From: Microbacterium sp. LWH7-1.2 | GTDB taxonomy: Bacteria > Actinomycetota > Actinomycetes > Actinomycetales > Microbacteriaceae | Direction: 5' to 3' | Length of the DNA stretch: 64,000 nucleotides | NCBI RefSeq assembly: GCF_038397755.1 | Contig: NZ_CP151637.1 | Span: forward strand, 2,976,001 to 3,040,000 | Shown: piece by piece, positions 1 to 64,000 of the stretch | How positions within the stretch are numbered: position 1 is the first letter of the stretch | Layout of the letters: the number at the start of each line of letters is the position of its first letter | The notes under the pieces: model-generated | What the model was told of the DNA's origin: nothing | The model's input: only the letters and a program-made list of their open reading frames with translations | Database searches by the model: none | Made by a program: the position numbers and the translations under genes

Positions 1-321
1 CCGCCAAGGTGATCGGACGGGGTTCATCTCAAAGATTTCTTGTCATGGTGTTAACGGCTGTGGAAACTGTGGACAACTGTCGCCTCATCAGTCGGGAGAC
101 GGAAACCACACACGTGTGAGTTGTGGAGACGCTCCGGAGAGCGGTCGGAAAGACGAATGACAAGAACTGTGGATTCCGCAATCCATCCACAGGTCTCCCC
201 CGCTCGTTCACAGCGGTTTCCGCAGCTTGGGAGAGTTATCCACAGGTTTTCCACACTGTGAAGAACCGAAATGATGGCCCTGCTCTCCGCGCGTGTCAAG
301 AACTTCTTCAGGCATATACAC
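1..321. other. oriC: Chromosomal origin region (oriC) with DnaA boxes
   Basis: This non-coding spacer lies downstream of dnaA, on the side where dnaN normally sits in actinobacteria; dnaN itself would be beyond the left edge. Boxes in TGTGGANNN orientation are at 59-67 (TGTGGAAAC), 68-76 (TGTGGACAA), 122-130 (TGTGGAGAC) and 168-176 (TGTGGATTC). Boxes in the opposite orientation are at 183-191 (CCATCCACA), 236-244 (TTATCCACA, perfect) and 247-255 (TTTTCCACA). A 10-bp palindrome CACACGTGTG is at 109-118. Dense boxes in both orientations next to dnaA are typical of a bacterial origin. The left boundary and the unwinding element cannot be judged because the region runs off the window. Confidence 0.85.
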
Positions 322-357
322 CGAGGGGCCCGCGCGTCGTCACGCACGGGCCCCTCG
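322..357 (-). terminator. Hairpin terminator of dnaA
   Basis: Perfect 11-bp inverted repeat CGAGGGGCCCG (322-332) and CGGGCCCCTCG (347-357), 18 bases beyond the dnaA stop codon. It separates dnaA transcription from the origin. Confidence 0.8.
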
Positions 358-375
358 AGGGGTGTAGGGGAGGAT

Positions 376-1824
376 TCAGCGACCGTTGCGGCCGAGCTGA
401 GCGGTGATCTCGGTCACCTGGTTGTAGATCGACCGGCGCTCCTTCATGAGCTCGCTGATCTTCTTGTACGCGTACATCACGGTCGTGTGGTCGCGGTTGC
501 CGAACAGCTGCCCGATCTTGGGCAGTGACAGGCTCGTGCGCTCACGACACAGGTACATCGCGATCTGACGGGCGGTCGCGACGGATTGCGACCGGCTCGA
601 CCCGTAGAGGTCGTCGACGGTGAGCTTGAAGTAGGCCGCGGTCGCTGTGATGATGTCGGTCGGCGAGATGACGTTGGCGTCGTCCTGGTCGACGATGTCA
701 CGCAGCACGGTCTGGGCCAGCGACATGTCGAGCGTCGAGCGGTTGAGGCTCGCGAACGCCGAGACACGGATGAGGGCGCCCTCGAGCTCGCGGATGTTGC
801 TCGAGACCACGGTCGCGATGTACTCCATCACCTCGTCGGGGATGTGGAGCCGCTCGGACTGCGCCTTCTTGCGGAGGATCGCGATGCGCGTCTCGAGGTC
901 GGGCGCCTGCACATCGGTGATGAGCCCCCATTCGAAGCGGCTGCGCATGCGGTCTTCGAAGCCGGTGAGGTGCTTGGGGGGCACATCGCTCGTGATCACG
1001 ACCTGCTTGTCGTGGTCGTGCAGCTGGTTGAACGTGTGGAAGAAGGCTTCCTGCGTCTCGGCCCGGCCTTGGAGGAACTGGATGTCGTCGATCAGCAGGA
1101 TGTCGACATCCCGGTATCGGGCCTGGAACGCCGAGCCGCGGTTGTTGGCGATCGAGTTGATGAAGTCGTTGGTGAACTCCTCGCTCGACACGTAACGCAC
1201 GCGGATACCGGCATAGAGACTCAGCGCGTAGTCGCCGATCGCGTGAAGAAGGTGCGTCTTGCCGAGACCCGAGTCCCCGTAGATGAAGAGCGGGTTGTAC
1301 GCCTTCGCCGGCGCCTCGGCGACAGCGACCGCCGCGGCATGGGCGAACCGGTTGGACTGCCCGATGACGAAGTTGTCGAACGTGTACTTCGGGTTCAGTC
1401 GCGTATCGCTGCGCGAGACGGATGCTGCGTCCCCCGTGTCGTCGAGCGGCGGGCGTCCGACGGGCGTGGTCTGGAGTCCGATCGGCGGCGCGACGGGTGC
1501 CGCGACCGACTGGACCGGGATCGGCGCAGTGAGATGCACGTCGGCGAGATCCGGGTTGACCACGACGCGGAAGTTCGACGCGGGGTCCTGGACGTCCTGG
1601 GCGACGCGCGTGAGCGCCTCCAGGATCGGCGCGCGCATGCGCTTGGTGAACTGGGCCGCGGTCAGATCGTTGGGAACGTCGAGATAGAGCGTTCCGCCCA
1701 TGACACCCTGCGGAACGGCCAGACTGATGAAGCCGTGCAGCTGCGGGGTGATGCGATCGTCTCGCACGAGTTCGTCCAGGACGGCCGTCCAGACCGGTAC
1801 ATCTGGAACTTCGTGCGGTGTCAT
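376..1824 (-). CDS. dnaA: Chromosomal replication initiator protein DnaA
   Basis: DnaA binds the origin boxes as an ATP complex, opens the duplex and loads the DnaB helicase. The 482-residue product has an N-terminal interaction domain (about 1-95), a variable linker rich in Pro and Thr (about 96-143), an AAA+ domain with Walker A GDSGLGKT at 183-190 and Walker B LLIDDIQFL, and a C-terminal DNA-binding domain with the signature DHTTVMYAYKKI. Length is normal for actinobacteria. The ATG at 1824 is preceded by a G-rich stretch acting as a Shine-Dalgarno. It is transcribed divergently from rpmH, with a perfect DnaA box at 1883-1891 upstream, consistent with autoregulation. Confidence 0.98.
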   Translation of the reverse strand: MTPHEVPDVPVWTAVLDELVRDDRITPQLHGFISLAVPQGVMGGTLYLDVPNDLTAAQFTKRMRAPILEALTRVAQDVQDPASNFRVVVNPDLADVHLTAPIPVQSVAAPVAPPIGLQTTPVGRPPLDDTGDAASVSRSDTRLNPKYTFDNFVIGQSNRFAHAAAVAVAEAPAKAYNPLFIYGDSGLGKTHLLHAIGDYALSLYAGIRVRYVSSEEFTNDFINSIANNRGSAFQARYRDVDILLIDDIQFLQGRAETQEAFFHTFNQLHDHDKQVVITSDVPPKHLTGFEDRMRSRFEWGLITDVQAPDLETRIAILRKKAQSERLHIPDEVMEYIATVVSSNIRELEGALIRVSAFASLNRSTLDMSLAQTVLRDIVDQDDANVISPTDIITATAAYFKLTVDDLYGSSRSQSVATARQIAMYLCRERTSLSLPKIGQLFGNRDHTTVMYAYKKISELMKERRSIYNQVTEITAQLGRNGR

Positions 1825-2134
1825 GGCCCCCCCGGGTTGTTGATGATTCCACCGGAGGCCGCGGAAACGTCGGTCCCAGGCCTGTGGATAACTGCCGGAG
1901 CCACGCTAGTCAGGAGGCGTCGCGTGAGCAAACTCCACTGTAGAACCGGCCTGCGTGTCGGTGCCAGGGTCGGTAGCATCGCCGGTGCATAATGACACGT
2001 TCTGTGCTCGGTTTGAGTTCTCGGGCATCTCGACGTAGCCTTAATCGGTTGACTTATGCCTTCGTGGCAGTCGCCCCTGTACACACGTCCCCGGTCTCGA
2101 GCGTCCCGGTGACACCTGATCGGAAGCAGTCCCT
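1825..2134. promoter_or_regulatory. dnaA-rpmH divergent promoter region
   Basis: This 310-bp non-coding interval holds a perfect DnaA box TGTGGATAA at 1883-1891, 59 bases upstream of dnaA, suited to DnaA autoregulation. A good plus-strand promoter for rpmH is TTGAGT (2013-2018), a 17-base spacer and TAGCCT (2036-2041), giving a leader of roughly 87 bases. With only one clear box it looks less like oriC than the other side of dnaA does. Confidence 0.6.
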
Positions 2135-2272
2135 ATGAGCAAGCGCACCTTCCAGCCCAACAACCGTCGCCGCGCCAAGAAGCACGGCTTCCGCGCCCGC
2201 ATGCGCACGCGCGCCGGCCGCAGCATCCTTTCGGCTCGCCGCGCCAAGGGGCGCACCGAGCTCTCGGCCTGA
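2135..2272 (+). CDS. rpmH: 50S ribosomal protein L34
   Basis: A 45-residue, very basic protein beginning [20 protein letters not shown], the L34 signature. It is a structural protein of the large ribosomal subunit. The gene is too short for usual ORF cut-offs but is unmistakable from sequence and from its conserved place between dnaA and rnpA. It lies 8 bp before rnpA and is probably co-transcribed with it. Confidence 0.98.
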
Positions 2273-2280
2273 CCCGAGCG

Positions 2281-2616
2281 GTGCTCGCGAGGCCGAACCG
2301 ACTCACCCGCGGATCGGAGTACAAGGCCGTCGTCCGTCGGGGTCGTCGGTGTGCCGGAGCGCACACCATCACCTACGTGAACCGCGTCGTGACCGATGGT
2401 CCGGCGCGGTTCGGTTTCATCGTGAGCAAGCAGGTCGGTGGCGCGGTCGTGCGCAACACCGTCCGACGCCGGCTCAAGGCGCTGTGCTTCGAGTCGATCG
2501 AAGCGGTCGCGCCGGGCAGCGAGGTCGTCATCCGCGCACTTCCCAGTTCGGCATCCGCTTCTTTCGATGATCTGCGCAGCGACGTCGTGAAATGTCTTGC
2601 GCGGAGGGCCGTATGA
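2281..2616 (+). CDS. rnpA: Ribonuclease P protein component
   Basis: Protein subunit of RNase P, which removes 5' leaders from pre-tRNAs together with the catalytic RNA. The 111-residue basic protein starts with GTG and has the typical N-terminus [13 protein letters not shown] and the RNA-binding helix [13 protein letters not shown], a variant of the family RNR motif. Its stop codon overlaps the yidD start (ATGA). Order rpmH-rnpA-yidD-yidC is the classical one. Confidence 0.97.
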
Positions 2617-2969
2617 GCGTTCTTCCCGCCTACGCGTTCGGAGACGCCGAGTTCTCGGCATCCGATTCCCTGCGCAGCATCCCTCTGCTCCCCCGCAACG
2701 CGGTGCTCGCACTGCTGCACGGCTACCGCGCCACGATCTCGCACACCTACGGCGACGTCTGCAAGTACTACCCGTCATGCTCGGCGTACGCCGTCGGCGC
2801 AGTGCAGCAGCACGGGGCCGTCGTCGGTTCGGCGCTGACTGCGGCGCGGATCGCGCGGTGCCACCCCTGGGCGGCCGGCGGCGTCGATGACGTGCCGCCC
2901 CGCAAGAACTTCCGGCACGCGCTGACCCGCCACGGGTTCGTCGTGCCTGCCCCCACCGGAAAGGACTGA
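2613..2969 (+). CDS. yidD: Membrane protein insertion efficiency factor YidD
   Basis: Small membrane-associated factor that helps insertion and processing of membrane proteins near YidC. The 118-residue product has the family core with [16 protein letters not shown] residues ([12 protein letters not shown]) and [14 protein letters not shown]. The chosen ATG overlaps the rnpA stop by four bases, which fits translational coupling; an in-frame ATG 21 bases upstream, inside rnpA, is less likely. Slightly longer than the E. coli homologue because of an N-terminal extension of about 20 residues. Confidence 0.93.
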
Positions 2970-2977
2970 TCCTCCGC

Positions 2978-4129
2978 ATGGATCTCTTGTCAGCCCTCGC
3001 CTCGTCGCCGTCCGCTCCGGCGACGAACGGCGGATTCGATCTCTTCGGGATCATCCTCTGGCCGCTCAAGTGGGCGGTCGAGGCGGTACTCGTCTTCTGG
3101 CACTGGCTGTTCACCGCGATCGGGCTTCCGCCGGCAGACGGCATCACGTGGGTGCTGGCGATCATCGGTCTGGTGATCGTCGTGCGTTCGGCGATGATTC
3201 CGCTGTTCGTGCGGCAGATCAAGAGCCAGCGCAAGATGATGGAAATCGCTCCTGAACTGCGGAAAGTTCAGGAGAAGTACAAGGGCAAGAAGGATCAGCT
3301 CTCTCGCGAGGCGATGAGCCGCGAGACGATGGCGCTCTACAAGAAGCACGGCACGACGCCGGTCTCGAGCTGCCTGCCGCTCCTGGTGCAGATGCCCGTC
3401 TTCTTCGCGCTGTTCAGTGTGCTCAATGACGTCACCAAGCACTACGACGCCGGCACGGGCGGAGTGGGTCTGCTCAACGCGACCCTGACAGCCGAGTTCT
3501 ACAACGCCAAACTGTTCGGCGTCGCTTCTCTGCACGAGACGCTCATCGACGCCGTGAACACCGGCAACACACCGGCGATCATCATCCTCGTCGTGCTCGT
3601 CGTGCTCATGATCGCGTCGCAGTTCTTCACCCAGCTGCAGATCATCTCGAAGAACCTGTCGCCTGAGGCCAAGACCGGCCAGGCGTACCAGATGCAGAAG
3701 ATCATGCTGTACATCCTTCCGCTGGGCTTCATCTTCTCCGGCGTCTTCTTCCCCCTCGGTGTCGTCATCTACTGGTTCGTGTCGAATCTGTGGACGATGG
3801 GCCAGCAGTTCCTCGTCATCCGTGAGATGCCGACGCCCGGCTCCGACGCCGCGAAGGCACGCGAGGAGCGCCTCGCGAAGAAGGGCAAGGCGATCGACGC
3901 GTCCGGCAAGGTCGTCCCGATGGAGAAGTACGTTGCCGAGCAGCAGCGCCTGTACGAAGAGGCCGAGCGCGCCAAGGCCGCAGCGCCGAAGCGTCAGCAG
4001 CCGGTGAGCAAGCAGCGTGCGAAGAAGCAGGGACAGAAGCAGCCCGGGTCCGGGCAGAAGCAGGGCGGGCAGGTCTCCGGTGGGACAGACCCCAGTGCGT
4101 CCGGCGCCGGCGCCGGCTCCGCTTCCTGA
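2978..4129 (+). CDS. yidC: Membrane protein insertase YidC
   Basis: Oxa1/YidC/Alb3 insertase that places proteins in the cytoplasmic membrane with SecYEG or alone. The 383-residue product has an early hydrophobic segment (about 22-45), the conserved cytoplasmic loop with KSQRKMMEIAPELRKVQEKY, and further membrane segments including the Oxa1 core TPVSSCLPLLVQMPVFFALF. The C-terminal tail of about 70 residues is lysine- and glutamine-rich, as in many Gram-positive homologues that bind ribosomes. There is no lipobox, unlike the Bacillus type. It follows yidD by 8 bp. Confidence 0.97.
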   Translation: MDLLSALASSPSAPATNGGFDLFGIILWPLKWAVEAVLVFWHWLFTAIGLPPADGITWVLAIIGLVIVVRSAMIPLFVRQIKSQRKMMEIAPELRKVQEKYKGKKDQLSREAMSRETMALYKKHGTTPVSSCLPLLVQMPVFFALFSVLNDVTKHYDAGTGGVGLLNATLTAEFYNAKLFGVASLHETLIDAVNTGNTPAIIILVVLVVLMIASQFFTQLQIISKNLSPEAKTGQAYQMQKIMLYILPLGFIFSGVFFPLGVVIYWFVSNLWTMGQQFLVIREMPTPGSDAAKAREERLAKKGKAIDASGKVVPMEKYVAEQQRLYEEAERAKAAAPKRQQPVSKQRAKKQGQKQPGSGQKQGGQVSGGTDPSASGAGAGSAS

Positions 4130-4164
4130 CCGCACCCGACCGACGCCACACCGAGGATCACGCC

Positions 4165-4683
4165 ATGACCACGTCCCCTGAGTACGCCCCTGTCGACGCG
4201 CGCGACGAGCGGGTCCCCGCGACCGTCGCCCAGCTCGAGGAGGAAGGCGACGTCGCCGCCGACTTCATCGAAGGCCTGCTCGACATCGCCGACATCGACG
4301 GCGACCTCGATCTCGACGTGCGCGCCGGCCGCGCCTACGTCTCGGTCGAGGCACCCTCCGGCGGATCGGTCGCCCTGATCGCGGCGCCCGACACCGTTCA
4401 GGCGCTCCAGGAGCTCACCCGCATCGCGGTGCAGAACCGCACCGGCCGCTTCTCCCGCCTGATCCTCGACATCGGCGGCTCGCGCGACGCGCGCCAGAGC
4501 GAGCTGACCGCTCTCGTCGACCGCGCGATCGCCCGTCTGGATGACGGCGCCTCTCAGGCGTCCCTGCCCGCGATGTCGAGCTACGAGCGCAAGGTCGTCC
4601 ACGACATCGTGGCTGAGCGTGGCTTCGTCTCCGAGTCCTACGGCGAGGGCGCCGACCGTCACACGGTGATCCGTCGCGGCTGA
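4165..4683 (+). CDS. jag: R3H/KH domain RNA-binding protein Jag (KhpB)
   Basis: Single-stranded nucleic acid binding protein usually found after yidC and linked to cell-envelope control. The 172-residue product lacks the long Jag-N domain. A KH-like region lies at about 25-95 and an R3H domain at the C-terminus (MSSYERKVVHDIVAERG, then SYGEGADRHTVIRR). The short acidic N-terminus is typical of actinobacterial versions. It belongs to the rpmH-rsmG operon. Confidence 0.93.
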   Translation: MTTSPEYAPVDARDERVPATVAQLEEEGDVAADFIEGLLDIADIDGDLDLDVRAGRAYVSVEAPSGGSVALIAAPDTVQALQELTRIAVQNRTGRFSRLILDIGGSRDARQSELTALVDRAIARLDDGASQASLPAMSSYERKVVHDIVAERGFVSESYGEGADRHTVIRRG

Positions 4684-4689
4684 GCCGCG

Positions 4690-4705
4690 CGTTTCGCGTG
4701 AAACA
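4690..4705. promoter_or_regulatory. parS-like site 1 (one mismatch)
   Basis: CGTTTCGCGTGAAACA matches the parS core GTTTCACGTGAAAC except for one A-to-G change. It lies between jag and rsmG and is the origin-proximal end of the parS array. The GTG inside it is also a possible in-frame start of rsmG. Confidence 0.6.
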
Positions 4706-4724
4706 CTGTGCTGAGCTTGTCGAA
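4706..4724. repeat. Short REP-like motif before rsmG
   Basis: CTGTGCTGAGCTTGTCGAAG-type sequence. The string CTGAGCTTGTCGAAG is a widespread intergenic repeat motif in high-GC bacteria, recognised from memory. A single copy is seen here and its role is unknown. Confidence 0.35.
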
Positions 4725-4730
4725 GTATCG

Positions 4731-5354
4731 ATGATCGAGATCGAGCAGGAACCCGCGGCAGCCGCCGAGATCTTCGGCGACCGCATCGAGGTCGCGCGGA
4801 AGTTCGCCGACGCGCTCGGCCGACACGGTGAAGAGCGCGGTCTGATCGGACCCCTCGAGCCGCCGCGCCTGTGGTCGCGTCACATCCTGAACAGCGCGGT
4901 CATCGCTCCCCTGTTTTCCGGCCGGGTCGGAGATGTGGGCTCGGGTGCCGGTCTTCCCGGGCTCGTGCTCGCCATCGCTCGTCCCGACGTCGAGTGGGTG
5001 CTGATCGAGCCGATGGAACGCCGTGTGGCGTGGCTCTCGGAGCAGGTCGAGTCCCTCGAGCTCGACAACGTCGAGGTGCTTCGCGCGCGGGCTGAGGACT
5101 GGAAGCGTGGCCCCGTTCTCGACGCGGTGACTGCGCGGGCCGTCAGTGCTCTTCGCACCTTGGTGCCGATCACCGCTCCCCTGGTCCGCGACGGCGGTGA
5201 GCTCATCCTTCTCAAGGGGACGAGTGCCACCAATGAGATCGAGGCAGCAGAGAAGCAGCTCCGCAGGTTCAAGGTGACGAACGCGCGCGTCGAGATCGTC
5301 GGCGACGGTCTGCTCCCCGAACCGTCACGGGTGATCCGAGCCACCGTCCGCTGA
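4731..5354 (+). CDS. rsmG: 16S rRNA (guanine(527)-N7)-methyltransferase RsmG
   Basis: SAM-dependent methyltransferase that modifies G527 of 16S rRNA (GidB). The 207-residue product from ATG 4731 shows the family motifs LWSRHILNSAVIAP, GDVGSGAGLPGLVLAIARP (SAM loop) and VTARAVSALRTLVP. An in-frame GTG at 4698 would add 11 residues (MKHCAELVEVS) but lies inside the parS-like site and REP-like motif, so the ATG is preferred. It is the last gene of the rpmH operon; the parS region follows. Confidence 0.95.
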   Translation: MIEIEQEPAAAAEIFGDRIEVARKFADALGRHGEERGLIGPLEPPRLWSRHILNSAVIAPLFSGRVGDVGSGAGLPGLVLAIARPDVEWVLIEPMERRVAWLSEQVESLELDNVEVLRARAEDWKRGPVLDAVTARAVSALRTLVPITAPLVRDGGELILLKGTSATNEIEAAEKQLRRFKVTNARVEIVGDGLLPEPSRVIRATVR

Positions 5355-5660
5355 AGCCGCCAGTCCGTGAGGCCGCCCACGCACGGGTGATCCGGCTCCC
5401 GATCGGGCTTGGTGCCGGGTGACCGGGGATGCGGTCGTCGCGAGATCTGGCGGAGTGGATCGGCGTTCACCGTGGACTTTGCGGCCGCGCACGTTGAGGT
5501 GAACCGCGGGCTGCTGGCAGCGCTGCGCGAGCTGGAGGCGTCTTGAGCACTCCCCCGATGAGTAACTACGGACCTTTGTACGTTGCCCTGCATGCCGTGT
5601 ATGGCGGCTTGGCTGTGAACGCGGGTCCGTGCGGATCAAGCCAGGGCGATGGAGCCGGCA

Positions 5661-5676
5661 TGTTTCACGTGAAACG
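5661..5676. promoter_or_regulatory. parS site 2
   Basis: TGTTTCACGTGAAACG contains the perfect 14-bp palindromic core GTTTCACGTGAAAC bound by ParB/Spo0J in most bacteria. Confidence 0.93.
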
Positions 5677-6332
5677 GAGCTGCGTCCATTCTCGATGGGG
5701 TCCCTCGAACAAGCGCGGCGACTCGCGTGTCCACGCATGGGCCGTGTTCGCCGTCCTCACCGCGTTCTCGCTGCCGGCTTCGCGGCCTCAGCAGCCGCCG
5801 GCGCAAGGCGCGGAGGCTATCCGTCCTTGCCCGGCTTCGCCAGCGGACGTCGCCGCCGTTCCCCACCGAGCCCCCGCGGTAGAGTCGCCGGCGGGTCGAG
5901 TGCTCCCCTGCGAAGGCGCTTCTCCGCATCCGCCTGTTCGATTCAACGGGTATCCGATGGAGGAGCCGCGATCGACTGCTCGAGCCGAGGCCAGAGTCGC
6001 GTACACGCGTGAGTCCTCCTCGCCGGGAACAAGGCGACCGGTGCTGGCGATGACACGTAGCGGTGGGAACGGAAGGGCTCGGGGTGAATCGCGTCTCCGC
6101 GAGCCTGGATGGTGAAGCGTGGGACATGCCGCTCATCGCGAATGGGAACATCGGGTCTTTCGCATCACCGCTGACTGCCGCCGCTACAGCGAAAGCGGGG
6201 TCTTCCCGGGTGTGGGCGCGCGGCGCAGACGAGAGCACGCATCGCGAGCCGCTGCGGGCCTTCAGGCTGCGAGTTCTGAGCCAGGTGACGCCCAGCACGA
6301 GCTGGTCGGGCGTTTCGGATCCGCAGTCACGG

Positions 6333-6348
6333 TGTTTCACGTGAAACG
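6333..6348. promoter_or_regulatory. parS site 3
   Basis: TGTTTCACGTGAAACG with a perfect 14-bp core, 672 bp from the previous site. Confidence 0.93.
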
Positions 6349-7111
6349 GTATGCCCTAGCTCCTTGATTTGACGCGTCTACCGCCGCCGTGCGGGTGGAC
6401 GACCGCGTAGGACGCCAAGTCGGTGCCGTTCGCGTGTTGCGGGCCTGTCGGTCGGCAGATCAGACTGGGATCGGGGTGGCCGGGCCCTCCGGCGCGCACT
6501 ATACCCATCTCGTTCATCGATCCCTTCCCTACCTCGCGCGGGAAACACTAGCGATTGCTCGAGCGGTCGATCGCTCACGCCCGCTGGTCATGACGACGTC
6601 TGCAGATCCGTTCGTGTGATGGAACTCCATCGGGGGTCGCCCCACGTGCATGTGAGCCGAGACGGTGGAGTCTAGAACGGCTCGCCTCAGCACTGCCCCC
6701 GAACCAGACGTTGACTCGGCCTCGCGGTTGCATCTGAGCCGGAACACGCATCACCCCTGGATGCGGACGGAAAGAAGTCCGTCGCGCTGCGGCGCAGATC
6801 GGGCTCACTTGGGCAACGCCCGGACTGCCCGGCGCTTCGCACCGCACCCAGCCGTGCCGGCGAACTCGCCTCGTCTATCGCTCTCCGCTGCTCGTTGCGG
6901 GGCAATCCGCGTGGCCGTTTGCACGCTCGGTTGTCGGTGACATTCCCGCGCTGGTGCAGGTCGCCCGCTCCCATGGCTGATCGGGGCGCGCAGGACCGCA
7001 GCGCGGGATCCGGCATCGCCCGATGCCGGGACGACATCTTCGCGCGTGGGGCTGTCTCGACTGGCGGCGCACGGCGGCCAAGAGTTTCCTGAACCCGCGG
7101 ATATGTGAGTC

Positions 7112-7127
7112 CGTTTCACGTGAAACA
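7112..7127. promoter_or_regulatory. parS site 4
   Basis: CGTTTCACGTGAAACA with a perfect 14-bp core, 779 bp from the previous site. Confidence 0.93.
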
Positions 7128-7587
7128 CCGTGAAGCACACGGTGATGTCGTGGGCCCCGATTGACGGGCGGTTGATTGCGCCGGTCGACGGAGGTCGATG
7201 CCCGATCACGGCGGTGGTCCTGCTCCCTGTACCTGAGCGGCCGTCTATGCCGGCTGAAGCATTGCCGCCTGCCGCACCGATGGTCGACGAACGGAGGACG
7301 TCATCCCCAGGAAGCGGCTTCGAGCTGAAGCCCAGCGCAGGAACCCGACCAGGGTCAGTCTGATCGCCGGCGCGATCCTCAACTCCATGCGGGGCGAAGT
7401 GTCAGAGTGGACAGTGAACGACGACAATTGGATCGGGCCGCATGGCCATCCTCTTTCAGCTCTCGACATCTTGGAATCCGATGCCGCCCGTCACGAGAGG
7501 ACGGTTGGCTTCGCCCGCCCGAGGCCCCGGGAATGCCGAGAGGGTCGAGGAGGCGGTCGACCTTCACCATCGGCGCGAGAACCCGCA

Positions 7588-7603
7588 TGTTTCACGTGAA
7601 ACG
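7588..7603. promoter_or_regulatory. parS site 5
   Basis: TGTTTCACGTGAAACG with a perfect 14-bp core, 476 bp from the previous site. It is the last site before the IS481 element. Confidence 0.93.
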
Positions 7604-7899
7604 TGGGCCAGCTGTCCCTGCTCTCAGCGATGATCGACCGGCTCGCCGCCGGCTCGCCAGTTCCGGGCGGAAGGTCCACACCCGGGTGGGATGCCATCGC
7701 CGATCCGCATGTCGCAGAGGTCTCCGCGACGGGAGCCCGTGGCGCGGGCGGTGCCCCGGGGGCCGTGGTCAGTACACGGCGCGGACCGTGCCTGACAGCC
7801 CACCGGCTTGACCAGCTCGGGCTGGACCGACCTCCTCGTCGAGGCCGATTCCCCACTCCCCTGTTGAGGGTGCAGCGTGATCTCGTGGCCTCGGCTAGG

Positions 7900-9000
7900 T
7901 GTGATGTCCAGGGACGTTGTTTCGGGACACGCCCGGAGTAGCTGAGTAGCGAAGGCCTCCCGGTTGTGAAGTGGAGCTGTCTAGTTCAACCGCTTCACGA
8001 ACGCAGGAGGCCCTCGTGTCCCGCGCTAACGCTGCTCTGACTCCCCGTGCCCGACTGCGCCTCGCGCGCCTTATCGTCGACGAGGGGTGGCCACTGCAGG
8101 TGGCAGCGAAGATGTTCATGGTCTCGACCGTGACAGCCCGGAAGTGGGCGGCCAGATTCCGATCCGAGGGGCCGGCGGGGATGTCGGATCGGTCGAGCCG
8201 CCCCCGCTCGATGCCTGCGAAGACGCCGTCGCCGGTTGTGAAGAAGATCGTGAAGGCCCGCTGGCGGCGTCGGCTGGGCCCGGTCCAGATCGCCGGTGAG
8301 CTCGGTCTGGCTCCGTCGACCGTTCACGCGGTTCTGGTGCGTTGCGGCCTCAACCGCCTCTCCGCGATCGACCGGGTCACCGGGGAGCCGATCCGCCGTT
8401 ATGAGCACGACCATCCCGGCGCACTGATCCACGTCGATGTCACCAAGTTCGGTCGCATCCCCGACGGCGGCGGGCACCGGTTCGTCGGACGGCAGCAGGG
8501 CGCCCGGAACAAGCTCGAGACGCCAGGACTGCCGCGCGGCAAGGACCACAAGCCGAGGACCGGCACCGGGTTCTTCCACACCGTCGTCGACGACAACTCG
8601 CGGGTGGCTTATGTCGAAGAGCACGACGACGAGCGAGCCGAGACTGCCGTCGGCGTCCTCACCCGCGCGATCGCGTTCTTCGCCGATCACGGCGTGACCG
8701 TCGAGCGCGTCCTTTCCGACAACGGCTCCTGCTACCGGTCCCTTGCCTGGCGAGACGCCTGCGCCGACCTCGGCATCAGACACAAGCGCACCCGCCCGTA
8801 CCGCCCGCAGACCAACGGCAAGATCGAGCGCTTCCACCGCACGCTGGCCGACGGATGGGCCTACGCGAAGTTCTACCCGTCAGAGACCGAACGCCGCGAC
8901 GCCCTGCCCGGCTGGATCCACTTCTACAATCACCACAGGCGACACTCCGCAATCGGAGCCCCACCCATCAGCAGGATCAACAACCTGCCTGGACATCACA
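7900..9000 (+). mobile_element. IS481-family insertion sequence, 1101 bp, intact
   Basis: Perfect 13-bp terminal inverted repeats TGTGATGTCCAGG (7900-7912) and CCTGGACATCACA (8988-9000), extending with two mismatches to about 22 bp. Both ends are flanked by the 6-bp duplication GCTAGG (7894-7899 and 9001-9006), matching the NCTAGN target preference of IS481. One full-length DDE transposase fills the element. Intact ends, target duplication and reading frame indicate a fairly recent insertion in the parS region. Confidence 0.95.
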
Positions 9001-9005
9001 GCTAG
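8016..9005 (+). CDS. IS481 family transposase
   Basis: A 329-residue DDE transposase. It has an N-terminal helix-turn-helix region (about 10-60, VAAKMFMVSTVTARKWAARF) and an rve-type catalytic core: Asp in HVDVTKFG near 140, Asp in LSDNGSCYRS near 235 and Glu in GKIERFHRTL near 271. The GTG start is set by AGGAGG at 8005-8010, five bases upstream; an upstream frame start would add 15 unlikely residues. The TAG stop (9003-9005) lies outside the element, in the duplicated target GCTAGG, so insertion into a CTAG target supplies the stop codon. Confidence 0.95.
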   Translation: MSRANAALTPRARLRLARLIVDEGWPLQVAAKMFMVSTVTARKWAARFRSEGPAGMSDRSSRPRSMPAKTPSPVVKKIVKARWRRRLGPVQIAGELGLAPSTVHAVLVRCGLNRLSAIDRVTGEPIRRYEHDHPGALIHVDVTKFGRIPDGGGHRFVGRQQGARNKLETPGLPRGKDHKPRTGTGFFHTVVDDNSRVAYVEEHDDERAETAVGVLTRAIAFFADHGVTVERVLSDNGSCYRSLAWRDACADLGIRHKRTRPYRPQTNGKIERFHRTLADGWAYAKFYPSETERRDALPGWIHFYNHHRRHSAIGAPPISRINNLPGHHS

Positions 9006-9175
9006 GTTCGGGTCTCCTCAGGTGCACGCGCTTCTGCCGGCGAGGGCGCGACGAGTGGCGGAACGGGTGCTGCGAAGCGGGGCAGGTGTGTCCCGTCGAA
9101 CGTGCGACTTGCGCCTAGGTGTAGCGAGGCGTTGGCAGCGGAGTGCAGTGACGCGTGTCGCACGTCCAACAGTTC

Positions 9176-9191
9176 CGTTTCACGTGAAACA
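9176..9191. promoter_or_regulatory. parS site 6
   Basis: CGTTTCACGTGAAACA with a perfect core. It is the first site after the IS element; removing the IS and one target copy would put it 481 bp from site 5. Confidence 0.93.
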
Positions 9192-9476
9192 TCGAAGACG
9201 TGGCTGGCGCTAGCGACTGGTGCGACAGGCCGGTTGGGCGGCGCCGTCCCGCGCTCGTGATCGCCCGGCTGGCGTCGATCACGCGCGCTCCGAGTCGGGT
9301 GGGGTGCTACGCAACGTCGGCTGCTCCAGGTCGCGTCACCGTGAGACACGCCGGCGTTGGCGAGCAGGGGCGGTGGGTTGCGTGGTGCGGTGGCCGCATG
9401 GCCGCATGTCCGCGTGCACCGGCATGGTCTCGTTGGCACACGTCGTGCGGCTGGCGTACATCGCCGAACGGGGCTC

Positions 9477-9492
9477 CGTTTCACGTGAAACG
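9477..9492. promoter_or_regulatory. parS site 7
   Basis: CGTTTCACGTGAAACG, a perfect 16-bp palindrome, exactly 301 bp after site 6. Confidence 0.93.
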
Positions 9493-9777
9493 GGCGAGAC
9501 CTGGTTGATTGGTCGGCGCAGGAGTCGAACGTTCCCCGCTTCGGGGATGCGTCGCCGGACGCGGGCCTGCCGTCCTCGCACAGTGCCGCGACGGGTTCCT
9601 GGACAGCCCCAGTGGGTTCCGGTGGAACGTGAGACACAATGGAAGTTGCTCGAGCGATGTCGCATCTACAGGAGCGGCCGTTTCGATATACCGCGGCGCA
9701 TCTGACTGTTGACTGCGCACCGACGGTGTGCGCTCGCTAGGGATCCGTAGATGACCGGGGTGCTCGCCCCCCGCCGA

Positions 9778-9793
9778 TGTTTCACGTGAAACG
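9778..9793. promoter_or_regulatory. parS site 8
   Basis: TGTTTCACGTGAAACG with a perfect core, exactly 301 bp after site 7. Confidence 0.93.
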
Positions 9794-10541
9794 AGCTCAT
9801 CTTCTCTCGGGCGATCACCTTTTTCGGGACGGTCGATGTGCGCCGTGGCCGGCGGACGCGGCTGGCAACGTCGATCCCGCGGCGGCAGGGCGATCGTACG
9901 CCATGCCACGTATACGCCGCAGCGACCGCGCCTGCCTACGAGATGCGCCGGCCTCGACTGGGTCTGCATCTTGTGAGCAGCACAACTCCCGCGCCCGGCA
10001 CCGTTGGTCAGGCCGCCAGCTACCCACCCAGTGGATCGAGCAAACGAGCTTCCACCTCGCGGGCACGACGGCGGTGACGATGTGAACGACACCGTCGGGC
10101 CGATGGCGGCTCAGCAGCACAATCACTCGCTCGGCACACGTGTTGCGCTTGGCCGGCGACGTCCGGAGGACGGCGGCCGACAACGTCCCGCCCCAGCACC
10201 GAGGCGACAAGGATGCGTCGAGCGGACCCTCATCTCCATGTCGAGATGCCCTGTGTGGCCGTGGAGGGGGAGGCGCATCGCGGGAGCGGACCGGTCGCGG
10301 AATAACGAGCGCTCGGACGCGAGTCGGCGTCACGGATTGGAAGGGCAAAGCAGTCTGCTCCACGTGATGCACGTGCCGCGGGCTGGGGTGTGGGGCTCCC
10401 CGGCACACTCCGGCGCCTCGTTCGGCGGAAGTGGGGAGTCGGCTGCCGGGTTCGCGCGGACCGCGAGGCGCGAGTGAGCGAAGTGGTGCGGGGCCGGAGA
10501 CGCAGCCTGCGGTGGCGTGAAGCCGGTGGAATCGAGGATGG

Positions 10542-10557
10542 CGTTTCACGTGAAACT
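10542..10557. promoter_or_regulatory. parS site 9
   Basis: CGTTTCACGTGAAACT with a perfect 14-bp core, 764 bp after site 8. Confidence 0.92.
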
Positions 10558-10630
10558 CCGAACAGATGCCGGCACGACGTGTGAAAGCGAAGTCGGTGCG
10601 CGTGCCGCAGTTCGCGCCTCCCACACCGGA

Positions 10631-10646
10631 CGTTTCACGTGAAACA
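10631..10646. promoter_or_regulatory. parS site 10
   Basis: CGTTTCACGTGAAACA with a perfect core, only 89 bp after site 9, the closest pair in the array. Confidence 0.93.
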
Positions 10647-11016
10647 CGGGCAGGTCAATCCCCTGCAGCGCGTCCCCCGCCCGATGCCGGGAGGGCGGTG
10701 CGTCGGGCAGTTCTCTCACTCCCGCCGCCGTCGCTCAGGATGCTGATCCTCCGACCTGGTCCTCTGTCGGGACGAAGGCGTCTTCGGGGGCGACGGGTCG
10801 GGCGGAGTCGGGGAGGACGCAGATCGCCCTCGCCACGGACGTGTCGCCCAGGGGCGCCCGCAAGAACCAGCACCCCGATTACTCGTTGGTTCGCGGGTAC
10901 CGGCACAAATCCGCATGGGTCCGCTTCGTCTTCAGGCGGCGGGTTGGCGTGCCCGATCGGGTCGCCCGAGGTTGACTAGGAAGGGTGGATCATCCACGCG
11001 GAACAGTAGGGAACGC

Positions 11017-12345
11017 ATGAATAAGTGGCTCCGACGGCTAGGGATGGGGGGAAGGCGGGATAGGGTGGAAGACGATGTTGAGCGGCTCGGGCACGGGGGA
11101 GAGTTTCACGTGAAACAACCCGACGAGATCGAGGCTCAGGCATCCTTCTCGTCCGATGAGCCGCCGACCGTCTGGACGCCGGAGTCTTCCGCAACGGAGG
11201 ACACCTCCACTGACGAGGACACCAGCGACGGCGAGACCACCTCGAACAGCGAAGGCTCCAGTCCCGACGAAGGGGTCCTTTCCGAGGAGCCCTCGGCCCA
11301 GGGCGACGAGGACGAATCGCCGGACTCCGACGGCGATGTCGCATCGGATGAGTACGCTGAATCCCCCCAAGACACCGCACCGCCCGAGGGTGACACCGTC
11401 ACGCAGGAAGAGGAATCCCCCATCGTGCAGCAAGACGGCGCAGCGCTCGCGCAGGACGAAGACGACTCGCCCATCGCGCGGGAGCTCGCAGACCTCTCCG
11501 CCCGTCGCAAAGCCCTCGAAGAGGCCGACGTCGAACTCACCGGGCGCACTCGAGTACTCACCGTCTCGAACCAGAAGGGCGGCGTGGGCAAGACGACCAC
11601 GACCGTCAACCTGGCTGCTGCCCTGGCTGAGCGCGGTGCCAAGGTGCTCGTGATCGACCTCGACCCGCAGGGCAACGCATCGACGGCGCTGGGAGTGCCG
11701 CACACCGCTGACACGCCGAGCGTGTACGACGTGCTCATCGACGAGTTCCCCCTCGCGGACATCATCCAAGTGAGCCCCGAGTCGCCCAACCTGCTGTGCG
11801 CGCCGAGCACCATCCACCTCGCCGGCGCCGAGATCGAGCTGGTGTCACAGGTCGCCCGCGAGCACCGCCTGCGTGTCGCCGTCGACGAGTACCTCACCAC
11901 GAACGCCGGAGAGCTCGACTTCATCCTCATCGACTGTCCGCCGTCGCTCGGACTGCTCACCATCAACGCGTTCACCGCCGCGAGCGAGCTTCTGATCCCC
12001 ATCCAGTGCGAGTACTACGCGCTCGAAGGCCTGAGTCAGCTCCTCGGGACGGTGCGGATGATCCAGAAGCACCTGAACCCGCGCCTGGAGCTGTCGACCA
12101 TCATGCTGACGATGTACGACGGGCGAACGAGACTCGCGCAGCAGGTCGCCGACGAGGTGCGTGCCCACTTCCCCACCGAAGTGCTCGACACGATCATCCC
12201 GCGGTCCGTGCGCGTCTCGGAGGCGCCGAGTTTCGGGCAGTCCGTCCTCGCTTACGATGGACAGTCGGCCGGTGCCATCGCATACCGCGAAGCGGCTGTC
12301 GAGATGATCCGGCGCGACAGCGCCTCGAATGAAAGGGGCGCGTGA
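11017..12345 (+). CDS. parA: Chromosome partitioning ATPase ParA (Soj)
   Basis: ParA binds DNA as an ATP dimer and, with ParB-parS, moves the origins apart. The 442-residue product has a deviant Walker A KGGVGKTTTT at about 187, LVIDLDPQGNASTALG after it, and IDCPPSLGLLTINAF. Unusually, about 175 residues precede the ATPase: a short basic start (MNKWLRRLGMGGRRDR), then a long Asp/Glu/Ser/Thr-rich, probably disordered stretch. ATG 11017 is preferred because GTAGGGAACGC precedes it; the frame stays open 34 codons further upstream. A parS site lies in the coding sequence (residues FHVK). The stop overlaps the parB start (TGATG). Confidence 0.95.
   Translation: MNKWLRRLGMGGRRDRVEDDVERLGHGGEFHVKQPDEIEAQASFSSDEPPTVWTPESSATEDTSTDEDTSDGETTSNSEGSSPDEGVLSEEPSAQGDEDESPDSDGDVASDEYAESPQDTAPPEGDTVTQEEESPIVQQDGAALAQDEDDSPIARELADLSARRKALEEADVELTGRTRVLTVSNQKGGVGKTTTTVNLAAALAERGAKVLVIDLDPQGNASTALGVPHTADTPSVYDVLIDEFPLADIIQVSPESPNLLCAPSTIHLAGAEIELVSQVAREHRLRVAVDEYLTTNAGELDFILIDCPPSLGLLTINAFTAASELLIPIQCEYYALEGLSQLLGTVRMIQKHLNPRLELSTIMLTMYDGRTRLAQQVADEVRAHFPTEVLDTIIPRSVRVSEAPSFGQSVLAYDGQSAGAIAYREAAVEMIRRDSASNERGA
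11102..11117. promoter_or_regulatory. parS site 11, inside parA
   Basis: AGTTTCACGTGAAACA with a perfect 14-bp core, read in frame as Phe-His-Val-Lys in the ParA N-terminal extension. Internal parS sites in the par locus are also known in other bacteria. Confidence 0.92.
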
Positions 12346-13334
12346 TGGCAGCGAAGCGCACAGGACTCGGCCGCGGAATCGGCGCACTGATCCCGACCAG
12401 CGAGCAGGCCGATGAGCGTCCGGCCGATGTCTTCTTCCCTCGTGCGGTCGCCGTGGCCGAAGCGGAGCCGTCCGTCGAGGTCGTCGAGCCCGACGGACAC
12501 GACGACCTCGTCGAGGTGCCCGGTGCCCGACTGGCGCACATCGACCCGCACGACATCGTGCCGAACCCGCGTCAGCCGCGTACGAACTTCGACCCCGAGC
12601 ACTTCGCAGAACTCGTTCACAGTGTCCGTGAGTTCGGCGTCCTGCAGCCCGTCGTGGTCCGGCTCAACGAGAAGGGCGACTACGAGCTCATCATGGGTGA
12701 GCGGCGTACCCGCGCCGCCCGCGAGGCGGGCCTCACCTCGATCCCCGCGATCGTGCGCGACACCGCCGACGAGCACCTGCTCCGCGATGCCCTCCTCGAG
12801 AACCTGCACCGCTCGGAGCTGAACCCCCTGGAAGAGGCCTCTGCGTACCAGCAGCTGCTCGAGGACTTCGGCATCACGCAGGAAGAGCTCGCCACCCGCA
12901 TCGGCCGCTCGCGTCCGCAGATCAGCAACACGATCCGCCTGCTCAAGCTCCCGATGCCGGTGCAGCAGCGGGTGGCCGCGGGGGTGCTCACTGCCGGGCA
13001 CGCCCGTGCGATCCTGTCGCTCGAAGACGCGGCGGCGATGCAGCGATTCGCCGACAAGATCGTCAACGAGGATCTCTCGGTCCGTGCCGCGGAGGCGGCG
13101 GCGAAGCTTCCGGATGCCTCCCCCACCCGTTCGACGAAGCCGCAGGCGGGTTCGCGCCGGGCACACCTGGACGATGTCGCGGGACGCCTGGGAGACCGGC
13201 TCAACACACGTGTGAAGATCTCGCTGACCGCCCGAAAAGGCCAGATCAGCATTGACTTCGCTACGATTCAGGACCTCAACCGGATCCTCGCTGAGCTCGG
13301 TGAGACGGAGTACGGAGCCCTCGAGGCCTCATAG
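12345..13334 (+). CDS. parB: Chromosome partitioning protein ParB (Spo0J)
   Basis: ParB binds parS, hydrolyses CTP to spread as a clamp, and acts with ParA in segregation and SMC loading. The 329-residue product starts MAAKRTGLGRGIGALIP, the usual N-terminal ParA-contact peptide. It has the ParB/Srx domain (about 60-150, with IVPNPRQPR and the nucleotide-binding GERRTRAA near 118-125), a helix-turn-helix (about 165-215, ITQEELATRIGRSRPQISNT) and a C-terminal dimerisation domain. ATG 12345 overlaps the parA stop. Its stop overlaps the convergent sigma-factor gene by six bases. Confidence 0.97.
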   Translation: MAAKRTGLGRGIGALIPTSEQADERPADVFFPRAVAVAEAEPSVEVVEPDGHDDLVEVPGARLAHIDPHDIVPNPRQPRTNFDPEHFAELVHSVREFGVLQPVVVRLNEKGDYELIMGERRTRAAREAGLTSIPAIVRDTADEHLLRDALLENLHRSELNPLEEASAYQQLLEDFGITQEELATRIGRSRPQISNTIRLLKLPMPVQQRVAAGVLTAGHARAILSLEDAAAMQRFADKIVNEDLSVRAAEAAAKLPDASPTRSTKPQAGSRRAHLDDVAGRLGDRLNTRVKISLTARKGQISIDFATIQDLNRILAELGETEYGALEAS

Positions 13335-14594
13335 CGGCCGGAGTGCCTCGGCGCGCCGGCGCAGGGCCTCGGCCTCGGCCGCGTTGCCCGGCAGCGCTGC
13401 GGCCGCGAGGAACTCCGCGGCCGCAGCATCCGCTCGTCCGAGGCGCTCCAGAAGCTCCGCACGGACCGCGGGCAACGGGCGGAAGCCCGACAATTCGGGT
13501 GCGAGCGCGTCCACCACGGCGAGAGCGGGCTCAGGGCCGCGGGCCATGGAGAGCGCGACGGCGCGATTGAGGCGCACGACGGCCGACGGCGCGAGCGACT
13601 CCAGAGCGTCGTAGAGCCGGAGGATCTGCTCCCAGTCCGTCTCGGCGAACGTGGGGGCCACCGCATGGCATTGCGCGATCGCGGCCTGCAGGCCGTAGTA
13701 GCCGAGCCCGCGGGTCGAGGCATCCGCTCGTCTCATCGCGTCGCTGCCTCGGGTGATCGCGGAGCGATCCCATCGGCGGCGATCCTGATCTTCGAGGGTG
13801 AGCGGCAGACCCTCGGCATCGATGCGCGCCGCGAAGCGCGACGTCTGGAACTCCATGAGCGCGATGAGCGACCAGATCTCGGGCTCGCGTGGCATGAGCG
13901 CGACGAGCTGCCGACCGAGCCGCACCGCCTCGCGAGCGACGTCGGGACGAATGAGCCCCTCCCCCTCTGCGGCCGAGTATCCCTCGGTGAAGAGCAGGTA
14001 GATCACCTGCAGCACGCTCGCGAGCCGCGCCGGGCGCTCGGCGCGGCCGGGCACCTCGAAAGGCACGCCTTCCGCAGCGAGTGTCCGCTTGGCCCGGACG
14101 ATCCGCTGCTGCACGGTCGGCACCGTCATGAGCAGCGCCCGCGCGATCTGCTCGGTGGTGAGGCCCGCCACGGTGCGCAGCGTCAGGGCGAGACGCGCCT
14201 GCGCGGGAAGCACGGGGTGGCACGCGACGAAGACGAGACGCAGCACGTCGTCGTCGATGCGGTCGGGGTCGGCGTCGTCGGGCACCGAGTCGATCGCCTC
14301 GATCGCGAGGGCCTCTGACACGAAGAGCGGCTCGCGCTGAGACATCCGTTCGCGTCGCCGCCACCCGTCGATCGCGCGCCGCTTGGCCACCGACATGAGC
14401 CATGCTCCGGGATTGTCAGGGATGCCGCTGCCCGGCCATGCGGCGATGGCCTCGACGAGCGCCTCCTGGGCAAGATCCTCGGCCCAGGCGAAGTCGCCAG
14501 TGTGCCGAGCCAGCGCCGAGACGATGCGCGCGGACTCGTCGCGCCATACGGCCTCGACCGCACGGCGCGCGTGGCCAGCGTCGTCGGGGGTCAT
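13329..14594 (-). CDS. ECF42-type RNA polymerase sigma factor (DUF6596)
   Basis: Extracytoplasmic-function sigma factor with a large C-terminal extension. In the 421-residue product, region 2 is at about 15-80 (FAWAEDLAQEALVEAIAAW, then PGAWLMSVAKRRAIDGWRR) and region 4 at about 125-175 (LALTLRTVAGLTTEQIARAL). A DUF6596/TPR-like helical region follows to the end (LGYYGLQAAIAQCHA, VVRLNRAVALSMARGPEPAL). This layout is that of group ECF42, normally encoded beside a DGPF/YCII-domain protein thought to be its partner. Such a gene is present at 15022-15438, but an opposite-strand gene sits between them. Confidence 0.93.
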   Translation of the reverse strand: MTPDDAGHARRAVEAVWRDESARIVSALARHTGDFAWAEDLAQEALVEAIAAWPGSGIPDNPGAWLMSVAKRRAIDGWRRRERMSQREPLFVSEALAIEAIDSVPDDADPDRIDDDVLRLVFVACHPVLPAQARLALTLRTVAGLTTEQIARALLMTVPTVQQRIVRAKRTLAAEGVPFEVPGRAERPARLASVLQVIYLLFTEGYSAAEGEGLIRPDVAREAVRLGRQLVALMPREPEIWSLIALMEFQTSRFAARIDAEGLPLTLEDQDRRRWDRSAITRGSDAMRRADASTRGLGYYGLQAAIAQCHAVAPTFAETDWEQILRLYDALESLAPSAVVRLNRAVALSMARGPEPALAVVDALAPELSGFRPLPAVRAELLERLGRADAAAAEFLAAAALPGNAAEAEALRRRAEALRPL

Positions 14595-14638
14595 GCTGTC
14601 AGCGTAAACGGGTGACCCACGGTGTCGGGATCGCCACG

Positions 14639-14644
14639 TACCCT
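14639..14644 (+). promoter_or_regulatory. Leaderless -10 element of the 14651 gene
   Basis: TACCCT ends seven bases before the ATG at 14651, so transcription would start at the start codon. No Shine-Dalgarno is seen upstream of the ATG. Confidence 0.6.
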
Positions 14645-14650
14645 GGTTTG

Positions 14651-14998
14651 ATGGCGAACGACGAGCAGACCCCGCGGCGACGTGCGAGCCTCGAGCTGCT
14701 CCGTGCCGAAGCCGCCGACGAGCTCTCGGTGCTGGTGCACGAGCGCCTTCGTGCCGGCGAGGATCCGTGGGAGTTCATGGACGATCTGCCGTCCGTCGAC
14801 GAACTCGTCGTCTACCTGCTCCGCGCCGAGAACATCGCGGCAGACGGCGGGTCGCGTCCGAACGCCAACCGCCATTACCGGGTGCTGAGGCAGATCGCCC
14901 TCGACTATCCCCCGCTCACCCGTGCCGTGTGGTCGCTGCTCGGCGACGCCAACACGCACCGCCGGTGGGATCCGACGGTGCGTGCCGAAGCGAGCTGA
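14651..14998 (+). CDS. Conserved-type hypothetical protein, 115 aa
   Basis: I do not recognise this protein. It is soluble, mostly helical and acidic: a short basic start (MANDEQTPRRRASLELLR), a segment LVHERLRAGEDPWEFMDDLP, and a C-terminal half with HYRVLRQIALDYPPLTRAVW. There is no signal peptide or membrane segment. The ATG follows a leaderless promoter. It is transcribed away from the ECF42 gene and towards the DGPF gene, between two genes that are usually adjacent. A role in that sigma-factor system is possible but unsupported. Confidence 0.75.
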   Translation: MANDEQTPRRRASLELLRAEAADELSVLVHERLRAGEDPWEFMDDLPSVDELVVYLLRAENIAADGGSRPNANRHYRVLRQIALDYPPLTRAVWSLLGDANTHRRWDPTVRAEAS

Positions 14999-15021
14999 CG
15001 AACGCGGCCCGAGAACCCGGG

Positions 15022-15438
15022 TCACGAGTTGGCGGCGCGCCACTCCTTCTCCTTGGCGATCCACTCGTCGTTCTGATCGAAGTCGCTGAGCTCGTTGACG
15101 CGACGCACCTCGAGTGCGGTGCCGGGGCCGAGCGGGCACTTGCGCGCCCAGTGCTCGGCTTCCTCCCGCGATGCGACCTCGAGGATCCAGTAGCCGGTGA
15201 AGACCTCGCGCGCCTCGGCGAACGGTCCGTCGGTCACGGCGGGCGGGACCGAGTCGAAATCGACGCGGAATCCTTCGGACGCATCCGACAGGCCCTCGGC
15301 GCTGAGGAACACGCCGGCCTTCTGCAGTTCCTCGTTGTAGCGACCCATCGCGGCGTACGCCTCCGCCATGTCGAAGGTCTCGGGGTCGAAAGCCGCAGCA
15401 GCCTCGGAGCCGACCTGCATGATGAGCATGTAACGCAT
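15022..15438 (-). CDS. DGPF/YCII-domain protein, partner type of ECF42
   Basis: The 138-residue product is a dimeric ferredoxin-like fold protein of the YCII-related superfamily. It begins MRYMLIMQVGSEAAAAFDP and contains the signature TDGPFAEAREVFTGYWI with the DGPF motif, followed by SREEAEHWARKCP. Proteins of this type are regularly encoded beside ECF42 sigma factors; their biochemical function is not established. The C-terminus is charged (NDEWIAKEKEWRAANS). Confidence 0.9.
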   Translation of the reverse strand: MRYMLIMQVGSEAAAAFDPETFDMAEAYAAMGRYNEELQKAGVFLSAEGLSDASEGFRVDFDSVPPAVTDGPFAEAREVFTGYWILEVASREEAEHWARKCPLGPGTALEVRRVNELSDFDQNDEWIAKEKEWRAANS

Positions 15439-15600
15439 GGGATTCCCTTTCGTCGGGGCGATGTGGCCCGGTCGGAGGGCCGTTCGGCCCCTTCACCATG
15501 TCCGTCGAACAAGCCTCGCGCAGATCGACACGGGCCACGAAGAAATCTGGGGAATCGCGGATGCTGCGACCGGCATATTCCGAAAACACCGGGTAGATGC

Positions 15601-15637
15601 CGAAAACCCCCGCCGAATGGGCCGGCGGGGGTTTTCG
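15601..15637 (-). terminator. Strong hairpin terminator after trxA
   Basis: Perfect 15-bp inverted repeat CGAAAACCCCCGCCG (15601-15615) and CGGCGGGGGTTTTCG (15623-15637), 16 bases beyond the trxA stop. The A/T tracts make it a classical intrinsic terminator in either direction. Confidence 0.85.
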
Positions 15638-15653
15638 TGACGAGGTGAGCAGC

Positions 15654-15977
15654 TCAGCCGATGTAGGCAGCGAGATCCTGCTCGAGGGCGAACTTCGGCT
15701 TCGCGCCGATGATCGTCGTCTCGACGGCGCCCTTGTTGAACACCTTCATCGCGGGGATCGAGGTGATCTGGTACTTCATCGCGAGGTCGGGGTTCTCGTC
15801 CACGTTGAGCTTGAGGATCGTGATCTTGTCGGGGTGCTCCGACTGGATCTGGTCGAGGACGGGCGAGACCATGCGACACGGGCCGCACCACTCCGCCCAG
15901 AAGTCCACGAGCACCGGACCCTCGGCCTGGAGCACGTCCTGCTCGAACGTGGCGGAAGTCGTCGCCTTGGCGGTCAT
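15654..15977 (-). CDS. trxA: Thioredoxin
   Basis: Cytoplasmic protein-disulfide reductase. The 107-residue product has the active site WCGPC at 30-34 in VDFWAEWCGPCRM, the cis-Pro loop TSIPAMKVF, and typical length. It lies 94 bp downstream of trxB on the same strand, forming the usual thioredoxin reductase-thioredoxin pair, and is followed by a strong terminator. Confidence 0.97.
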   Translation of the reverse strand: MTAKATTSATFEQDVLQAEGPVLVDFWAEWCGPCRMVSPVLDQIQSEHPDKITILKLNVDENPDLAMKYQITSIPAMKVFNKGAVETTIIGAKPKFALEQDLAAYIG

Positions 15978-16071
15978 CTGTGTTTCTCCTTCGGTGGGAA
16001 AGTCTGTCCACGCTCATACAACGCGACACGCGCGAGAAGTGTTCCCCGCTTGCGCGGCGCCGGTCCTCGCG

Positions 16072-17076
16072 CTAGGCGGCCTCGACCTTGGCGACCGGCT
16101 CCGCACCGGGAAGCCCGTCGATCTCGGCGGCGTCCGGGGTTGGGGCGCCCGCCTCGCCGAGGGCGGCGAGGAAGTGCTCGACGTCGAGAGCCGCCACGGT
16201 GCCGCTGCCGGCGGCCGTGACCGCCTGACGGTAGGTGGGGTCGATGACGTCGCCGGCGGCGAACACGCCGGGCACCGACGTGCGCGACGAGCGGCCGTCG
16301 ACCCAGACGGTGCCTTCGGGGGTGAGCTCGAGCTTGTCGTGCACGAGGTGCGTGCGGGGGTCGTTGCCGATCGCGACGAACACGCCGTCCAGCGCCAGCT
16401 CGCGGCGCGAGCCGTCGACGGTGTCCTCCAGGACGACGCCGGTGACCGCGTCGTCGCCGAGGATGTCGACGACCTCGCTGTTCCACACGAACTCGATCTT
16501 CTCGTTCTTGAACGCGCGCTCCTGCATGATCTTCGAGGCGCGCAGCTCGTCGCGGCGGTGGATGATGTGCACCTTCGACGCGAACTTGGTGAGGAACGTC
16601 GCCTCCTCCATCGCGGAGTCGCCGCCGCCGACGACCGCGATCTCGCGCTCACGGAAGAAGAACCCGTCACACGTCGCGCAGTACGAGACGCCGCGACCGG
16701 AGAGGCGCGCCTCGCCCTCGATGCCGATCTTGCGGGGCGCGGAGCCGGTGGCGAACACCAGCGCGTCCGCCTCGTGCGAGGCGCCGCTGCCGAGGGTGAC
16801 CTTCTTCACGGGGCCGTCGATGTCGAGCGAGACGACGTCGTCGTACAGCACCTCGGCACCGAACCGCTCGGCCTGCTCCTGCATCTTCGCCATGAGGTCC
16901 GGACCCATGATCGCCTCGGGGAACCCGGGGAAGTTCTCGACCTCGGTGGTGTTCATCAGCTCGCCGCCGGCCTCGACCGAGCTCGCCACGACGAGCGGGC
17001 TCAGGTTGGCGCGCGCGGCATAGATGGCCGCCGTGTAACCCGCGGGACCCGAACCGATGATGATGACCTGACGCAC
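16072..17076 (-). CDS. trxB: Thioredoxin-disulfide reductase
   Basis: NADPH- and FAD-dependent reductase that recycles thioredoxin. In the 334-residue product, the FAD motif GSGPAGYTAAIYAAR is at 8-22, the redox-active CATC at 133-136 in SYCATCDGFFF, the NADPH motif VVGGGDSAMEEATFL follows, and GVFAAGDVIDPTYRQAVTAA is near the C-terminus. It is probably co-transcribed with trxA. Confidence 0.97.
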   Translation of the reverse strand: MRQVIIIGSGPAGYTAAIYAARANLSPLVVASSVEAGGELMNTTEVENFPGFPEAIMGPDLMAKMQEQAERFGAEVLYDDVVSLDIDGPVKKVTLGSGASHEADALVFATGSAPRKIGIEGEARLSGRGVSYCATCDGFFFREREIAVVGGGDSAMEEATFLTKFASKVHIIHRRDELRASKIMQERAFKNEKIEFVWNSEVVDILGDDAVTGVVLEDTVDGSRRELALDGVFVAIGNDPRTHLVHDKLELTPEGTVWVDGRSSRTSVPGVFAAGDVIDPTYRQAVTAAGSGTVAALDVEHFLAALGEAGAPTPDAAEIDGLPGAEPVAKVEAA

Positions 17077-17215
17077 GTGCGCACCTTTCCTCGTGAAGCC
17101 CCGCGCAACGTCTCATGACACGCGTGACGGCTCCGGATGCCTCAACACATGGTAACCGCGTGGCATTCCGTGGCCCGTCCCCCGCGCCCCACCCGGACAC
17201 ATGGGCCGGCCGGAC

Positions 17216-18835
17216 TCAGCGGCGACCGGGCAGGAAGCGGCGCACCAGGCCGGTGGCCACCGCAAGCTCGGGCGCGCGGAAAAGGGCGAGGATGCCGACG
17301 TACACGGCGATGACGACCGTGCCGATGACAGCTGCACCGGCCGCACCGAGGATCTGACTGGAGGCCGTCCAGCCTTCGGCGCCACCGCACCACACGAAGA
17401 CGAGCCAGCCAGCGGCCGCCGCGGGAATTGCTGCGAGGACGAAGCGGCCGAGCGACAGCATCCAGGCGCCCGTGCGCAGACCTCCGAGGCGGCGTTCGAG
17501 GAGCCACGTCGCAAGGACGACCTGCACGATGCTGGCGAACGACTGGCCGATCGCGACAAGTGCAGCCAGGTACTCCAGTCCGATGACCCCGGCGTCCACG
17601 AGTGTGCGGGCACCGAGTGCCGTGGCGACGACGATGGCGCACTGAAGCAGCGTGAAGAAGAACGGAGTGCGCGTGTCGTTGTAGGCGTAGAAGGTGCGCT
17701 GGATCACGAACAGAACCGCCAGCGGGATCAGACCGACCAAGAATGCGAGCAGCACCCACGCCGCCTGCACGGCCTCGTTCGCGGTGTTCGTGAATATGCG
17801 GGAAGCCGGCACGGCCGCGGCGGCCAGTGCGAACGTCGAGATCACGATGAACACACCGAGCGTGCGGATGCTGCGCCCGATGTCGGAGCGAACGTCATCG
17901 TCGCGTCCGGCGTGCGCGTGCTCGCTCAACTGGGTGAAATAGGGCGTTCCGATCGACAGGACGATGATCGAATAGGGCAGCATGAAGAGCAGCCAGGCGT
18001 AACCTGACGCGGCCGCGGCAGGTCCGGCACCCGAGGCGTCAGACAGCACACGCGACTGGAGCAGTCCCGCGAGCTGACCCGCGACGACCATCAAGAATGT
18101 CCAGCCTGCAAGGCGCCCGATCTGGCCGAGGCCGACGCCGCGCCACCGGAAGTCTGGTCGCACGTGGAGGCCGGTGCGTCGCCAGAAGAAAAGCAGCATG
18201 ACCGCCTGCACCACGATTCCGAATGTCGCGGTGCCGGCGAGGATCGCGATCATGGCCGGCGTCCAGTCAGCCGCAGTCGTGATCGGACCGCCGAAGAGGG
18301 CGAGGAAGGCGAGGAACCCGCCGATCGATACCACGTTGTTGACGATCGGCGCCCACGTGAACGGGCCATAGATGCGGCGTGCGTTCAGGGCTTCGCCGAC
18401 CAAGGCGTAGAAGCCGTAGAACAGGATCTGAGGCAGGCACCAGTACGCGAAGGTCGTGGTGAGTGCAAGTTGCTCTGTCGTGTAGCCAGGAGCGTACAGC
18501 TGCACGAGCCAGGGCGCAGCGAGGGTCGCCAGCGCGGTGGCGGCGAGCAGCACGACCGTGCCGAGCGTGAACACCTTCGAGATGAAGGAACGACCTCTGT
18601 CTTCGTGCGATGCGGCCCGCACGATCTGGGGAACGATGACGGCGGTGAGCAGGCCCGTCGAGATGATCGCGTAGATGTTGTTCGGCAGCTGGTTGGCCGT
18701 TCCGAACGCATCGCCGGCGCGGCTGCCCACCGAACCCACGACCGCAACGAGGACGATCCCTCGAAGGAACCCGGTGAGGCGCGAGACGATCGTGCCGGCG
18801 CCGATGAGGGCGCTCGCGCGCCCGATCCCGCTCAC
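17216..18835 (-). CDS. murJ: Lipid II flippase MurJ (MviN)
   Basis: Polytopic membrane protein of the MOP superfamily that flips lipid II in peptidoglycan synthesis. The 539-residue product has a hydrophobic pattern fitting about 14 membrane segments. It begins MSGIGRASALIGAGTIVSRL and contains the family segments FGTANQLPNNIYAIISTGLL and YAWLLFMLPYSIIVLSIGTP. It is shorter than mycobacterial homologues, lacking the pseudokinase extension. Its ATG overlaps the stop of the DUF6049 gene (ATGA), so the two envelope genes are translationally coupled. Confidence 0.95.
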   Translation of the reverse strand: MSGIGRASALIGAGTIVSRLTGFLRGIVLVAVVGSVGSRAGDAFGTANQLPNNIYAIISTGLLTAVIVPQIVRAASHEDRGRSFISKVFTLGTVVLLAATALATLAAPWLVQLYAPGYTTEQLALTTTFAYWCLPQILFYGFYALVGEALNARRIYGPFTWAPIVNNVVSIGGFLAFLALFGGPITTAADWTPAMIAILAGTATFGIVVQAVMLLFFWRRTGLHVRPDFRWRGVGLGQIGRLAGWTFLMVVAGQLAGLLQSRVLSDASGAGPAAAASGYAWLLFMLPYSIIVLSIGTPYFTQLSEHAHAGRDDDVRSDIGRSIRTLGVFIVISTFALAAAAVPASRIFTNTANEAVQAAWVLLAFLVGLIPLAVLFVIQRTFYAYNDTRTPFFFTLLQCAIVVATALGARTLVDAGVIGLEYLAALVAIGQSFASIVQVVLATWLLERRLGGLRTGAWMLSLGRFVLAAIPAAAAGWLVFVWCGGAEGWTASSQILGAAGAAVIGTVVIAVYVGILALFRAPELAVATGLVRRFLPGRR

Positions 18836-21087
18836 CGCACGTCTCCCTCAGCCGCTGCGGGCACCTCGGCTTCGGCCTTCGCGTCGGCCCTGTCCGGCTC
18901 GGCGCCCAGGACCGTCTCACCATCGGCACCACCTGGGGCGGCAGCATCCGTCGCCTTGCGTCGGCGGCGCACGCGCAGGACGGTACGCGCGATGCCGAAC
19001 AGCAGGAGCATGCCGACGAGCACGGCGAGGGCGGCGATGCCGACGGCCTCCCAATCGGCGTACACGTTGACCTCGACGGATTGCGGCTCGCCGATGGCGA
19101 CGAACGCGGGGCTGCGCAGCTGCAGGGTCAGGGTGACGTCGCCGCGGCCGACGCGCGCCTGCACGGGCACCTCGACGCGCGTGTTGCTCTGCGGCGTCGC
19201 GACGATGGGGGTCTCGCCCTGCACATCGAGGCGGAGATTGTCGCGGGTCGTGTAGAGCACGAGGTTGACGGGGTACGGCAGGTCGTTGCGCACCCAGAAC
19301 CGCAGTGCGGCGCTCGAGCCGTAGAGGTCGCTCGGGCTCGTGGGGAGCAGCGCGACGGAGTCCAGCGTGCCGGCGGTCGCGGCGCGGTGCTCGGCCAGCA
19401 CGGTCGGCCACGTGGTGTCACCGATCCACGCGACGCCGAGGACCTGCAGGAGGTCGGCGCGCTCCGGTCCGGTCAGCAGGGACGGCTGGTCGAGGATCGT
19501 CGCGAACCGCGCGAGCTCGCCCTCGTCTGCGACGAGAGCGGATGCTGCGGCCGCGCGCTCCGGCGAGGACTCGACGCCGGTCAGCTCGACGTCGAACGCC
19601 TCACCCGCCGCGACCGTCGCGATCGTCCGGGGCGTCATGCGGGGTGCGGAGAAGGCGGCGGAGATGGCCGCCGCGAGCTCGACGCGGGAGCGCCCGTCGC
19701 CGCGACCGACGGTGACGAGGAGCGGGCCGTTCGTCTCGGCCGCCGCGAAGGCGAGGTAGGCGGTCGCGGCGGTGAGCGGTGCGCCGCGCAGCCAGGGCTC
19801 CTCCCGCTGAGATGCGTCGTCGAGGGCGGCGGAGACGTCGCTGTCGTGGACGAGAACCTCTCCGGCGCCGACGCGGCCGTGCGCCGAGACGGTGCGGCCG
19901 TCGGAGCCGGCGTCCGTCGTCGAGGAAGGGATGAGGGTCGAAGGAGCGGTGCCGTCGGTGGTGGCGATGTCGGTGAGGCGCGAGATGATCTCAGCGTCCG
20001 CAGTGCCCTCGGCGGGCCAGTACACGCCCTGCCGCGTGGCGGGGCCGACCGTCAGCAGCTCGTCCGTGCTCGGCAGGGCGGCGTCGGGCTGTGGGGTGGG
20101 CGCGGTCGTGGGGGCGTCCGACGGGGCCGGGGTCGGCGTCGGCGTCGGCGCCGCGAAGTTGGACTCCGACATGTATGCGGTGAAGGACGTGGGCTGCAGC
20201 GGCCGCGGCAGGCCCGCCTGCAGCTGCGCGGTGACGTCGGCGTCTCCGAACTGCAGGGCGAAGCGCGAGTTCGGGATGCTCTCGAGGCGCGTGAGCCACT
20301 CGAGCGCGGAGTCGGGCGCCGACGTGCCCAGCACGCGGATCGACGCGGGCACGGCCGGGTCGACAGCGAGGATCGCGGGGGTCCCGGTCACGCCGTCGAG
20401 CTGGTTGGTGAGGTCGCCGTCGGGCGCGGTGAGCTCGGCGAGCTGCTCCGCGGTGAGGAGGCCCTCGCTGAGGGCGCCCGTGGTGATCGGGACGATCACG
20501 CCGATGCCGACGTCGGTCGCCTCGGCGGGAGGGACGATCATCGTACTCGTGGCCGTCACGGTGCCGTCCGTGCCGGGATACGACGCGGCGAGCGGGTAGA
20601 CGCCGGGAGCGAGACCCGCGAGCGCCGGGTGGTCGGCGGCGATCGTGATGCCGCGCACCTGGAACCCGCCGGGATCGACCGCTGCGATCTGGTCGGTGGC
20701 GATCGCCTCGAGCGCGACGTCGGTCGATGTGCCGTCGAGCCAGTCGCCCAAGTCGTCGCGGTCGGCGATCGGCGTGCGCCCGAGCGACAGCGTGACGGGG
20801 GTGGGCGCCACCTCGGCGTCCGTGCCGTTCTGGATCGAGACAGACGCGCTCAGCGCGTCGCCGGGGTTCACGATGCCGTTCGCCACGGGTGACAGGGTGA
20901 ACACGGTGGTGCCGGTGGGGACGGCGGACGTCGCGGTCGGCGAGGGCGTCGGCGTCGGGTCCGCCGCGACCGCCGGAGCCGGCAGCAGAAGCCCGGCGAG
21001 CACCGCCACGGCCGCCAATCCGGCGGTCACGAGGCGCGGTACGTGGCGCGGGGCACGCCGCGGGGCTCGCGGTGAAGTCACGATCAT
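18832..21087 (-). CDS. DUF6049 family secreted/membrane protein
   Basis: Actinobacterial envelope protein with a signal peptide (about 1-43, cleavage likely after AVAA), a Pro/Thr-rich linker, a long extracytoplasmic region of beta-rich character and a C-terminal membrane segment (about 685-710, VGIAALAVLVGMLLLFGIA) followed by a basic cytoplasmic tail with RVRRRRK. Length is 751 residues. Proteins of this family are regularly encoded just before murJ. The function is not known; a role with MurJ in cell-wall assembly is inference from the coupling. A second Pro/Thr-rich segment (about 310-335) divides the exterior domain. Confidence 0.88.
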   Translation of the reverse strand: MIVTSPRAPRRAPRHVPRLVTAGLAAVAVLAGLLLPAPAVAADPTPTPSPTATSAVPTGTTVFTLSPVANGIVNPGDALSASVSIQNGTDAEVAPTPVTLSLGRTPIADRDDLGDWLDGTSTDVALEAIATDQIAAVDPGGFQVRGITIAADHPALAGLAPGVYPLAASYPGTDGTVTATSTMIVPPAEATDVGIGVIVPITTGALSEGLLTAEQLAELTAPDGDLTNQLDGVTGTPAILAVDPAVPASIRVLGTSAPDSALEWLTRLESIPNSRFALQFGDADVTAQLQAGLPRPLQPTSFTAYMSESNFAAPTPTPTPAPSDAPTTAPTPQPDAALPSTDELLTVGPATRQGVYWPAEGTADAEIISRLTDIATTDGTAPSTLIPSSTTDAGSDGRTVSAHGRVGAGEVLVHDSDVSAALDDASQREEPWLRGAPLTAATAYLAFAAAETNGPLLVTVGRGDGRSRVELAAAISAAFSAPRMTPRTIATVAAGEAFDVELTGVESSPERAAAASALVADEGELARFATILDQPSLLTGPERADLLQVLGVAWIGDTTWPTVLAEHRAATAGTLDSVALLPTSPSDLYGSSAALRFWVRNDLPYPVNLVLYTTRDNLRLDVQGETPIVATPQSNTRVEVPVQARVGRGDVTLTLQLRSPAFVAIGEPQSVEVNVYADWEAVGIAALAVLVGMLLLFGIARTVLRVRRRRKATDAAAPGGADGETVLGAEPDRADAKAEAEVPAAAEGDVR

Positions 21088-21185
21088 CCTGTCGGGGGGT
21101 TCGCTCCTGTGCGATGTCCTGACCGCACGATCGAGGAGATTCTACGGTCCGCGGCTCCGAGCCCGCCTGAGGACAGGCGGCGCGG

Positions 21186-22718
21186 TTGAATGGTCCCGTG
21201 CTTCCCGAACCGGATACCGACCTCTGCCGTGACCTCGCCGCCGACCTCCACGGCGCGGGATTCACCGCCGAAGCCCTGCGCGACGCGTGGGGCGGCGCGG
21301 CCGACGACGCGATCGCGCGGGGCCTCCGGTCGCCGGCGTCGCGCGCCCTCGGCAGCCGCGACGACGCCCTCGCCGTGCTGGGGAGACTTCTGGTGCTCGG
21401 GATGCCGCAGGCCGTGGCATCCGTCGATCAGGCGCTCTCGCGAGCCGGCGCAGCGGGACTCGTGCGGCTGGGGCTCGCCGAGGTCGACGGCGGCGAGGCG
21501 CGCCCGCTCGCCGTGGTGCGGCCGCAGTCGTACGCAGACGCGTCCGGGTCCGGACAGTGGTGGATCGCCAGCGACCTCGACGAGGCCGCGCTCGGCGGGC
21601 CGCTGCCCGAGGATCACGTGCTGGGCGTCGGCGGTGCGTCGCTGACGCTCGCCGGGCTGCAGCTGCCGACCCGCGCCGAGCGCGCCCTCGACATCGGGGC
21701 GGGCTGCGGCATCCAGGCGCTCCGCGCCCGCGCGCATGTCGAGCACGTGGTGGCGACCGACATCTCGCCGCGCGCGCTCTCGTTCACGCGCCTGAACGCC
21801 CTCCTCAACGGCATCGACGGCATCGAGGTGCGCCTCGGCAGCCTCTTCGAGCCGGTCGCCGGCGAGCAGTTCGACCGGGTCGTGTCGAACCCGCCGTTCG
21901 TCATCACACCGCGGGTCGCGCACGTTCCCGCCTACGAGTACCGCGACGGCGGCATGGTCGGCGACGACGTCGTGGCCGCTTTCGTGACGGGCGTCGGCGA
22001 CCACCTGGCGCCGGGCGGCATCGCGCAGCTGCTGGGCAACTGGGAGACCCGGGACGGCGCGCCCGGGCTCGAGCGCGTGCGCGGGTGGGTCGAGTCGTCG
22101 CCGGTGCCGCTCGACGCCTGGGTGGTCGAGCGCGAGAGCCTCGACCCGCTGTCGTACGCCGAGTTGTGGGTGCGAGACGGCGGCACGCTGCCCGGCACGC
22201 CCGGCTTCGCACGACTCGTCGACGCCTGGCTCGACGACTTCGCGGCCCGCGCCGTGACCGAGGTGGGCTTCGGGTACCTTCTGCTGCGGCGTCCGGCCGA
22301 CGGCGGCCCCACGCTCGCCCGGTACGAGACGCTCCACACGGCGCTCGCGGGCGAGGGCCTCGGCACGCACCTCGCCGCCGCCCTCGAGGCCCACGACCGC
22401 CTGAGCGTGCTCGACGACGCGGGGCTCGCAGCATCCGTTCTCCTCGTCGCCCCCGATGTCACCGAGGCGCGCCACCACCTGCCCGGCGCCGAGGATCCGA
22501 CGGTCATCGAACTGCGCCAGGGCGGCGGCTTCGGCCGGGCGCTGGGCGTGGATCCGGGCCTGGCCGCGCTGGTCGGGGCGTGCGACGGCGACCTCCCGGT
22601 GGGCGTGCTGGTCGACGCGATCGCCGATCTGCTCGACGTCGACGCGACCGCGCTGCGCGCGGACCTGCTGCCCCGCGTGCGCGAGCTGACGTTCACCGGG
22701 TTCCTGCGATTCGCGTGA
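21186..22718 (+). CDS. Class I SAM-dependent methyltransferase (N-terminal DUF7059-like)
   Basis: The 510-residue protein has a central small-methyltransferase domain. The SAM-binding loop is ALDIGAGCGIQALRARAH (about 160-177), followed by VVATDISPRALSFTRLNALL and the catalytic-type motif VVSNPPFVI. NPPF is typical of enzymes that methylate a base or amide nitrogen, as in HemK and RlmG relatives. The substrate cannot be told from sequence. About 150 residues before and 200 after the domain are family-specific. TTG 21186 has AGGCGG upstream at good spacing; GTG 21198 is an alternative that removes four residues. It is divergent from the DUF6049-murJ operon. Confidence 0.85.
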   Translation: MNGPVLPEPDTDLCRDLAADLHGAGFTAEALRDAWGGAADDAIARGLRSPASRALGSRDDALAVLGRLLVLGMPQAVASVDQALSRAGAAGLVRLGLAEVDGGEARPLAVVRPQSYADASGSGQWWIASDLDEAALGGPLPEDHVLGVGGASLTLAGLQLPTRAERALDIGAGCGIQALRARAHVEHVVATDISPRALSFTRLNALLNGIDGIEVRLGSLFEPVAGEQFDRVVSNPPFVITPRVAHVPAYEYRDGGMVGDDVVAAFVTGVGDHLAPGGIAQLLGNWETRDGAPGLERVRGWVESSPVPLDAWVVERESLDPLSYAELWVRDGGTLPGTPGFARLVDAWLDDFAARAVTEVGFGYLLLRRPADGGPTLARYETLHTALAGEGLGTHLAAALEAHDRLSVLDDAGLAASVLLVAPDVTEARHHLPGAEDPTVIELRQGGGFGRALGVDPGLAALVGACDGDLPVGVLVDAIADLLDVDATALRADLLPRVRELTFTGFLRFA

Positions 22719-22750
22719 ACGGCGCTCGGTAGGCCCAGCCTGCGCGCGGA

Positions 22751-22756
22751 TAAGCT
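22751..22756 (+). promoter_or_regulatory. Leaderless -10 element of cca
   Basis: TAAGCT ends eight bases before the ATG at 22764, and no Shine-Dalgarno is visible; transcription probably begins at or just before the start codon. Confidence 0.5.
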
Positions 22757-22763
22757 CGGTGCC

Positions 22764-24191
22764 ATGCTCAACATGGCCGAGGGCATCGCGCGCCTCGGCG
22801 CGCTCGCCGAGTCCCCCGTCGTCGCCGCGCTGGCACGCGCGTTCGCCGACGCCGGCTACGACCTCGCGATCGTGGGCGGTCCCGTCCGCGACGCCCTGCT
22901 CGGCCGGCCGACCAACGACCTCGACTTCACGACGAACGCGCGCCCCGACGACATCCTGCGGATCGTGAAGCCCATCTCGTCCGCGCAGTGGGACATCGGC
23001 CGCGCATTCGGCACGATCGGTGCGCGCGTCCACGGCGAGCAGGTCGAGATCACCACGTACCGCGCCGACAGTTACGACGGCGTCACACGAAAGCCCACCG
23101 TCGAGTTCGGCGACACCATCGAGGGCGACCTCGTGCGCCGCGACTTCACCGTGAACGCGATGGCGCTGCGCGTTCCCGGCCGGACGCTGGTCGACCCGAC
23201 CGGGGGCGTCGAGGATCTCGTCCACGGCGTGCTGCGCACCCCCACCGACCCCTCCGTGAGCTTCGGCGATGACCCGCTCCGGATGCTGCGGGCCGCCCGG
23301 TTCGCGTCGCAGCTCGGCTTCGCCGTCCACCCCGACACCGAGGCCGCGATCCAGGAGCTGCGCCGCACGCTCGAGATCGTGAGCCCCGAGCGCATCCAGG
23401 CCGAGCTCGTGAAGCTGCTCGCGACGGACGACCCGGTGCGCGGCATCCGTCTGCTCGTCGAGACGGGACTCATGGCCGAGTTCCTGCCCGAGATCCCCGC
23501 GCTCCAGCTCGAGGTCGACGAGCACCACCACCACAAGGACGTCTACGAGCACTCCCTCACGGTGCTGCGGCAGGCCATCGAGCTGGAGAAGACCCGGAAC
23601 CCGGATGCCGCACCCGACGTCGCGCTCCGGCTCGCATCACTGCTGCACGACATCGGCAAGCCCGCGACCCGCCGGCTCGAGCCGGGCGGGGGCGTGACCT
23701 TCTACCACCACGACCTCAAGGGCGCGCGGATGGCCCGCAAGCGCCTGCAGGAGCTGCGCTTCGACTCCGCGACGATCGCGACGGTGAGCCGGCTCATCGA
23801 GCTGCACCTGCGCTTCTTCGGGTACTCCGAGGGCGCATGGACCGACTCGGCGGTGCGCCGCTACGTGCGCGATGCCGATGCCGAGCTCGAGCGCCTCCAC
23901 ATCCTGACGCGCGCCGACGTGACGACACGCAACGTCAAGAAGGCCGCGCGTCTCGCCCGCGCCTACGACGACATCGAGCGCCGCATCGCCGAGCTCGCCG
24001 CGCAGGAGCAGCTGGACGCGATGCGCCCCGAGCTCGACGGCAACCGCATCCAAGAGGTGCTGGGCCTGAAGCCCGGCCGCGAGGTGGGCGAGGCGTACCG
24101 GTTCCTCCTCGACCTTCGCCTCGACGAGGGCATCGTCGGCGAAGAGGAGGCCGAGCGCCGCCTGCGCGACTGGTGGTCCGCGCGCGCCTGA
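22764..24191 (+). CDS. cca: CCA tRNA nucleotidyltransferase
   Basis: Adds or repairs the 3'-CCA of tRNAs. In the 475-residue product, the nucleotidyltransferase head contains LAIVGGPVRDALLGRPTNDL and LDFTTNAR, with the metal-binding Asp pair in NDLDF. The RNA-binding segment RDFTVNAMALR and the FGDDPLRMLRAARFASQLGF motif of class II enzymes follow. A C-terminal HD domain carries LLHDIGKPATR, as in many actinobacterial poly(A)polymerase-like versions. Order methyltransferase-cca beside murJ/trxB is usual for the group. Confidence 0.95.
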   Translation: MLNMAEGIARLGALAESPVVAALARAFADAGYDLAIVGGPVRDALLGRPTNDLDFTTNARPDDILRIVKPISSAQWDIGRAFGTIGARVHGEQVEITTYRADSYDGVTRKPTVEFGDTIEGDLVRRDFTVNAMALRVPGRTLVDPTGGVEDLVHGVLRTPTDPSVSFGDDPLRMLRAARFASQLGFAVHPDTEAAIQELRRTLEIVSPERIQAELVKLLATDDPVRGIRLLVETGLMAEFLPEIPALQLEVDEHHHHKDVYEHSLTVLRQAIELEKTRNPDAAPDVALRLASLLHDIGKPATRRLEPGGGVTFYHHDLKGARMARKRLQELRFDSATIATVSRLIELHLRFFGYSEGAWTDSAVRRYVRDADAELERLHILTRADVTTRNVKKAARLARAYDDIERRIAELAAQEQLDAMRPELDGNRIQEVLGLKPGREVGEAYRFLLDLRLDEGIVGEEEAERRLRDWWSARA

Positions 24192-24235
24192 CCCCTTTCA
24201 GGGCGACGGATGCTGCGCTGCGCCGCTGTGCGGAA

Positions 24236-24799
24236 TCAGCCGGCGAGCGCGCGCAGATGCGCGGAGACCCGCTCGGCGAAGGCAGGGCAGCCGGCCCAGC
24301 TGAGCGCGTCGGCGAGGGCACCCTGGTGGCGGTCTCCGCGCGATAGGAGCACGCGCTCGCGCTGCGCGGAGGTCACGTGCCGCACGTCGGCACCCGCGGT
24401 GTCGTCGATGAGGCAGAGGAACTCGTCGGGGGTGCAGACCTCGAACGGCAGCGGGTCCCCTGTCCCGATCCCACGAGGGTGGGTCGAGACCAGCACGTGA
24501 GCGCCGGCGGAGGCGGCGTCGGTCGCGGCGAGGCGGGGCTCGATGGCCTCCTCGAGGTCGATGTCGGCCTCGACGGCGCCGATCACCTCGTCGAGGCTGC
24601 TCGCGAGGAGCTCGAGCCGCCGCCGTGAGGCCGCCCGCCGGCTCGGCTGCCTCCCCGACCACAGCCGGACGGAGTCGGCCACGACGCCCGCCGACGAATG
24701 CAGCTGGAAGGACCCGGTCTGGTGGCGCAGCAGCGCGAGCCATTCGTACGGGGTGCGCGCGGCGAGGACGTCGCTGTCGACGAACACACGGTGCAGCAC
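24236..24799 (-). CDS. PIN-domain protein, probable VapC-like toxin
   Basis: The 187-residue product begins MLHRVFVDSDVLAARTPYEW, which matches the first PIN-domain strand with its conserved acidic residue. Further acidic positions occur in IDLEEAIEP and TPDEFLCLIDD. PIN domains are metal-dependent RNases; as toxins they cleave tRNA or rRNA. It starts with GTG 26 bp after the stop of a helix-turn-helix gene, giving the antitoxin-toxin order. It belongs to the longer PIN group seen with excisionase-type antitoxins rather than classical VapC of about 130 residues. Activity is inference. Confidence 0.8.
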   Translation of the reverse strand: MLHRVFVDSDVLAARTPYEWLALLRHQTGSFQLHSSAGVVADSVRLWSGRQPSRRAASRRRLELLASSLDEVIGAVEADIDLEEAIEPRLAATDAASAGAHVLVSTHPRGIGTGDPLPFEVCTPDEFLCLIDDTAGADVRHVTSAQRERVLLSRGDRHQGALADALSWAGCPAFAERVSAHLRALAG

Positions 24800-24825
24800 C
24801 CGGTCAGACTACCCAGCGCAGGTTG

Positions 24826-25287
24826 TCAAACGGCTCCGAGTTCCGCTCCCCGTTCCTCCCCGAACTCGTCGTCGAGCTCGCGCAGGGCGTCGAGGGCCTC
24901 GCGGCGCGCCCGGGCCCGGCTCCGCCGCAGTGCGAGGACGTCGGCGGTGCGCAGTCGCGTGTGCGTTCCCACCCGGTGGGAGGCCAGCTCACCCGTCCGC
25001 ACCAGCTTCATCAGGGTGGGCCGGGACACCCCGACGAGCTCCGCCGCCACGGTGGTGGTCAGCTCGTCAGGCAGAGTGGCGACCGACACGCGCCCGCGGG
25101 CGAGACCCTTGAGGACATGGGTGAGGAGTGAGGTCAGCTCCGCCGGGATCGGAGTCACGACCCCGTCCTCCGCGGTGACGGTGAACCCGACGGAGCCCAG
25201 ATCGGGGACCCGGCCGAGGAGGTCGGCGGCCTCCTCGCTCAGACCCTCTTCGACGAAGACTGTCCCGTTCGACAACAACACGCTCAT
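24826..25287 (-). CDS. Excisionase-type helix-turn-helix antitoxin
   Basis: The 153-residue product carries a MerR/Xis-like winged helix at about 80-125 (TTTVAAELVGVSRPTLMKLV, then GELASHRVGTHTRLRTADVL) and a highly charged C-terminal helix (about 125-150) likely to contact the toxin. The start at 25287 (MSVLLSNGTVFVEE) has GGGGGG as Shine-Dalgarno; the frame is open for 57 codons further upstream, but that part is Cys/Arg-rich and crosses the opposite promoter region. Together with the PIN gene it forms a probable type II toxin-antitoxin module. Confidence 0.82.
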   Translation of the reverse strand: MSVLLSNGTVFVEEGLSEEAADLLGRVPDLGSVGFTVTAEDGVVTPIPAELTSLLTHVLKGLARGRVSVATLPDELTTTVAAELVGVSRPTLMKLVRTGELASHRVGTHTRLRTADVLALRRSRARARREALDALRELDDEFGEERGAELGAV

Positions 25288-25438
25288 ACGGCCCCCCGAC
25301 CTGCGTCGCGCACCACCCCTGAGCGCTCTACAGGGCAATGCTATCCGGTTGCAGTTGCACGTGCATGCTTTGCAGATACATCTGTAACGCGCTAGCGTCG
25401 CCCGAGACCGACTCACCGATCGAGGGGACAGGAACCAC
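25288..25438. promoter_or_regulatory. Divergent promoter region with palindromes
   Basis: This spacer separates the antitoxin gene from the flavohemoglobin gene. It contains a perfect 10-bp palindrome TGCACGTGCA (25356-25365) and an inverted repeat CAGAT-AC-ATCTG (25373-25384), close enough to be operator sites. Which gene they control, and by which regulator, is unknown; a nitric-oxide-responsive repressor or the antitoxin are both plausible. Confidence 0.5.
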
Positions 25439-26641
25439 GTGGATGCGGTAGCGCTCAAGCGGACCTGGAATCAGGTCGCCGCCCACGGGGACGCGGTCCC
25501 CGGGTACTTCTACGCGCACCTCTTCCTCGCTCACCCCGAGACTCGCGATCTGTTCCCCGTCGCGATGGCGGCGCAGCGCGACCGCCTCGTCAAGGCGCTC
25601 GGCCACATGGTGAGCAACGTCGACCGCGTCGGGGACGTCGTCCCGTACATCGAGGATCTCGGCCGCGATCACCGCAAGTTCGGAACCATCGCGGCCCACT
25701 ATCCCGCGGTGGGCGCGTCGCTGCTCGCGACCCTGAAGCACTTCCTCGGCGACGCCTGGACGGCGCAGCTCGCCGCCGACTGGGCAGAGGCGTACGGGCT
25801 CATCGCGACCACGATGATCACGGCCGCCGAGTCCGTCGAATCACAGCCCGCGACATGGGCCGCGGAGGTCGTGGCGACCGAGAGACGGGGAATGGATGTC
25901 GGCACCCTGACGATCCGTCCCGATGACCGCTACCGCTACCAGGCCGGCCAGTCGCTGGCGATCGAGATCCCGCAGCGACCCCGCCAGTGGCGCTACCTGT
26001 CTCCGACGCACGCGCCGCGCGCGGACGGCACGATCACCTTCCACGTCCAGCTCGTCGCGGGCGGCCAGGTCAGCGGAGCGCTGCTGCGCGACGTGCGGGC
26101 CGGCGACCGCGTCCGCCTCGGACCGCCGATCGGCGAGCTGCTCACCCTGCCCTTCGACAGCGAGTGGCCGGATCTGCTCCTCGTCGCCGGCGGCACCGGC
26201 CTCGCTCCGCTGCTCGCCGTGATCGACCAGGTCGCCGCACGCCACGCCGCCCGCGGGAACGGCCCGCACGTCGCGCTGTACCAGGGGGTGCGGCATCCGT
26301 GGGGCTTCTACGCGAAGCCCGAACTCGAGAAGTACGCCGCCGCGCCATGGCTCGACGTGGAGTACGGCGTCTCGGACGACCCCTCCCACCCCGGACGCCG
26401 CGGGCTGATCGGCGACCTCGCGGCCGCGGACGGCCCGTGGGACGACCGCCTCGCGATGGTGTGCGGCTCGCCCCGCATGGTCGACCACACCATCGCCGCC
26501 CTGCGCCGCGCAGGCCTCGACGAGCACCGCATCCGCAGGGAGAAGTACGAAGACCCGTTCACCCAGCAACCCAGCGCCGCCACCGGACGAGCAGACTCCC
26601 CGGAGCTCGTCCGCCCCGCCGTCTCGCTGGGAGTCCAGTAG
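25439..26641 (+). CDS. Flavohemoglobin (nitric oxide dioxygenase type)
   Basis: Globin fused to a ferredoxin-NADP reductase-like module, expected to convert NO to nitrate with O2 and NAD(P)H. In the 400-residue product, the globin domain is at about 1-135, with the probable proximal His at 78 in LGRDHRKFG. The FAD domain is at about 145-245 with RQWRYLSP, and the NAD(P) domain at about 250-375 with LLVAGGTGLAPLLAVIDQ and VCGSPRMVDH. The C-terminal tail extends about 25 residues beyond the usual end. The start is GTG after AGGGGACAGGA. First of a run of three genes that ends with a second globin. Confidence 0.9.
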   Translation: MDAVALKRTWNQVAAHGDAVPGYFYAHLFLAHPETRDLFPVAMAAQRDRLVKALGHMVSNVDRVGDVVPYIEDLGRDHRKFGTIAAHYPAVGASLLATLKHFLGDAWTAQLAADWAEAYGLIATTMITAAESVESQPATWAAEVVATERRGMDVGTLTIRPDDRYRYQAGQSLAIEIPQRPRQWRYLSPTHAPRADGTITFHVQLVAGGQVSGALLRDVRAGDRVRLGPPIGELLTLPFDSEWPDLLLVAGGTGLAPLLAVIDQVAARHAARGNGPHVALYQGVRHPWGFYAKPELEKYAAAPWLDVEYGVSDDPSHPGRRGLIGDLAAADGPWDDRLAMVCGSPRMVDHTIAALRRAGLDEHRIRREKYEDPFTQQPSAATGRADSPELVRPAVSLGVQ

Positions 26642-26654
26642 AGCGAAGGCGATC

Positions 26655-27368
26655 ATGACCGCGATCCAATCCGTATCCACCACGCCGGAATCGCTCCGTG
26701 CTGCGTCCTTCTCGGACGAACGCCACGGCTACGCCCGTGGTGAGGTCGACGCGCTGCTGACCGCGGCGGCCGACGCGCTCGAGGTCGCCTGGCGCGAGAA
26801 CGCGGCACTGACCGCGAGCGGCGTGAGCTCGGACGAGGGCGAGATCTCGAGCCGAGCCGTCCTCCTGCTCAGCAGCGCGCAGCGCATCGCCGACGACGCG
26901 GTCTCCGAGGCCGAGTCGTACGCCCGGGACCTCATCGAGACCGCACGCAAGCAGTACCGCGAGATCGTGGAGCGGGCTCAGCAGGTCGCTCACTCGATCG
27001 AGAAGGAGGCGGCGGCGCACCCGGGTCAGGTCGCGGCTGCGCAGGCCGGAGCGTCTGCGCCCGCAGCGCCCGCACCCGGCGCACCGGCGGTCCCGTCGTG
27101 GGCCACCGACCGCTCGCCCGCGCTCGCGTTCGCCACGGATGATCTCGAGGTCGCGGGGCCCGCCTCGCCGGACGATGTCGTGCGCGCCCGCCAGTTCGCC
27201 CGCATGGCCACCGCCCAGGTGCATTCGCTGCTCGAGTCGATCGAGCGGGAGCTCGGACGCCTCGGTGCCGGCACCGCGCGGGCCACCGCGGCGGCCCCAG
27301 CGCCGGCGCCCGCCCCCGCCGAGCCCTCCGACGAGGGCCCCCGCCGGCGAAGCGACATCGAATACTGA
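26655..27368 (+). CDS. DivIVA-domain coiled-coil protein
   Basis: The 237-residue protein has a DivIVA-like start (about 18-45, FSDERHGYARGEVDALLTAA, matching the GY..xEVDxFL pattern). A helical, coiled-coil-prone segment rich in Ala/Glu (about 70-115) is followed by two Ala/Pro-rich linkers around a helical piece (about 170-205). DivIVA proteins bind curved membrane and organise growth and septation. Its place 13 bp after a flavohemoglobin and 38 bp before a truncated hemoglobin is odd for that role; it may be a small scaffold instead. Confidence 0.75.
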   Translation: MTAIQSVSTTPESLRAASFSDERHGYARGEVDALLTAAADALEVAWRENAALTASGVSSDEGEISSRAVLLLSSAQRIADDAVSEAESYARDLIETARKQYREIVERAQQVAHSIEKEAAAHPGQVAAAQAGASAPAAPAPGAPAVPSWATDRSPALAFATDDLEVAGPASPDDVVRARQFARMATAQVHSLLESIERELGRLGAGTARATAAAPAPAPAPAEPSDEGPRRRSDIEY

Positions 27369-27406
27369 ACCCCGCACGACGACATCCCCACGATCGGAGC
27401 ACCCGC

Positions 27407-27784
27407 ATGACTGACACGAGCGAAGCGACCCTGTACCAGCGACTCGGCGAAGGCGCGGGCATCGCCGCGGTCGTCGACGGCCTGTACAGCCGGATCATGG
27501 CCGACGAGACCCTCGCGCCCTTCTTCGAGGACACCCGAATGATCGAGCAGAAGCGTCACATGGCGCTCTTCCTCGCCGCCGCGGCCGGCGGCCCCGACGG
27601 ATACCGGGGCAAGGACCTGGGCGTCGCGCACGCCGGCCGCGGGATCACCGACGCCGACTTCGACCGCGTCATCGGCCACGCCGCAGCGGCCCTCGCTGAC
27701 GCGGGCGTCGACGCCGACGCGATCGACCAGGTCGCCGGCGCGCTCCTCCCCCTGCGCGCGATGGTCACCACGGCGGCGGCGTAG
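27407..27784 (+). CDS. Group I truncated hemoglobin
   Basis: The 125-residue two-on-two globin begins TLYQRLGEGAGIAAVVDGLY and contains ADETLAPFFEDTRMIEQKRH. The proximal His is His75 in LGVAHAGRGI, the family signature. Group I proteins bind O2 and often detoxify NO. With the flavohemoglobin two genes upstream, this suggests a nitrosative-stress operon; that is inference from context. Confidence 0.93.
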   Translation: MTDTSEATLYQRLGEGAGIAAVVDGLYSRIMADETLAPFFEDTRMIEQKRHMALFLAAAAGGPDGYRGKDLGVAHAGRGITDADFDRVIGHAAAALADAGVDADAIDQVAGALLPLRAMVTTAAA

Positions 27785-27797
27785 TCCGGCTCGCACC

Positions 27798-27803
27798 TAC
27801 ACT
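27798..27803 (+). promoter_or_regulatory. Possible -10 element before the GAF regulator
   Basis: TACACT lies 36 bases before the GTG at 27839. It could give a short leader separating this gene from the globin operon. Confidence 0.35.
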
Positions 27804-27838
27804 GGAGGCACGCTCCACCGACGTCGATCGGAGCCGCC

Positions 27839-29179
27839 GTGCCATCATCCTGGTCGCAGCGCCGCGAGGTCTCGCCAGAGACCTCCCGCCTGCTCATCGA
27901 GCGCGCCCACGAGGAACTCGTGGCAGGCAACACCGCCGACGAGCGGCTGCGCGACGTCCGCCTGCTCGTGCGCGACTCGTGGCACCGCTCGCTCGAGCGC
28001 CTCGTCGGCGCCGAGACGCTGCCCCCTCTCGATCTGACGGCCGAGGAGCTCGAGGCATACCGCCGCGCCCATCCGCTGTCCGCGGTCATGGACATGGTGC
28101 GCGGGCTGCTGCTTCCGGGCGAGGCATCCGAATCCGGCGTCGTCGTCGCGGTGGGCGACGCCGCCGGGCGTCTGCTGTGGGTCGAGGGCGACCGCAACGT
28201 GCGGCATCTCACCGGCGACATGGGCTTCGTCGAGGGCGCGAACTGGTCGGAGGACGCCGTCGGCACGGCGGCCCCGGGCACCGCGCTCGCTCTCGACCGA
28301 TCGGTGCAGATCGCCGGTGCCGAGCACTTCAACCGGCTCGTGCAGCCGTGGTCGTGCAGCGCCGCGCCCGTGCACGACCCCGAGACGCGGCGCATCCTCG
28401 GCGTGATCGACGTGACCGGCGGTCTCGAGGCCGTCACGCCTCAGGCGCAGCTGCTGGTGGATGCCACGGCCCGGGCGATCGAAGGCGAGCTGCTGGTCGC
28501 GCGGCTCCGGGTGCGCGCCGAGCCGCAGAGACCCGCGCGCCGCGCGCCCGCACGGCGGGCCGAGCCTACGCGCGCGACGCTGCGGGTGCTCGGCCGCGAC
28601 CGCGCGCAGCTCGAGGTGACCGGCGAGGGCTTCGAAACGGTGTCCGAGCTCGGTCCGCGCCATGCCGAGCTGCTGCTCATGCTCGCCGTGCATCGGCAGG
28701 GGTTGTCGGCAGAGCGGCTCGGCGACCTCGTATACGGAGAGTCGGCCGGGGATGCGGCATCCGTCACCCTCCGCGCCGAGATGGTGCGCCTGCGCAAGGC
28801 GCTCACGTCGGCCGCCCCGGCGCTCGTGCCGGAGTCGCGCCCGTACCGCCTCGGCGTCGAGGTCGAGACAGATGCGCACCAGGTGCTGTCGCTGCTCGAC
28901 CGGGGCGCACACCGCGTCGCCCTCGCCGCCTACCGCGGCGACGTGCTCCCCGACTCGGTCGCGCCGGGGGTGGAGGAGTTCCGCGAGACCGTGCGCGCCG
29001 CGCTCCGCGAAGCACTCATGGCCGAGGCATCCGTCGACGTCCTCCTCGCATTCGCGGAAACGGATGCCGCCGCCGACGACGTCGAGCTGCTCCGGCTGTG
29101 CCTGTCGATGCTGCCCGCGCGCTCGCCCCGCCGCGCCGGCCTCGTCGCCCGCATCGAGAGGCTCGAGTCCGAGGACTGA
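27839..29179 (+). CDS. GAF-domain transcriptional regulator with C-terminal winged helix
   Basis: The 446-residue product has a GAF-type sensor region at about 75-225 (SGVVVAVGDAAGRLLWVEG, EGANWSEDAVGTAAPG, WSCSAAPVHDPETRRILGVI), as in AcoR-family regulators. A basic linker follows, then a winged-helix/BTAD-like output region from about 245 (ELGPRHAELLLMLAVHRQGL, VTLRAEMVRLRKAL). It has no sigma-54 AAA+ domain. It is encoded just before an aldehyde dehydrogenase and DUF779 gene, a common arrangement for alcohol or aldehyde metabolism, so it probably controls them. The start is GTG. Confidence 0.85.
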   Translation: MPSSWSQRREVSPETSRLLIERAHEELVAGNTADERLRDVRLLVRDSWHRSLERLVGAETLPPLDLTAEELEAYRRAHPLSAVMDMVRGLLLPGEASESGVVVAVGDAAGRLLWVEGDRNVRHLTGDMGFVEGANWSEDAVGTAAPGTALALDRSVQIAGAEHFNRLVQPWSCSAAPVHDPETRRILGVIDVTGGLEAVTPQAQLLVDATARAIEGELLVARLRVRAEPQRPARRAPARRAEPTRATLRVLGRDRAQLEVTGEGFETVSELGPRHAELLLMLAVHRQGLSAERLGDLVYGESAGDAASVTLRAEMVRLRKALTSAAPALVPESRPYRLGVEVETDAHQVLSLLDRGAHRVALAAYRGDVLPDSVAPGVEEFRETVRAALREALMAEASVDVLLAFAETDAAADDVELLRLCLSMLPARSPRRAGLVARIERLESED

Positions 29180-29189
29180 CCCCACCCCC

Positions 29190-29221
29190 CGCTCGTTGAG
29201 CGAGCTTGCGAGTCGAAACGC
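29190..29221. repeat. Dispersed intergenic repeat element (single copy)
   Basis: The sequence around GCTCGTTGAGCGAGCTTGCG, followed by AGTCGAAACG, resembles a short repeat I associate with intergenic regions of Microbacteriaceae. GCTCGTTGAGCGAGC holds the inverted repeat GCTCG/CGAGC. Only one copy is seen in this window. Confidence 0.45.
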
Positions 29222-29234
29222 CCTGGACGCGGTC

Positions 29235-29249
29235 GCAACATCATGCAAC
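29235..29249. promoter_or_regulatory. Possible operator upstream of aldehyde dehydrogenase
   Basis: GCAACATCATGCAAC is a direct repeat of GCAAC with 10-bp periodicity, about one helical turn, located 68 bases upstream of the aldehyde dehydrogenase start. It is a candidate site for the adjacent GAF regulator. Confidence 0.3.
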
Positions 29250-29316
29250 GTCGCCCGGCCTACCTTCGACACATCGCGACGACGACCGTCGCGGAACGCG
29301 TCGAAGGAGACCAGCA

Positions 29317-30867
29317 ATGACCATCGTGGAAGAGGGCGTCTCGAGCGTCTACGCCGCACCCGGGCAGCGAGGATCGATCGCCGACTACCGGCCCCGCTAC
29401 GGCCACTACATCGGCGGTGAGTTCGTCGAGCCGATCAAGGGGCAGTACTTCGAGAACATCACGCCCGTCACCGGCAAGCCCTTCACCGAGGTCGGCCGCG
29501 GCACCGTGGAAGACGTCGACCGGGCGGTGGATGTCGCGTGGAAGGCGTTCGAGTCGTGGAAGCGCACGACGCCCGCCGAGCGCGCGGTCATCCTCAACAA
29601 GATCGCCGACCGCATCGAGCAGAATCTCGAGCGGATCGCCGTCGCCGAGACGTGGGAGAACGGCAAGCCCGTCCGCGAGACGCTGGCTGCCGACATCCCG
29701 CTCGCCGTCGACCACTTCCGGTACTTCGCGGGCGTGCTGAGGGGCCAGGAGGGCTCGCTCAGCCAGCTCGACGAGGACACGGTGGCGTACCACTTCCACG
29801 AGCCGCTGGGGGTGGTGGGGCAGATCATCCCGTGGAACTTCCCGATCCTCATGGCCACGTGGAAGCTCGCCCCGGCACTCGCCGCGGGCAACTGCGTGGT
29901 GCTGAAGCCCGCGGAGCAGACGCCGGCGTCGATCCTCTTCCTCTTCGAGATCATCGGCGACCTGCTGCCGGCCGGCGTGGTCAACATCGTCAACGGCTTC
30001 GGCATCGAGGCCGGCGCGCCGCTGGCGCAGCACAAGCGCATCCGGAAGGTCGCATTCACGGGCGAGACCACGACCGGCCGCCTCATCATGCAGTATGCGT
30101 CGCAGAACCTCATCCCGGTGACGCTCGAGCTCGGTGGCAAGAGCGCCAACGTGTTCTTCGAAGATGTCGCGCGCTCCACCGACGACGCCTACTACGACAA
30201 GGCGCTCGAGGGATTCACTCTCTTCGCCCTCAACCAGGGCGAGGTCTGCACGTGCCCCTCGCGTGCGCTCATCCAGCGCTCGATCTACGACGGGTTCCTC
30301 GGCGACGCCCTCGGCCGCGTCGGCAAGATCGTGCAGGGCAATCCGCTCGACCCGGCGACGATGATCGGGGCGCAGGCATCGAACGACCAGCTCGAGAAGA
30401 TCCTGTCGTACATCGAGATCGGCAAGGCGGGCGGGGCGAAGCTGCTCACGGGCGGTGAGCGCGTCGACCTCGGCGGCGAGCTGTCCGGCGGCTACTACGT
30501 GGCGCCGACCGTCTTCGAGGGCACGAACGACATGCGCATCTTCCAGGAGGAGATCTTCGGGCCGGTCGTCTCGGTCACGTCGTTCGACGACTTCGACGAC
30601 GCCATCTCGATCGCCAACGACACGCTGTACGGGCTCGGCGCCGGCGTCTGGAGCCGCTCCGGCGACACCGCATACCGCGCCGGCCGTGCGATCGAGGCGG
30701 GTCGCGTCTGGACGAACACGTACCACCAGTACCCCGCGCATGCGGCGTTCGGCGGGTACAAGCAGTCCGGCATCGGTCGCGAGAACCACCTCAAGATGCT
30801 CGACCACTACCAGCAGACGAAGAATCTGCTGGTGTCGTACGCCGATGGAGCCATGGGCTTCTTCTGA
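29317..30867 (+). CDS. NAD-dependent aldehyde dehydrogenase
   Basis: Oxidises aldehydes, probably short-chain such as acetaldehyde, to acids. The 516-residue product has the substrate and cofactor motifs [20 protein letters not shown] and [12 protein letters not shown]. The general base is Glu271 in [11 protein letters not shown] and the catalytic Cys is Cys311 in [14 protein letters not shown]. The C-terminus [20 protein letters not shown] is typical of the ExaC/AldA group. ATG 29317 has AAGGAGA six bases upstream. The GAF regulator gene precedes it and the DUF779 gene follows by six bases. Confidence 0.95.
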
Positions 30868-30873
30868 GCTGAC

Positions 30874-31293
30874 ATGACACACACGAAGCACTGCAGCAGG
30901 GTGGCCGTGACGGATGCCGCGGCCGCCCTGGTGCGGCTGCTCACGGCTCAGCACGGCACGCTCATGTTCCACCAGTCCGGTGGTTGCTGCGACGGCAGCG
31001 CACCCATGTGCTACCCGGTGGGGATGTTCCTGACCGGACCCTCGGACGTGAAGCTCGGCAACCTCGACGCGGGTCTCGACGATCCCGTCGAGGTCTTCAT
31101 CTCCGAGGCTCAGTTCGAGTACTGGAAGTACACGCACCTCACGATCGACGTGGTGCCCGGACGGGGTGCGGGGTTCAGCGTGGAGGGTCCGACGGGCAAC
31201 CGGTTCATCATCCGCAGCCGCATGCTCGACGATTCGGAGCTCGTGCATTTCGGCCTTGGACCGGAGGTGTCAGGGCGCACTTCGCCCAGCTGA
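30874..31293 (+). CDS. DUF779 domain protein
   Basis: The 139-residue protein has the conserved cysteine cluster GGCCDGSAPMCYP (Cys38, Cys39, Cys46) and the segment EAQFEYWKYTHLTIDVVPGRG, which define DUF779. Such genes usually follow ExaC-type aldehyde dehydrogenases; the function is not established, and the cysteines suggest metal or thiol chemistry. It sits six bases after the dehydrogenase stop and is surely in the same operon. Confidence 0.93.
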   Translation: MTHTKHCSRVAVTDAAAALVRLLTAQHGTLMFHQSGGCCDGSAPMCYPVGMFLTGPSDVKLGNLDAGLDDPVEVFISEAQFEYWKYTHLTIDVVPGRGAGFSVEGPTGNRFIIRSRMLDDSELVHFGLGPEVSGRTSPS

Positions 31294-31448
31294 ACGGGCG
31301 TCGAAAGCGCATCCGGCTCGATCGCGGACGGGTTTCGTTCTGGTTACGAATCGTTTACTGGATTGCCGTAACGCCTCCGCGGGGCGAAGATAGCCTCTGG
31401 CCGCGACCATCAGACGCGACTGACACCACTACGCAGAGGTAGCACTAC

Positions 31449-33086
31449 ATGTCACTGCATCACAGCACGCGTGGCCGCTTCGGCCTCGCGATCGGCGCCT
31501 TCGGCGCCTCGGCACTCCTCCTCGCCGGCTGCGCCGGCGGTGGTGGCGGCGGAAACGACGACGACGGCGGCGCCTCGGGCGAGCCCATCATCGTCGGCAC
31601 CACCGACAAGGTCACCACGCTCGACCCGGCCGGCTCGTACGACAACGGCTCGCTCGCCGTTCAGACGCAGGTCTTCCCGTACCTCCTCAACACCGACTAC
31701 AACAGCACCGAGGTCGTCCCCGACCTCGCCGAGTCGGCCGAGTTCACGTCGCCGACCGAGTACACCGTGACGCTGCCCGAGGGCCTCAAGTGGGCGAACG
31801 GCAACGACCTGACGTCCTCCGACGTCAAGTTCTCGTTCGACCGCAACATCAAGATCGCCGACCCGAACGGCGCGTCGAGCCTGCTCTACAACCTCGACAG
31901 CGTCGAGACTCCCGACGACACGACGGTCGTGTTCCACCTCAAGACCGCGAACGACCAGGTCTTCCCGTACATCCTCACCAGCTTCCCGGGCGCCATCGTC
32001 GACGACGAGGTGTTCTCGGCGGACGCGGTCACGCCCGACCAGGACATCGTCGACGCCAACGCCTTCGGCGGCCCGTACGCGATCACGTCGTGGGACTTCA
32101 ACAAGACCGTCGAGTTCTCCCCGAACGAGAACTACCAGGGCCTGCTCGACGCGCCGGTCAACAGCGCCGTGATCCTCAGCTACTTCGCCGAGTCGTCGAA
32201 CCTGAAGCTCGCCGTGCAGGAAGGCGACATCGACGTGGCGTACCGCGCGCTGTCGTCCACCGACGTCGAGGACCTCAGCAAGAACGAGGACGTCCAGATC
32301 GTCAACGGCCCCGGCGGCGAGATCCGCTACATCGTCTTCAACTTCAACACGCAGCCGTACGGTGCGACGACCCCCGAGGCCGACGCGGCCAAGGCCCTCG
32401 CCGTCCGTCAGGCCGTGGCCCACCTCGTCGACCGCGAGGCGCTGTCGACGCAGGTCTACAAGGGCACGTACACGCCGCTGTACTCGTTCGTCCCCGAGGG
32501 CTTCACCGGCGCCATCGAGCCCCTCAAGGAGATGTACGGCGACGGCGCCGGCGGCCCCGACGCCGAGAAGGCGAAGGCCACCCTCGAGGCCGCGGGCGTC
32601 GAGACGCCCGTCGCACTCAGCCTGCAGTACAGCCCCGACCACTACGGCCCCTCGTCGGGTGACGAGTACGCCCTGGTGAAGTCGCAGCTCGAGGAGAGCG
32701 GCCTGTTCTCCGTCGACCTGAAGTCGACCGAGTGGGTGCAGTACTCGAAGGACCGCACGTCGGACGTCTACCCCGCCTACCAGCTGGGCTGGTACCCGGA
32801 CTACTCCGACGCCGACAACTACCTCACCCCGTTCTTCCTGACGAAGAACTTCCTGGGCAACCACTTCAGCGACCAGCAGACCGAGGACCTCATCCTCCAG
32901 CAGGCCGTCGAGACCGACCCGGCGAAGCGCACGCAGGAGATCGAGGACATCCAGACGCGCGTGGCCGAGCTGCTCTCGACCGTGCCGCTCCTGCAGGGTG
33001 CCCAGGTGGCCGTTGCCGGCACCGGTGTGGAGGGCGTCACGCTGGACGCATCGTTCAAGTTCCGCTTCGCGCCGCTCACGAAGTAA
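31449..33086 (+). CDS. ABC transporter substrate-binding lipoprotein (peptide/nickel family)
   Basis: Extracytoplasmic receptor of the SBP_bac_5 family. The 545-residue product has a lipoprotein signal with lipobox LLLAGC (Cys28), followed by a Gly/Asp-rich tether. Family features include VTTLDPAGSYDNGSLAVQTQ near the start, YTVTLPEGLKWANGNDLTSS, and AVRQAVAHLVDREAL. It is the first gene of a complete importer. The ligand is unknown; peptides are most likely in this family. Confidence 0.93.
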   Translation: MSLHHSTRGRFGLAIGAFGASALLLAGCAGGGGGGNDDDGGASGEPIIVGTTDKVTTLDPAGSYDNGSLAVQTQVFPYLLNTDYNSTEVVPDLAESAEFTSPTEYTVTLPEGLKWANGNDLTSSDVKFSFDRNIKIADPNGASSLLYNLDSVETPDDTTVVFHLKTANDQVFPYILTSFPGAIVDDEVFSADAVTPDQDIVDANAFGGPYAITSWDFNKTVEFSPNENYQGLLDAPVNSAVILSYFAESSNLKLAVQEGDIDVAYRALSSTDVEDLSKNEDVQIVNGPGGEIRYIVFNFNTQPYGATTPEADAAKALAVRQAVAHLVDREALSTQVYKGTYTPLYSFVPEGFTGAIEPLKEMYGDGAGGPDAEKAKATLEAAGVETPVALSLQYSPDHYGPSSGDEYALVKSQLEESGLFSVDLKSTEWVQYSKDRTSDVYPAYQLGWYPDYSDADNYLTPFFLTKNFLGNHFSDQQTEDLILQQAVETDPAKRTQEIEDIQTRVAELLSTVPLLQGAQVAVAGTGVEGVTLDASFKFRFAPLTK

Positions 33087-33098
33087 CGCCTATCCATC

Positions 33099-33132
33099 GA
33101 TGGGGCGGCCCGCTCACCCGGGCCGCCCCATC
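33099..33132 (+). terminator. Intercistronic hairpin after the binding-protein gene
   Basis: Perfect 14-bp inverted repeat GATGGGGCGGCCCG (33099-33112) and CGGGCCGCCCCATC (33119-33132), with no T tract. Hairpins here usually protect the binding-protein message and lower read-through into the permease genes, giving more receptor than transporter. Confidence 0.75.
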
Positions 33133-33173
33133 GGCATTCGCCCTCCGGCAGCACACACAGTTAGGCCACCACG

Positions 33174-34262
33174 ATGACGAGCGACATCGCCGCATCCGTT
33201 GACCAGCCGCCCGCGATGCTGGCGCGCCGCAGACCCGCCTCGGGCGGGACCCTGGGCCGTTACCTCCTGGTGCGGTTCCTCCTGATCTTCCCGACCGTGC
33301 TCATCCTGGTGACGCTGGTCTTCTTCCTCATCCGCCTCACCGGCGATCCGATCACCGCGGCCCTCGGCGGCCGCCTCCCCGCCGACCAGCTGCAGGAGCG
33401 GATCCACGAGGCCGGCTACGACCGGCCGATTCTCGTCCAGTACATCGAGTACATCGGGCAGGTGTTCACCGGCAACTTCGGCACCACGATCACCGACAAC
33501 CAGCCCGTCACCGAGGTGCTGCTCACCTACGGCGCCGCCACGTTCGAGCTCGTCTGCTACGCGCTCATCATCGCCTTCATCGTCGGCATCCCGCTCGGCA
33601 TGGTCGCGGCCGCCAAGCGCGAGAAGGCCACGGATGCCGGACTCCGCGTCAGCGCGATCCTCTTCTATGCGACGCCCGTGTTCTTCTCCGGCCTGCTGGC
33701 CAAGCTCGTCTTCTCGGTGTGGCTGGGCTGGTTCCCGGTCAGCGGCCGGGCCAGCGTGCGGACGGAGATCGCCCTCAACCGCGAGGGTGGCACGGGCATC
33801 TACCTCATCGATGCGATCGCCTCGGGCAACCCGGCCTACGTGCAGGACGTGCTCCTGCACGCCTTCCTCCCGTCGATGGTGCTGGGCCTGTTGACCGCGA
33901 GCATCTTCCTGCGTCTGGTGCGCACGAACGTCATCGGCACGCACAACATGCCCTACATCGACGCAGCCCGCTCGCGCGGCGTGAGCGAGTACCGCCTCGT
34001 GCGCCGTCACGCGTACAAGCCCGCGCTGATCCCGATCGTGACGGTGATCGGCCTGCAGATCGCGCTGCTGCTCGGCGGCGCGGTGCTGACCGAGACGACG
34101 TTCGAGTGGCAGGGGATCGGTTTCCAGCTCGCCGAGTATCTGAAGGCCCGCGACTTCGTCGCGATCCAGGGCATCGTCGCCATGATCGCGATCCTCGTCG
34201 CCGTGACGAACTTCGTCGTCGACGTCATAGCCGCGTTCCTCGACCCGAGGGTGAGGTACTGA
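33174..34262 (+). CDS. ABC transporter permease (DppB family)
   Basis: The 362-residue membrane protein begins with a cytoplasmic segment of about 30 residues, then RYLLVRFLLIFPTVLILVTL, the usual DppB start, and LTGDPITAALGGRLPADQL. The transport-domain EAA loop is YIDAARSRGVSEYRLVRRHA. About six membrane segments. It pairs with the following permease to form the channel. Confidence 0.92.
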   Translation: MTSDIAASVDQPPAMLARRRPASGGTLGRYLLVRFLLIFPTVLILVTLVFFLIRLTGDPITAALGGRLPADQLQERIHEAGYDRPILVQYIEYIGQVFTGNFGTTITDNQPVTEVLLTYGAATFELVCYALIIAFIVGIPLGMVAAAKREKATDAGLRVSAILFYATPVFFSGLLAKLVFSVWLGWFPVSGRASVRTEIALNREGGTGIYLIDAIASGNPAYVQDVLLHAFLPSMVLGLLTASIFLRLVRTNVIGTHNMPYIDAARSRGVSEYRLVRRHAYKPALIPIVTVIGLQIALLLGGAVLTETTFEWQGIGFQLAEYLKARDFVAIQGIVAMIAILVAVTNFVVDVIAAFLDPRVRY

Positions 34263-34263
34263 C

Positions 34264-35256
34264 ATGGCCAAGCGCCGCTTCTCCGACCGGATCCCGGTCC
34301 TCCACCAGCTCCGCCAGAGCGTCGGCCTCCAGCGCGGCATGCTCATCGCGGGTCTCGTCCTCACCGCGCTGTTCCTGATCTTCGCGATCTTCGCGCCGTG
34401 GATCGCGCCGTACAGCTACAACCAGCTCCGCGACGCGCAGGGCAACTTCGGCTCGACCCAGCCGCCGAGCGCCGAGCACTGGCTCGGCACCACGGTCGGC
34501 GGGTACGACGTGCTGTCTCGCACGATCTGGGGCGCCCAGACCGCGATCCTCGTGGTCATGGTCGCACTCCTGCTCGCAGTAGTCGTCGGCATCCTGCTCG
34601 GTCTCGTCTCCGGCTACCTCGGTGGGTGGGTCGACCGTACGCTCGTCGTCATCGCCGACGCGATCTACGCCTTCCCGACGCTGCTGCTGGCGATCGTCGT
34701 CGCGATCGCGATCAGCGGCGGTCAGTCCGGACTCTGGCCGGGCATCATGGCGGCCGCGATCTCGATCACCGTCGTGTTCGTGCCGCAGTACTTCCGGGTC
34801 GTGCGCGCCGAGGTGGTGCGCATCAAGGCGGAGGCGTTCGTCGAGTCGGCGAAGGTCATCGGCGCGCCGACGTCGCGCATCATGTTCGTCCACGTGCTCC
34901 GCAACGCGACGCGCACTCTGCCGCTCATCGTGACCCTCAACGCGTCGGAGGCGATCGCGACCCTCGCGGCGCTCGGCTTCCTCGGCTTCGGCATCGAGCC
35001 GTCGGCCGCCGCCGAGTGGGGCTACGACCTGCAGCGCTCCATCAGCGACGTCGCCGCCGGCATCTGGTGGACGGCGATCCCGCCGGGCGTCGCGATCGTC
35101 CTGACGATCCTCGGCATGACCCTCATCGGCGAGAGCCTCAACGACCTCGCCGACCCGCGTCTGCGTGCGCGCCGCCGGGCGACCAACCAGACGCCGGCCG
35201 ACGCGGTCGCCGCGAGCCGGCCCGCATCGCGCGAGTTCATGGGAGAGGTGGAGTGA
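34264..35256 (+). CDS. ABC transporter permease (DppC family)
   Basis: The 330-residue membrane protein has about six membrane segments. It contains LTALFLIFAIFAPWIAPYSY, the DppC signature AEHWLGTTVGGYDVLSRTIW and the EAA loop FVESAKVIGAPTSRIMFVHV. It starts one base after the DppB stop, and its own stop overlaps the ATPase start (TGATG), so the three are translated together. Confidence 0.92.
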   Translation: MAKRRFSDRIPVLHQLRQSVGLQRGMLIAGLVLTALFLIFAIFAPWIAPYSYNQLRDAQGNFGSTQPPSAEHWLGTTVGGYDVLSRTIWGAQTAILVVMVALLLAVVVGILLGLVSGYLGGWVDRTLVVIADAIYAFPTLLLAIVVAIAISGGQSGLWPGIMAAAISITVVFVPQYFRVVRAEVVRIKAEAFVESAKVIGAPTSRIMFVHVLRNATRTLPLIVTLNASEAIATLAALGFLGFGIEPSAAAEWGYDLQRSISDVAAGIWWTAIPPGVAIVLTILGMTLIGESLNDLADPRLRARRRATNQTPADAVAASRPASREFMGEVE

Positions 35257-36926
35257 TGGCTTCGGCAGCCCCCGCATCCGACGACCTCGCGGTCGACATC
35301 CGCGATCTGACCGTCACCTTCGCCAGCGACGCCGGTGACGTGCATGCCGTCCGCGGCGTGACACTCGACGTCCGCCGCGGCGAGGTGCTCGCGATCGTCG
35401 GCGAGTCCGGCAGCGGCAAGACGGTCACCGCCCGCACGATCCTCGGGCTCCTGCCTGAGACCGCGGTCATGAACGGCGCCGTCGTGCTCGACGGCACCGA
35501 GATCGTCGGCCTGGACAAGAAGGAGCTCCGCGAGGTGCGCGGCTCGAAGGCCGCGATGATCTTCCAGGAGCCGTCGACGGCGCTCAACCCCGTCTATACG
35601 GTCGGCTGGCAGCTCGCAGAGGGCCTGCGCGCCCACGGCAGCTACAGCAAGGCCGAGGCGAAGGCGAAGGCGATCGAGATGCTGGGCCGGGTCGGCATTC
35701 CCGACCCCGAGCGCCGGGTCGACGACTACCCGCACCAGTTCTCGGGCGGCCAGAAGCAGCGCATCGTCATCGCGATGGCCCTGGCTCTCGAGCCGACCGT
35801 CATCATCGCCGACGAGCCGACGACGGCGCTCGATGTGACGGTGCAGGCCGAGATCCTCGAGCTGCTGCGGGAGCTCCGCGATCAGGAGGGCACCGCGATC
35901 GCGCTCATCACGCACAACATGGGCGTGGTGGCCGATCTCGCCGACCGCGTCGCCGTGATGTTCAACGGCGGGATCGTCGAGACGGCCACTGCGCGCGACC
36001 TGTTCGCCGCGCCGCAGCACGAGTACACGAAGAAGCTCCTGGCCGCGGTGCCGCGCCTCGAGATCGTCGACCGGCAGCTCCCCGCGGCCGCGGCCCCGGC
36101 CGACCCCGTCGTCGAGGCGAAGGAGCTCGTCATCGAGTACGGCGGCCGGTTCGGCCGGGCGCCGTTCCGCGCCGTGGACCGCGTGAGCTTCTCGATCGCC
36201 CCGGGCGAGGTGCTCGGCCTCGTGGGTGAGAGCGGCTCGGGCAAGACGACGATCGGCCGCGCCATCGCAGGCCTCACGCCGGTCGCCGGCGGCTCGCTGC
36301 GGGTGCTGGGGACCGAGATGCTCGGCGTCAAGGAGCGGGAGTTCCGTCGCCGTCGCAGCGAGCTCGGCTTCGTGTTCCAGGACCCGGCGACGAGCTTCAA
36401 CCCGCTCTTGACCATCGGCCGCAACGTCGCCGAGCCGCTCATCGTGCACGGCGCCGCGAAGGGCGCCGCCGAGGTGCAGGCCAACGTCGATGAGCTCCTC
36501 GAGGCGGTGCAGCTGCCGAAGTCGTACGGCGAGCGGTACCCCCACGAGCTGTCCGGGGGCCAGCGCCAGCGCGCCTCGCTCGCGCGTGCCCTCGCGCTCA
36601 ACCCGAAGCTGCTGATCGCGGACGAGCCGACCAGCGCGCTCGACGTGTCCGTCCAGGCGCGCGTGCTCGAGCTGTTCGGCGAGCTGCAGAGTCAGTTCGG
36701 CTTCGCGACGCTGTTCATCACGCACGACCTCGCGGTCGTCGACATGCTCGCGCACAAGGTCGTGGTGCTGCACCACGGCACGATCGCCGAGGCCGGCCCG
36801 ACAGCCCGCGTGCTGGGCGACCCTCAGGACGCCTACACGCGGCGGCTGATCGCGTCGCTCCCGGTGCCCGACCCCGAGGAGCAGGCCGCGCGCCGCGCCG
36901 TCTGGCAGGCCACCCGCGACGAGTGA
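35256..36926 (+). CDS. ABC transporter ATP-binding protein, fused DppD-DppF type
   Basis: Two nucleotide-binding domains in one 556-residue chain. The first has Walker A VGESGSGKTVTARTIL (about 48-60), signature FSGGQKQRIVIAMALA and Walker B VIIADEPTTALDVT. The second has Walker A VGESGSGKTTIGRAIA (about 323-338), signature LSGGQRQRASLARALA and LLIADEPTSALDVS. With the two permeases and lipoprotein it makes a complete importer. The frame is open far upstream, but the ATG overlapping the permease stop is the natural start. Confidence 0.93.
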   Translation: MASAAPASDDLAVDIRDLTVTFASDAGDVHAVRGVTLDVRRGEVLAIVGESGSGKTVTARTILGLLPETAVMNGAVVLDGTEIVGLDKKELREVRGSKAAMIFQEPSTALNPVYTVGWQLAEGLRAHGSYSKAEAKAKAIEMLGRVGIPDPERRVDDYPHQFSGGQKQRIVIAMALALEPTVIIADEPTTALDVTVQAEILELLRELRDQEGTAIALITHNMGVVADLADRVAVMFNGGIVETATARDLFAAPQHEYTKKLLAAVPRLEIVDRQLPAAAAPADPVVEAKELVIEYGGRFGRAPFRAVDRVSFSIAPGEVLGLVGESGSGKTTIGRAIAGLTPVAGGSLRVLGTEMLGVKEREFRRRRSELGFVFQDPATSFNPLLTIGRNVAEPLIVHGAAKGAAEVQANVDELLEAVQLPKSYGERYPHELSGGQRQRASLARALALNPKLLIADEPTSALDVSVQARVLELFGELQSQFGFATLFITHDLAVVDMLAHKVVVLHHGTIAEAGPTARVLGDPQDAYTRRLIASLPVPDPEEQAARRAVWQATRDE

Positions 36927-36933
36927 CCCGCCC

Positions 36934-36951
36934 GCGGCGCCGTCGCGCCGC
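36934..36951 (+). terminator. Possible terminator of the ABC operon
   Basis: Inverted repeat GCGGCGC (36934-36940) CGTC GCGCCGC (36945-36951), eight bases after the ATPase stop. It is short, without a T tract. Confidence 0.4.
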
Positions 36952-37019
36952 ACGCGGGTCCGTCGGTAGCATGCGCGGAGCGGGCGGATGCGGCGGGCCC
37001 GGCCGACGGTGGAGGTTCG

Positions 37020-38828
37020 ATGAGCGGCGAGCTGGTCCTGGTCCTGGCGCTGCTGGCGATCACGATCGTGCTGTTCGCGATCGGCCGGCCCCGCATGGAC
37101 GTCGTGGCGGTCCTCGTGATCGTCGCCCTGCCGCTCACCGGGGTGCTGACCGTGCCCGAGACCCTCGCCGGCTTCGCCGATCCGAACGTGATCCTCATCG
37201 CCGCGCTCTTCGTCGTGGGCGAGGGTCTCTCACGCACGGGCGTCACCTACCGCCTCGGCGACTGGCTCTCCGCCCGGGCCGGGAAGAACACCCCGCGACT
37301 CATCGTGCTGCTCATGCTCTCGGTCGCTGCGCTCGGCGCGGTGATGAGCTCGACGGGCGTGGTCGCGATCTTCATCCCCGTGGTGCTCAGCATCGCGGCG
37401 CGGACCGGCCTCTCGCCGCGGCAGCTCATGATGCCGCTCAGCATGGCCGGCCTCCTGAGCGGCATGCTCACGCTCATCGCGACGGCGCCGAACCTCGTCG
37501 TCGACGCGGAGCTGCGCCGCATGGGCCTCGAGGGCTTCGGCTTCTTCAGCGTGACCCCGTTCGGCATCGTCATCCTGGCGCTCGGCATCGCCTACGTCCT
37601 CCTGGCGCGCCGGCTCCTCGGGGACGATCACGGCGCCTCCGGCAGCGAACGCCGCACCTTCCGCAGCCTCCTCGCGCACTATGCGGTCGACAGCAGGACG
37701 GGGCGATACCGTGTCGGCGCGGCGTCGCCCCTCATCGGCCGGACCCTCGCCGTCGCCGACCTCGCCCCGTCGCTCAGCTCGGTGCTGGGTCTCGAGCGCA
37801 CCCGCTTCCTGCGCGGGACCGCGCTCCTCACGGCCGGCGAGACGGTGGTGCAGCGGGGCGACACCCTCATCCTCGACATATCGCCGTCCCTGGCCGAGCG
37901 GCGACGACTCGACCTCGAGCGCCTCGACGTCGTGGGCGACTTCTTCGACTCGTACGCGCGGCAGGTCGGCATGGCGGAGGTGATCGTCACCCCCGACTCG
38001 GCGGCGTCGGGGCGCAGCATCCGTGAACTGCGCTTCCGTACCGAGTACGAGGTGACCGTCCTCGGGGTGCGCCATGCGGGGCACGCCGCGGGCGAGGACT
38101 TCAGCGACCGCCGGCTGCGTCCGGGTGACACGCTGCTGGTCACCGGCGGTTGGAATCAGATCCACCGGTTCCGCGAGGAAGCGCGTGACTTCGCCCCGAT
38201 GGACCTGCCGACCGAGGGCGACGAGGTCGCTCCGGCAGCCGACCGCGCGCCGTTGGCCCTGCTCAGCGTCGCCGTCATGATCGTGCTGATGGTGACCGGC
38301 ATCGTGCCGAATGTCATCGCGGGCCTGATCGCCGCGCTGATGATGGGCCTGTTCCGCGTGATCGACATGCCGTCGGCCTACCGGTCCATCCATTGGCCGA
38401 CGCTGCTGCTCATCGCGGGCATGCTGCCGTTCGCCCAGGCTCTCCAGGTGACGGGCGGCATCGATCTCGCAGCCGACGCCCTTTTGAACGCCTTCGGCGG
38501 CGCGGGTCCGGCGATCGTCCTCGCAGCCCTCTTCACGATGACCGCCGTCATCGGTCTCTTCGTCTCCAACACCGCGACGGCCGTGCTGATGGCCCCGATC
38601 GCGATCACCGCCGCCGAGCATCTCGGCGCGTCGCCGTATCCGTTCGCGATGATCGTGATGCTCGCGGCATCCTCCGCGTTCATGACGCCGGTGTCGTCGC
38701 CGGTCAACACCCTCGTCGTCGAGCCCGGACGCTACCGCTTCGGCGATTTCGTGCGGGTGGGCGTGCCGTTCACCGTGCTCGTGCTGATCGTGAGCGTCGT
38801 GATGGTGCCGCTGCTCCTGCCGCTGTAG
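37020..38828 (+). CDS. SLC13 family permease with TrkA-C domains
   Basis: The 602-residue transporter belongs to the CitT/SLC13 superfamily (sodium-coupled or related anion transport). It has N-terminal membrane segments (about 1-205, with the MSSTGVVAIFIPVVLSIAAR and LIATAPNLVVDAEL motifs), two soluble TrkA-C-like domains (about 218-300 and 315-395, for example SPLIGRTLAVADLAPSLSSV and GRSIRELRFRTEYEVTVLGV), and further membrane segments (about 415-600). The substrate may be sulfate, dicarboxylates or another anion; it cannot be told. GGTGGAGG precedes ATG 37020. The stop codon sits in the loop of a long hairpin. Confidence 0.9.
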   Translation: MSGELVLVLALLAITIVLFAIGRPRMDVVAVLVIVALPLTGVLTVPETLAGFADPNVILIAALFVVGEGLSRTGVTYRLGDWLSARAGKNTPRLIVLLMLSVAALGAVMSSTGVVAIFIPVVLSIAARTGLSPRQLMMPLSMAGLLSGMLTLIATAPNLVVDAELRRMGLEGFGFFSVTPFGIVILALGIAYVLLARRLLGDDHGASGSERRTFRSLLAHYAVDSRTGRYRVGAASPLIGRTLAVADLAPSLSSVLGLERTRFLRGTALLTAGETVVQRGDTLILDISPSLAERRRLDLERLDVVGDFFDSYARQVGMAEVIVTPDSAASGRSIRELRFRTEYEVTVLGVRHAGHAAGEDFSDRRLRPGDTLLVTGGWNQIHRFREEARDFAPMDLPTEGDEVAPAADRAPLALLSVAVMIVLMVTGIVPNVIAGLIAALMMGLFRVIDMPSAYRSIHWPTLLLIAGMLPFAQALQVTGGIDLAADALLNAFGGAGPAIVLAALFTMTAVIGLFVSNTATAVLMAPIAITAAEHLGASPYPFAMIVMLAASSAFMTPVSSPVNTLVVEPGRYRFGDFVRVGVPFTVLVLIVSVVMVPLLLPL

Positions 38829-38843
38829 CAGCGGCAGGAGCAG
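38811..38843. terminator. Hairpin enclosing the SLC13 stop codon
   Basis: Perfect 15-bp inverted repeat CTGCTCCTGCCGCTG (38811-38825) and CAGCGGCAGGAGCAG (38829-38843), whose 3-base loop is exactly the stop codon TAG. It lies between two convergent genes and may end transcription from both sides. Confidence 0.7.
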
Positions 38844-38854
38844 CGGGTGAGCGA

Positions 38855-39343
38855 TCAGGCGCTGTCGCGGATGTCGCGCGCGAAGCCCTCCGCGTGCGCG
38901 CGCAGCGCCTCGATGCGCCGCCGACGGGCGGCCACCACATCGAACCCGAGGTACGCCGGCGGCATCGGCCGGCGTGCGTTGGCCGAGCACTCGAACCGCT
39001 CGCACAGCAGGGTGCCGACGGTGTCGCCGTTGCGACCGGCCTTGCCGGCGCGCTTGGCGCCGAAGAGCACGACGTCGTTGGGCAGGGTGACGTCCTCGCA
39101 CCACGAGCACTGCGCGCGGGTGCGGGTGCGCTGCTCCGTCTGGCGCAGCAGGATGCCGACGGGCGCGTCGTCCACGGGCACCACGATGAAGCCGGCGAGC
39201 GGCTGCTTCGGGTCGCGCCAGCCGAAGTAGTCGAGCGCGTCCCAGCCCACGTGGCCGAGCTCGGGAACGACGATGGAGGTGCGCTCGCGCAGCGAGGCGT
39301 TGACGAAGGACGCGCGGATGTCCTTCTCGGTGAAGGCGTGCAT
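38855..39343 (-). CDS. FBP-domain (FusB-like, EF-G-binding) zinc protein
   Basis: The 162-residue protein has a C-terminal treble-clef zinc motif: CSWC (about 90-93) and CERFECS (about 125-131). The N-terminal half starts MHAFTEKDIRASFVNASLRE. This is the FBP C-terminal domain family related to FusB-type elongation factor G-binding proteins. The cellular role in actinobacteria is unproved; assistance to EF-G is possible. AAAGGGA precedes the ATG. Confidence 0.8.
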   Translation of the reverse strand: MHAFTEKDIRASFVNASLRERTSIVVPELGHVGWDALDYFGWRDPKQPLAGFIVVPVDDAPVGILLRQTEQRTRTRAQCSWCEDVTLPNDVVLFGAKRAGKAGRNGDTVGTLLCERFECSANARRPMPPAYLGFDVVAARRRRIEALRAHAEGFARDIRDSA

Positions 39344-39591
39344 TATTTCCCTTTCATAGGGCAGAGTTCACGAAGGGCTCGCCGAAGAGTCGGCGAAGAT
39401 CCGGATGCCGCGGACCGGTCGGTCCGCGGAGAGTCGGGCTGCGTCGCAGCAGGCCAGAGGCCCGGCGACACGCGCGGCTACCTCCGCTCGGCGCGTGGAG
39501 CGCCGAGGACCCCCTCACGCCCGCCGGGCGTCATGAACGTCGAATGCACGCCCGACAGCATACGCTCGTCGGCCGGTGCGCCTGCTCGTGC
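39344..39591. other. Intergenic spacer with GC-rich hairpin
   Basis: It holds the inverted repeat CCGCGGACC (39408-39416) GGTC GGTCCGCGG (39421-39429), directly preceded by GGATG. It is a candidate terminator for the minus-strand gene at 39592. Nothing else is recognised. Confidence 0.5.
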
Positions 39592-40791
39592 TCAGCGCAG
39601 GAGCGCCGGGGCGATCTGGGTGAAGATCCAGAACAGCACCATGACGCCGCCCACGATGATCGGCACCCACGGCACGCCGCGCTGCAGGCGACGGCCTTCC
39701 GCGGCGACACCGGGCGGGGGGCGCAGGGCATCGAGCGGCGGAGTGAAGGGAACGGATGCTGCGCCCGCCTGGCGTGTGCCGACGCCCGCCGCGGCTGCCG
39801 CCAGCCGCTCGTCGCGCCACCGCGCCCACTGCGCGAACTTCTCGAGCAGCGCGCCGACGACGGAGAAGAGCCACGCCCAGGTCGCGGGATCGAGGGTGGA
39901 GAAGTCGCGCTTGGCGTAGAGGAAGAGCCAGTCGTCGACGATCTCGACGTCGAGCGCGGCCGCGTTGTCGATGAAGCGCGCCATGATGTCGGGCGTGAAG
40001 AGATACAGTGCGTCGCGCTCGTAGTCGGCGGGGCAGTACAGCGAGAAGTACTCGTCGAAGTCGCCCTCGAGGCTGAGTCGCTGGTCCTTGTCGAAGGTGA
40101 GCGGCAGGTTCGAGCCGAACAGGCCGTTGTTGCTGGTCGCGTCGAGCACGATGTGAGGCAGCGGCGTGTCGAGCTTCACCGCGACGTAGCCCCAGTGGTG
40201 GGTCTGCCGGTTCTTGCCGGAGCCGGTCGTGTACCGGTAGTTGGCGAACTCCACGAAGCGCGGGCGGTCGCCGCGGACGAGGTCGCTGGAGTGGCGGCTG
40301 CTGCCGACGGCGAAGATCATCCCCGGAAGCCCGGGAGCGTCGAGCCGGGGCTCGTACTGCATCGCGTTCGCTCGCGCGAAGCGGTCGAGGCGGTACATGC
40401 GCTCGCTGTTGCTGCGCGCACCCCGCACGAAGAGCGTGATCCCGACGGCCGCGATGATGCCGATGACGACGATCGGCAGGAACCCGAACAGGAGCGCGAG
40501 TCCCCCGCCGTCGCCCCCGGCGGTCGCGGCGCTGACGGCACTCGTGACCAGGGTGATCGTGACGGAGCCGAACAGCACGACCACCACGAACGCGATGACG
40601 CTCACGACGAGCACCCCGAACACGGGCGAGCCCTCGAGTCTGCCGGCGCGTCGCAGCTCCTGCACGAATGCGCGCGCGGCGCCGGAAGGCACCGGTTCGA
40701 CCAGCGGGCGCGCGTCGAACGGGTACGAAGCGGGCGCTGCCGGAGGAACACTCACCCCGACCACGCTACCGGCGTCCGGCGGGGAGGCCAC
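39592..40791 (-). CDS. Hypothetical membrane protein, 399 aa
   Basis: I do not recognise the family. Two adjacent membrane segments (about 60-85, VFGVLVVSVIAFVVVVLFGS, and about 98-122, LLFGFLPIVVIGIIAAVGIT) come after a Pro-rich start. A soluble domain (about 130-330) follows, with FVEFANYRYTTGSGKNRQTH and DALYLFTPDIMARFIDNAA, then a basic linker and a last membrane segment (about 375-395). The soluble part resembles domains that judge lipid or protein partners in membrane-bound hypotheticals, but no function is claimed. Start GTG; no obvious operon partner. Confidence 0.8.
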   Translation of the reverse strand: MASPPDAGSVVGVSVPPAAPASYPFDARPLVEPVPSGAARAFVQELRRAGRLEGSPVFGVLVVSVIAFVVVVLFGSVTITLVTSAVSAATAGGDGGGLALLFGFLPIVVIGIIAAVGITLFVRGARSNSERMYRLDRFARANAMQYEPRLDAPGLPGMIFAVGSSRHSSDLVRGDRPRFVEFANYRYTTGSGKNRQTHHWGYVAVKLDTPLPHIVLDATSNNGLFGSNLPLTFDKDQRLSLEGDFDEYFSLYCPADYERDALYLFTPDIMARFIDNAAALDVEIVDDWLFLYAKRDFSTLDPATWAWLFSVVGALLEKFAQWARWRDERLAAAAAGVGTRQAGAASVPFTPPLDALRPPPGVAAEGRRLQRGVPWVPIIVGGVMVLFWIFTQIAPALLR

Positions 40792-40848
40792 GAGAGGATG
40801 GCGAGCAATCGCCGCGCTCGAGCTCGGTCACAGCGCTCAGCGCGTCGG

Positions 40849-41484
40849 TCAGGATGCGACCGCCGAGGTCGCGGCGCCGACGGGCGCCGTGGCGTACGAC
40901 GCGAGCCACGCGTCGGCGATGAGGGCCGAGCCCTGCGGCGTCGGGTGCACACCGTCGGGCGCGATGGCCCCGGCGCCGTGGGCAGCCGCGGCCGCCCCGA
41001 CGCTGTCGTGCAGCTCGACGAGCGTCGCGTCGAACCGCTCGGCGAGGCGACGTACGGCGGCCCGCTTCGGGTCGAGGTCCTCGAGCCACGCGTCCTGCCC
41101 GTCGCTCACCGGCACGAAGAACGGCTCGACGAGCAGGAACCGCTCGACGCCCGCCTCGCGTGCCGCTTCGAGCAGAGCGGTGACGGTCTCCTCGAAGTCC
41201 TCGGCGGAGGTCGGGTCGCCGCTGTCGAAGCGGCGCCACATGTCGTTGACCCCGATGTAGACCGTGAGCACGGTCGGCTCCGCGGCCAGCACGTCGTCCC
41301 AGCGCGCGGCGAGGTCGACGGCGCGGTCGCCCGCGATGCCCTTGTTGACCACGACGGCGTCCTCGCCGAGCGCCTCCGCGATGAGCCGGACGTAGCCGTC
41401 CCCCAGCGAGGCCGCGTCGCCGCGGTCGCGGCCGGCATCGGTGATCGAATCGCCGGCGAAGACGAGGCTGGTCGAGCGAGGCAT
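40849..41484 (-). CDS. SGNH/GDSL hydrolase family protein
   Basis: The 211-residue esterase/lipase-like protein has the SGNH blocks: Ser in VFAGDSITDAGRDR (about 8-20), Gly in NKGIAGDRAVDL, Asn in VYIGVNDMWRRF, and the Asp/His pair in APDGVHPTPQGSALIA near the C-terminus. There is no signal peptide, so it is probably cytoplasmic. Substrate unknown. The start at 41484 (MPRSTS) is preferred; an ATG 12 bases upstream (MGPRMPR) is also possible. Confidence 0.92.
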   Translation of the reverse strand: MPRSTSLVFAGDSITDAGRDRGDAASLGDGYVRLIAEALGEDAVVVNKGIAGDRAVDLAARWDDVLAAEPTVLTVYIGVNDMWRRFDSGDPTSAEDFEETVTALLEAAREAGVERFLLVEPFFVPVSDGQDAWLEDLDPKRAAVRRLAERFDATLVELHDSVGAAAAAHGAGAIAPDGVHPTPQGSALIADAWLASYATAPVGAATSAVAS

Positions 41485-41690
41485 CCGTGGTCCCATCGTT
41501 GGAGGTGTTCCGTCAGCATGATCGACAATCGCGTGCGCGCGGGTCGACGGCCGGCTCACCCGCAGGCCTAGTGGCGGTTCCCGCGACCATATCGCCTGCG
41601 GGGCTCACGAGGCGAGAGCGGACCGGGCGGCCGGCATCGGGGAGAATCGACGCACAAGCGCGAGAGCGCGATTCGACGCGAGGAGGCGCC

Positions 41691-42890
41691 GTGCCCGATG
41701 TCCGCCGTGACCCCGACGATCTCGCCGCGCTGCGCGAGGCATCCGACATCCTCGGCATCGACGGCCGGCTGAGCCCCGACGAGCGCGCGACGCGCGAACG
41801 GGTGCGCGCGTTCGTCGACGCCGAGCTGCGCCCCCACATCGCGGATTGGTTCGACCGCGCGCACTTCCCCGTCGAGCTCGCGCCCGCGCTCGGGCGCCTG
41901 GGCGTGCTCGGCATGGAGCTGGAGGGGTACGGATGCCCCGGCCGCAGCGCCGTCGAATACGGTCTGGCCGCGCTCGAACTCGAGGCCGGCGATTCGGGAA
42001 TCCGCACGTTCGTCTCGGTTCAGGGCTCACTGGCGATGGGATCGATCCACCGGTGGGGAAGTGAGGAGCAGAAGCAGGAGTGGCTCCCAGGCATGGCGGC
42101 GGGCGAGGTCATCGGCGCGTTCGGGCTCACCGAGCCGGGTGCAGGATCGGACCCGTCGAGCATGACGACGTTCGCCCGGCGCGACGGCGCCGACTGGGTG
42201 ATCACGGGCGCGAAGCGCTGGATCGGGCTGGCGTCGGTCGCCCAGCTCGCGGTGGTCTGGGCGCAGACCGACGACGGCGTCCGCGGCTTCATCGTCCCGA
42301 CCGACGCCGCCGGGTTCGGGATCACGGTGCTCGAGCCGAAGGGCTCCATGCGGGCGTCGGTGCAGACGGCGCTGCACTTCGACGAGGTGCGGCTGCCGGC
42401 ATCCGCTCTGCTTCCCGGAGCGCGAGGACTGCGCGGCCCGTTCTCGGCGCTCAACGACGCGCGGTACGGCATCGTGTGGGGTGCGCTCGGCGCCGGTCGC
42501 GACAGCTACGAGGCGGCCCTGCGTCACGCGCTGCGGCGCGAGCAGTTCGGGCAGCCGATCGCGGGCTTCCAGCTCACGCAGCGCAAGCTCGTCGACATGG
42601 TCGTCGAGCTGCAGAAGGGCGCCCTGCTCGCACTGCAGATCGGGCGGGCCAAGGATGCCGGCACTCTGACCCCCACCCAGATCTCGCTCGGCAAGCTCAA
42701 CAACGTGCGCGAGGCCATCGAGATCGCACGCGAGGCCCGCACGATCCTCGGCGGGGAGGGAGTGCTGCTCGAGAACTCGCCGATCCGCCACGCCGCGAAC
42801 CTCGAGTCGGTGCGCACGTACGAGGGCACCGACGAGGTGCACACGCTGATCCTCGGCCAGCACCTCACCGGGCTGGGCGCGTTCCGCTGA
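41691..42890 (+). CDS. Acyl-CoA dehydrogenase, glutaryl-CoA dehydrogenase-like
   Basis: FAD-dependent acyl-CoA dehydrogenase of 399 residues. It shows the glutaryl-CoA dehydrogenase pattern: VSVQGSLAMGSIHRWGSEEQ, FGLTEPGAGSDPSSM (flavin and substrate loop), and the catalytic Glu in TYEGTDEVHTLILGQHLTG near the C-terminus, matching the YEGTxxxHxLILGR form of that enzyme. Glutaryl-CoA dehydrogenases convert glutaryl-CoA to crotonyl-CoA in lysine and tryptophan breakdown. No pathway neighbours are present, so the substrate is inferred. GTG 41691 follows GAGGAGGCGCC; the frame is open 68 codons upstream without plausible content. Confidence 0.88.
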   Translation: MPDVRRDPDDLAALREASDILGIDGRLSPDERATRERVRAFVDAELRPHIADWFDRAHFPVELAPALGRLGVLGMELEGYGCPGRSAVEYGLAALELEAGDSGIRTFVSVQGSLAMGSIHRWGSEEQKQEWLPGMAAGEVIGAFGLTEPGAGSDPSSMTTFARRDGADWVITGAKRWIGLASVAQLAVVWAQTDDGVRGFIVPTDAAGFGITVLEPKGSMRASVQTALHFDEVRLPASALLPGARGLRGPFSALNDARYGIVWGALGAGRDSYEAALRHALRREQFGQPIAGFQLTQRKLVDMVVELQKGALLALQIGRAKDAGTLTPTQISLGKLNNVREAIEIAREARTILGGEGVLLENSPIRHAANLESVRTYEGTDEVHTLILGQHLTGLGAFR

Positions 42891-42907
42891 CGAAGGCGGG
42901 GCGCCGG

Positions 42908-42913
42908 TACACT
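42908..42913 (+). promoter_or_regulatory. Leaderless -10 element of the 42920 gene
   Basis: TACACT ends seven bases before GTG 42920, the spacing expected for transcription starting at the start codon. Confidence 0.6.
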
Positions 42914-42919
42914 CCTCGC

Positions 42920-43579
42920 GTGGAGTCCAGGTCGCTCGCCCCGATGGCGTGGGCGTGGCGCGACTCCGCCGTGGTGCGGGTGCTCGGCTCCTTCGTCTCG
43001 TGGGCCGGATTCGTGCTCTGCTTCTCGCTGCTCTACCGCGTCTCGTACGCGGTCCTGGCGCTCGGCGGGTCGTGCGCGAGCGGCGGGCCGTACGCCATCG
43101 AGGTCGAGTGTCCCGCCGCCGTGGCACTGTTCGCGCCGCTCAGCATCTTCGGCGGCCTCCTCTTCGGCGGCGTCTGGTTCCTCTTCGCCCAAGGCTTCGG
43201 CACTCCCCTCCTGGTCTGGGCGTGGCCCATCCTCTTCGTCGGCCTGAGCGTGCCCTTCTTCGTCTCCGCGGTCACGGGCTCGATCTCAGGCATCGTCGTG
43301 GGCCTGCTGTTCCTCGTCATGGGCGTGGCGCCGGTCTGGCTCCTGCTCCGTCAGCCCGACTCGTGGCTGCTCTTCCTGGGCGGGCGCAACGCAGGTGGCC
43401 GGTCGTTCGCCGCGGCCGGCGAGGGCCCGACGACGCGCCTCATCGGCCGACGGCCCGGTGCGGTCACCGATCCGGTCGCCCCGACGGTGGCGGATTGGAT
43501 GCTGTCGCTCGGCGTGCTCGGCATCTCCGTGGCGTCGGGCGTGGTCGGCGCGCAGGCGCTGTGGGATCTCGCCTCCTGA
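42920..43579 (+). CDS. Hypothetical membrane protein, 219 aa
   Basis: Integral membrane protein with about five hydrophobic segments (about 22-48, 70-95, 98-120, 122-142 and 190-215). The N-terminal half has cysteines flanking an extracytoplasmic loop (GGSCASGGPYAIEVECPA) and hydrophilic Gly/Arg-rich residues at 155-185. It resembles RDD-type small membrane proteins only loosely. GTG 42920 is chosen for the leaderless promoter; ATG 42944 is an alternative. Function unknown. Confidence 0.75.
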   Translation: MESRSLAPMAWAWRDSAVVRVLGSFVSWAGFVLCFSLLYRVSYAVLALGGSCASGGPYAIEVECPAAVALFAPLSIFGGLLFGGVWFLFAQGFGTPLLVWAWPILFVGLSVPFFVSAVTGSISGIVVGLLFLVMGVAPVWLLLRQPDSWLLFLGGRNAGGRSFAAAGEGPTTRLIGRRPGAVTDPVAPTVADWMLSLGVLGISVASGVVGAQALWDLAS

Positions 43580-43746
43580 CGCCCACCCGGAAGCGATGAC
43601 GAGGGCGCGATCTCCGTCGCGGTCGCACATCGGGCGGGACGCAACGACCCGCCCCCATTGATGAGCCACGAGCGCGGCGATAGCGTGTGCACGACGACGC
43701 TCGCCGGTCGTGGTCCGGGCGTGCGGGGGCGCGACGAGGGGGCATC

Positions 43747-45063
43747 ATGACCGGCAAGAGGGCGGCGTCGCGAGGCGCTCCGAGGATCGCGGTACTCCTG
43801 GCGGTCGTCCTGGCCACGACCGGATGCACGGCCGATCCCACCGACCCCGAGGATCCCTCCGAGTCCGCTCCGGCGCCGAGCGCGTCGCCCACCGAGACCG
43901 AGGCGGGCGAGCCGCAGGCGGGTGGGCTCGATGCGGGAACCCGCTTCACGCCGCTGATGAGCTCGCTGATCACCGATCCGATGCCCGTCACGGGCACCGA
44001 CGACAAGATCCATGTCACCTACGAGCTGCTTCTCACGAACGCCACCACGCTGCCCTTCCGGCTCGACGGCCTCGAGGTGGTCGACCCGGAGTCGGAGGCG
44101 ACCCTCCTCGTCGAGGACGACGAGCGACTGCCGCAGACCGTCACGCGGCTCGGCGCCTCGGCCGGTGGCGAGCCCGGGTCGGGTTCCGTCCTCATCGACC
44201 CGGCCGAGACGTGGATCGCGTGGCTGGACGTCCAGCTCGACGCCGACGCCGCGGTCCCGGCGACCCTCGAGCATCGCGCGCAAGGGGCGGTGGTCGTGCC
44301 GGAAGGGGAGCCCCGCGAATTCGACGTGGTCATCGGCACCACGCCGGTCGACGCCGGTCCCGCGACCGCGGTGGGAGTGCCGGTCGCGGACGGCATCTGG
44401 ATGATGAGCGAGGGATGCTGTCGCGACGACACGCACCACCGCCGCGGGTTCGCCCCGGTGAACGGCCAGGGTCTCGTGCCGCAGCGCTTCGCCATCGACT
44501 TCTACCTGCTCGACGAGGAGCACCGCACGTGGGAGGGCGACCCGTCACAGATCACGAGCTACTTCTCGTACCGGCAGCCGATCGTCGCAGCCGCCGCGGG
44601 GACGGTCGTGCGGGCGCTCGACGGCCTTCCGAACACCACGGCGCTTCCCGAACCTCCTCCCATCCCGCCCATCGAGGAGACCGTCGGCAACCACGTGGTG
44701 ATCGAGATCGCACCGGGGCTGTACGCGCTGTACGGGCACATGGATCCCGGCTCGGTGCGCGTCGAGGTCGGCGACCGCGTCGAGAAGGGCCAGGAGCTGG
44801 GCCTCATCGGCAGCAGCGGCAACTCCACGACACCGCACCTTCACTTCCACCTGCAGACCGCCGAGACCTTCTTCCCCTCCGACGGCGTGCCCTACGTCTT
44901 CGACGAGTTCGAGCTTCTGGGATGGGTCCCCGAGCGCATCTGGGACGACGACCTGGGCCTCCAGCCGACGGGCGTGCTGCCCTTCGAGGAGTTCGAGCCG
45001 AGCGTGCGGCGCGCGGAGCTGCCCCTCGACCGCACGGTCATCGCGGTCGATCAATCCGAGTGA
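43747..45063 (+). CDS. M23-family peptidase-like lipoprotein
   Basis: The 438-residue exported protein has a lipoprotein signal (VLLAVVLATTGC, Cys about 29) and an acidic, Pro-rich tether. An Ig-like middle region (about 70-220) precedes an M23/LytM domain (about 250-390) with GNHVVIEI, ALYGHMDPGSVRVEVGDRVE and TTPHLHFHLQ. The last two motifs supply the expected His ligands. The first ligand motif HxGxD appears as RFAID, with Arg where the zinc-binding His is usual, so catalysis is uncertain. Members with degenerate sites act as activators of other hydrolases. No operon partner is close. Confidence 0.85.
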   Translation: MTGKRAASRGAPRIAVLLAVVLATTGCTADPTDPEDPSESAPAPSASPTETEAGEPQAGGLDAGTRFTPLMSSLITDPMPVTGTDDKIHVTYELLLTNATTLPFRLDGLEVVDPESEATLLVEDDERLPQTVTRLGASAGGEPGSGSVLIDPAETWIAWLDVQLDADAAVPATLEHRAQGAVVVPEGEPREFDVVIGTTPVDAGPATAVGVPVADGIWMMSEGCCRDDTHHRRGFAPVNGQGLVPQRFAIDFYLLDEEHRTWEGDPSQITSYFSYRQPIVAAAAGTVVRALDGLPNTTALPEPPPIPPIEETVGNHVVIEIAPGLYALYGHMDPGSVRVEVGDRVEKGQELGLIGSSGNSTTPHLHFHLQTAETFFPSDGVPYVFDEFELLGWVPERIWDDDLGLQPTGVLPFEEFEPSVRRAELPLDRTVIAVDQSE

Positions 45064-45109
45064 GGCCGCGCATCACCGAGGCCGCCGATTCGGCGGAGGC
45101 CCAGGCATC

Positions 45110-45230
45110 CGGTACCATAGGAGGGTTGTCCGCACGCGCAACCTTGCGCGGCCATTCGGACGACGTGCTACACACCCTCCTGCTGCCGGGAAATGCCCGA
45201 CAGCCGTTCTAGTCCGAAGGAGGTGGGTTA
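45110..45230 (+). promoter_or_regulatory. rpsF promoter and leader (possible S6:S18 control element)
   Basis: TACCAT at 45112-45117 is a plausible -10. The leader holds the palindrome GCGCAA-CC-TTGCGC and a small hairpin CTG-c-CGGG-aaatg-CCCG-a-CAG (45183-45203) next to a CCG triplet, followed by the strong Shine-Dalgarno AAGGAGG. rpsF leaders in many bacteria bind the S6:S18 complex through a CCG-containing hairpin; the match here is suggestive only. Confidence 0.5.
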
Positions 45231-45599
45231 GTGACGCACCAGTACGAACTCATGGTCATCCTGAACCCCGAGATCGACGAGCGCCAGGTCGGCGCCAACC
45301 TCGACAAGTTCCTGAAGGTCATCACGACCGACGGCGGCACCATCGAGAACATCGACATCTGGGGCAAGCGCCGTCTTGCTTACGAGATCCAGAAGAAGAC
45401 CGAGGGCATCTACGCCGTCGTCAACTTCACCGCGACGGCTGAGACCACGCAGGAGCTCGACCGCCAGCTGAACCTGAGCGAGCAGATCATGCGCACCAAG
45501 GTCCTCCGCGCCGAGGAAGCGATCGCCATGATCGCCTCGGAGAAGCAGCGTGCCGACGAGCGCGCCGCCCGCAAGACCGCCAAGGCTGCGAAGGCGTAA
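45231..45599 (+). CDS. rpsF: 30S ribosomal protein S6
   Basis: The 122-residue product begins [19 protein letters not shown] and has [20 protein letters not shown], the S6 core. It partners S18 on the 16S rRNA platform. The C-terminus has a Lys/Ala-rich extension. The start is GTG with AAGGAGG upstream. First gene of the rpsF-ssb-rpsR-rplI operon. Confidence 0.98.
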
Positions 45600-45604
45600 G
45601 GACG

Positions 45605-46135
45605 ATGGCCGGCGAGACGATCATCACCGTCGTGGGCAACCTCACGGCTGATCCCGAACTGCGGTACACGCAGAACGGCCTCCCCGTCGCGAACTTCACG
45701 ATCGCGTCGACGCCTCGCAACTTCGACCGTCAGGCGAACGAGTGGAAGGACGGCGAAGCGCTGTTCCTCCGCGCGAGCGTGTGGCGCGAGTTCGCCGAGC
45801 ACGTGGCCGGCTCGCTGACCAAGGGCATGCGGGTCATCGCGACCGGCCGCCTCAAGCAGCGCAGCTACCAGGACCGCGAAGGCAACAACCGCACCGCGAT
45901 CGAGCTCGAGGTCGACGAGATCGGCCCGTCGCTGCGCTACGCGACCGCGCAGGTCACCCGCGCTGCGGGCGGCTCCGGTGGCGGTGGCGGCAGCTTCGGC
46001 GGCGGTGGCGGTCAGCCGCGTCCGCAGGTCGCCGACGAGCCGTGGTCGACTCCCGGTTCGCAGAACGCCGGCGGTGCCGGCGGCGGCGACGCATGGGCGG
46101 CCCCCGGCGCCTACGGCGACGACACCCCGTTCTGA
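45605..46135 (+). CDS. ssb: Single-stranded DNA-binding protein
   Basis: The 176-residue SSB has an OB fold (about 1-115, with [20 protein letters not shown] and [20 protein letters not shown]), a Gly-rich disordered linker and the acidic C-terminal tip DDTPF that recruits replication and repair enzymes. It coats single-stranded DNA in replication. Five bases after rpsF, in the usual order. Confidence 0.98.
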
Positions 46136-46209
46136 TCGGTCAGATCTCACAACAGGTTCCGGACGCCTCGTGACGAGGCATCCGATCAAGAAAACGTAAA
46201 GGAAACACC

Positions 46210-46464
46210 ATGGCTGGAAAGGCAACCGGCGACCGCCGGAAGCCGCGGAAGGGCGCGAAGAACGCGGCCCCCGCGAAGGCGATCCGTGTCGGTCTCATCG
46301 ACTACAAGGACGTCGCGACGCTTCGCAAGTTCATCTCGGAGCGCGGGAAGATCCGCGCCCGTCGTATCACCGGTGTCTCGGTGCAGGAGCAGCGTCTGAT
46401 CGCCAAGGCGATCAAGAACGCGCGCGAAATGGCGCTCCTGCCTTACGCCGGCGCTGGCCGCTAA
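46210..46464 (+). CDS. rpsR: 30S ribosomal protein S18
   Basis: The 84-residue basic protein contains [40 protein letters not shown] and [12 protein letters not shown], the S18 signature. It has no zinc-binding cysteines, so it is the zinc-free form. Confidence 0.98.
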
Positions 46465-46475
46465 GGAGTACCCAC

Positions 46476-46928
46476 ATGGCAAAGCTCATTCTCACGAACG
46501 AGGTCGCCGGGCTCGGTAGCGCCGGTGACGTGGTCGAGGTCAAGAACGGGTTCGCCCGCAACTACCTCATCCCCCAGGGCTTCGCGGTCGCATGGACCCG
46601 CGGTGGCGAGAAGCAGGTGGCGTCGATCCGCGCCGCTCGCGAGGCGCGCGCGATCCACGACCACGAAGAGGCTGTGGCGCTCAAGAACTCCCTCGAGACC
46701 AACAAGGTCCGCCTCGCCGTCAAGGCCGGCGCCGAGGGTCGCCTGTTCGGTGCGGTCAAGACCGTCGACGTGGCGGAGGCCGTCAAGGCCGCCGGCCTCG
46801 GCGAGCTCGACAAGCGCAAGATCCACATCACCTCCCCGATCAAGTCGGTGGGCGAGCACGAGGCGACCGTTCGCCTGCGCGACGACCTCACCGCCGTGAT
46901 CACCCTGCAGGTGGTCGCCGCCAAGTAA
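46476..46928 (+). CDS. rplI: 50S ribosomal protein L9
   Basis: The 150-residue product begins [20 protein letters not shown], with the conserved [20 protein letters not shown] rRNA-binding N-domain, a long helix and a C-terminal domain ending [10 protein letters not shown]. Last gene of the operon, followed by a strong hairpin. Confidence 0.98.
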
Positions 46929-46948
46929 TCCCTTCGGGATACGGCGAA

Positions 46949-47000
46949 ACGGATGCCGCGGACCGGTGCTTCTGAAGAGCACCGGGTCCGCGGCATCCGT
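46949..47000 (+). terminator. Terminator of the rpsF operon
   Basis: Long interrupted inverted repeat: outer stem ACGGATGCCGCGGACC (46949-46964) and GGTCCGCGGCATCCGT (46985-47000), inner stem GGTGCT and AGCACC around CTGA. It separates rplI from the convergent Eis-like gene. Confidence 0.85.
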
Positions 47001-47011
47001 CGTCTGCGGGC

Positions 47012-48286
47012 TCAGAAGATCCAGTTCGCGCCGGCCGCGACCGGCCAGGACCACGCCGCCGAGGCTCGGCGCAGCGCGTCGGGCGTCCGGACCTCGATGA
47101 GCCCGGCCTGCGCGAGCGACGCGAGCGAGACCGACCCGAGGTGCGCCGCTCCGAGCTCGCGGATGTCGAGCACGAGGTCGGGTTCGGAATCGGATGCCGC
47201 CACCTCTGCGTGCTCCCACGCTGCGGCCCGCACGCGCCAGCGACCGGCATTCGCGGGCAGCATCGTGTCGGTCACCTCGAGCACCACGTCGACGTCGCCC
47301 GCGTAGCACCGCCCGCCGAGGGCCGCCGGCAGGTCGAGGATCCGGATCCACGAGTTGTCCTGGTAGTCGGGCACCGCGGGCCGGATGTCGACGAGCAGCG
47401 AGACGATCGGGTCATCGATGGGCAGGTGGGAGATCTGGACGCGGCTCGTGAGATCGAGGTCGAGCAGCACCGACCACATGCGGTGCGCGGCGGCCGCCGT
47501 GAGCGCGACGGCCTCGCGCACGTGCACGGTGCCTTCGGCGCCGGCGCGCTCCCACGACATCGCACGCCGGAAGGTCGCGTACGCGAGCGTGTTGTCGGCC
47601 GTGTCGCGCACCAGCAGCAGTCGCAGCGACTCCTTGCCACCGCGGTACGCGGGCGGATCGGCCTCGCGCGCCGTGCGCTGCTCGGGCGTCTCGCGCGTCG
47701 CCCACCCCGGGCGGCCGAGCCCCGCGGGCAGCCGCGCGTAGTCGCGATGGATCGAGGCCACGAGATCGCCGTGTGCCTCAGCATCCCATTCCTCCAAGTC
47801 GACCTCGAGCTCCGACGCCCCGGCGACCGGCCGAAGTGCGGCGCGCCGGGGGATCGTGAGGTCCAGCTGGGTCGAGGCCATTCCGTATCCGAAGCGGCCG
47901 TAGATCGGGGTCTCTGCGGCCATCAGGCCCGAGATCGCCTCGCCGTTCGCCAGGCAGTCGGCGAAGTGGTGCTCGATCATGCCGCGGAGGATGCCGCGGC
48001 GCCGGTGCCCCGGGTGCACGCCGACCCAGGTGAGCCATCCGCAGGAGACCTCGGCCCCGGGGACGGGATAGGCGCGCAGCGGATACGCGCCGTGGAAGCC
48101 CGCGAGCACCTCGTCGTCGCCGACGCGGGCGACGCCGTAGGTGCGATCCCAGCTGAGCGGGCTCGGCAGCTCCCGCAGCGTGTCGATGGAGCGTTCGGTG
48201 GGAAACGCCCACGTGTCCAGGCGGAGGACGTCTTCGAGCCGATCGGCGTCGACGGGGGTGAGGCGGTAGGACTCGGGAAGCGGCAT
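47012..48286 (-). CDS. Eis-type GNAT N-acetyltransferase
   Basis: The 424-residue protein has the Eis architecture. The first GNAT domain (about 1-150) carries the acetyl-CoA loop VHPGHRRRGILRGMIEHHF and YGRFGYGMAS. A second degenerate GNAT domain (about 155-300) and an SCP2-like C-terminal domain (about 305-424, DVVLEVTDTMLPANAGRW) follow. Eis proteins are hexameric and acetylate amines such as aminoglycosides; the natural substrate here is unknown. The start at 48286 (MPLPESYRLTPVDADRLEDV) matches family starts. Confidence 0.92.
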   Translation of the reverse strand: MPLPESYRLTPVDADRLEDVLRLDTWAFPTERSIDTLRELPSPLSWDRTYGVARVGDDEVLAGFHGAYPLRAYPVPGAEVSCGWLTWVGVHPGHRRRGILRGMIEHHFADCLANGEAISGLMAAETPIYGRFGYGMASTQLDLTIPRRAALRPVAGASELEVDLEEWDAEAHGDLVASIHRDYARLPAGLGRPGWATRETPEQRTAREADPPAYRGGKESLRLLLVRDTADNTLAYATFRRAMSWERAGAEGTVHVREAVALTAAAAHRMWSVLLDLDLTSRVQISHLPIDDPIVSLLVDIRPAVPDYQDNSWIRILDLPAALGGRCYAGDVDVVLEVTDTMLPANAGRWRVRAAAWEHAEVAASDSEPDLVLDIRELGAAHLGSVSLASLAQAGLIEVRTPDALRRASAAWSWPVAAGANWIF

Positions 48287-48592
48287 CCCTCCACTCTGGC
48301 GACGGGGCGACGGGCGCGCAACGCGCGGGCACGACGAGGCGGATGCCGCGAGCCCCCCGGGTCGCGGCATCCGCTCGTGGCATCTCCGGGCGCGGTGACC
48401 CGATCCGGGCTGTGCCCGGACACCGCACGCCGGAGATGGTGTGGAGCCCCCGATCGCGGCATCGGTCCAGGCAAGGCCGGTGCCGCGATCGGAGGCGGTC
48501 AGGGCGGGAGGGCCGCTGGGGTTCGGCCCTCCCGCGTGCTCACGCGGGTCGATGTGAGGGGCACTGGGGGAGCGCCGGCGTGCCCCTCAGAC
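48287..48592. other. Intergenic tract with four tandem hairpins
   Basis: No gene is seen in these 306 bp. Four inverted repeats follow each other: 48339-48374 (GCGGATGCCGCGA with TCGCGGCATCCGC), 48450-48492 (CCGATCGCGGCA with TGCCGCGATCGG), 48506-48533 (GGGAGGGCCG with CGGCCCTCCC) and 48555-48589 (TGAGGGGCAC with GTGCCCCTCA). The last lies three bases from the stop of the minus-strand surface protein gene and is its probable terminator. Confidence 0.75.
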
Positions 48593-50209
48593 TCACGCGG
48601 AGCGCCGCCGCGACGCGCGTGCGATAGCGCCCGCTGCGAACAGCGAGAGCCCGAGCAGCAGGAACGGCATCACACCCGTCCCTCCCGTCGCGGCGAGCTG
48701 AGTGGCGGTGCCGGCCGAAGCCGCCGAACCGGTCGTGACCGTGCCACGGGGCGTCCCGTTGTCCCCCGGGTTGGTGGGGTCCGTCGGGTCGGTCGGGTCC
48801 GTGGGGTCCGTCGGGTCCGTGGGGTCCGTGGGGTCCGTCGGGTCCGTGGGGTCCGTCGGGTCCGTGGGGTCCGTGGGGTCCGTCGGGTCCGTCGGGTCCG
48901 TCGGGTCGGTCACGTCCGTGTCGCCGAGCAGGTCCGTGAGCAGATCGTCGACGAGCCCGGTGCTGTCCACGGCGTCGGCGACATTGTCGCCCACGTTCTG
49001 CACTGCGTCGGAGACCGCGCCGATCACGTCACCGCCGGTGAGCGACTCGTCCACGACCGCGCCGGCGTCGCCCAGCGCATCGTTCACGAGCCCGTCGAGC
49101 ACCTGGTCGGCGGTGTTCTCGGTCGCGTCGGTCACCGTGACGCCGAGATCGGCGCCGAGGTCGCCGACGGTGGTGCCGAGGTCGTCCACGGCGCCGTTGA
49201 GATCGCCGTCGAGGAGGTCGTCCACGGTGTTGTCCGCGTTATCCACCAGGTTGCCCACCAGGCCGCCCTCGACCAGGATGCCGTCACCGACGACATCGTT
49301 CAGGCCGGAGTCTTCCCCGAGCAGGCCGTCCAGGATGCCGGTGCCCGCGGTCGTTCCCGTGATCCCGTCGAGCAGGTCGCCGACGGGGTTGGTGAGTGGC
49401 GCCGCAGCACCGTCGTCGCCGAGAACGGGATCGAGCACGCTGTCGCCGAGGAGACCGTCCAGGAGCCCGTCATCCTCCGTCAGCCCGGTCAGCAGGCCGT
49501 CGGCGTCGTCGACCGGCGTGGCGGGCGTGGAGGCGGGGCCACCCTCCAGGGTCTGCTGCAGCGCGTCCTCCAGCAGGCCGCTCGTGTCGATGGCGTCGGC
49601 AGTGTTGTCACCGGCGTGCTGGATCAGGTCGTCGACCCCGGTGGTGTCGTCGCCGGACAGGATGCCGGCGAGGTCGTCGACGGCGTCGCCAACGAGACCG
49701 TCGATGATCTGATCGTCGGTGTTCGTCGCGGCATCGGTGACGGTCTGGCCGACGTCTGCCCCGAGGTCCTGGACGGTGGTGCCCAGGTGCGTGACAGCCG
49801 CGTCCACGTCGCCCGCGGCGACGTCGTCGAGCACGGCATCGACGTTGGCCGCCGCGGTGCCCACGGTGCCGCCTTCGACCAGGGCGCCGTCGCCGACGAC
49901 GTCGTCGAGAGCGCCGTGGTCGCCCACGAGCGTCCCGACGACGGCAGTGCCGGCGGTCGTGCCGGTGACGTCATCCACCACGGACGCCACCCCGTCCGCC
50001 ATGGGGGCCAGGTCGCCGTCGTCGCCGAGCAGCGGTTCGACGACGGCATCGCCGACCGCCGAGTCCACGAGGCCGTTGTCGGCGACCAGCGAAGAGATCG
50101 GATCAGGGTCGGTCGGAGGTTCGGCCGCGTTGGCGACCGTTGCGCCGAGCAGCGTGATGCCGCCGGCCAAGAGCGTGCCCCAGAGGGCGCGCTTGTAGAA
50201 AGTGCGCAT
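48593..50209 (-). CDS. Repeat-containing surface protein with LAATG sorting signal
   Basis: The 538-residue exported protein has a signal peptide (about 1-28, ending ATVANA). Two homologous repeats of about 190 residues follow (about 37-235 and 245-440), rich in Asp, Gly, Val and Leu (compare DLAPMADGVASVVDDVTGTT with AAAPLTNPVGDLLDGITGTT). A (Thr-Asp-Pro)15 stalk (about 433-480), a Thr/Ser-rich stretch, and a cell-wall sorting signal LAATG, hydrophobic segment and RRR tail complete it. LAXTG is the type used by class E sortases in actinobacteria. Strongly acidic; probably wall-anchored and possibly calcium-binding or adhesive. Function unknown. Confidence 0.88.
   Translation of the reverse strand: MRTFYKRALWGTLLAGGITLLGATVANAAEPPTDPDPISSLVADNGLVDSAVGDAVVEPLLGDDGDLAPMADGVASVVDDVTGTTAGTAVVGTLVGDHGALDDVVGDGALVEGGTVGTAAANVDAVLDDVAAGDVDAAVTHLGTTVQDLGADVGQTVTDAATNTDDQIIDGLVGDAVDDLAGILSGDDTTGVDDLIQHAGDNTADAIDTSGLLEDALQQTLEGGPASTPATPVDDADGLLTGLTEDDGLLDGLLGDSVLDPVLGDDGAAAPLTNPVGDLLDGITGTTAGTGILDGLLGEDSGLNDVVGDGILVEGGLVGNLVDNADNTVDDLLDGDLNGAVDDLGTTVGDLGADLGVTVTDATENTADQVLDGLVNDALGDAGAVVDESLTGGDVIGAVSDAVQNVGDNVADAVDSTGLVDDLLTDLLGDTDVTDPTDPTDPTDPTDPTDPTDPTDPTDPTDPTDPTDPTDPTDPTDPTNPGDNGTPRGTVTTGSAASAGTATQLAATGGTGVMPFLLLGLSLFAAGAIARASRRRSA
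48777..48911. repeat. 9-bp minisatellite coding (Thr-Asp-Pro)15
   Basis: Fifteen consecutive 9-bp units on the plus strand of form GGGTCCGTC, GGGTCCGTG or GGGTCGGTC, inside the surface protein gene. Codon-level variants are few, so it is likely to expand or contract by slippage, changing stalk length in steps of three residues. Confidence 0.95.
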
Positions 50210-50328
50210 GATGTTCCCCTTTTTGGATTGATCGGTTCTCAGCGCGGGAAGGAGTCGCGCTGTTCAGCGCGAATGCGCGCTGATGCTCTGCCGCCCGCGC
50301 TCAGGTGAGCTGGGTGGCGGCGAGCCGA

Positions 50329-51309
50329 TCAGTCGGGGGAGACGTCGGTGGATCCGGCAGGCGCCGGCGGGGCGTGCTCGTCCTCCGGCCCGCGGCGCCG
50401 CACCCAGGCACGGTGTGCGGCGAGCGGAAGAAGGGCAGCGAGCGCCCAGGCGCCGGGACCCGCACCACCGGATCCCGCGGAAGAGATCGACAGGCAGAGT
50501 GCACCTGCAGAACCGAGGAGCCCGCCGGCGACGAGCGCGGCGGACGAGACGACGACGACGGCACGCGTGGCCGCTTCGGAGACGGATGCTGCGGCCCAGT
50601 GGCCGAACGCACGCGCGGTCGTCGAGAAGAGAGTGGCGGCAGCATCGGTCCGCGCCGCGAGGGCGATCGCGGTCGGCGCCGCCGCATCGGCGGAGCTGCC
50701 CAGAAGGTCGGTAAGCCGCGGAATCACGGGAAGAGCGGGGATGCCCGGGCCTGTTGCCGGCGGCTGACCGATGGTCGCGCCCGTCTCGTCGACGGCCTCG
50801 ACGAGCCCGCCGAGCGTCTCGTCGACCGTGCCGCCGAGATCGGTCACGGCGTCATCGACGCCGGTGCCCGAGACGATCCCGCCGACGACCGGCACCTCGG
50901 TGACGAGGTCGACGACCGGCGTCGCGATGTGGCTCACGACACCGCCCGAGGCGACCTCAGTGACCGGCCGAGTCACCGTCGTGGCGACAGTGCCGACGGT
51001 CTGCACGACCTGGTTCACCGGCTGCTGCGCGGGAGCGGGAGTCGCGGCGACGACTGTGTTCACGGCGCCGCCGGCGCCGGTCGTGACGGTCGAGACCGTA
51101 CCGGTGACGGTCGATGCGGTCGTGTCGACCATCGAGGTCGCCGCCCCGAGGGCACCCCCGAGCGCTCCTGAATCGTCTGCTTCGTCGGCGTGCGCCTGTC
51201 CGAGACCGAGGCCGAGGACCAGCGAGACGACGATCCAGGCGAACGCGGTCCCGACCCCGATGAGGGCCAGCCGCACGATCCTCGGCAGCTGCGAGGTTGC
51301 GATCTCCAC
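50329..51309 (-). CDS. Secreted Val/Thr/Gly-rich protein with C-terminal membrane segment
   Basis: The 326-residue product has a signal peptide (about 1-42, IVVSLVLGLGLGQAHA), a long region of low-complexity Val/Thr/Gly sequence (VDTTASTVTGTVSTVTTGAG, VDDAVTDLGGTVDETLGGLV), a hydrophobic segment (about 245-290) and an Arg-rich C-terminal tail. The (V/I)DDAVxDLGGTVD pattern resembles the repeats of the surface protein encoded next to it on the same strand, so the two are likely related. GTG 51309 is placed by GGGAGG five bases upstream. Function unknown. Confidence 0.8.
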   Translation of the reverse strand: MEIATSQLPRIVRLALIGVGTAFAWIVVSLVLGLGLGQAHADEADDSGALGGALGAATSMVDTTASTVTGTVSTVTTGAGGAVNTVVAATPAPAQQPVNQVVQTVGTVATTVTRPVTEVASGGVVSHIATPVVDLVTEVPVVGGIVSGTGVDDAVTDLGGTVDETLGGLVEAVDETGATIGQPPATGPGIPALPVIPRLTDLLGSSADAAAPTAIALAARTDAAATLFSTTARAFGHWAAASVSEAATRAVVVVSSAALVAGGLLGSAGALCLSISSAGSGGAGPGAWALAALLPLAAHRAWVRRRGPEDEHAPPAPAGSTDVSPD

Positions 51310-51924
51310 GTTCACCTCCCACGACGAAAGAGCCGCACGTTCCGGACGGATCGTGCGTGAGGGTGCCTGGAGTTGAGAGGCTACTCCTTCTCGTTTCGGT
51401 CTGTCCAGACTTCTTTGGACGGTGAGTTCCTTTGTCCTGGCGGGCGAGCGCCGGGCGAGGCGGGCGACGCGCAATTGTGCACAGGACAGTGTCCGCATCC
51501 AAACCTTCAACCCCGACTTCAACCACATCTCTCTCCACAGCCTGTGAAAAACGCAAAGCCTGGTCACGCGGATTTTCGTCGACATAACCCCCAGAAAGGG
51601 GGTGAGTTCTCCACAGGGGTTGTTCACAGGCGTGACGGCGTTTCTCCCCGACTCTCCACAAAGTTATCCACAGGGTGTGTTGCGACTGTCGGGGCCCATC
51701 CTTAGCGTGGGGTGCGGCCCATTCGGGCGGCGCGCCTCCGTGCTGGGTTCGGCGACGCGACGGCGGCCGGAATCGAACGGCGAAAGCACGTGGGGGTGGG
51801 ATGCCGCGGCATCCCTCTCTTTACTCGTGCCCGGGCGCGCCGACGCGGCGAGCCGTCCCGACGCCGCCGACAGAGCTCGGATGATGTGAACAACGGTAGG
51901 AACGGTAGGGAGGACGCGCAGCCT
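51310..51924. promoter_or_regulatory. Divergent promoter region of dnaB with DnaA-box cluster
   Basis: A 615-bp spacer between a minus-strand gene and dnaB. DnaA-box-like sites: 51475-51483 (TTGTGCACA), 51531-51539 (CTCTCCACA), 51607-51615 (TTCTCCACA), 51620-51628 (TTGTTCACA), 51652-51660 (CTCTCCACA) and 51664-51672 (TTATCCACA, perfect). TGTGAAAAA at 51543 is weaker. The cluster is about 250 to 450 bp upstream of the helicase gene, so DnaA may regulate dnaB, or the cluster may titrate DnaA. GTAGGGAGGA just before dnaB is its Shine-Dalgarno. Confidence 0.75.
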
Positions 51925-53298
51925 ATGTCGATCGCCGACATCTCAGAAGAGCGCATGGGGGGCCCTCGCGACTTCGAACGCACTCCCCCGCACGACCTGC
52001 TCGCCGAGCAGAGCGCCCTGGGTGGGATGCTGCTGTCGAAGGACGCCGTCGCCGACGTCATCGAGACTCTGCGGGGCACCGACTTCTATGTGCCCAAGCA
52101 CGAGCTGATCTTCGAGGCGATCCTCACCCTCTACTCGCATGGCGAGCCGACGGACGTCGTCGCCGTCACCGACGAACTCATCAAGACGGGCGAGCTGCAG
52201 CGCGCCGGCGGCGCCGACTACCTGCACACGCTCACCTCGATCGTGCCGACGGCCGCGAACGCCGGCTACTACGCCTCGATCGTGTCGGAGCGTGCGCTGC
52301 TGCGCCGCCTCGTCGACGCCGGCACCCGCATCGTGCAGATGGGGTACTCCGGTCAGGGCGAGGCGCTCGACCTCGTCAACAACGCGCAGGCAGAGATCTA
52401 CTCGGTGACCGGCGCGGAGCAGGCCGAGGACTACGTGCCGCTCACGATCGCGGTCGACGCCGCGGTGGAAGAGATCGAGGCCGCGCGCGGTCGCGACGGG
52501 CAGATGACCGGCATCCCGACCGGCTTCTCGGGTCTCGACTCGCTGACCAACGGTCTGCACCCCGGGCAGATGATCATCATCGCCGCGCGACCCGCGATGG
52601 GTAAGTCGACGCTCGCTCTCGACTTCGCGCGATCGGCGGCGATCAAGGCGAACATGCCGACGATCTTCTTCTCGCTCGAGATGGGTCGCAGCGAGATCGC
52701 GATGCGTCTGCTCAGTGCCGAGGGCGCGATCCCCCTGCAGTCGATGCGGAAGGGCACACTCGACTCCCGCGACTGGACCACCGTCGCCGCGACCCGCGGC
52801 CGCATCAACGACGCACCGCTGTACATCGACGACAGCCCCAATATGACGCTCGTCGAGATCCGCGCCAAGTGCCGCCGCCTCAAGCAGCGGGCCGGCCTCA
52901 AGCTCGTCGTCATCGACTACCTGCAGCTCATGACGTCGGGCAAGCGCGTCGAATCGCGTCAGCAGGAGGTCTCGGAGTTCTCACGTGCGCTCAAGCTGCT
53001 CGCGAAGGAACTCGGCGTTCCGGTCATCGCGCTGTCGCAGCTGAACCGTGGTGCCGAGCAGCGCGCCGACAAGAAACCGGCGTTGAGTGACCTGCGTGAG
53101 TCGGGCTCGATCGAGCAGGATGCCGACATGGTGGTGCTCCTGCACCGCGAGGCCGCGTACGAGAAGGACTCGCCGCGCGCGGGCGAGGCCGACCTCATCG
53201 TCGCCAAGCACCGCAACGGCCCCACCGACACCATCACGGTCGCATTCCAGGGCCACTTCTCCCGCTTCACCGACATGGCCCCGGGAGACTTCGGGTAG
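51925..53298 (+). CDS. dnaB: Replicative DNA helicase DnaB
   Basis: Hexameric helicase that drives the replication fork. The 457-residue product has an N-terminal domain (about 15-120, TPPHDLLAEQSALGGMLLSK), a linker helix and a RecA-like domain with Walker A ARPAMGKSTLALDFA (about 223-237), Walker B LVVIDYLQLM and the arginine-finger region AKHRNGPTDTI. There is no intein. ATG 51925 is preferred over upstream frame starts because of the GGGAGGA Shine-Dalgarno and family start position. It stands alone, beyond the ribosomal operon. Confidence 0.97.
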   Translation: MSIADISEERMGGPRDFERTPPHDLLAEQSALGGMLLSKDAVADVIETLRGTDFYVPKHELIFEAILTLYSHGEPTDVVAVTDELIKTGELQRAGGADYLHTLTSIVPTAANAGYYASIVSERALLRRLVDAGTRIVQMGYSGQGEALDLVNNAQAEIYSVTGAEQAEDYVPLTIAVDAAVEEIEAARGRDGQMTGIPTGFSGLDSLTNGLHPGQMIIIAARPAMGKSTLALDFARSAAIKANMPTIFFSLEMGRSEIAMRLLSAEGAIPLQSMRKGTLDSRDWTTVAATRGRINDAPLYIDDSPNMTLVEIRAKCRRLKQRAGLKLVVIDYLQLMTSGKRVESRQQEVSEFSRALKLLAKELGVPVIALSQLNRGAEQRADKKPALSDLRESGSIEQDADMVVLLHREAAYEKDSPRAGEADLIVAKHRNGPTDTITVAFQGHFSRFTDMAPGDFG

Positions 53299-53320
53299 TT
53301 GGTGTAGGTCTTTTTGAAGT

Positions 53321-53369
53321 TGTCCATTTCGCAGATGAAATGTCCACGCGATGTCCACCTGGACATTTC
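53321..53369. terminator. Inverted repeats after dnaB
   Basis: GAAATGTCCA (53337-53346) and TGGACATTTC (53360-53369) form a perfect 10-bp repeat; CATTTC at 53325-53330 can also pair with GAAATG. A T tract precedes (53310-53315). It could end dnaB transcription or mark a site of recombination. Confidence 0.5.
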
Positions 53370-53403
53370 GACCGAGAGTTGCGAGCTCTGACAGCATTGG
53401 CGG

Positions 53404-53898
53404 ATGGCATTCACGATTAGGGAGCCGCGCTCGGAAGAGGCGTCCGCGATCGCCGATGTTCACGTCGCGACGTGGAAGGAGGCTTACTCTCACCTGCTTC
53501 CCGAGGACTACTTCTCGGAGGAGTACATCGCGGGCCGTCACCGAATGTGGCATCACGTCTTGACGCACCCGCGTGACGACATGCTCGTTCGAGTGGCTGA
53601 GACCGATGGCGCGATCGTCGGATTCGCTTGGGTTGGGCCGGGCGGGGGAATCAACGGCGAGGAGCCGCCTCGCGATCGACTCCTCTACGCGATTTACGTT
53701 CAGGCTGCGCACTACGGGACGGGAGTTGGCCAGGCACTGCTGGATGGGACGCTGGGGGATGGCCCCGCGATGCTCTGGGTGGCCAAGAAGAATCCGCGCG
53801 CGTCGGCGTTCTATCTCCGTAATGGGTTCCCCTTCGACGGCGTCGAACAGGTCGACCCCCACGCTCCGTTGATCACCGACGCGCGGATGGTCCGTTAG
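53404..53898 (+). CDS. GNAT family N-acetyltransferase
   Basis: The 164-residue protein has the GNAT fold: N-terminal FTIREPRSEEASAIADVHVATW, acetyl-CoA loop in YAIYVQAAHYGTGVGQALLD and the C-terminal LWVAKKNPRASAFYLRNGF. The acceptor substrate is unknown. First gene of a patch with slightly different base composition from its neighbours. Confidence 0.88.
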   Translation: MAFTIREPRSEEASAIADVHVATWKEAYSHLLPEDYFSEEYIAGRHRMWHHVLTHPRDDMLVRVAETDGAIVGFAWVGPGGGINGEEPPRDRLLYAIYVQAAHYGTGVGQALLDGTLGDGPAMLWVAKKNPRASAFYLRNGFPFDGVEQVDPHAPLITDARMVR

Positions 53899-53903
53899 CC
53901 GGG

Positions 53904-54030
53904 TGGGAGACGGGCAACCGGTTCGACGCTGTCAAGGCCGCGGAGTTGGCCCTGCTCGACAGCGATGTCAGGCGTGATCCGGATCGAGTGCGTGAGCATT
54001 TCGGTGACTACAGGGCCTCTGGCGGACCTC
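53904..54030 (+). pseudogene. Remnant of a DUF4440/NTF2-like protein
   Basis: The frame starting at 53904 reads NRFDAVKAAELALLDSDVRR, then DPDRVREHFGDYRASG, and resembles the start of DUF4440 (SnoaL/NTF2-like) proteins, whose pattern is AxxAELALLDPxVRxDPxxL. No start codon fits, and the sequence then loses the family pattern before the next gene, so it looks like a 5' fragment. Recognition is from memory. Confidence 0.4.
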
Positions 54031-54054
54031 CGAGTAGCCGCCGTTGCGAGCGCA

Positions 54055-54060
54055 TAGGCT
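54055..54060 (+). promoter_or_regulatory. Leaderless -10 element of the 54067 gene
   Basis: TAGGCT ends seven bases before GTG 54067, the leaderless spacing seen elsewhere in the window. Confidence 0.5.
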
Positions 54061-54066
54061 CAGACG

Positions 54067-54615
54067 GTGAACAATCCGCAGCCCCACATTCCCGATATCG
54101 CGGCGAGCGGTCGCTGGCTTGAACCTCTCGAACTGGTAGTGGGCGGACTACCCCGAACGCAGCTCATTGAGGCGCTGACGGCAGAAGGCGTGGCTCTGAA
54201 CGCTCACGCAGAGACGCTCATCGCCCACCCAGTTTTCGACGACCTCACTACCCATTCAGTCCGCATCGCCGACCGCAGCGTGGAAGAGCTCGGACTCAAC
54301 GAGGGTGGGACATTGCCTCAGGTATTCGCCGCCGCGGAGGCCCACGGTCTTGGACTGTGTCCGGTCGTTACAGCGCCCTATCTCCGACTCGTCTGGGCGA
54401 CGCAGACCAACTCCTCCAACTCCGTGATGTCGGCCGGAGAGTCACCCGATGGCGCGCTCAACATTGCCTCCCCGGTCTTGACTGATGATGCTGAATTCCC
54501 CAAAGGGTTCTACCTGCGCGTCGTCGATGGGCGACCGTGGTTACGGGGCTATCGATGCGACGACCTCTACGTCTTGTCTCCCGACGTTCGGTTCGCGTTC
54601 CGCCAGGTCGACTAG
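54067..54615 (+). CDS. Hypothetical protein, 182 aa
   Basis: I do not recognise it. Soluble, without signal peptide. The middle contains LTTHSVRIADRSVEELGLNE and GLGLCPVVTAPYLRLVWATQ, and the end GFYLRVVDGRPWLRGYRCDD, which looks like a small alpha-beta domain with conserved Trp/Tyr residues. Start GTG supported by the leaderless promoter. It lies between gene remnants and a metal-resistance pair. Confidence 0.75.
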   Translation: MNNPQPHIPDIAASGRWLEPLELVVGGLPRTQLIEALTAEGVALNAHAETLIAHPVFDDLTTHSVRIADRSVEELGLNEGGTLPQVFAAAEAHGLGLCPVVTAPYLRLVWATQTNSSNSVMSAGESPDGALNIASPVLTDDAEFPKGFYLRVVDGRPWLRGYRCDDLYVLSPDVRFAFRQVD

Positions 54616-54809
54616 ATCCCACGCCGTTCTCACCGCGGCGAGTGAGCCGATCGGACATTTCGAGCCACGATCGATCACGCGAGTCGCGGACACGTCGCCC
54701 CCTCGGGTGTTCGATTTGCGGCGATCCTCCGGGCATTTCCGATTGGTCCCTACAGCCGTTGTACGTTCCGCGTGGAGACGTCCGGTTCCGGAGCCATTGT
54801 CCTCGACGC

Positions 54810-54835
54810 CGATAGTTCAGCGTTTCGTGTATCGT
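54810..54835. promoter_or_regulatory. ArsR promoter with possible operator
   Basis: CGATA (54810-54814) and TATCG (54830-54834) form an inverted repeat that overlaps a possible -10 TATCGT, ending eight bases before the ArsR start. An operator at this place would give autorepression, typical of ArsR/SmtB regulators. Confidence 0.4.
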
Positions 54836-54842
54836 CGCTCTC

Positions 54843-55181
54843 ATGCCGACGATGACCGCCACGGTGACGCACACTGCAGCGCTTGCGCGACTCGGCCATG
54901 CGCTCTCTGACCCGACGCGAGCCGGCGTGCTGCTTGCCCTGCGGGAAGCGCCGGCGTACCCGTCCGATCTGGCTGATGCACTGGGTGTTTCGCGGCAGGT
55001 GATGTCCAACCAGCTCGCGTGCCTTCGCGGTTGCGGTCTCGTCGAGTCGGTTCCCGATGGAAGACGTACCTGGTACCGGCTGGCCGACCAGCACCTCGCG
55101 CCGGCGCTGGACGAGCTCCTGCGCGTCGTGCTCTACGTCGAGCCGGGATGCTGCGCCGGCGAGGACTGCAGCTGCGCATGA
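54843..55181 (+). CDS. ArsR/SmtB-family metal-responsive repressor
   Basis: The 112-residue winged helix-turn-helix protein has LGHALSDPTRAGVLLALREA, the recognition helix LADALGVSRQVMSNQLACLR and a C-terminal Cys-rich tail PGCCAGEDCSCA. The tail, and a Cys in the recognition helix region (LACLRGCG), resemble the Cd(II)/Pb(II) sensor CmtR. It represses its own operon until metal binds. The stop overlaps the transporter start (ATGA). Confidence 0.92.
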   Translation: MPTMTATVTHTAALARLGHALSDPTRAGVLLALREAPAYPSDLADALGVSRQVMSNQLACLRGCGLVESVPDGRRTWYRLADQHLAPALDELLRVVLYVEPGCCAGEDCSCA

Positions 55182-55843
55182 GCGCCACGCACACGCCAAC
55201 TGAGCGGCGTCGGCACGTCCTGCAGCGCCGTATCGGATGGATCGTCTTCGCGACGATCGGCTACAACGTCGTCGAGGCCGTCGTGGCGATCACGGCTGGG
55301 ACCATTGCGTCTTCGGCCGCACTCGTCGGCTTCGGGCTCGATTCGACGATCGAAGTGCTCTCTGCGGCCGCTGTCGCGTGGCAGTTCACCCGCCGCGATC
55401 CCGAGCGGTGGGAGAAGGGCACGCTGCGGGTCATCGCGTTCGCGTTCTTCGCCCTTGCGGTATACGTCACCGCCAGCTCTCTGCTCGCGCTGATCACGCG
55501 CGTCGAGGTCGAGCATTCCCCTGTGGGCATCGCGATCACCGCGCTCAGCGTTGTCGTCATGCCCTTCCTCTCGCTCGCCGAACGTCGGGCCGGGCGGGAA
55601 CTCGGATCTGCCACGGCCGTCGCGGATTCCAAACAGACCCTCATCTGCACCTACCTCTCCGCCGCAGTCCTGATCGGCCTCTTGCTCAACAGCCTGATCG
55701 GCTGGTGGTGGGTCGACGCGATCGCCGGCCTGGTGATCGTCGCCCTCGCCATCCGTGAAGGCCTCGAGGCTTGGCGTGGGGATGCCTGCGCAACCTCGGT
55801 CGGCACGATCCTCGAAGAGCCCGGCACTCACAACGACGATTGA
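55178..55843 (+). CDS. Cation efflux-type (CDF-like) transporter, membrane domain only
   Basis: The 221-residue membrane protein has about five to six segments. The metal-site motif FGLDSTIEVLSAAAVAWQFT is in one helix and VADSKQTLICTYLSAAVLIG in another, followed by SLIGWWWVDAIAGLVIVALA. The latter replaces the usual HxxxD with a Ser/Lys/Gln form, as in a recognised subfamily. There is no cytoplasmic C-terminal domain. Paired with the ArsR repressor, it is probably induced by a thiophilic metal such as Cd or Pb. Confidence 0.88.
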   Translation: MSATHTPTERRRHVLQRRIGWIVFATIGYNVVEAVVAITAGTIASSAALVGFGLDSTIEVLSAAAVAWQFTRRDPERWEKGTLRVIAFAFFALAVYVTASSLLALITRVEVEHSPVGIAITALSVVVMPFLSLAERRAGRELGSATAVADSKQTLICTYLSAAVLIGLLLNSLIGWWWVDAIAGLVIVALAIREGLEAWRGDACATSVGTILEEPGTHNDD

Positions 55844-55899
55844 GCCGAGCGCTTCGGGACATCCGACCGAATCATGAGCCGAAGACACCCTCCTTGAGC

Positions 55900-56436
55900 A
55901 TGAACGACCGCCTTGCCGAGTATGGAGGTATGGGTTCCTCCATCAACCTGACGCCGGCAACATCGCGTCTGACGCTGTCGGGCGGAACGGAGCTTTCGTA
56001 CACGACAGCCGGCAGACCCGACGGATCGCCAGCGCTCGTCCTGCTCCACGGCTTCCCGAATTCGTCGCGCGGTTTCCGGGACGTGATTCCGATCCTTGCG
56101 CGTCACGCCCACGTGATCGCGCCCGATCTTCCCGGGTTCGGGGAGTCGGAGCCTCTCGAGGCTCCGTCGTTCGACGCGTTCACCGATGCGGTTCTGGAGT
56201 TGCTCGAACACCTGCAGGTCGGCCCCAGATTCCTCTACGTGCACGACTTCGGCGCTCCTGTAGCGCTCAGCATCGCCATGAGGCAGCCCGACGACGTCCT
56301 CGGGATCGTCATCCAGAACGCCAACGCGCACAGCAGCGGACGGAGGCCGGGATGGGCGGCGCCCGCGGCGACGTCGAAGAATGCGTCGTGTCGGCCCCAG
56401 AACATTCCCGCCGCAGGCTGTCTTTCTCGGGAGTGA
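55900..56436 (+). pseudogene. Truncated alpha/beta hydrolase
   Basis: The first 130 or so residues read as a good alpha/beta hydrolase of the haloalkane dehalogenase/epoxide hydrolase group: ALVLLHGFPNSSRGFRDVIP (oxyanion His-Gly), VIAPDLPGFGESEPLEAP, nucleophile Asp in LYVHDFGAPVALSIAMRQP. After VIQNANAHSSG the family pattern is lost, and a stop follows before the cap domain and catalytic His. A frame with a C-terminus-like end (DGLLRHPDQIEHKLSI, stop near 56587) is probably another remnant. Translation from ATG 55900; 55930 is an alternative. Confidence 0.75.
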
Positions 56437-56599
56437 CTGCATCCATGACAGCGTCTCGCGCATAGCTCGGGCGCCCGCCGCCCGGCGCGCCTTGCTCACC
56501 CCGGAACCGTGACCTTCGTCGAATGCACCCCGGCCCGACGGTCTCCTCCGGCACCCCGACCAGATCGAGCACAAGCTGTCGATCTGAGAGGCTAGGGCA

Positions 56600-57049
56600 G
56601 TGGTCGATGGGATTGTCGTGCGGCTTGCTGCGGAACTGGACCTCGTCGGACTTCTCAACCTGAAGATCGAGTGGGCCGGCCGGCCGGCCGCCGCTGACGA
56701 ACGCGAGCAGCTGCGCTTCGCGCTCGACGATTGGCTGCAACGGCCCGACGTCGTGTGTGCCGTCGCGGAGTATCGAGGTGAGCTGGTCGGGATGGCGTGG
56801 ATGGTCGTCTTCGACCGTGTGCCGGATCTCGGGAATGTGGAGCGTCAGTCCGCAGATGTGCAGAGCGTCTTCGTGACCCCGCCGCACCGCGGCGATGGTC
56901 TGGGGTCTGAGCTTGTCGGGTTGTTGTGCGCGGTCGCGGATCAGCGATCGATTCCTCGGGTCATCGTGCATTCGAGCACCCGCGCAATGGGTCTCTATCG
57001 CCGGGCCGGGTTCAGCGCGTCGCAGAAGTTGATGCAACGCGAGTTGTGA
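56600..57049 (+). CDS. GNAT family N-acetyltransferase
   Basis: The 149-residue protein with GNAT motifs starts with an acidic helix (VVRLAAELDLVGLLNLKIEW). The acetyl-CoA loop is VQSVFVTPPHRGDGLGSELV, and LYRRAGFSASQKLM is near the end. Start GTG. Substrate unknown. It runs convergently with the phospholipase-like gene and shares the terminator at 57189. Confidence 0.88.
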   Translation: MVDGIVVRLAAELDLVGLLNLKIEWAGRPAAADEREQLRFALDDWLQRPDVVCAVAEYRGELVGMAWMVVFDRVPDLGNVERQSADVQSVFVTPPHRGDGLGSELVGLLCAVADQRSIPRVIVHSSTRAMGLYRRAGFSASQKLMQREL

Positions 57050-57188
57050 CCACAGCTCCGGTTCGGCCGATGCCCGACCGAACGCGATCGAGTCCCAACT
57101 CCTGCGGAATCGCGGCGTCCTCCGCCATCTCATACGAGCCTTGCAGTAGTCCTGACTCATGAAACGGCTCCTGCTCGTCGGCGGCGGT

Positions 57189-57223
57189 GAGGCGGCCGGC
57201 CGGGAAACCCGACCGGCCGCCTC
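57189..57223. terminator. Bidirectional hairpin terminator
   Basis: Inverted repeat GAGGCGGCCGG (57189-57199) and CCGGCCGCCTC (57213-57223) between two convergent genes, 15 bases from the minus-strand stop. Confidence 0.75.
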
Positions 57224-57237
57224 AGCGCTTCAGCCGA

Positions 57238-60200
57238 TCAGTGGACCGCGATCAGATCGGTGGTCCAGCCGATCATGCGCTGTGCGAACGCCGCGTCCAC
57301 GCCCTTGCCGAGCTGGCCCTCCAACTGCTCGACCACCGCGGAGAGCTGGTTCACCTCGGTCGGGTGCCTGCCCGTCGCATGGCTCTTCAGTGCCGCGTTC
57401 AACTTGTCGCGCAGCCCCTTCTCGACCTTCGGGTCCGTCACGAGCTTCTCGGCGACAGCCCGTGTGAGGTTGTTGCCGAGCGACTCGGTCGTGGCCAGGA
57501 GCGTGAAGGCCCGGGTGGCCGTCGCGCTGTTGCCGACGAAGTCCGTCGCCGTCGCCACCGCGGCGTGTGCACCGGTGTCGAGCGTGAACATGTCGAGCAC
57601 GTAGCCCGTCGGCACCTCGGCGCCGTCGAACTGCACGGACTGCGTCTCGACGCCGCTCAGCGAATCCGTGATCGTGTACTGCACGCTCGCGAAGTCGTCG
57701 GTGTCGTAGCCGGTGGCTGCGGGCTCGGTGAGGTCGACGACCGGAGCCGTCCGGTCGACGCGGACCGTCCGGGTGCCGCTGACCGTCTCGCACTCGCTCG
57801 ACGTCTTCCACTCGATGACCCACTCGAGGGTCTCGTCGGCGTCCGCGGGCAGGGCGAACTCGACGACCGCGCCGTTCACCGTCGTCCAGGCCGGCGGAGC
57901 GCCGACCGGGTGCACAGCGTACGTGGTCGTCAGGGACTCCGGCGTGAAGGATTCGTCGGCGGCGGTCACGGTGAACGTGTGGTCCACGCCCACCCACTGC
58001 ACGCCCGAGACGACGGCTTGATCACCGGTGATCTGGAAGTCCGCGCTGAGCGACCCGGCGATCCACGCCGGCGCGCTCGGCACGTCGCCGTGGTCGGGGA
58101 AGTTCTTCCCCGGCAGGTCCCAGGCGCCGTTCTCCCAGTCGCGGAAGACGTCGCGGAAGGTCGAGCGCGCGATGCACGACTCCCACAGCGGCATCTGGCC
58201 GGTGCCGGCGTAGTGCGGCTCCTCATCCGAACTGTGGCCGGGGTCGGGCGAGTCGAAGATCGGCAGACGATCGGCGCGCCACGAGTGGTCGGAATCGATG
58301 CTCCGCAGCCAGGGCTGACCGTCGAGACCGTCGATCATGACGTTCGCGGGGCGACCGGCGGGATCGGCGTAGATCGCGGTCGACACGCTCGGGAGCAGGC
58401 CGGGGCTGCGGTGATCGGAGATGACCTGGTTGAGGCCGTTCGCGTCGAGCAGCAGCAGCTTCGCCATCTGCACGGCGTCGTAGGCGGGCTCGAAGTCCTC
58501 GAGCGTCCACTCGGCGCTGTCCTTGAGGCGTGAGGAGGGCACGATCGTGCCGTCCGGCAGCTCCACCTGGTCGCCGACGAGCGGGTCGACGAGACCCATC
58601 ACGGCGTCGAGATACTCGCGGTCGCCGTCGTCGAACAGGTCCACGTGCACATCGTCGTCGGAGAACGGCACGTCGATGTCGGCCGAGCCGACCTCCATCC
58701 AGTGCGTCGGGTGCTTGAGGAAGTCCGACAGCAGTTCGACGTCGAAGCCGAGCGCCTCTGAGGCCAGCTCGAGCACGAGTTCTTTGGCGTCGGCCATCAC
58801 CGGGTCGAGGAAGTCGATGTCGGGCATGACGGTCGACATCAGGTCCTCGAGCCACAGGAAGACGTCGCCGCCCTCCTCGACCACCTCGCCGACGAAGTCG
58901 GGAGCGCCGAGCATCGACAGCAGGTACTCGTTGATGAAGCCCGGCCGATCGGTGTCGTCCAGTCCGCCCAGCGTGTAGCCCGCGACCTGGAAGATGCCGA
59001 CGCCGTCCTCGCACGTCGCTCGGTCGGTATCGAGCACCTCGTCGGTCTCGCCCTCTTCGTCGTCGTTGCGGCAGATGAAGTTCTGCGCGTCGCGGAACGT
59101 GCCGGCGTCGAACAGCGTCTTCGAGAGCGCCTCGCCGAGCTCCGGCCAGTGCCGCAGACCGCGGTCGATGTCGGCGATCCACGCGTCGAGGTACGAGACG
59201 ATCGCCGGGTTGACGACGGCGTCGTCGGCCTCGTCGATCGGGCTCGTGACGCAGAAGACCTCCGCGCGGCACTCCTGCACGGTGACGGCCTTGACCGTCA
59301 CGCCGCGCACGGTGTCGACCGTGACGTTCTCGACCACCTCGTAGCAGTCCCAGTCGACGATGTTGCAGTCCTCGTAGTCGAGGTCCTTCTGGATCGCCGC
59401 ACGCTCGACCTGCAGCTCGGCCTTCAGGTCGATGAAGTAGTCGATGAGCGGCCCGCGGTTCGGCTCGGGGTCTTCGCCGACGGTGTACGCGAGGCCGGGG
59501 CATCCGTCATCCGCGGTTCCATCGCCGTCGTCGTCGATGCCGTCGCCACAGGTGCCGACCGGCAGCGGGCTGTTCGGATCGACGAGTGTGTCGTAGATCC
59601 AGTCGTTCGGGGCGGCGTACTCGAACGCCGGCGTGGCGTCGTTCGAGTACTCGGGTCCCGTCTGGTCGGTCTCGCCCGCGACCTGGGAGCGCCGCGAGTT
59701 GCCGTCGAAACCTGCCGTCGCGTCGCCGACGTAACCCTCGGCGATGACGTGGCGCAGGGCGATCTCGAGCGCGGTCGGGTCCTCGATGTCGAGGATCTCG
59801 CCGACCCCGGGGAAGACGCCCTCCGCGACCTGGTTGATGAGCGTGTGCGCCCACATGTCGCCGGCGGCGTGCGTCATGAAGCCGTATGCGAAGGCGAGGA
59901 TCTGCTCCTTCTCCGCGCCGCTGCGGTCCGGGTCATCCTGCGCGTCCCACGCCTCGGCCATCACGTGCTGCAGCCACCTGCCGGTCTCGTCGGGGTGGAT
60001 CGCCGACTGGCCGTAGGCCAGGTCGGGGAACCCGTCGGGACCGATCACGCCCGCGTTGTATGCAGCCGGCTGGTTGCGCAATGCCGTGACGATGTCGCCG
60101 CGGACGGTGTACTCGGCGCCCTCGATGGTCACCTTCCCGTCGTCGGTGACGTCGTCGTAGGCGTTCTCGGCGGTGGCGTTGTGGGTGTACGGCTTGAAGG

Positions 60201-60312
60201 CGGCTGCGGGCAGCGCGGTGACGACGAGTGTCGTCACCGTGAGCGCCGCGGTCGCGGTCAGGCCGGCCGCGAGCTTGGTCAAGCTGCGGCGTCGGCCGGC
60301 GGATCGAGACAT
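57238..60312 (-). CDS. Secreted zinc-dependent phospholipase C-like protein
   Basis: The 1024-residue exported protein has a signal peptide (about 1-37, ending ALPAAA), then FKPYTHNATAENAYDD, the start of zinc-dependent phospholipase C-type domains, with MTHAAGDMWAHTLINQ (about 145-160) as the histidine/aspartate zinc motif. A calcium-binding-type repeat DGIDDDGDGTADDG is near 257. The middle (about 350-700) is acidic and unassigned. The C-terminus has Ig-like repeats (about 750-930) and a short helical end. It starts at ATG 60312, seven bases after GGGAGGA. It may degrade phospholipids outside the cell or bind surfaces; activity is inference. Confidence 0.82.
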   Translation of the reverse strand: MSRSAGRRRSLTKLAAGLTATAALTVTTLVVTALPAAAFKPYTHNATAENAYDDVTDDGKVTIEGAEYTVRGDIVTALRNQPAAYNAGVIGPDGFPDLAYGQSAIHPDETGRWLQHVMAEAWDAQDDPDRSGAEKEQILAFAYGFMTHAAGDMWAHTLINQVAEGVFPGVGEILDIEDPTALEIALRHVIAEGYVGDATAGFDGNSRRSQVAGETDQTGPEYSNDATPAFEYAAPNDWIYDTLVDPNSPLPVGTCGDGIDDDGDGTADDGCPGLAYTVGEDPEPNRGPLIDYFIDLKAELQVERAAIQKDLDYEDCNIVDWDCYEVVENVTVDTVRGVTVKAVTVQECRAEVFCVTSPIDEADDAVVNPAIVSYLDAWIADIDRGLRHWPELGEALSKTLFDAGTFRDAQNFICRNDDEEGETDEVLDTDRATCEDGVGIFQVAGYTLGGLDDTDRPGFINEYLLSMLGAPDFVGEVVEEGGDVFLWLEDLMSTVMPDIDFLDPVMADAKELVLELASEALGFDVELLSDFLKHPTHWMEVGSADIDVPFSDDDVHVDLFDDGDREYLDAVMGLVDPLVGDQVELPDGTIVPSSRLKDSAEWTLEDFEPAYDAVQMAKLLLLDANGLNQVISDHRSPGLLPSVSTAIYADPAGRPANVMIDGLDGQPWLRSIDSDHSWRADRLPIFDSPDPGHSSDEEPHYAGTGQMPLWESCIARSTFRDVFRDWENGAWDLPGKNFPDHGDVPSAPAWIAGSLSADFQITGDQAVVSGVQWVGVDHTFTVTAADESFTPESLTTTYAVHPVGAPPAWTTVNGAVVEFALPADADETLEWVIEWKTSSECETVSGTRTVRVDRTAPVVDLTEPAATGYDTDDFASVQYTITDSLSGVETQSVQFDGAEVPTGYVLDMFTLDTGAHAAVATATDFVGNSATATRAFTLLATTESLGNNLTRAVAEKLVTDPKVEKGLRDKLNAALKSHATGRHPTEVNQLSAVVEQLEGQLGKGVDAAFAQRMIGWTTDLIAVH

Positions 60313-60469
60313 GGGCATTCCTCCCAAAGAACGGACGTGCGGAACTGAGGCACCACGAGACTGGTTGTCCCGATGCACCGAGAGTCACCTCGGGCTTCGC
60401 CAGATACACGATCCGGGGACGGATGCTGCGCCCCGGCGCTCGCTCACGCGCTCGACGCGCGGACACGAG

Positions 60470-60505
60470 GCGGGGGAGGTGCGCTCGATGCGCTCCCTCC
60501 CCCGC
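60470..60505 (-). terminator. Terminator of the penicillin-binding protein gene
   Basis: Inverted repeat GCGGGGGAGG (60470-60479) and CCTCCCCCGC (60496-60505), with an inner GCGC/GCGC pair, 31 bases after the stop. Confidence 0.7.
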
Positions 60506-60535
60506 GATCAGGGACCTACCGGACGGTGATGCGAG

Positions 60536-63049
60536 TCAATCGTTTCCGTTCCCGTTCCCGTTGCCGTTCCCGTTCCCGTTCCCGCTGTCGTCCGGGGGCT
60601 GGTCTGGGGCGGGAGCGGGCCCCGGGCCGGGTGCGGGAGCAGGGCGGGGTGGCGGCGCGGCGCGGCGCACCAGGTCGGCGGGAGGAGCGGGGAAGCCGCC
60701 GCCCGGGTAGAGCTGGTTGGCCGCCGCCTGGATGTCGCGGGTCATCGGAAGGCGGATCGTCGACAGCGCGCGGCCGTTGTGAAAGGACCGGAACATGTCG
60801 CCGAACCCGGTCGTGTTCCCCACCCACACCGCCGTCGTCACGCGGGTGCTCGACTCGACGAGCCACGTCTGGATGTTCTCGTGCGTTCCCGTCTTGCCCA
60901 TCATCGGCGTGCCGTCGTTGGGGTTGCCGCCAGACCCGGTGCCGCCGGGGCGCATGACGCCCTGCAGGGCGAACGCCGTCGCGGCCGCCACTTCGGGGCT
61001 GATCGCCTGCGTGCACCGGTTGCCGGGGACCGGCAGCTCGACGCCGTCGGCGTTCACCACGCGCTCGATGGCGCGCGGCTTGCAGTAGACGCCGTTGTTC
61101 GCCACCGTGGCGAACGCCCCGGCGAGGGCGACGGGTGCGATGTTCTTGGTGCCGATGATCGACGCGGCGCCGTCGAGGTTCACGGGGCCGCCGTCGCCGA
61201 GGGTGACGCCCATGCGGGCCGCGACGTTCTCGATGTCGCACAGGTCGAGCTGCTCCGCCATGCCGAGGAAGCCGCTGTTGAGCGACTGCGCCGTGAACTG
61301 CATCGGCGTTCCCACGTAGCCCGGAACGCCGCCGAAGTTGCGCACAACGTGGTTCTCGCGGTTGACCCAGGTGCCTTCGCAGCGGTCGCGCAGGCGAGGG
61401 ATGGCCCGCAGCGTGCCGTTGACGCTGTCGGACAGCGTGTGCCCTGTCTCGAGCCAGTCGACCAGGGTGAACAGCTTGAACGTCGATCCGGTCGGGAATC
61501 CCGTCGAGACCCCGTGCATCATGTCCCCCGCATAGACGAGCGATGTGTACGCGGGGTCCGTGAGCGCGAGGTCGCGGTCCTCTGTGAACCGGTTGTTCTG
61601 GCTGATGGCGAGAATGCGCCCGGAGCCGGCTTCGACGCTCACCGACGCCGACCCGAACGACATGCCTGCCACGGTCTCCGGAGCGTACCGGCGCATCGCA
61701 TCCTGCGATGCGTTCTGCAGGCTCCAGTCCAGCGTCGTGTAGATGTTCAGGCCCTCGCGCGTCAGCGACCTCTTCCTGTCTTCCGGGGACTCGCCGAACG
61801 CGCTCGCGTAGTCCGGATCCAGGCGCACGGTGTTCACGACGTACTGGCAGAAGAAGGGGGCGGCGCTGGACCCGCACCTCGTGGGCGGCGGCTGCAACGC
61901 CGGCGTGATCGGCTCGATCGCCGCCGCCACATACTGCTCGGCGGTGATGCGTCCGTCTTCGCGCATCCGGTCGAGCACGTAGAGCTGCCGGCCCTTGGTC
62001 GCACTGTAGGCGTCGCCGGCCGCCAGGTACTGCTCCGGCGTGATCGTCCCGTCGGCGAGGAGGGTGTCGAGGCCCGCCAGCGTGCCGGGGGTGACGTCGT
62101 CCACCGAGCCGTCGGCCGCCTTGTTGTACGTGGCCCCGTCGGCGCCGAAGATCGAGCCCCCCGGCCGGTCGATCCGGAACGTGTTGGGGTTCTGCACGAT
62201 GCCCGCGAGCGTCGCCGCCTGGATCAGTGTGAGGTTCGCGGCCGTGGTGCTGAAGTAGTAGCGTGCCGCGGCTTCGATGCCGTAGGTCGTGCCGCCGAAG
62301 TTCGCGATGTTCAGGTAGCCCAGCAGGATGTCGTTCTTCGAGTACTTCTGCTCGAGCTGGACGGCGTAGCGGATCTCCTGGAGTTTGCGCTCGTAGCCCT
62401 CGACACCTTCTGCCTGGGTCGCGTCCCTCCAGCACTCCTGCAGCACCTGGTCGCGAGTCATCTTCACCACGGGGCCGTTCTCGTCGACCACCGTCTCACC
62501 CGCCTCGTTCGTCTCGTACACCGTCTCGGCGTCGCGTTCGCAGCGCTGCACCAGCACGTTCTTCACGTACTGCTGGCTGATGGAGGAGCCGCCCTGGGTC
62601 TGACCACCCTGGGCGTTCTTGATGAGTGCGCGCGTGGTGCCGAGGATGTCCACGCCGCCGTGCTGGTAGTACCGGGGATCCTCGGACGCCAGGATCGCGT
62701 CATACATGACGAGCGACACCTGATCGAACTCGACGGGCTCGCGATTCTGGTCGTAGAAAGATGTCAGCTCGACGTCCTGCCCGCTGGCCGGGTCGCGGGC
62801 ATAGATCGTCGTCGGGAGCATCAGGCGGTCGATCTCGAGGTAGCTCGGCATGCCGTCGAACAGCGACACGGCGGAACTCGCCGCGTGCCCGGAGATCGCG
62901 ATGGCCGGGGCGAGGGGGGCGACGACCAGTACGCCCGCGATGACGCTGAGCGCGAGGAGTCCGACGAGACCGCCCAGCACCCCGGCGGCGGTGCGCCGGT
63001 AGGGCGGCAGGGACGGGTCCTCTGCCGGGACCTCTCGTGACCGCTTCAT
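60536..63049 (-). CDS. Class A penicillin-binding protein (transglycosylase-transpeptidase)
   Basis: Bifunctional peptidoglycan synthase of 837 residues. It has a membrane anchor (about 25-55), a glycosyltransferase domain (about 75-290; ILASEDPRYYQHGGVD with the catalytic Glu near 122, and GGSSISQQYVKN) and a transpeptidase domain (about 420-720; Ser522 in TGSTFK, SLNSG, and GKTGTHEN near 718). A Pro-rich tail ends in seven Gly-Asn repeats encoded by a hexanucleotide repeat (60541-60582). ATG 63049 is preferred since GGGAAG precedes it; ATG 63061 would add MGSS. Confidence 0.94.
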   Translation of the reverse strand: MKRSREVPAEDPSLPPYRRTAAGVLGGLVGLLALSVIAGVLVVAPLAPAIAISGHAASSAVSLFDGMPSYLEIDRLMLPTTIYARDPASGQDVELTSFYDQNREPVEFDQVSLVMYDAILASEDPRYYQHGGVDILGTTRALIKNAQGGQTQGGSSISQQYVKNVLVQRCERDAETVYETNEAGETVVDENGPVVKMTRDQVLQECWRDATQAEGVEGYERKLQEIRYAVQLEQKYSKNDILLGYLNIANFGGTTYGIEAAARYYFSTTAANLTLIQAATLAGIVQNPNTFRIDRPGGSIFGADGATYNKAADGSVDDVTPGTLAGLDTLLADGTITPEQYLAAGDAYSATKGRQLYVLDRMREDGRITAEQYVAAAIEPITPALQPPPTRCGSSAAPFFCQYVVNTVRLDPDYASAFGESPEDRKRSLTREGLNIYTTLDWSLQNASQDAMRRYAPETVAGMSFGSASVSVEAGSGRILAISQNNRFTEDRDLALTDPAYTSLVYAGDMMHGVSTGFPTGSTFKLFTLVDWLETGHTLSDSVNGTLRAIPRLRDRCEGTWVNRENHVVRNFGGVPGYVGTPMQFTAQSLNSGFLGMAEQLDLCDIENVAARMGVTLGDGGPVNLDGAASIIGTKNIAPVALAGAFATVANNGVYCKPRAIERVVNADGVELPVPGNRCTQAISPEVAAATAFALQGVMRPGGTGSGGNPNDGTPMMGKTGTHENIQTWLVESSTRVTTAVWVGNTTGFGDMFRSFHNGRALSTIRLPMTRDIQAAANQLYPGGGFPAPPADLVRRAAPPPRPAPAPGPGPAPAPDQPPDDSGNGNGNGNGNGNGND

Positions 63050-63206
63050 GCTGCTTCCCATCTGCGGTGGGAGAAATCATGTCAGACCGCTCGCGATTGC
63101 GCGACGGGTTCCGATATGCCGAGCGGGCGCATAGTCTCGGGCACGAGGCATCCGCTCGAAGAGGAGTCCTGCGCGCAGGCGCGGAACCGGACACGAGGAG
63201 ACTCCC

Positions 63207-63773
63207 ATGCAGACCGTGACGGTCGACTTCATCATTTCGCTCGACGGCTACGGGGCCGCGGAGGGCTGGCCCGGATTCTGGGGGATGGAGGGACCGGAGT
63301 ACCTCGGCTGGCTCGCGGAGTCGCCCGAAAAGGACGACCCGCTGCTCATGGGTGCGACGACTTATCGCCTCATGTCGGAGCTCACCGCCGGGGGTGAGGA
63401 AGGCACCGACATGCTCGGTGGGATGCAGAAGTACGTCTTCTCATCGACCCTCGACGAGCCGCTGGCGTGGGAGAACTCGACGCTGGTCCGCGAGGACGCG
63501 GTCGAGTTCGTCCGGCGGCTGAAGCAGGAGTCCGACCGCCCGCTGCGCACGCTCGGCAGTGTCGCTCTCTGCCGGTCGCTCCTGCGCGCCGGGCTCGTCG
63601 ATCGGTACCGCGTCGGCGTGTTCCCGGTGATCACCGGCGCGACCGGACAGGACCGGATCTTCGACGGCTACCCCGACGTACGGCTGGAACTCGTCGAGGC
63701 CCGCACGTTCGACGGGCGCATCCAGCTGCTCGAGTACGTGCCGACCGTGCTGGACGGCCCGCCAGGCAGGTGA
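63207..63773 (+). CDS. Dihydrofolate reductase-like (RibD C-terminal domain) protein
   Basis: The 188-residue protein begins MQTVTVDFIISLDGYGAAEG with the conserved SLDGY. It has LLMGATTYRLM and PLRTLGSVALCRSLLRAGLV, and VFPVITGATGQDRIF near the C-terminus, typical of the family. These are NADPH-binding reductases of unknown substrate. The start follows GGAGACTCCC. Divergent from the penicillin-binding protein gene. Confidence 0.9.
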   Translation: MQTVTVDFIISLDGYGAAEGWPGFWGMEGPEYLGWLAESPEKDDPLLMGATTYRLMSELTAGGEEGTDMLGGMQKYVFSSTLDEPLAWENSTLVREDAVEFVRRLKQESDRPLRTLGSVALCRSLLRAGLVDRYRVGVFPVITGATGQDRIFDGYPDVRLELVEARTFDGRIQLLEYVPTVLDGPPGR

Positions 63774-63794
63774 GCGGGCACACCTGAACGGTGA

Positions 63795-63820
63795 ACGGAT
63801 GCTGCGGCCGCAGCATCCGT
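63795..63820. terminator. Perfect 26-bp palindrome terminator
   Basis: ACGGATGCTGCGG (63795-63807) followed directly by CCGCAGCATCCGT (63808-63820), between two convergent genes. It has no loop and little T tract. Confidence 0.7.
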
Positions 63821-63824
63821 CTCC

Positions 63825-64000
63825 TCACATCGTGCGCGCGTGCTCCACGAACGCGTCGAGCGTGGTGCGCAGCGCGGGGGAATCCTCCTGCGATCGGCGA
63901 TGGACGGCGAGCACGTCGCGCGTCGACGCCGGCGCAGCAGTGGGGATCGCGACGAGGTCCGGTCCGAGGTCACCTCGTCCGAGCCGCGGCACCAGCGCGA
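63825..64000 (-). CDS. LysR-family transcriptional regulator, C-terminal part
   Basis: The 3' 58 codons of a gene that continues beyond the window. The reading ends SALVPRLGRGDLGPDLVAIP, then TAAPASTRDVLAVHRRSQED and LDAFVEHARTM, the pattern of the last strand and helices of the LysR substrate-binding domain. The helix-turn-helix part is not visible, so the assignment is moderate. Confidence 0.65.
   Translation of the reverse strand, partial: ALVPRLGRGDLGPDLVAIPTAAPASTRDVLAVHRRSQEDSPALRTTLDAFVEHARTM

Follow-up and report, generated by a model that had tools for sequence, protein, structure and literature searches.

The stretch of DNA analysed here (64,000 nucleotides, referred to as the window) comes from a Microbacterium genome of 4.45 Mb and contains parA, parB and an array of parS sites near a probable origin of replication. 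Its relevant features are listed below, with G326 denoting the nearest genome.

1..375, no strand, probable oriC region, DnaA-box-like 9-mers at 68, 236 and 247
4691..4704, no strand, parS-like site with one mismatch (GTTTCGCGTGAAAC), at the jag/rsmG junction
4731..5354, + strand, rsmG, left border (Pfam GidB, 2.1e-44)
5355..11016, no strand, rsmG-parA interval, a spacer in which no host gene is convincing
5662..5675, no strand, perfect parS, counterpart in G326
6334..6347, no strand, perfect parS, counterpart in G326
7113..7126, no strand, perfect parS, counterpart in G326
7589..7602, no strand, perfect parS, counterpart in G326
7900..9000, + strand, IS481-type insertion sequence (Pfam rve and LZ_Tnp_IS481; inverted ends; 6-bp duplication)
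9177..9190, no strand, perfect parS, opens a trio spaced exactly 301 bp
9478..9491, no strand, perfect parS, counterpart in G326 with one mismatch
9779..9792, no strand, perfect parS, third of the 301-bp trio
10543..10556, no strand, perfect parS, without counterpart in G326
10632..10645, no strand, perfect parS, without counterpart in G326
11103..11116, no strand, perfect parS, in frame in the parA start region, reads FHVK
11017..12345, + strand, parA, right border (Pfam AAA_31, 2.4e-58; ORF; conserved leader)
12342..13334, + strand, parB (Pfam ParB_N, HTH_ParB, ParB_C; Spo0J structure 6sdk at 3.9e-50)

The N-terminal, HTH and dimerisation domains of ParB were all present above the Pfam cut-off. 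The adjoining gene encodes a ParA-type ATPase (Pfam AAA_31 and CbiA), and its ORF shares 4 bases with that of parB. With the consensus parS palindrome close to the probable origin, the region thus has the components of a chromosomal ParABS system. Three 9-mers resembling the DnaA-box consensus suggest that oriC lies in the gap downstream of dnaA, a gene identified by its translation; measured from this position, the array would begin with the parS-like site at about 4.4 kb and end with the last parS at about 10.9 kb. For measuring the interval, parA was taken to start at ATG 11017. The longest parA ORF begins at 10915, and we consider GTG 11110, within a parS, the likelier true start.

Ten perfect GTTTCACGTGAAAC cores were found, all at 5662-11116, and the genome-wide total is also ten. 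Apart from the site at 4691, the only one-mismatch site in the genome lies 66 kb off. Matches with up to three mismatches numbered 11 in the window, against a mean of 1.2 and a maximum of 4 in shuffled sequence, and no decayed copies with two or three mismatches occurred within it. An earlier note, made from the sequence alone, had counted ten perfect cores and one single-mismatch core with the last inside parA, and both statements held (4691-11116, with 11103..11116 in the parA ORF). The sites form a single origin-proximal cluster, as in Corynebacterium and Streptomyces, but ten of them are packed into 5.4 kb instead of lying scattered between ordinary genes across tens of kb. The position of the site at 4691..4704 is anchored in many relatives, with a perfect core there in G326 and L001. 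Of the 81 loci that have parA, 60 carry a parS (at most one mismatch) in frame inside its ORF.

The only gene-like content between rsmG and parA is the insertion sequence. It is flanked on both sides by the 6-bp target duplication GCTAGG, which supplies the stop codon of the transposase ORF (7971-9005), and G326 lacks it at the corresponding place. Subtraction of the element and one target duplication (1107 bp) from the 5662-bp interval leaves 4555 bp, in agreement with the roughly 4.5 kb without a convincing gene described before: among interval ORFs of at least 50 codons, the codon-usage score was positive for the transposase alone. A search of 4600-11100 against Rfam with E up to 1 gave 0 matches, and no match reached the gathering score in L017, L029 and L050. 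A simple scan for sigma-70-type promoter-like sites (one promoter type covered) and terminator-like sites also found none in the interval. The earlier note had further read a 13-bp repeat of the rsmG end and a stray C-terminus-like frame as remnants of lost genes. The repeat is present at 5326 and 5382; the 52-codon frame at 5391-5546 has no relative in the 80 loci with an E value better than 0.04 and so does not testify to a lost gene, and neither cited remnant supports gene loss.

The spacer has diverged far more than its surroundings. Between the window and G326, 2293 of 2920 aligned spacer positions were identical (78.5%), compared with 4186 of 4401 in other intergenic DNA (95.1%) and 4287 of 4837 four-fold sites (88.6%), so that turnover of the spacer exceeds that of the surrounding DNA, a satellite-like property. 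Aligned parS columns were identical at 97 of 98 positions, a figure favoured by the anchoring of local alignments near parS. Two window sites lack a counterpart in G326, and each of the two genomes has one decayed site. With parS masked, the window spacer matched G326 only (E up to 1e-3) in a direct search of 85 loci, made up of 80 named ones, G326 and four others; in 366 genomes of the genus, with at most two candidates scored per genome, long spacer blocks were found in G326 alone besides G000. To judge from these alignments, the spacers between parS are best read as free of constraint.

The feature is genus-wide. The tree and the interval counts are based on 74 of 81 loci (the 80 and the window), those in which rsmG, parA and parB were all present; seven without rsmG in the retrieved sequence were left out (L007, L015, L023, L027, L031, L049 and L055). 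Up to the parA core, the intervals measured 237 bp to 7.9 kb and held 2 to 14 parS with at most one mismatch, and on the tree longer intervals went with more sites (r 0.74 over 73 independent contrasts). The 74 intervals contained 422 perfect cores and 53, 11 and 8 with one, two and three mismatches; matches with four mismatches exceeded the control (68 vs 17). Among the 58 intervals with a length of 600 bp or more, 37 showed direct self-repeats after masking of parS and the other 21 did not. In 26 of the 37, both repeat copies carried a parS at the equivalent place, and in 11 no parS matched. The window itself has no recognisable tandem copies, its 301/301-bp spacing being the only hint. In the window's clade, 8 of 12 loci had sites spaced more evenly than expected at random (p<0.05); these tests are not independent by descent, and the even spacing could be a by-product of duplication.

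Intervals in the window's clade are long (4.5-8.7 kb to the parA core) and show little coding signal, although coding-like ORFs occur in L003 and L010. Long intervals were also found in an M. testaceum-like clade and in L035, whose tree neighbour L077 has 0.7 kb against its 7.3 kb; the long/short state changed 4 times on the tree. A relation between array length and the N-terminal tail of ParA, which is long in the window's clade, was considered and dropped, because several M. testaceum-like loci combine long arrays with short tails. Outside the genus, 199 genomes were surveyed, three of which belonged to Microbacterium and were excluded from the family count. Of 20 located genomes of the family, 18 were fetched; most of the 20 were picked for high site counts, so they are not representative of the family. 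In another genus of the family, an array with little coding signal lies in the jag-rsmG gap (L147, L144), and in L143 of that genus a 414-codon ORF of coding-like base composition stands beside the sites.

The earlier note had taken ordinary genes in the interval of relatives as the observation that would speak against an island. This is partly the case, since sister lineages carry an interval gene, still placed among parS sites. A gene for a GIY-YIG nuclease was full-length and in one frame in 14 loci and broken in three (L012, L013 and L022), two of which, L012 and L013, are basal branches of the window's clade. No trace of it could be detected in the window, in G326 or in L001-L011; for the window interval, the profile search gave no hit with E up to 1. 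The idea that genes were lost and the space kept thus finds support in this gene of the relatives, and the island proved real: unusually dense in sites, present also in the surrounding clade and unconserved in sequence. Other interval genes of sister lineages encode a P-loop kinase, a diacylglycerol kinase and a protein of about 275 aa that matches no Pfam family. The GIY-YIG gene co-occurs with hairpin repeats that alternate with parS, in counts that leave out the three loci with a broken gene. In many lineages the hairpins start mostly about 17-20 bp from parS, with inverted orientation across its two sides; two strict patterns found none in the window genome.

We consider it likely that the locus is the ParABS chromosomal centromere, a dense gene-free parS array for ParB loading beside oriC that grows by tandem duplication while its spacers drift. 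It is best read as ordinary in function and as an unusual variant in form. The sites at the jag/rsmG junction and the parA start would be anchored, and those between them would constitute the array, enlarged through tandem duplication of parS-bearing units. Selection would retain the 14-bp cores and, approximately, how many there are and how far apart they lie (about 0.5 kb in the window), and the DNA between them would drift and be replaced almost freely. ParB, a homologue of Spo0J-type ParB, is predicted to bind these sites and to load there with CTP, and each parS would load clamps that slide into the adjoining spacer. Ten loaders in 5.4 kb would then be expected to form one compact partition complex, and through the site at the start of parA, ParB probably also controls its own operon.

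It is possible, if short of probable, that selection acts on gene-freeness as such: loaded ParB would be stripped off or blocked by transcription, and the interval would be kept transcription-free and long enough for a clamp zone. The long, little-coding intervals that the window's clade keeps despite unconserved sequence agree with this, as do those of the M. testaceum-like clade and L035, the four changes of state, and the low-coding array of the other family genus. However, the array of sister lineages does contain a gene, the ORFs in L003, L010 and L143 point the same way, and retention of the spacer is also expected from the keeping of parS sites, as most long deletions would take one out.

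An explanation in which nothing is special, and a neutral gap beside oriC gathers insertions and decays with parS merely persisting, appears unlikely. It accommodates the IS insertion, the differing resident genes and the lack of sequence constraint, but not the rise of site number with length or the tandem copies carrying parS. In three pairs, intervals that stayed short were 83-91% identical across 94-99% of the length compared, which argues against a general hotspot for mutation or insertion at this locus. We regard as very improbable that parS sit, as elsewhere, among undetected genes or RNAs; chance open frames do exist in G+C-rich DNA, but the codon scores, the Rfam search, the scan for sigma-70-type promoter- and terminator-like sites and the absence of conservation all weigh against it.

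Regional centromeres of eukaryotes built from satellites consist of tandem units, turn over rapidly in sequence and are poor in genes. A doubtful extension of the centromere reading is that Microbacterium centromeres evolve like these, by duplication, loss and independent expansions, with hairpins and the GIY-YIG gene as residents, and that the window array descends from such a state after loss of both. Several separate expansions would then have occurred, with parS units arising by tandem duplication and later being lost. The nuclease may cut at or near hairpins and drive duplication of parS units; alternatively, it may be a parasite resident in the centromere. The Microbacterium site differs from eukaryotic centromeres in being set by a conserved 14-bp core, and the comparison is not meant to imply a kinetochore or an epigenetic mark.

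Among known systems, Corynebacterium glutamicum is an actinobacterium that likewise has a ten-site parS cluster near oriC, with nine of ten sites intergenic and one in a coding sequence (PMC7083940). That cluster spans 35 kb at 73 kb from oriC, whereas the Microbacterium array covers 5.4 kb from about 4.4 kb off the probable oriC and up to parA is without host genes. A C. glutamicum strain with a single parS grows and divides like the wild type (PMC7083940), so ten parS need not be required. Streptomyces also has numerous parS adjoining oriC, 11-65 per chromosome in a 50-kb origin island, with a mean spacing of 5.6 kb (PMC8743542), compared with about 0.5 kb in the window. The four-site cluster of Pseudomonas aeruginosa (PMC4368675) is also origin-proximal and has fewer sites.

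In the species comparable through this literature, parS lie between or in ordinary genes. The genus Microbacterium offers a natural series of 2-14 sites in 0.24-7.9 kb between the same two flanking genes (74 loci), in which one can ask how ParB condensation, SMC loading and segregation depend on the number of parS, their spacing and the absence of genes. If the link between hairpins and nuclease is true, it would provide a testable route for the expansion of parS arrays. A bacterial centromere in which a conserved binding core is combined with turnover of the surrounding DNA presents the pattern that is puzzling in eukaryotic centromeres.

The host genome is a single contig of 4,446,169 bases, and its ParB is 97% identical to that of M. 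ureisolvens HU12, with Microbacterium species as the nearest named relatives. Ten perfect parS cores (GTTTCACGTGAAAC) and one core with a single mismatch lie at window positions 4691-11116. When up to three mismatches were allowed, the window contained 11 matches, compared with a mean of 1.2 and a maximum of 4 in 100 shuffles, and a whole-genome scan found that the ten in the window are all of the genome's perfect sites. The tally of ten perfect and one single-mismatch cores in the earlier note was thus borne out. The degenerate site is at 4691; its counterpart position is perfect both in the nearest relative genome (G326) and in the fetched relative's locus L001. Three sites are spaced at exactly 301 bp. 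A lone site (GTTCCACGTGAAAC; G000:C1:2914807-2914820, in the window's own genome) is located 66 kb off the array. Its T-to-C change at position 4 is the commonest single mismatch in the surveyed arrays (21 of 53).

Counted from the end of rsmG (5354), and with the ATG at 11017 as the assumed first codon of parA, whose longest ORF opens at 10915, the interval measures 5662 bp. Of this, 1107 bp belong to an IS481-type element, counting its 6-bp target duplication once; G326 lacks the element at the corresponding place. Codon usage was scored after training on 41 window ORFs, the transposase and parA among them. The transposase was the sole interval ORF of at least 50 codons with a positive score (0.14 per codon, versus a median of 0.34 for the 41 training ORFs). 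No Rfam family matched the window interval at E up to 1, and a simple scan of it detected no promoter- or terminator-like sites. Coding-like ORFs are present in the intervals of two loci of the same clade, L003 and L010.

At the parA start, the last window parS sits in frame and is preceded by a conserved leader, an arrangement that suggests autoregulation of parA through this site. An in-frame parS at the parA start was found in 60 of 81 loci. We infer that the GTG at 11110, inside the parS, is the likelier start codon. The leader (window 11040-11116) is near-invariant in this clade and its neighbours, carries a TAGGGT/TAAGGT/TAGAGT element before the start parS, and is probably the parA promoter overlapping ParB control. 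In this clade the N-terminal extension of ParA (window 11017-11560) is long, acidic and of low complexity; many relatives have no more than ~41-68 codons of open frame ahead of the ParA core.

In an even draw of 99 genus genomes, G000 included, perfect parS sites were present in 96, with a median of 6 and at least ten sites in 11. The median in 196 other family genomes was 3, with at least ten sites in two. Across the 74 loci that have all of rsmG, parA and parB, rsmG and the conserved parA core are 237 to 7891 bp apart; the separation is 7953 and 8734 bp in two more single-contig genomes. A quick three-protein tree, which leaves 15 of its 71 inner branches open, places long intervals in two clades, the window's own and one that is M. 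testaceum-like, with L035 as an isolated case; the long/short state (divided at 3.5 kb) requires four changes. Site number rises with interval length (r 0.74 over 73 independent contrasts, with a log-scale slope of 0.56). Among family genomes from other genera, mostly picked for high site counts, the jag-rsmG gap is the main parS location in one genus, and single loci from four other genera (L134, L137, L139, L140) show multiple sites at the parB end or past it.

Many-site arrays mainly in the jag-rsmG gap, not the rsmG-parA gap (sites with at most one mismatch)
L143, genome G385: 8 sites, adjoined by a coding-like 414-codon ORF
L144, genome G525: 11 sites, low coding signal
L147, genome G465: 17 sites, low coding signal

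L014 carries a second array beyond parB (11041-13027; eight sites, each perfect or with a single mismatch). Three genomes of genus g6 (G370, G453, G515; 1.4-1.9 Mb) have nine perfect sites each, only three of them within the fetched stretches around parAB.

The window and G326 are 96% identical over the parA core and parB. Of 85 loci searched with the parS-masked window spacer, G326 alone gave a match (E up to 1e-3). When spacer 5355-7960 was searched against 366 genus genomes, with at most two candidates scored per genome, 79 gave matches, G000 included; long blocks came only from G326 besides G000, and the remaining matches were the IS end or stretches of ~24-75 nt. Outside parS, the aligned spacers of the window and G326 are identical at 2293 of 2920 positions, and 1483 bases (2590 unaligned minus 1107 of the IS) have no alignment. 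Identity is 4186/4401 in the window's other intergenic gaps, as set by a simple ORF rule, 4287/4837 at four-fold sites, and 97/98 in parS columns, which local alignment may favour. By order and block, 9 of the 11 window sites have G326 counterparts, one member being mismatched in two of these nine pairs.

The alignable share was 0-5% in seven close pairs with long intervals (window-L001, L001-L003, L002-L006, L005-L008, L009-L010, L010-L011, L048-L078), for L002-L006 despite a four-fold identity of 0.82. Other pairs shared 20% (L033-L038), 29% (L044-L028) and 61% (L017-L022). Three pairs with intervals of 237-299 bp retained 83-91% identity over 94-99% of the compared length, at four-fold identities of 0.47-0.61. 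Because these short intervals stay similar while long ones barely align, the rsmG-parA locus is not hypermutable in itself; the expanded spacer is.

Of the 58 intervals that are 600 bp or longer, 37 contain direct self-repeats (at least 50 bp, E up to 1e-5, parS masked). In 26 of the 37, parS occupies the matching place of both copies, in each case above the mean for randomly placed sites. Tandem copies occur, for example, in L029, where six spacings measure 150-154 bp, and in L037, L043, L050, L032 and L002. The same self-comparison found no repeats in the present window interval, where the 301-bp triple spacing may be a trace of tandem copies. Spacing was more even than random overall in 22 long intervals, which are related by descent, and at p<0.05 in 8 of 12 loci of the window's clade (window p 0.017), which likewise share ancestry. 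Either selection or duplication may account for this evenness. The 74 intervals hold 422, 53, 11 and 8 sites with 0, 1, 2 and 3 mismatches, so that most sites have either stayed intact or disappeared. Four-mismatch matches rise to 68, versus 17 in a reversed-pattern control.

In sister lineages the interval holds one or another of a GIY-YIG nuclease gene (Pfam 4.8e-17 for L017) and genes for a ~275-aa protein with no Pfam match, a P-loop kinase and a diacylglycerol kinase. Fourteen loci carry the GIY-YIG gene at full length in a single frame; in L012, L013 and L022 it is broken. The earlier note had proposed that genes were lost and the space kept. The remnants it named did not support this, but the relatives do: the gene is broken in L012 and L013, which branch at the base of the window's clade in the three-protein tree, and was undetected in the intervals of the window, G326 and L001-L011, showing that a gene was lost as the interval lengthened.

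In loci carrying the GIY-YIG gene, parS alternates with hairpins of the form TCGATAC...CTACTC.

Loci with hairpins and parS in alternation (rsmG-parA interval or fetched stretch)
L014, L016-L019, L021, L022, L025, L028, L029, L044, L050, L076, L131, L132

The 74 intervals contain 89 hairpins, always alongside the gene, intact or broken; 1.33 Mb of flanking sequence contains 6. Among the 13 intervals whose gene is intact, 11 have at least three hairpins, and the 58 that lack the gene have none. In six independent pairs on supported branches, gene and hairpins agreed in 5.7 on average and were never opposite (sign test, p 0.03 to 0.06). Outside the tree count, L131 and L132 also carry the gene, and their fetched stretches hold 6 and 7 hairpins. 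Exceptions are L024 and L021 (gene with no and only two hairpins) and L138, from another genus, and L143 (three and one without the gene). The strict pattern occurs in 10 of 99 whole genomes, nine with a GIY-YIG match and one (G003) without. Since such matches occur in 40 of the 99, and many are weaker copies outside the parAB region (G000 is one such case), the gene family alone is no predictor of hairpins. For hairpins at most 60 bp from parS, the edge lies 18-19 bp away on the right in 8 of 19 and 17-20 bp away on the left in 13 of 20. Nuclease and hairpin are possibly a nuclease-repeat pair residing in the centromere; we found no publication in the open literature linking GIY-YIG to palindromic repeats.

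parS sites were reportedly surveyed by Livny and colleagues (2007), whose work is cited in PMC8743542. Titles and abstract beginnings in the open literature gave no account of such a Microbacterium or gene-free parS array. ParB, once loaded at parS, spreads across kilobases of DNA (PMC7083940, PMC7022226). Given this established biology, ten predicted loaders set about half a kilobase apart, in a stretch free of host genes, would be expected to form one compact ParB complex.
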